From Solobacterium sp. (GTDB taxonomy: Bacteria > Bacillota_I > Bacilli_A > Erysipelotrichales > Erysipelotrichaceae), in the NCBI GenBank assembly GCA_017514645.1, contig JAFWJP010000159.1, positions 1 through 16,004 on the forward strand: a stretch of DNA of 16,004 nucleotides, read 5' to 3'. Positions 1-16,004 of the stretch are shown here, piece after piece. The notes below the pieces were generated by a model that was not told the origin of the DNA, did not search any database, and saw only the letters and a list, made by a program, of their open reading frames with translations. The number at the start of each line of letters is the position of its first letter. The stretch's first letter is position 1. A program made the position numbers and the translations under genes.

Positions 1-879
1 CTGGATGATGACGGTGCAGAGACGGTCGACAACCTGGCAGATCGCGTTGCCTGCCACAACAGCAGCGCCCATATGTCCCAGAACGATCGATACAGCCGTA
101 TTGCCCATTCCCAGCATGAAGTCGGAGATGAGCACCGGCGCACCGAGACGGAAGTACTTGCCGTAGAATTCGGAAGAAGGGGAACGCAGCAGATGCTTGA
201 TCCGCAGCCCCAGATCCTTGTCGATCACCAGGATATAGATAAACGTTGTCAGGAATTCCGCCAGCCTGGCAATCAGTGTTCCCAGGGCGGCACCGGCAAT
301 CTCCATGCGCGGCGCGCCCAGCCTTCCGAAGATGAATACCCAGTTGAAGAACAGGTTCACGAAGAATGAGATGATGGAGACAACGAGTCCGAGTTTCGGC
401 TGACCGACGGAACGCATCAATTGTGCGTATACCAGTCCGGTACCGTGCAAAGCAAAGATGAACGTTGTGATCTTCAGGTATTTCACACCCTGGAGGATGA
501 CATCCTGTTCATCGGTAAAGATGCGCATGATCCCGGCCGGAAAGAACCAGGTGAGCAGGGCAAAGACAAGGGCTGCACCCAGGGAAAGACGGAAGGCCAT
601 GCTGAAGGTTTCCCGTACCTTGGGCTTGTTGCCGGCACCCCAGTACTGGGCGGCCAGAACACTGGATCCGCCGATGATGCCCATGCAGATGATCGTGAAA
701 ATATTGTAGTACTGGTTGGCCAGACTGGACGCGGAGAGCTGTACTTCTCCGAACTGTCCGAGCATCATGGTGTCGAGCATGTTGACACCCATGTTGATGG
801 CCTGCTGCAGGGCGACCGGCAGCATGATCCCGAGTACTCGTCTGTAGAACTGTCTGTCAGCAATGATCTGTGGTTTCAT
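1..879 (-). CDS. MATE family multidrug/Na+ (or H+) antiporter, partial (C-terminus outside window)
   Basis: The minus strand is open from an ATG at 879-877 to the left edge: 293 codons in frame and no stop. The protein begins MKPQIIADRQFYRRVLGIML and is strongly hydrophobic with repeated membrane segments. Typical MATE motifs follow: a first helix ending in NMLDTMMLGQFG, then IIGGSSVLAAQYWGAGN, then SVGQPKLGLVVSIISFFVNL. These match the first half and start of the second half of MATE exporters, which are about 450 residues, so roughly 150 C-terminal residues are missing. Known family role: efflux of cationic drugs or toxic metabolites across the inner membrane, driven by Na+ or H+; the substrate cannot be told here. 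It is divergent from mutS. No good Shine-Dalgarno lies near the ATG (GAGAGG is about 21 bases upstream). An in-frame TTG at 885-883 is another possible start. Confidence 0.88.
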   Translation of the reverse strand, partial: MKPQIIADRQFYRRVLGIMLPVALQQAINMGVNMLDTMMLGQFGEVQLSASSLANQYYNIFTIICMGIIGGSSVLAAQYWGAGNKPKVRETFSMAFRLSLGAALVFALLTWFFPAGIMRIFTDEQDVILQGVKYLKITTFIFALHGTGLVYAQLMRSVGQPKLGLVVSIISFFVNLFFNWVFIFGRLGAPRMEIAGAALGTLIARLAEFLTTFIYILVIDKDLGLRIKHLLRSPSSEFYGKYFRLGAPVLISDFMLGMGNTAVSIVLGHMGAAVVAGNAICQVVDRLCTVIIQ

Positions 880-887
880 AATCAATA

Positions 888-893
888 ATTATA
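888..893 (-). promoter_or_regulatory. Candidate -10 box of the MATE gene
   Basis: Read on the minus strand this is a perfect TATAAT, only 8 bases before the ATG at 879-877. Transcription starting about 7 bases downstream would begin within a base or two of the start codon, giving an almost leaderless mRNA. No convincing -35 hexamer is seen at 16-18 bases. The position is consistent with the lack of a nearby Shine-Dalgarno, but the call rests on one hexamer. Confidence 0.35.
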
Positions 894-922
894 GGGCAAA
901 CCTCTCGTCAGTTGCACATGTT

Positions 923-931
923 TGTTATAAT
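923..931 (+). promoter_or_regulatory. Extended -10 promoter of the mutS-uvrA-hprK operon
   Basis: TGTTATAAT is a perfect TATAAT with the TGn extension, which lets sigma-A promoters work without a good -35; none is seen at the right distance. Transcription would start near 938. That makes the upstream in-frame ATG at 935 unlikely as the start and supports ATG 953. Confidence 0.55.
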
Positions 932-952
932 GTTATGGCTGAGGAAGAAACA

Positions 953-3475
953 ATGACGGAAAAACTGACACCGATGATGGAACAGTACTTTGAGATCAAG
1001 AAAGACTATCCTGACACGCTGCTGTTCTACAGGATCGGTGATTTTTATGAAATGTTCTATGAAGACGCGAAGATCGCTTCCCGGGAATTGGATCTGATCC
1101 TGACGGGAAAGAGCGTTGGTACACCGGAGCGGGCACCGATGTGCGGTGTTCCCCACCATGCGGTCACCCCGTACATCCAGCGCCTGGTACAGCGCGGCTA
1201 CAAAGTTGCCATTGTGGAGCAGACAGAAGATCCCAAGGCGGCCAAGGGCATCGTCAAGCGGGATGTGGTGCGCATCATCACGCCCGGTACGATGATGGAC
1301 GACACGAACAACGAAAAGAACAGCGTCTATATCGCGTCGATCGAAGACTGCGGCTACAGCTATGCGCTGGCCATGGCGGAGATGAGCACCGGTGAAAACA
1401 TGATCCGTGACTGTGCGCACAACTTCACATCGCTGATCCAGGTACTGCTGAGGAACAATGTACGGGAAGTGGTCGTCCGCACAGGATTTGAGCAGAAGAT
1501 CATCCTGCAGCTGCGGGAGATGCACATTGCTGTATCCTACTGTGACAGTGCGGACATCAAGGAGAACTACACTGCTCTTGCGTATGAAGTACGCAAGGAG
1601 CAGGACAGGGCGGCCTACGGCCGGCTGCTGGCGTATCTGGAAGAAACGCAGAGACAGCTGCTGGAACATCTGCAGCCGGCGGTCATCGAGCGGGAAGATA
1701 CCGTTCTGTACATGGATTTCAGCACGCAGAGGAACCTGGAACTGACAGAGTCTCTGCATCCTCAGAACAACGGTGAAACGCTCTGGTCGTTCCTCGATGT
1801 GTGCAGAAGCGCCATGGGTTCACGGAGACTGAAGCAGTGGATCGTCAAGCCGCTGGTTGACCGTGCGCTGATCGAACAGCGCTATGACCGTGTACAGGTT
1901 CTGATGAAGAACTTCCGGACACGGCAGAAGCTGCGGGATCATCTGAGCCGGATCTACGATGTACAGCGTTTGATTGCCCGGTGTGCGATGGGTACGGCCT
2001 CGGCTGTGGACTGTCAGCGCCTGGGAAAGACGTTGAACGAAGTGCCGGGGATCCTGGACTGTCTGAGTGATCCTGCTTTTGCGGAGTATGCCGGTACCGA
2101 CCGTCTGCAGGATCTCGGCGATATGCTCGCCAAAGCACTGAATGATGAACTTCCGGCTCAGTTCAGCAGCGGGAATATCTTCCGTGACGGATACAACGCG
2201 GAACTGGATGAAGCAAGAATGATCCAGCGCAACGGCAGACAGTTCATCGCTTCCCTGGAAGCGAAGGAACGGGAACGGACCGGGATCAAGACGTTGAAGA
2301 TCGGCTACAACAAGGTCTTCGGCTATTATATTGAGATTTCCAAGGGAGCCCTGGATCAGGTCAAGGATGAATGGGGCTATATACGCAAGCAGACCCTGGT
2401 GAACAATGAACGCTTCATCTCCCAGGAGCTGAAGGAGAAGGAAGACGCCATCCTGCACGCGGAAGAGAATGCCGCAAGGATCGAACGGATGCTGTTTGCG
2501 GAACTGCTGGATACAGTGCGCAGGCAGCTGGTGCCTCTGCAGAGACTGGCAGTGGTTCTGGCGGAACTGGACGTCTATGCGGCGTTGGCGGAGATCAGTG
2601 CCAAATACGGTTATGTACGTCCGGAATTCACGGATGATGAGATGGAGATCATCTCGGGCAAGCATCCGATCCTCGATGTCATGATGAAGGATCCCCGCTA
2701 CATTGCCAATGACCTGAAACTGAACCGGGAGAACTCCATCCTCCTGATCACCGGCCCGAATATGGGCGGTAAATCCACCTATATGCGTCAGACCGCACTG
2801 ATCGTGATCATGGCGCAGATGGGCTGTTTCGTACCGGCAAAGCGCTGCCGGATGCCGCTCATCGACAAAGTCTTCACCCGGATCGGTGCCAGTGATGACA
2901 TCCTTGCCGGTCAGTCTACGTTCATGGTGGAGATGAGCGAAGCGAACCATGCCCTGGAGAACGCAACGGAACACTCTCTGATCCTGTTTGATGAGATCGG
3001 CAGAGGGACATCCACCTATGACGGCATGGCACTTGCCCAGTCCATGATCGAATACATTGCGGCCGTGATCCACGCCAAGACGCTCTTCAGTACGCATTAC
3101 CACGAACTGACAATGCTGGCGGACAATATCCCTGCGATCCGCAACGTCCATGTCGTTGTCAAGGAAGACAACGAAAAGGTCACGTTCATGTACAAGGTCA
3201 AGGACGGCAGCGCGGACCGTTCCTACGGTATCAACGTAGCGAGACTTGCCGGTCTCCCCGAAGGTGTGATCGACCGTGCCGGACAGCTCCAGAAGGAACT
3301 GGAATCCAAGAAACGTGTCGTCCAGCAGAATTTCCAGCTGGTGGAAATGAAGCGGGAAAACCCGGCGGCGGAAAAGGTGCTCGGCATGCTGAAGGAAGTC
3401 AACGTTGACGATCTTTCCCCGCGGCAGGCCTGGCAGATGCTGGCAGACCTCAGCGAAGAAAGCAGAAAGGAGTAG
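953..3475 (+). CDS. mutS: DNA mismatch repair ATPase MutS
   Basis: The product recognises base mismatches and small loops after replication and starts repair with MutL. It has 840 residues, close to other MutS1 proteins (853 in E. coli). The mismatch-binding Phe-X-Glu motif is present in GDFYEMF (Phe31, Glu33), which distinguishes it from MutS2. The Walker A loop GPNMGGKST is at 601-609 and the Walker B/signature DEIGRGTST starts at Asp680. The C-terminus has the conserved [10 protein letters not shown] tail. I chose ATG 953 because GAGGAAG at 941-947 is correctly spaced before it and [12 protein letters not shown] matches the usual MutS N-terminus; earlier in-frame starts lie upstream of the promoter start. 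A beta-clamp motif of the QLSFF type is at best degenerate (QLVEM near the C-terminus). uvrA follows two bases after the stop; mutL does not follow. Confidence 0.97.
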
Positions 3476-3477
3476 AG

Positions 3478-6324
3478 ATGGAAGCGAACAAGATCATCAT
3501 CCATGGCGCAAAAGAGAACAATCTCAAGAACATCTCTTTGGAAATACCCAAGAACAAGCTCATTGTTATGACCGGTCTTTCCGGAAGCGGAAAGACATCA
3601 CTGGCCTTCGATACGATCTACGCGGAAGGTCAGCGGCGGTATGTGGAATCCCTCAGCGCCTATGCCAGAATGTTTCTGGGCGGTGTCGACAAGCCGAACG
3701 TAGAATCGATCGAAGGATTGTCTCCGGCGATCTCCATCGATCAGAAAACGACTTCGAACAACCCGCGTTCCACCGTCGGTACGGTAACGGAGATCTACGA
3801 CTATCTGCGTCTGCTCTATGCCCGTACAGGTGTACCGTACTGTCCGAACCACCATATTCCCATTACGGGCATGACGGTGACGGAGATGGTCGAAACCGTC
3901 TGGCAGAACGAAGACGGTACCAGACTGATGATCATGGCACCGATCGTACGGGAGAAGAAGGGAACCTACAAGGAAACGTTCACCAAGCTGCAGAAGGACG
4001 GTTATGTCCGTGTACGTGTGGACGGTGAGGTGCGCCTGCTGGAGGACGAAATCACTCTGGAGAAGAACCAGAGACACAATATTGACGTAATCGTGGACCG
4101 GATCATCAAGCGGGATGAGAACCGCAGCCGTGTCTTCGATTCCATAGAAACAGCACTGAATCTCGCGGACGGCAAGGTCATTGTTGCGGCAGGGGACAAG
4201 GAATCCCTGTACTCCAGCAGCTATGCCTGCCCGGTCTGCGGCTTTTCCGTACCGAACCTGGAACCGCGTCTGTTCTCGTTCAACGCTCCGCTGGGTGCCT
4301 GCAGTCTCTGCAACGGTCTGGGCATCACGGAAGAAGTGGATGTTGATCTGCTGATCCCGGATGACAGTCTGTCGCTGAATGAAGGCGCGATCCGCTACTA
4401 CAAGAACCTTGTCGGAACGGACAACATCGAATGGCAGACATTCTGCGTCCTGTGCCGGGCTTACCGCATCGATATGGACAAACCGGTGAAGAAGTTGACG
4501 GAAAAACAGATGAACATCGTACTGCACGGCAGTGACAAACCGATCAAATACTCCATCACTTCTTCCTCCGGCAACCAGTACTCCCGGAATGATTACATCG
4601 AAGGTGTCAAGGATCTGATCGAACGGCGTTACGGGGAGACCCAGAGCGCCTGGTCCAAGGACTGGTACCATTCCTTCATGGTGGAAAGCACCTGTCCGAA
4701 GTGCGGCGGAAAGCGCCTGAATGAGCAGGCTCTGTCCGTACAGGTCGCCGATAAGAACATCATGGAATACACAGCGATGTCGGTCGTGGACGCGCTGGAC
4801 TGGGTGAAGGATCTTCATCTCAGTGAAACGCAGGCAAAGATCGCGGAAATGGTCCTGAAGGAGATCCGTGACCGTCTGCAGTTCCTGAAGGATGTCGGTC
4901 TGGAATATCTGACCCTGGACCGTCTTGCCTGTACACTGTCGGGCGGTGAAGCACAGCGCATCCGTCTGGCAACCCAGATCGGCTCCCACCTGTCCGGTGT
5001 TCTCTATGTCCTGGATGAACCGAGTATCGGTCTGCATCAGCGGGACAACATGAAACTGATCGGTACGTTGAAGGAAATGCGGGATCTCGGCAATACGCTG
5101 ATCGTCGTTGAACATGACGAAGAAACGATGATGAACGCGGACTGGATCGTGGATATCGGCCCGGGTGCGGGCATCCACGGCGGAGAAGTCATTGCGGAAG
5201 GTACGCCGCAGGACATCATGAAGTGTGAAAACAGCATCACCGGTCAGGATCTCTCCGGGAAAAAGAAGATCAACGTTCCGGAAAAGCGCCGCAAAGGCAG
5301 CGGAAAGAGCGTGAAGATCTACGGTGCGTCGGAAAACAACCTGAAGCATATCGACGTTGAATTCCCGCTGGGCAAGTTCGTTGTGGTCACCGGTGTTTCC
5401 GGAAGCGGAAAATCCACCCTGGTCAATGAAGTGTTCATGAAGGCTGTCCAGCAGTCCATCGGACGGATGAAACGGGTGAAACCGGGCCGGTTCGACAAGA
5501 TCACCGGCACGAAGAACATCGACAAGCTGGTGCAGATCGATCAGGATCCGATCGGGAGAACGCCGCGCTCCAACCCGGCGACCTACACCGGTGTCTTCGA
5601 TGATATCCGGGAAGTGTTCGCCAATACACCGGAAGCGCGTCTGCGCAGCTATGACAAGGGACGCTTCTCGTTCAATACCAAGGGCGGACGGTGTGAGGCC
5701 TGCCAGGGAGACGGTGTCCGGGTCATCCGGATGAACTTCCTGCCGGATGTCTACGTCCCCTGTGAAGTATGTCACGGAAAGCGCTACAACGAGGAAACCC
5801 TGCAGGTTACCTTCAAGGGAAAGAATATCTATGAAGTGCTGGAGATGACGGCGGAAGAGGCACTGAGCCTGTTCGCCAACCATCCGCGCATTCACAGCAA
5901 ACTGCAGACGCTGAATGATGTCGGTCTGGGCTATGTCAAGCTCGGGCAGTCATCCACTACGCTTTCAGGCGGTGAAGCACAGCGCGTAAAGCTGGCAAGC
6001 GAACTGCAGCGCAAGCCGACAGGCAAGACGGTCTATATTCTGGATGAGCCGACGACGGGACTTCATACAGATGATGTCAAGCGTCTGATCGATGTTCTGT
6101 CCAAGATTGCGGACAGCGGGAATACGGTACTGGTCATTGAACATAATCTGGATGTGATCAAGAGCGCGGACTGGATCATTGATCTCGGTCCGGAAGGCGG
6201 TGACAACGGCGGAACGATCATTACCTGCGGAACACCGGAACAGGTTGCGGAAGTACCGGAATCCTGGACCGGTCAGTATCTGAAGAAAGCATTATACGGA
6301 TCATGGGAGGACTACGGGAAATGA
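3478..6324 (+). CDS. uvrA: Excinuclease ABC subunit A (UvrA)
   Basis: This is the damage sensor of nucleotide excision repair, a DNA-binding dimeric ATPase that loads UvrB on lesions. At 948 residues it is the normal family length. It has two ABC ATPase modules: Walker A 33-40 (GLSGSGKT) and 639-647 (GVSGSGKST), signatures LSGGEAQ at 487-493 and 829-835, and Walker B boxes LDEP at 512-515 and 855-858. The insertion-domain zinc site is Cys251/254/275/278. The essential C-terminal zinc finger is Cys739/742/762/765. The ATG follows AAGGAG (3467-3472), which lies in the end of mutS, so the two are almost certainly co-transcribed. Its last codon overlaps the start of the next gene (ATGA). In many Firmicutes uvrA follows uvrB; here uvrB is absent from the window. 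Confidence 0.98.
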
Positions 6325-7922
6325 CACTCCACAAAAAAGGCGTCCTGCTACGACAGATCAAGGATTTCTTCGATCTGGAACAGCTTTCCGGAGACGAACA
6401 TTCTCTGGACCGTTATATCTATGTGCCGGATGTGAACCGTCCCGGTCTGGAACTTGCGGGTATCGAAAGCCCGAACCAGCCGCACAGGATCATCATCATC
6501 GGCAACAAGGAATCCAACTACATCCATAACTACATGAGCGAGGAACAGCAGAAGGAACGTTTTGCCAGAATGATCAATCACAGTGATCCGGTCATCGTCA
6601 TGACGGACGGTATCGAAGCACCCTGCATTCTGCTGGAGATCGCCTCCATGATCAACTATCCCGTTCTACGTACGGCATCTCCGACAACCCGGTTCACCGT
6701 CGACCTGATTTCCTACCTGGATGAAGTTCTTGCGGAAGAGACAACGGTGTCCGGTGTTCTGATGGATGTCTACGGCAAGGGTGTGCTGATCACGGGACAC
6801 AGCGGAATCGGTAAATCGGAAGCGGCACTGGAACTGATGCGCGACGGACATGCGCTGATCGCGGATGACCGTGTGGACATTCAGCGCTATCACAACCATC
6901 TGGTGGGTTTCTCCCCGGAGATCCTTACCGGACTGCTGGAGATCCGCGGCATCGGTATCATCGATGCCAGAAGAATGTTCGGAGACAGCAGTTTCAAGGC
7001 CCGTTCCAACATTGACTTCGTGATCCGTCTGGTCGGCGGACAGCAGGAAGATGAAGGAATCGTGCGCATCGGTGATGAATACGAGCAGACAACGTCGATC
7101 CTGGGCGTCAAGCTTCCCCTGATCGTTCTGCCGGTCATGAGCGGACGCTCTACCTATGTGCTGATCGAGACAGCGGTTGCCAACTACATGTCCAAGGAAC
7201 AGGGCAATGACAGTGCGAAACTGTTCCGGAGGAACCTGAGCAGTCTGCTGCAGAAGAACAACCAGGAAGTCACCCGCCGCCGGCAGGAACAGACCGCTGT
7301 GCTGTTCGACCTGGACGGTACGCTGGCAGACACAGAACCCGCCATCATCCACAGCTATGAACAGGTATTCCGGACGTACGGATCTGTTGAGGATTTCACG
7401 CCGGAGCGAAGGATCGAAGTCCTGGGACCTTCCCTGGATGAAGAAATGCACAAGTTCTTCCCGTCGGTTCCGGTTCCGGAAATGATCGACCTGTACAAGA
7501 ACTACCAGACAGAACACCTTGCGGAATGGATCAAACCGATGCCGAACGCTGAAAAGACCCTGAAAGAAATCAGGGATCTCGGTTACAAAACCGGTATTGT
7601 AACGACCCGCAGGCATGATTCAGTACTGAACGTACTGGAAATTCTCGGATTAAAGGATTATTTTGATATTATCATAGGTCATGATGACGTTGAGCGCGGA
7701 AAGCCGGATCCGGAAGGCATCCTGAAGGCTGTGGATCAGCTTGGCTGCCGTCAGTCCGTGTATGTCGGCGACAGTGCCGGCGATATGCGGGCAGGGCGCG
7801 CAGCAGGATCGCTGACGGTCGCCTATCCGACCAAGGAAGAAAAACGCACTTCCCTGGAGAAGGCAGCGCCGGACTACATCATCAACGATCTGCATGACCT
7901 GATGGAAATACTGCATAAGTAG
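6321..7922 (+). CDS. hprK: HPr kinase/phosphorylase fused to a PpaX-like HAD phosphatase
   Basis: One uninterrupted 533-residue frame holds two enzymes. Residues 1 to about 315 are HprK, which phosphorylates HPr on serine with ATP or pyrophosphate and reverses this by phosphorolysis, releasing pyrophosphate; it controls CcpA-dependent catabolite repression. Seen: N-terminal NRPGLEL, P-loop GHSGIGKS (159-166), IADDRVD with Asp182/183, and signature EIRGIGIID (207-215). After a basic linker (about 316-324) comes a class I HAD domain: DLDGT (Asp330, Asp332), Thr428 in IVTT, Lys461 in GKPDPE, and GDSAGD (Asp484, Asp488). GPSL, GIVTT, DDV and KPDPE resemble B. subtilis PpaX, a pyrophosphatase. ATG 6321 overlaps the uvrA stop (ATGA) and follows GGGAGG (6305-6310). 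Oddity: Ser144 occupies the place of the L. casei active-site His140. Pyrophosphatase activity is inferred; phosphoglycolate is another possible substrate. Confidence 0.93.
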   Translation: MTLHKKGVLLRQIKDFFDLEQLSGDEHSLDRYIYVPDVNRPGLELAGIESPNQPHRIIIIGNKESNYIHNYMSEEQQKERFARMINHSDPVIVMTDGIEAPCILLEIASMINYPVLRTASPTTRFTVDLISYLDEVLAEETTVSGVLMDVYGKGVLITGHSGIGKSEAALELMRDGHALIADDRVDIQRYHNHLVGFSPEILTGLLEIRGIGIIDARRMFGDSSFKARSNIDFVIRLVGGQQEDEGIVRIGDEYEQTTSILGVKLPLIVLPVMSGRSTYVLIETAVANYMSKEQGNDSAKLFRRNLSSLLQKNNQEVTRRRQEQTAVLFDLDGTLADTEPAIIHSYEQVFRTYGSVEDFTPERRIEVLGPSLDEEMHKFFPSVPVPEMIDLYKNYQTEHLAEWIKPMPNAEKTLKEIRDLGYKTGIVTTRRHDSVLNVLEILGLKDYFDIIIGHDDVERGKPDPEGILKAVDQLGCRQSVYVGDSAGDMRAGRAAGSLTVAYPTKEEKRTSLEKAAPDYIINDLHDLMEILHK

Positions 7923-7935
7923 GAGGAATAAAACT

Positions 7936-8319
7936 ATGCTGGAAAACAAAATCGTATTCGGCAGCGGCTTCAACGGCACCATGGAAGCCGGCGGACAGAC
8001 CATCGTCATCAGCGGCCCGGGTGTTCATCCGTATGACATGACATTCGGTGCGACAGCTTCCTGTCTGTATTCGACATTCCTGGATTATGTGAATGCGAAT
8101 CAGCTGGATGTCCGCGGAGCAGAAATCATCGTTACAGGTGAAAAGAGAACAGAACCGGATCCCTGCTATCTGACATGGGTCAATGTCGATATCACGGTTG
8201 ATTCCGATGAAGATATGGAAGACATCGAAAAGGCATGGGACTATGCCTGGAAGAACTGCTCGATGCTGAACATGGTCGCACATGTTGCAAAGTGCACATT
8301 CGATCTGAAAAAGAAATAA
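7936..8319 (+). CDS. OsmC family protein (OsmC/Ohr-like thiol peroxidase fold)
   Basis: The product has 127 residues, typical of short OsmC-like proteins. The two family cysteines are visible: Cys43 in ATASCLYSTFL and Cys108 in NCSMLNMVA, the pair that reduces organic hydroperoxides in OsmC and Ohr. The core pattern GPGVHPYDMTFGATASC also fits OsmC. The second site lacks the usual Cys-Pro (here Cys-Ser), so peroxidase activity is probable but not assured, and this branch is less well characterised than true Ohr. AGGAGG (7921-7926) overlaps the stop of hprK and precedes the ATG by 9 bases, so it is very likely the last gene of the mutS-uvrA-hprK transcript. A terminator follows directly. Confidence 0.82.
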   Translation: MLENKIVFGSGFNGTMEAGGQTIVISGPGVHPYDMTFGATASCLYSTFLDYVNANQLDVRGAEIIVTGEKRTEPDPCYLTWVNVDITVDSDEDMEDIEKAWDYAWKNCSMLNMVAHVAKCTFDLKKK

Positions 8320-8331
8320 TAACGGATCATG

Positions 8332-8359
8332 AGCCTGTACATTCACGTACGGGCTTTTT
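8332..8359 (+). terminator. Rho-independent terminator of the mutS-to-OsmC operon
   Basis: The arms AGCCTGTAC and GTACGGGCT form a 9-bp stem with one G-U pair, a 6-base loop, and run into five Ts. It lies 12 bases after the OsmC stop. Confidence 0.88.
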
Positions 8360-8374
8360 ATCCGCAAAGACATG

Positions 8375-8406
8375 AAACCCTGCATACGCTGGATATGCAG
8401 GGTTTT
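8375..8406. terminator. Perfect 12-bp hairpin between convergent operons, probable bidirectional terminator
   Basis: AAACCCTGCATA and TATGCAGGGTTT pair perfectly around a 7-base loop (8387-8393). On the plus strand the stem ends in TTTT, and on the minus strand in TTT. It sits 4 bases past the stop of the minus-strand ABC permease and 16 bases past the plus-strand terminator, so it can back up the first terminator and end the minus-strand operon. The short T-run on the minus strand makes that direction less sure. Confidence 0.7.
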
Positions 8407-8409
8407 CTG

Positions 8410-9027
8410 TTACAGATCCTTTTTTTCGTAGATCCGGACAGAGAGCATCCAGGAACAGAAGTAGATCAGGATCACCAGTGCCGCACCGGCCGGAAGGATC
8501 ATCGGCCCGGATTTGATCAGTATTCCGAGGATCGGTCCCCCGTAGTTGATGATTGCCATGCCGCACAGCACCATGACCATGATCACGGCCATACGTACCA
8601 TCTGTCCCTTTACATGCCCGAATTTCACATTGATCGGGAAGGACACCGAGAATACCAGCATGGACATGGCCAGCGACATGCCGGTCGTGGCAAGGACGGC
8701 TGCCGTTTCCGCCTTCCGCAGGATCAGGTTCAGTACAAGGTAGAACAGGATCATTCCGGCGGAAGTGATGATGTGGACCAGGTAGCGTTCGGAGATGATC
8801 GTCTTCCGCTTCAGCGGCAGGATGTCGCAGTAGCTCAGCCATCCGGTCTGTTCATCCACCGCCATCAGGGATGGTATGATCGTACTGAAGAAGAACAGGC
8901 CGTAGGTTGCCCAGAACGCATTGTCCGGGTGTATGGAGCCCAGAATGATGAATCCAACGCACATGATCACGTAGATCCGGAATGACCTCAGCAGCGTCAG
9001 CCGGTCTTTATAGAGCAGTCACTTCAT
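8410..9027 (-). pseudogene. ABC-2 type permease with an in-frame TGA at codon 3
   Basis: From ATG 9027-9025, which overlaps the ATPase stop (ATGA) and has GGAG well placed upstream, the frame reads Met-Lys-stop, then LLYKDRLTLLRSFRIYVIM and an open frame to TAA at 8412-8410. Without the stop the protein would be 205 residues. About six membrane segments are visible, for example IITSAGMILFYLVLNLIL and VIMVMVLCGMAIINY. The start MK-X-LLYKD and the length fit the small ABC2_membrane_5-like permeases that pair with YtrB-type ATPases behind a GntR regulator. So a complete permease exists apart from one codon, consistent with CGA to TGA or a sequencing error. The first ATG/GTG start after the stop is GTG at 8970-8968, giving 186 residues; it has lost the cytoplasmic N-terminus and has no clear Shine-Dalgarno. 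It may still be expressed by readthrough (TGAC context) or reinitiation. Confidence 0.7.
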
Positions 9028-9866
9028 TTTTTGTCTCCTTTCACCATGAAGACAAACAGGTCTTCAATATCCACCGTTCCTGTTTCCATCTCCGGAATCC
9101 GGTCTTTCCGGACGATCGCGTCAATTCCGTACGGTGTTGTCCGGGTACCGACGATAGCCTCCGGATCCAGTTCCACCAGTTCTTCCGCCGTACAGTGCAG
9201 GGTACCGTACAGCTCCTTGATCCGGTCCTTCTCCTCCACCAGAATCATCTTTCCTTCGTGCAGGAAGCTGACATAGTCGCAGACCTTCTCCAGATCACTG
9301 ACGATGTGCGACGACAGCAGAACGGTATGATTCTCCTCCCGGGTAAAGTCCAGCAGGATATCCAGCAGTTCATCACGGACGACCGGATCCAGACCGCTTG
9401 TCGCCTCATCCAGCAGGAGAAGGCGCGGACGGTGGGACATTGCACAGGCAATGCCGGCCTTCATCTTGTTGCCGCGGGACATCTGCGAAAACGTCTTGTC
9501 TTCCGGAATCTTCAATGTCCGGATCAGTTCCCTGTAGCGATCCTCATCCCAGTTTTTGTAGATTCCTTTCATGATCATGCCGATCTCATTCATCTTCATG
9601 GCTGAAGGCAGATTGACATCATCCATGACCACACCGATCTCTTCCTTGATCCCCGGATGTGCCCGCAGATCCGTCTGTCCCAGCACTTCCGCTGTACCGC
9701 TGTCCTGCCGGATCATACCCAGCAGGATCCTCATAATCGTGGATTTGCCGGCACCGTTCTCACCGACCAGTCCCATGATCATCCCTTCCGGAACGGACCA
9801 GGTCAGATCCTGAAGCGTATATCCCGGCCAGTGTTTGGTGACGTTTTTCATTTCGATCGCGTTCAT
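9024..9866 (-). CDS. ABC transporter ATP-binding protein (YtrB/BcrA-like)
   Basis: A 280-residue ABC ATPase. Walker A is GENGAGKST (35-43), the signature MSRGNKMKAG (129-138), Walker B LLLLDE with Asp153/Glu154, D-loop SGLD, and the switch His187 in LSSHIV. SRGNKMK replaces the common LSGGQ; such signatures occur in ATPases of GntR-linked exporters. I chose ATG 9866 rather than a longer version because it overlaps the regulator stop (ATGA) and has GGAGGAG a few bases upstream; it also gives the normal start MNAIEMKNVTK. It should power the membrane protein encoded next. Related systems respond to cell-wall antibiotics or bacitracin, but no substrate can be read here. If the permease is dead, the ATPase has no partner in this window. 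Confidence 0.92.
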   Translation of the reverse strand: MNAIEMKNVTKHWPGYTLQDLTWSVPEGMIMGLVGENGAGKSTIMRILLGMIRQDSGTAEVLGQTDLRAHPGIKEEIGVVMDDVNLPSAMKMNEIGMIMKGIYKNWDEDRYRELIRTLKIPEDKTFSQMSRGNKMKAGIACAMSHRPRLLLLDEATSGLDPVVRDELLDILLDFTREENHTVLLSSHIVSDLEKVCDYVSFLHEGKMILVEEKDRIKELYGTLHCTAEELVELDPEAIVGTRTTPYGIDAIVRKDRIPEMETGTVDIEDLFVFMVKGDKK

Positions 9867-10240
9867 TGCGTCTCCTCCCAGATGGTATTCCACATCTCAA
9901 GTACTTCTTCTTTTGTCAGGCTGCAGGCTAAGGCAAGCGCACGGATCTCTTCCATGGCGGCTTCCATGCGCCTCAGATTGCCTTCCCGCACCAGTTCCAG
10001 GTTCTTCTCTGCCACAAAGCATCCTTTTCCCGCTACCGTGTACAGGAAGCCTTCCTTCTCCAGCTCATCATACGCGCGCTTGGTGGTGATCACGCTGATG
10101 CGCAGGTCCTTGGCAAGCGTGCGGATGGATGGCAGGGGATCTTCGGGTTTCAGGGTACCGTTGATGATCTGGTCCTTGATCTGGGTATAGATATGGGTAT
10201 AGATCGGGGTACCGCTGCGGTTATCGATCAGTATGTTCAT
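9863..10240 (-). CDS. GntR family transcriptional regulator, YtrA subfamily
   Basis: A 125-residue repressor-type protein. The winged helix-turn-helix spans roughly residues 10-75: GTPIYTHIYTQIKDQIINGT, then LPSIRTLAKDLRISVITTKR and AYDELEKEGFLYTVAGKGCF. The remaining 50 residues form a short helical tail with no room for a ligand-binding domain, which is the YtrA subfamily pattern. YtrA-type regulators usually repress their own ABC transporter operon. ATG 10240-10238 is preceded by AGAGG about 7 bases upstream; longer in-frame versions run back over the promoter and are not plausible. The stop overlaps the ATPase start. A palindrome overlaps its transcription start, which suggests autorepression. 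Confidence 0.92.
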   Translation of the reverse strand: MNILIDNRSGTPIYTHIYTQIKDQIINGTLKPEDPLPSIRTLAKDLRISVITTKRAYDELEKEGFLYTVAGKGCFVAEKNLELVREGNLRRMEAAMEEIRALALACSLTKEEVLEMWNTIWEETQ

Positions 10241-10250
10241 TCCGTTACCT

Positions 10251-10276
10251 CTGTATATATACAGTATATACAGTAT
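10251..10276. promoter_or_regulatory. Candidate GntR (YtrA-type) operator
   Basis: CTGTATATATACAG (10251-10264) is a perfect 14-bp palindrome. The 9-mer TATATACAG occurs twice in tandem (10256-10264 and 10265-10273), so a second overlapping half-site array exists. The block covers the -10 and start point of the regulator's own promoter. Symmetry fits a dimeric GntR protein; binding itself is inferred. Confidence 0.68.
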
Positions 10277-10290
10277 GCACGGATTGTCAA
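10263..10290 (-). promoter_or_regulatory. Promoter of the GntR-ABC operon
   Basis: On the minus strand there is a perfect -35 TTGACA (10290-10285), a 16-base spacer and a -10 TATACT (10268-10263). The start point falls near 10256, inside the palindrome, about 16 bases before the ATG. Confidence 0.8.
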
Positions 10291-10336
10291 CGTGATACGC
10301 AATTGTCTTTTCCTGTGTACCGACAGGAAGAGGGCA

Positions 10337-10345
10337 TGATAAAAT
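10337..10345 (+). promoter_or_regulatory. Candidate extended -10 of the rapZ operon
   Basis: TGATAAAAT has the TGn extension plus TAAAAT (5 of 6 matches). No good -35 is seen. Transcription would start about 10351-10353, at the second of the two possible rapZ start codons, so the mRNA might be leaderless. An alternative is a promoter further upstream that I did not recognise. Confidence 0.35.
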
Positions 10346-10346
10346 A

Positions 10347-11219
10347 ATGAACATGGAAAACACAAAGGAAATCATACTCATCAGCGGAATGAGCGGTGCC
10401 GGGAAGAGCGCCGTATCCCGTATTCTGGAGGATATGGGTTATTTCTGCATTGATAATCTGCCTGCCAGCCTGATCGGTGCGTTTGTGAAGATGGTGGAGA
10501 CATCGGGTGATGTGCGCTATCGTCAGCTGGCCCTGAGTACATCTGCAGCGGATTTTCCGGAATTTCTGAATTCCCTGAAGGGAGAAGGGCTGGAGATGCA
10601 GGTGCTGTTTCTGGACTGTGAAGACAAGGAACTGCTCAGCCGGTACAAGAGCACACGGCGGTCTCATCCGCTGCTTCTGAGCAACCAGGCAAATACACTG
10701 GAAGAAGCCATCAGCGTGGAGCGTTCCATGTTCCAGGCATACCGTCAGGATTCCTTCCTGAACCTGGACACGACCTATCTGAGCGAGAAACAGCTGAAGG
10801 CAAGACTGGTCAAGTACTTCGGAAAGCGTTCAGAACCGACGTTCTCGGTATCTTTCATTTCCTTCGGCTACAAGCACGGGGTACCGATGGATGCCGATCT
10901 CATGGTGGATGTACGTTTCCTGCCGAACCCGTTCTGGGTAGAGGAACTGCGTTCGCATACCGGCAATGACCGCGATGTGTACGACTATGTCATGGACAAT
11001 GATCAGACGCGGGAATTCCTGCACTATTTCCTGGAATTCACGAACTACGCGTTCCGGGAATACGCCAAGGAAGGCAAGAATCACTTTACCTGTGCCATCG
11101 GCTGTACGGGCGGACAGCACCGTTCAGTCGCCATAGCCAATTACCTGTATGAGTATTACAAGGATGATTACCGGTGCTATCTGGAACACCGTGACATCGA
11201 CAGGGACAGGAAATCATGA
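10347..11219 (+). CDS. rapZ: RapZ/YvcJ family nucleotide-binding protein
   Basis: A 290-residue P-loop protein. The Walker A loop GMSGAGKS is at 14-21, followed by the family motif IDNLPASLI (about 34-42). The C-terminal half ends in the conserved GCTGGQHRSVAIA (about 251-263). In B. subtilis YvcJ binds and hydrolyses nucleotides; in E. coli RapZ is an RNA-binding adaptor that tunes glucosamine-6-phosphate synthase through sRNAs. The role in this organism is not settled by sequence. The start is ambiguous: ATG 10347 or ATG 10353 (288 residues). A purine-rich AGGAAGAGGG at 10324-10333 is rather far from both. The stop overlaps the yvcK start, and the rapZ-yvcK-whiA order is the conserved Gram-positive cluster. 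Confidence 0.95.
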   Translation: MNMENTKEIILISGMSGAGKSAVSRILEDMGYFCIDNLPASLIGAFVKMVETSGDVRYRQLALSTSAADFPEFLNSLKGEGLEMQVLFLDCEDKELLSRYKSTRRSHPLLLSNQANTLEEAISVERSMFQAYRQDSFLNLDTTYLSEKQLKARLVKYFGKRSEPTFSVSFISFGYKHGVPMDADLMVDVRFLPNPFWVEELRSHTGNDRDVYDYVMDNDQTREFLHYFLEFTNYAFREYAKEGKNHFTCAIGCTGGQHRSVAIANYLYEYYKDDYRCYLEHRDIDRDRKS

Positions 11220-12160
11220 AGCGGGTGGTCGTGATCGGCGGCGGACACGGACAGTCCCAGATCTGCCGCTCCATCAAGAATATCGACGATATCAGTATCA
11301 GTGCCATTGTGACGGTTGCGGATGACGGGGGCAGTACCGGCCGTCTGCGCCGGCAGTTCAGCATTCCGGCCATGGGTGATATCCGGAACGTCATGATCTC
11401 TCTGGCAGAGCGGGAAACAACGATGAGTGAACTGATGGATTACCGCTTTGATGATCCGGACGGTACGGAAACGGATATCCACGGACATAATCTCGGGAAT
11501 CTGATCCTGACGGCGATGACACAGCTGAGCGGGTCTTTTCTTGAGGCGATCCAGACGGTCGGCGATGTTCTGAACGTCAGGGGAAGGATCATACCCGCAA
11601 CATCCCAGGTCATTACGCTGTACGCACTGATGCGGGATGGGGTGATCGTGAAGGGGGAAGCGAATATTCCTACGGTGCACAACCACATCTCCAAGGTGTT
11701 CTATGACTGCGATGTAGCGGCGACACCTGCGGCTGTGGAGGCGATTCTGGAAGCGGATCTGATCATCTACGGCATCGGTTCGGTCTATACGAGCCTGATC
11801 CCGAATATCATCATTCCGGGAATCAGACAGGCTCTGAAGGAGACAAAGGCAAAGCGTGTCTATTTTGCCAATGCCATGACCCAGCCGGGCGAGACGGACG
11901 GCTACAGTGTGGAAGACCATGTACAGGCCCTGCTGGATCATGGGGCACCGGTGGATATGGTCGTCATTGCGGATGATGAACTGCCGAAGCAGAATGTCCG
12001 CAATTACTTCAACCAGAACAGCATGCCGGTACTTCTGGAGGAAACAGAACATGATTACGAGGTGCTGGAAGTACCTCTGCTCGGATTTGAGAACGGGCTG
12101 ATCCGTCATGATACGGAAAAACTGCGCAGGGTCGTGGAAACTCTGCTGGAAGGTATCTGA
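11216..12160 (+). CDS. yvcK: YvcK/GlmR family protein (gluconeogenesis and cell-wall precursor factor)
   Basis: A 314-residue member of the CofD/YvcK fold. It shows the N-terminal glycine loop GGGHGQS (8-14), ADDGGSTGRLR (35-45), and GHNLGNLILTA near residue 90. The loop has His where B. subtilis has Thr (GGGTG). In B. subtilis the protein binds UDP-GlcNAc, helps direct carbon to amino sugars through GlmS, and is needed for normal shape on gluconeogenic substrates. The family is related to a 2-phospho-L-lactate transferase of F420 synthesis, but F420 function is not expected here. The start ATG lies in ATGA with the end of rapZ; the stop TGA shares one base with the whiA ATG, so all three are translationally coupled. 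Confidence 0.95.
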   Translation: MKRVVVIGGGHGQSQICRSIKNIDDISISAIVTVADDGGSTGRLRRQFSIPAMGDIRNVMISLAERETTMSELMDYRFDDPDGTETDIHGHNLGNLILTAMTQLSGSFLEAIQTVGDVLNVRGRIIPATSQVITLYALMRDGVIVKGEANIPTVHNHISKVFYDCDVAATPAAVEAILEADLIIYGIGSVYTSLIPNIIIPGIRQALKETKAKRVYFANAMTQPGETDGYSVEDHVQALLDHGAPVDMVVIADDELPKQNVRNYFNQNSMPVLLEETEHDYEVLEVPLLGFENGLIRHDTEKLRRVVETLLEGI

Positions 12161-13134
12161 TGTCCTTTGCGGGTGATATCAAGGCGGAAATCGCGCTGAA
12201 TGAGCTGGAAGAGGCAGAATCGACGGCGGAACTGTCAGCACTGATCCAGATGACGTCGTCCCTTTCGATTTCCAGCCGGGGGCTGACGCTGGTCTGTACG
12301 ACGCAGAATGCCGGGGTGGCAAGGCTGATCTACCGCCTCTGCCGTGATCGCTATGATGCCAGGATCACACCTGCCGTCAAGCGCCGGGTGAATCTGAAGA
12401 AGAATCTGATCTATACGCTCCGGATCGAGGGAGATGTCAAGGAGATCCTGAGCGATCTGGGACTGTATTCCGCCTACGGACTGCGGGACCGGCCGCTGAT
12501 GAAGGTCGTTGCCAGGGACAGCTGTGCCCGGGCATATCTGGCCGGTGCGTTCATGGCCCAGGGTTCCTGCAATTCACCGGAGACATCGAACTACCATCTG
12601 GATATTCTCTGCAACAACCGGAAGCACGCTGAGTTCATCCAGGAGCTGATGGATCGGTTCGGGATTGACGCAAAGCTGAGCGAACGCCGCGGACATGATA
12701 TCGTCTATGTCAAGGCTGCTGAGAAGATCGGGGATTTTCTCCGGGTGATCGGGGCAGACCGCTGTCTGATGGAATTCGAGGAAGTGCGGATCGACCGGGA
12801 TCTTGCCAGCAGTATTACCCGTCTGAACAATGTGGAAGTGGCCAATGTTGTCAGGGTCATGAAGGCCGGACAGGAACAGCTGGAGGACATAGCGGTCCTG
12901 GAAGAGTACGATATTGTCAGGAATCTGGATGAGCGGCTGAAGGATATCATTGATCTCAGGAAGCGCTATCCGGAAACTTCGCTCAGTGAACTGGCGGAGA
13001 TCTATGAAGAAGAGACCGGAAACAGGATGTCCAAATCCGGTCTGAAACATCGTTTTGTCAAACTGCATGAACTGCGGGTCAAAGCGGAAAAGGACAGGAA
13101 GGAGAGACATGATCACAAAGGCAAACAGCGGTGA
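12160..13134 (+). CDS. whiA: WhiA family DNA-binding protein
   Basis: The product has 324 residues, near the family norm. The N-terminal part is the LAGLIDADG-like domain that has lost nuclease function; its core YLAGAFMAQG is at 126-135, followed by a SCNSPETSNYHLDI stretch typical of WhiA. The C-terminal helix-turn-helix is at about 268-302 (SLSELAEIYEEETG, then MSKSGLKHRFVKL). In Streptomyces it controls sporulation genes; in Bacillus it influences division and chromosome segregation. ATG 12160 shares a base with the yvcK stop (TGATG) and GGAAGG (12148-12153) precedes it. The C-terminal tail is very basic and overlaps the next gene by 26 bases. Confidence 0.95.
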   Translation: MSFAGDIKAEIALNELEEAESTAELSALIQMTSSLSISSRGLTLVCTTQNAGVARLIYRLCRDRYDARITPAVKRRVNLKKNLIYTLRIEGDVKEILSDLGLYSAYGLRDRPLMKVVARDSCARAYLAGAFMAQGSCNSPETSNYHLDILCNNRKHAEFIQELMDRFGIDAKLSERRGHDIVYVKAAEKIGDFLRVIGADRCLMEFEEVRIDRDLASSITRLNNVEVANVVRVMKAGQEQLEDIAVLEEYDIVRNLDERLKDIIDLRKRYPETSLSELAEIYEEETGNRMSKSGLKHRFVKLHELRVKAEKDRKERHDHKGKQR

Positions 13135-14023
13135 CAGAACCGCAGTGAAGAATATCTGGAAGAAGAACTACTCCACCATGGATCCCCGTTACCTGGAGTA
13201 TCATTTCCGCAATGAATGGAAGGAAGAAGATACACTGACCAGTGTCCGGGAGGGAGAACTGATCGGAGCGGTGGAACGCAGAAAGTATCCGCTGATGTTC
13301 AACGGACGCGTACTGCAGGCAAGCGTGCTTTCGGGACTGGTGTTTGAGCCGCGTCTGCGCAGTGCGGCAAATGAGCTGGAACTGGTGGACAGCGTGATCG
13401 ATGCCTGTGAGCATTCCGAACTGCTGACGCTGGTATCCACGGAGCGGGCGGATCTGTACAGGGCGTACCGGTTTGAACCGGTATACCGCAGAAGGGACTA
13501 TCATCTCACCAGGAACAAGATCCAGAGCATTACGATCTTCGGATGTGCCTACGATCCGTCTCCTCTGGATATGATCAAGGTCTATTCCAACTTCAGCAAG
13601 CGCTTCAACGGATTCTTTGCCAGAACCCTGGAGGATTTCAAGGAACTGAAGCAGGAAGTCGCCGCAAGGAGCGGAAAGATCGTTGCCTACTACGATGCGA
13701 AAAATAACATCCGGGGATACGCTGTGCTGCTCATCGAAGGACGGGAAGTCCGCATCCGGGAATGTGTCTATCTGGATTCCATGGCGCTGATGAAGCTGGT
13801 GAACGCAGCGCTGCAGGACAGAGCGGATGTTCATCTGGTCGTATCCGAGGCGGAAAAACTGGATGTACTGTTTCCGGACTGCGATGTACGGATCTACGAT
13901 TCCATGCTGGTGAGGCTCAATGACGCGGAACTGTTCTCGCGTCTCTTCGGCAAAAGAGTACAGACCGCGAAGGAAGCGTTCGCGCTGTCCATCCGGCCCC
14001 TCAATTTAAGTGAACTCAGATAG
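13109..14023 (+). CDS. Eis-like two-domain GNAT acetyltransferase, short form
   Basis: A 304-residue protein starting MITKANSGDRTAVKNIWKKN, a typical GNAT opening. Residues 1 to about 140 resemble the first GNAT domain of Eis-type enzymes, with a strand ending LVFEP and a late block LYRAYRFEPVYRRRDY. Residues about 150-265 resemble the second, cofactor-free GNAT domain (NGFFARTLEDF, then IRGYAVLLIEG and VRIRECVYL). Eis proteins of about 400 residues end in an SCP2-like domain; here only its start is left (MLVRLNDAELFSRLFG). Where a GNAT enzyme has R-G-x-G for acetyl-CoA, this one reads RSAANE (84-89), so activity is doubtful. ATG 13109 has AGGAAGGAG just before it and overlaps whiA; longer in-frame starts run further into whiA. 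Substrate unknown. Confidence 0.65.
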   Translation: MITKANSGDRTAVKNIWKKNYSTMDPRYLEYHFRNEWKEEDTLTSVREGELIGAVERRKYPLMFNGRVLQASVLSGLVFEPRLRSAANELELVDSVIDACEHSELLTLVSTERADLYRAYRFEPVYRRRDYHLTRNKIQSITIFGCAYDPSPLDMIKVYSNFSKRFNGFFARTLEDFKELKQEVAARSGKIVAYYDAKNNIRGYAVLLIEGREVRIRECVYLDSMALMKLVNAALQDRADVHLVVSEAEKLDVLFPDCDVRIYDSMLVRLNDAELFSRLFGKRVQTAKEAFALSIRPLNLSELR

Positions 14024-14033
14024 ATGAATGGTG

Positions 14034-14039
14034 TATAAT
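14034..14039 (+). promoter_or_regulatory. -10 box of gap
   Basis: A perfect TATAAT about 10 bases after the GNAT stop. The best -35 at 17 bases is the weak TGAACT (14011-14016). Start expected near 14046. No terminator separates gap from the rapZ operon, so readthrough could add to its transcription. Confidence 0.55.
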
Positions 14040-14048
14040 AGGCGAAGA

Positions 14049-14062
14049 GAGTTTTGAAACTC
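14049..14062 (+). promoter_or_regulatory. 5' leader stem-loop of gap mRNA, next to the Shine-Dalgarno
   Basis: GAGTTTTGAAACTC can fold as a 5-bp stem with a 4-base loop, almost at the predicted 5' end of the mRNA and touching AGGAGG at 14063-14068. Such 5' stems can protect abundant mRNAs from decay. The Shine-Dalgarno stays free. The same AGGAGG, 9 bases before ATG 14078, decides the start of gap over a TTG at 14054. Confidence 0.45.
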
Positions 14063-14077
14063 AGGAGGATAATCATT

Positions 14078-15118
14078 ATGAAAAATGTAAGAGTAGCGAT
14101 CAACGGATTCGGCCGTATCGGTCGTCTGGCATTCCGTCAGATGTTCGGTGCTGAAGGATATGAGATCGTGGCAATCAACGACCTGACAAAGCCTTCCATG
14201 CTGGCAAACCTGCTGAAGTATGATACAGCGCAGGGCGGCTATGCCGGTGCTTACGGTGAAGGCAAGCACACAGTCACAGCTGATGACGAGGCAAACACGA
14301 TCACCGTTGACGGCAAGACACTGCAGATCTACAAGGAAGCTGATGCGGCCAAGCTGCCGTGGGGCGAACTGGATGTCGATGTTGTTCTGGAGTGCACAGG
14401 CTTCAACACAAAGAAGGAAAAAGCACAGGCACACATCGATGCAGGCGCGAAGAAGGTCGTTATCTCCGCTCCGGCAGGAAATGATCTGCCGACGATCGTC
14501 TACAACGTCAACCACAAGACACTGACACCGGAAGACAAGATCATTTCTGCAGCATCCTGCACAACGAACTGCCTGGCTCCGATGACAGACGCACTGAACA
14601 AGTACGCTCCGATCCAGAGCGGTATCATGTGCACAGTCCACGCTTATACAGGCGACCAGATGATCCTGGACGGACCGCACCGCAAGGGTGACCTCCGCCG
14701 TGCACGTGCCGGTGCTTCCAACATCGTTCCGAACAGCACAGGTGCTGCGAAGGCCATCGGTCTGGTTATTCCGGAACTGAACGGCAAGCTCATCGGTTCT
14801 GCTCAGCGTGTTCCGACGATTACAGGTTCCACGACACTGCTGTTTGCGGTCGTCAAGGGTGAGGATATCACGGTTGAAGGCATCAACGCAGCAATGAAGG
14901 CAGCTGCCAACGAGTCCTTCGGCTACAACGAGGATCCGATCGTTTCTTCCGATATCATCGGCATGCGTTTCGGTTCCCTGTTCGACGCAACACAGACGAT
15001 GGTCACAAAGATTGCGGACGGACTGTATGAAGTACAGGTTGTCTCCTGGTATGACAACGAGAACTCCTACACATCCCAGATGGTCAGGACGATCAAGTAC
15101 TTCGCTGAACTGGCTTAA
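14078..15118 (+). CDS. gap: Glyceraldehyde-3-phosphate dehydrogenase, type I, NAD-dependent
   Basis: A 346-residue cytosolic glycolytic enzyme that oxidises glyceraldehyde-3-phosphate to 1,3-bisphosphoglycerate with NAD+. The Rossmann motif INGFGRIGR is at the N-terminus, followed by INDL, whose Asp favours NAD over NADP. The active-site block SAASCTTNC carries the catalytic Cys161; the base is His188 in VHAYTGDQ. The C-terminal [12 protein letters not shown] is canonical. Codon choice differs from the neighbours, with heavy use of ACA for Thr and GCA/GCT for Ala, as expected for a very highly expressed gene. It stands alone between its own -10 and a strong terminator, without pgk or tpi. The NAD-type Asp and the glycolytic context make it the catabolic GapA type rather than GapB. 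Confidence 0.98.
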
Positions 15119-15131
15119 TACTGTACAGCAG

Positions 15132-15159
15132 AAGATCACTCTCCGGAGTGATCTTTTTT
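15132..15159 (+). terminator. Strong Rho-independent terminator of gap
   Basis: AAGATCACTC and GAGTGATCTT form a perfect 10-bp stem closed by a TCCG tetraloop and end in six Ts. It begins 14 bases after the gap stop. Confidence 0.95.
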
Positions 15160-15168
15160 CATGTCTGC

Positions 15169-15177
15169 TGATATACT
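15169..15177 (+). promoter_or_regulatory. Extended -10 of the nitroreductase operon
   Basis: TGATATACT contains TATACT with the TGn extension, just after the gap terminator. The -35 region would fall inside the terminator and is not recognisable. The start would be near 15184, leaving a leader of about 20 bases with AGAAGGA before the ATG. Confidence 0.45.
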
Positions 15178-15204
15178 TGAATTAATACGAAAGAAGGATA
15201 CAGT

Positions 15205-15732
15205 ATGGAATTCAATGAACTGCTTCAGAAACGGCGCAGTGTACGTGCCTACACCGAACCCGCACCGCATGATGCGATCCGGGACATCCTGATCAAGGCC
15301 CAGCAGGCACCGTCCTGGGCCCATACTCAGAATGCGAGATGCTATGTGGTGGAAAGCCCGGAAATGCTGGAGGATTTCCGCAATGCGGTCCTGCCGGAGT
15401 TCAACCAGAAGAACTCTGCCAACGCTGCTCTGATCGTAACGACTTTCGTCAAGGGTCTGGCCGGGTTTTCCCGGGGAATACAGATGAATGAACCGGGAGA
15501 GGAGTGGGGAGCCTACGATCTCGGTCTGCATGATGCGTATCTGATATTTGCCGCAAGAGATGCCGGATACGATACGCTGATCATGGGAGCCCGCAACGGA
15601 GAGATGATCCGTGAGATGCTGGGAATCCCGGAGAACGAAGAAGTAATGTCGGTGATCGCCATCGGTAAGCAGGCAGCGGAACCGAACGAACGTACCCACA
15701 AGGATCCGGATGAAGTGATCCGCTTCTTCTGA
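15205..15732 (+). CDS. Nitroreductase family protein (FMN-dependent)
   Basis: A 175-residue flavoenzyme of the nitroreductase/oxidoreductase fold. The N-terminal RRSVRAYT (10-17) supplies the FMN phosphate contacts Arg10 and Ser12. QQAPSWAHTQNARCYVV matches the second flavin-binding strip, and IREMLGIPENEEVMSVIAIG is the usual C-terminal block. Members reduce nitro groups, quinones or flavins with NAD(P)H; the natural substrate is not evident. AGAAGGA (15192-15198) precedes the ATG. The flavin reductase-like gene 20 bases downstream, with its own Shine-Dalgarno, suggests a two-gene redox operon. Confidence 0.9.
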   Translation: MEFNELLQKRRSVRAYTEPAPHDAIRDILIKAQQAPSWAHTQNARCYVVESPEMLEDFRNAVLPEFNQKNSANAALIVTTFVKGLAGFSRGIQMNEPGEEWGAYDLGLHDAYLIFAARDAGYDTLIMGARNGEMIREMLGIPENEEVMSVIAIGKQAAEPNERTHKDPDEVIRFF

Positions 15733-15752
15733 TCGGAAAAGGAGAAATGAAT

Positions 15753-16004
15753 ATGGCAAGAGTAGATTTCGGCGCCAAGCCGCTCATGTTTCCGCAGCCG
15801 GTGCTGATCGTTGCGACCTATGACGAAAACGGTGTGCCGAACGCCATGAACGCAGCCTGGGGCATTACCACGGATTTCGCGGAGATCTCCATCAGTATGT
15901 CTGAGCACAAGACAACGGAGAACCTGAAATACCACCCGGCATTTACCGTCAGTATGGCAACGGAGGACTACGTTGCGGCCTGTGACTATGTCGGTATTGA
16001 ATCA
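15753..16004 (+). CDS. Flavin reductase-like / FMN-binding split-barrel protein, partial (C-terminus outside window)
   Basis: Only the first 84 codons are in the window and the frame is open at the right edge. The sequence starts MARVDFGAKPLMFPQPVLIV and continues GVPNAMNAAWGITTD, then SMSEHKTTENLKYHPAFTVS. This is the flavin reductase (DIM6/NTAB) pattern: an early strand in which small residues contact FMN, then the KTTxNL block before FxVS. Members are usually about 180-200 residues, so more than half is missing. Two in-frame ATGs exist; I chose 15753 because AGGAG at 15740-15744 is 8 bases from it but only 2 from ATG 15747. It is probably translated with the upstream nitroreductase. Confidence 0.85.
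   Translation, partial: MARVDFGAKPLMFPQPVLIVATYDENGVPNAMNAAWGITTDFAEISISMSEHKTTENLKYHPAFTVSMATEDYVAACDYVGIES

Follow-up and report, generated by a model that had tools for sequence, protein, structure and literature searches.

Enzymes of the HPr kinase/phosphorylase (HprK/P) family govern sugar preference. Excerpts of one study (PMC2937029) state that HprK/P produces pyrophosphate, that the pyrophosphatase PPa and HprK/P interact in yeast two-hybrid tests, and that YvoE (PpaX) has been proposed to favour dephosphorylation of P-Ser-HPr (Mijakovic 2002, cited therein). Excerpts of a second report (PMC12345273) place the phosphatase gene yvoE in an hprK-lgt-yvoD-yvoE-yvoF cluster, alongside a lipoprotein acetylation gene. 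As excerpted, a survey of 222 genomes (PMC2405797) records a single HprK fusion, the tandem HprK of Fusobacterium nucleatum; it resembles the gene described here in being an HprK fusion, but it consists of two HprK domains and lacks a phosphatase.

The window analysed here, a stretch of 16,004 nucleotides from Solobacterium sp., carries an hprK::ppaX-like fusion gene (6321..7922; 533 amino acids), which, like every feature given below, lies on the + strand. Its start ATG overlaps the stop codon of the upstream neighbour uvrA (3478..6324), and an OsmC-family gene follows downstream (7936..8319). The first ATG of the frame lies upstream of this start and would give a stop-free product of 539 amino acids (6303-7922); protein P0001 uses the 6321 start. 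An earlier note, made from the sequence alone, had read HprK and a HAD phosphatase in one polypeptide, and this was borne out by a stop-free frame that matched, in order, Pfam Hpr_kinase_N (PF02603, 6348..6719; residues 16-139 of the 6303 frame), the catalytic Hpr_kinase_C (PF07475, 6726..7235; residues 142-311 of that frame), and HAD_2, all far over their cut-offs. The HprK motifs it had named were also located, namely the Walker A P-loop GHSGIGKS (6795..6818), the DD pair within IADDRVD (6858..6878), and the signature EIRGIGIID (6939..6965), as were all four HAD motifs: motif I, FDLDGTLADT (7305..7334); the motif II region, GIVTTRR (7593..7613); the motif III region, GKPDPE (7698..7715); and motif IV, GDSAGD (7767..7784). 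The PpaX-like HAD domain itself, assigned from HAD_2, NF009804 (159 bits), and trees, spans 7293..7916. Between the halves (7236..7292), a predicted helix that ends the HprK half runs into a linker that had been described as basic; it is indeed Arg-rich in the window sequence, but this character is confined to that sequence and the linker is not conserved, being acidic and Gln-rich in two further genomes (G027 and G080). The predicted structure of the fusion had a pTM of 0.52, and the model does not fix the orientation of the domains.

The HprK half scored 311.5 bits against TIGR00679 (cut-off 240), thus passing the curated HprK equivalog, and the Walker A motif, the DD pair, and the signature EIRGxGIID were present in all five fused proteins. 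Both Pfam domains, the P-loop, the DD pair, and EIRGIGIID are shared with described HprK/P (TIGR00679; 1ko7, 1knx, 1jb1), whereas the fusion differs in carrying a HAD domain after the C-terminal helix. The P-loop residue preceding SGIGKS is H, K, or I in the fusions and D or E in most relatives. A further difference is the Ser codon (6750..6752) at the position of L. casei His140 (H140), which has been called a catalytic histidine (PMC1885854). The earlier description of a complete HprK therefore stands for the domains, P-loop, DD pair, and signature, but not for this residue. Ser occupied the position in all five fused proteins, which nevertheless pass TIGR00679, and in 51 of the 60 other, non-fused HprKs of the genus, whereas His was found in all 22 HprKs read outside it. 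Five HprKs of the genus keep H140, three with a HAD gene adjoining hprK and two with a pseudo-Lgt HAD adjoining; the change is also present where the HAD sits on a membrane-type pseudo-Lgt.

PpaX was the best NCBIfam match of the HAD half (161 bits versus 102 for the next), and a 122-row tree placed the fused HADs with PpaX and PpaX-like rows, with 17 PGP-like rows split off (SH-aLRT 100). NF009804 (PpaX) scores of the fused HADs were 159-171 bits (159 here, 170.5 in P0003), under the cut-off of 218. Because the tree position is on the PpaX side but the cut-off is missed, we call the domain PpaX-like rather than filing it as PpaX; the assignment in the earlier note holds to that extent, with the catalytic residues also in its favour. 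Those residues (D, D, K, D, D) were intact in every copy aligned: all 5 fused to HprK, all 31 encoded adjacent to hprK (including one from outside the genus, G245), all 29 on a pseudo-Lgt, and all 15 fused to Lgt. Clustering with phosphoglycolate phosphatases was looked for in the trees and, as far as sequence goes, did not occur; TIGR01449 gave 95 to 99 bits against a cut-off of 180, and no PGP-like match exceeded the PGP cut-off in 195 genomes. The domain shares its best family match, its place in the tree, and its partner hprK with PpaX/YvoE of the Bacillus hprK-lgt-yvoD-yvoE cluster (NF009804), but the latter is a free protein, whereas the HAD in the window is fused to HprK and falls under the curated cut-off.

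In searches of 5.8 billion proteins, HprK-HAD fusions turned up only in a single, Solobacterium-like clade. The intact fusion occurs in three species genomes (3 of 272 in the family and 3 of 315 in the order); it is unbroken at 70-75% identity in G027, G080, and protein P0003, and P0002 and P0003 are fused proteins found besides the genomes. Only nine of 4109 candidates were HprK-containing proteins longer than about 460 amino acids; fusion to HprK is therefore rare. Purifying selection acts on both halves: dN/dS between G027 and G080 was 0.04 for the HprK half and 0.02 for the HAD half, and between G000 and G080, a pair with dS near 1, it was 0.14 and 0.24, respectively.

Related genera provide a different version of the same HAD lineage. 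Outside the genus, the HAD is fused C-terminally to Lgt (e.g. L045) directly downstream of hprK in 16 of the 22 genomes read, and Lgt::HAD accounts for 37 of 48 proteins found with a HAD of this kind in a size range (296-943 amino acids) that leaves out free HADs of about 215 amino acids. The partner in these proteins is a membrane enzyme, whereas in the window's genus it is decayed or gone: the Lgt signature motif was missing in 30 of 30 Lgt parts, and the Lgt part was absent from 33. A single joint origin of the Lgt-free state was rejected (AU p 6e-6), and the Lgt part has gone more than once inside the genus. A different Lgt subtype is encoded elsewhere in the genus genomes (12 of 12 examined). 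Of the 63 readable genomes of the genus, 62 have the HAD next to hprK or as part of it (of 70 in all, 5 lacked a match to hprK at 1e-60 and were left unread), and one genome, G091, has hprK with no adjacent HAD; the hprK-HAD link outlives decay of the Lgt part between them. Where the two genes are adjacent in the genus, they overlap by exactly 4 bp in 18 of 30 relatives, with start codons taken mechanically. In the tree, the fusions lie inside relatives with adjacent hprK and HAD genes, and relatives with Lgt between the two lie further out. The HAD may have changed partner from Lgt to HprK; in one clade, hprK and HAD have merged.

We put at an even chance the reading, made from sequence, that the gene encodes an HprK-family kinase/phosphorylase with a PpaX-like HAD predicted to hydrolyse the pyrophosphate that HprK releases, pulling the switch toward free HPr. 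The HprK half would dephosphorylate P-Ser-HPr by phosphorolysis, releasing pyrophosphate despite the change at H140; the HAD half, whose substrate would be pyrophosphate, may then hydrolyse it, with the joining of the halves raising local pyrophosphate removal. Phosphorylation of HPr driven by pyrophosphate would be blunted, and the enzyme would presumably still be a hexamer. Removal of pyrophosphate in place, as phosphorolysis forms it, is the likely mechanism. The fuller account, in which phosphorylation, phosphorolysis, and on-the-spot pyrophosphate destruction in one covalent HprK-pyrophosphatase yield near one-way dephosphorylation, with the partner change from Lgt to HprK coming after the HprK histidine loss, we hold tentatively, at somewhat less than an even chance.

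Such coupling had been proposed in the earlier note and is partly supported. Its favourable side comprises the PpaX-side placement of the HAD, the durable hprK link, the YvoE proposal, and the presence, in the window's genome, of an HPr that has both His15 and Ser46; against it stand the missed PpaX cut-off, the Ser at H140, the Lgt::HAD proteins of relatives, and other pyrophosphatase families. The window's genome and G080 each encode a membrane pyrophosphatase. DHHA2 proteins are encoded in these two genomes (39 bits in the window's genome, cut-off 27) and in G027, so other enzymes could well clear the pyrophosphate in any case. CcpA gave no match over its cut-off of 442 bits in 70 genus genomes; the best score was 255 bits (G027 and G080), and the window's genome, which is 69% complete, reached 142. 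This negative result, the HAD-less hprK of G091, the non-conserved linker, and the pTM of 0.52 were counted against the best explanation.

That two genes were joined by assembly or sequencing error has a negligible probability. Those fusion examples whose source is named come from metagenome assemblies, and the draft genome that holds the window is in 307 contigs. However, the frame was intact in independent assemblies (G027 and G080; P0002 and P0003), which in practice excludes a sequencing slip; the same junction recurs in copies of 70-75% identity that have diverged at synonymous sites and carry a different linker, and these independent copies refute the artefact in practice. A rather unlikely explanation, though with a real share of the probability, is that the fusion is a by-product of the overlapping gene pair and that the HAD keeps the function it had as a separate protein, covalently joined but uncoupled. 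From the exact 4-bp overlap, little change is needed to give a fusion, and the linker differs among the fused genes. Relatives join the same HAD lineage to Lgt, so fusion between operon neighbours here need not have a functional reason. Three species have retained the fused state with purifying selection on both halves, and it is found in P0003 too; this argues otherwise, as does the rarity of fusion to HprK.

It is improbable that the HAD instead acts on another phosphate ester, such as sn-glycerol-1-phosphate or prenylglyceryl phosphate of the lipoprotein pathway, with the HprK link being operon history. Lgt releases glycerol-1-phosphate, Lgt::HAD is the commonest fused form among the proteins found, and the HAD misses the PpaX cut-off, but the genus HAD stays with hprK though the Lgt part is motif-less or absent, and a different Lgt subtype is present elsewhere in the genome. 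The excerpts of PMC12345273 bear on both sides: yvoE clusters with the acetylation gene and a redundant role is left open, but the lipoprotein masses read were unchanged by yvoE deletion. Still more improbable is a kinase-phosphatase pair in one chain, in which want of H140 would leave the HprK half chiefly a kinase, and the HAD half itself would dephosphorylate P-Ser-HPr. The contrast at H140 between this genus and others, at a residue called catalytic, would fit such a pair. However, HADs of the capped subclass, to which this HAD half belongs, usually take small-molecule substrates, the H140 change also accompanies a HAD on a membrane-type pseudo-Lgt, and the five genus HprKs that keep H140 have the HAD adjoining all the same.

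The explanation of why some Bacillota keep a gene for a pyrophosphatase in the same operon as hprK has rested on a proposal (Mijakovic 2002, via PMC2937029). The fusion and its relatives, in which the genes are separate and overlapping or the HAD sits on a decayed Lgt, form a natural comparative series of joined and unjoined states. They expose an operon-based route for the exchange of domain partners. They also bring to light a genus whose HprKs, in the majority of those read, are without the H140 histidine. The HPr-Ser46 switch governs sugar preference, and the series could serve to test whether local removal of pyrophosphate determines its direction.

The HprK and HAD halves share a single reading frame (6321-7922, 533 codons). 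Its ATG overlaps the stop codon of the upstream uvrA (3478-6324), and an OsmC-family gene (7936-8319) follows it. Pfam placed Hpr_kinase_N, Hpr_kinase_C and HAD_2 along the frame in that order, and the HprK half scored 311.5 bits with TIGR00679 (cut-off 240). The single frame, the domain order and the curated scores bear out the earlier note's observation that HprK and a HAD phosphatase form one polypeptide. Further downstream, between osmC and rapZ, the minus strand encodes a GntR regulator, an ABC ATPase and an ABC-2 membrane protein (8410-10381); because about 20 bp separate osmC from rapZ in G027 (locus L074), another genome with the fusion, this cluster of about 2 kb is either an insertion relative to G027 or was lost there.

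The predicted structure of the HAD half was confident and its fold matched HAD phosphatases, but it gives no firm indication of the substrate or of how the domains are arranged. The best model for this half was PpaX, at 159-161 bits against a cut-off of 218, while the two best phosphoglycolate phosphatase models gave 95-103 bits (cut-offs 180 and 225). A 122-sequence HAD tree set 17 rows apart from all others at SH-aLRT 100; we named this outgroup 'PGP-like' because none of its kind exceeded its own family's cut-off among the 195 genomes searched. The fused HADs fell on the opposite side together with 25 PpaX rows, nine of which pass the curated cut-off.

When the whole frame was searched against 5.8 billion proteins (7997 candidates scored, 3537 matches), two other proteins carrying both parts, P0002 (75%) and P0003 (70%), ranked ahead of HprK-only proteins among the best 120 of the 3537 matches. 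The HAD region, searched among proteins of 296-943 aa, returned 48: three HprK-HAD, 37 Lgt-HAD, three with PF01982 and five others. The PF01982 proteins (P0159-P0161) combine a HAD of this kind with that domain in one chain. A padded HprK-region query, limited to proteins of about 460 to 1470 aa, yielded nine proteins from 4109 candidates: the same three HprK-HAD fusions and six with unrelated partners (P0166-P0171). From their Pfam accessions we take these partners to be ROK, UvrC, peptidase M18, response-regulator, LacI-type and transglutaminase-type domains. Each of the six came from one contig, five as single-member clusters and the sixth with two members, and some may be assembly joins. 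A protein can be detected in these searches only if it has exact words in common with the query. The unbroken fusion was present in 3 of 272 family genomes and 3 of 315 order genomes (G000, the window's own genome, G027 and G080); the fourth-ranked match was already broken by a stop in both lists. Both halves are under constraint, with dN/dS of 0.04 (G027 versus G080) and 0.14 (G000 versus G080, dS near 1) for HprK, and 0.02 and 0.24 for HAD; the 18 codons preceding HAD are less constrained (0.22 and 0.51).

An hprK match at 1e-60 occurred in 65 of 70 genus genomes, and we read the neighborhood in those 65. Three were fused, 30 had a HAD gene directly after hprK (with a 4-bp overlap in 18), and in 29 the gene after hprK encoded an Lgt-related::HAD protein of about 420-500 aa; of the rest, G024 had Lgt-related::HAD cut by a contig end, G001 ended at the contig end and G091 lacked a HAD. 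Of the 63 readable genomes, 62 therefore had the HAD within or next to hprK. In G091 (L103), a 546 aa frame of another nature follows hprK. The motif GRxGNFxNxE was absent from all 30 Lgt parts inside the genus and present in 21/21 outside it; one such 'pseudo-Lgt' scored 60.6 bits and one intact copy 206.9, the cut-off being 118.9. At L053:1683-3026 and 28 other genus loci, the Lgt motif is lost and the HAD intact; the pseudo-Lgt part is perhaps now a membrane tether for HAD. An Lgt-family match of some kind was found in 67/70 genus genomes, including all three fused ones. The 12 copies examined away from hprK (L205-L216) all carry GR[IL]GC, with GRFxxEFxRGD-type motifs, and belong to another Lgt subtype, a possible replacement for the operon copy.

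Outside the genus, 16 of the 22 genomes read had hprK then Lgt::HAD, five hprK then Lgt, and one (G245) hprK then HAD. The five HAD catalytic residues were kept in every aligned copy, whether fused (5/5), adjacent (31/31), joined to pseudo-Lgt (29/29) or Lgt-fused (15/15). In a careful 70-row HprK tree, with which a quick 89-row tree agreed, the five fused rows formed one clade (100/100); the closest starred group enclosing them added 11 HAD-adjacent rows to these five (95/83). On the 70-row tree, the hypothesis that the Lgt-free state arose once was rejected (AU p 6e-6); four changes are needed, which we infer from the Lgt::HAD outgroup to be losses. HAD, kept beside hprK, thus outlived its Lgt partner more than once before hprK and HAD merged in one lineage.

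The position equivalent to H140 of Lactobacillus casei HprK, termed a catalytic histidine in PMC1885854, is histidine in 22/22 HprKs read outside the genus and serine in 5/5 fused ones. In 60 other genus HprKs it is serine in 51, histidine in five and another residue in four, and the change most likely preceded the fusion. The window's serine codon lies at 6750-6752; most genus HprKs read, fused or not, have serine there.

The window's genome encodes an HPr with His15 and Ser46 (usual HPr numbering). Two HPr domains elsewhere (G034:C181:58396-58635 and G030:C39:30479-30715) lie inside frames of 438 and 445 aa and are perhaps fused to other parts. As excerpted from PMC2937029, HprK/P phosphorylates HPr at Ser46, its P-Ser-HPr phosphorylase reaction yields pyrophosphate, and it can also use pyrophosphate as donor; according to a proposal by Mijakovic and colleagues, dephosphorylation is favored by the YvoE pyrophosphatase of the hprK operon; and the Brucella melitensis pyrophosphatase PPa interacts with HprK/P in yeast two-hybrid tests. 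Given these reactions and interactions, and the Ser46-bearing HPr, it is plausible that the HAD half would remove, in place, the pyrophosphate made by the HprK half. Against this reading stand the missed PpaX cut-off and the H140 change, which also raises a less likely alternative: an HprK half that is mainly a kinase, with the HAD half itself dephosphorylating P-Ser-HPr. Other pyrophosphatases likewise count against removal in place. A membrane-type enzyme is encoded in G000 and G080, and G027 (80% complete) gave no match to it; G027 and G080 have DHHA2 proteins, in frames of 545 and 269 aa, and G000 has a DHHA2 match of 39 bits (cut-off 27) in a 388 aa frame. The lack of any CcpA over cut-off in 70 genus genomes also counts against this reading. 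Family I pyrophosphatase had no match in G000, G027 or G080, although absences there are weak because the genomes are 69%, 80% and 95% complete.

Literature searches, at the level of listings, returned no report of an HprK-pyrophosphatase fusion. In a 222-genome survey (PMC2405797), Fusobacterium nucleatum is the sole exception to HprK being a single polypeptide: unlike here, its fusion joins two HprK domains. PMC12345273 describes the Bacillus cluster's phosphatase gene as dispensable for lipoprotein acetylation, with a redundant role left open. Together, the results indicate that the fusion is real and clade-restricted and joins two known families by a clear evolutionary path, the lost H140 histidine being its one unexpected feature.
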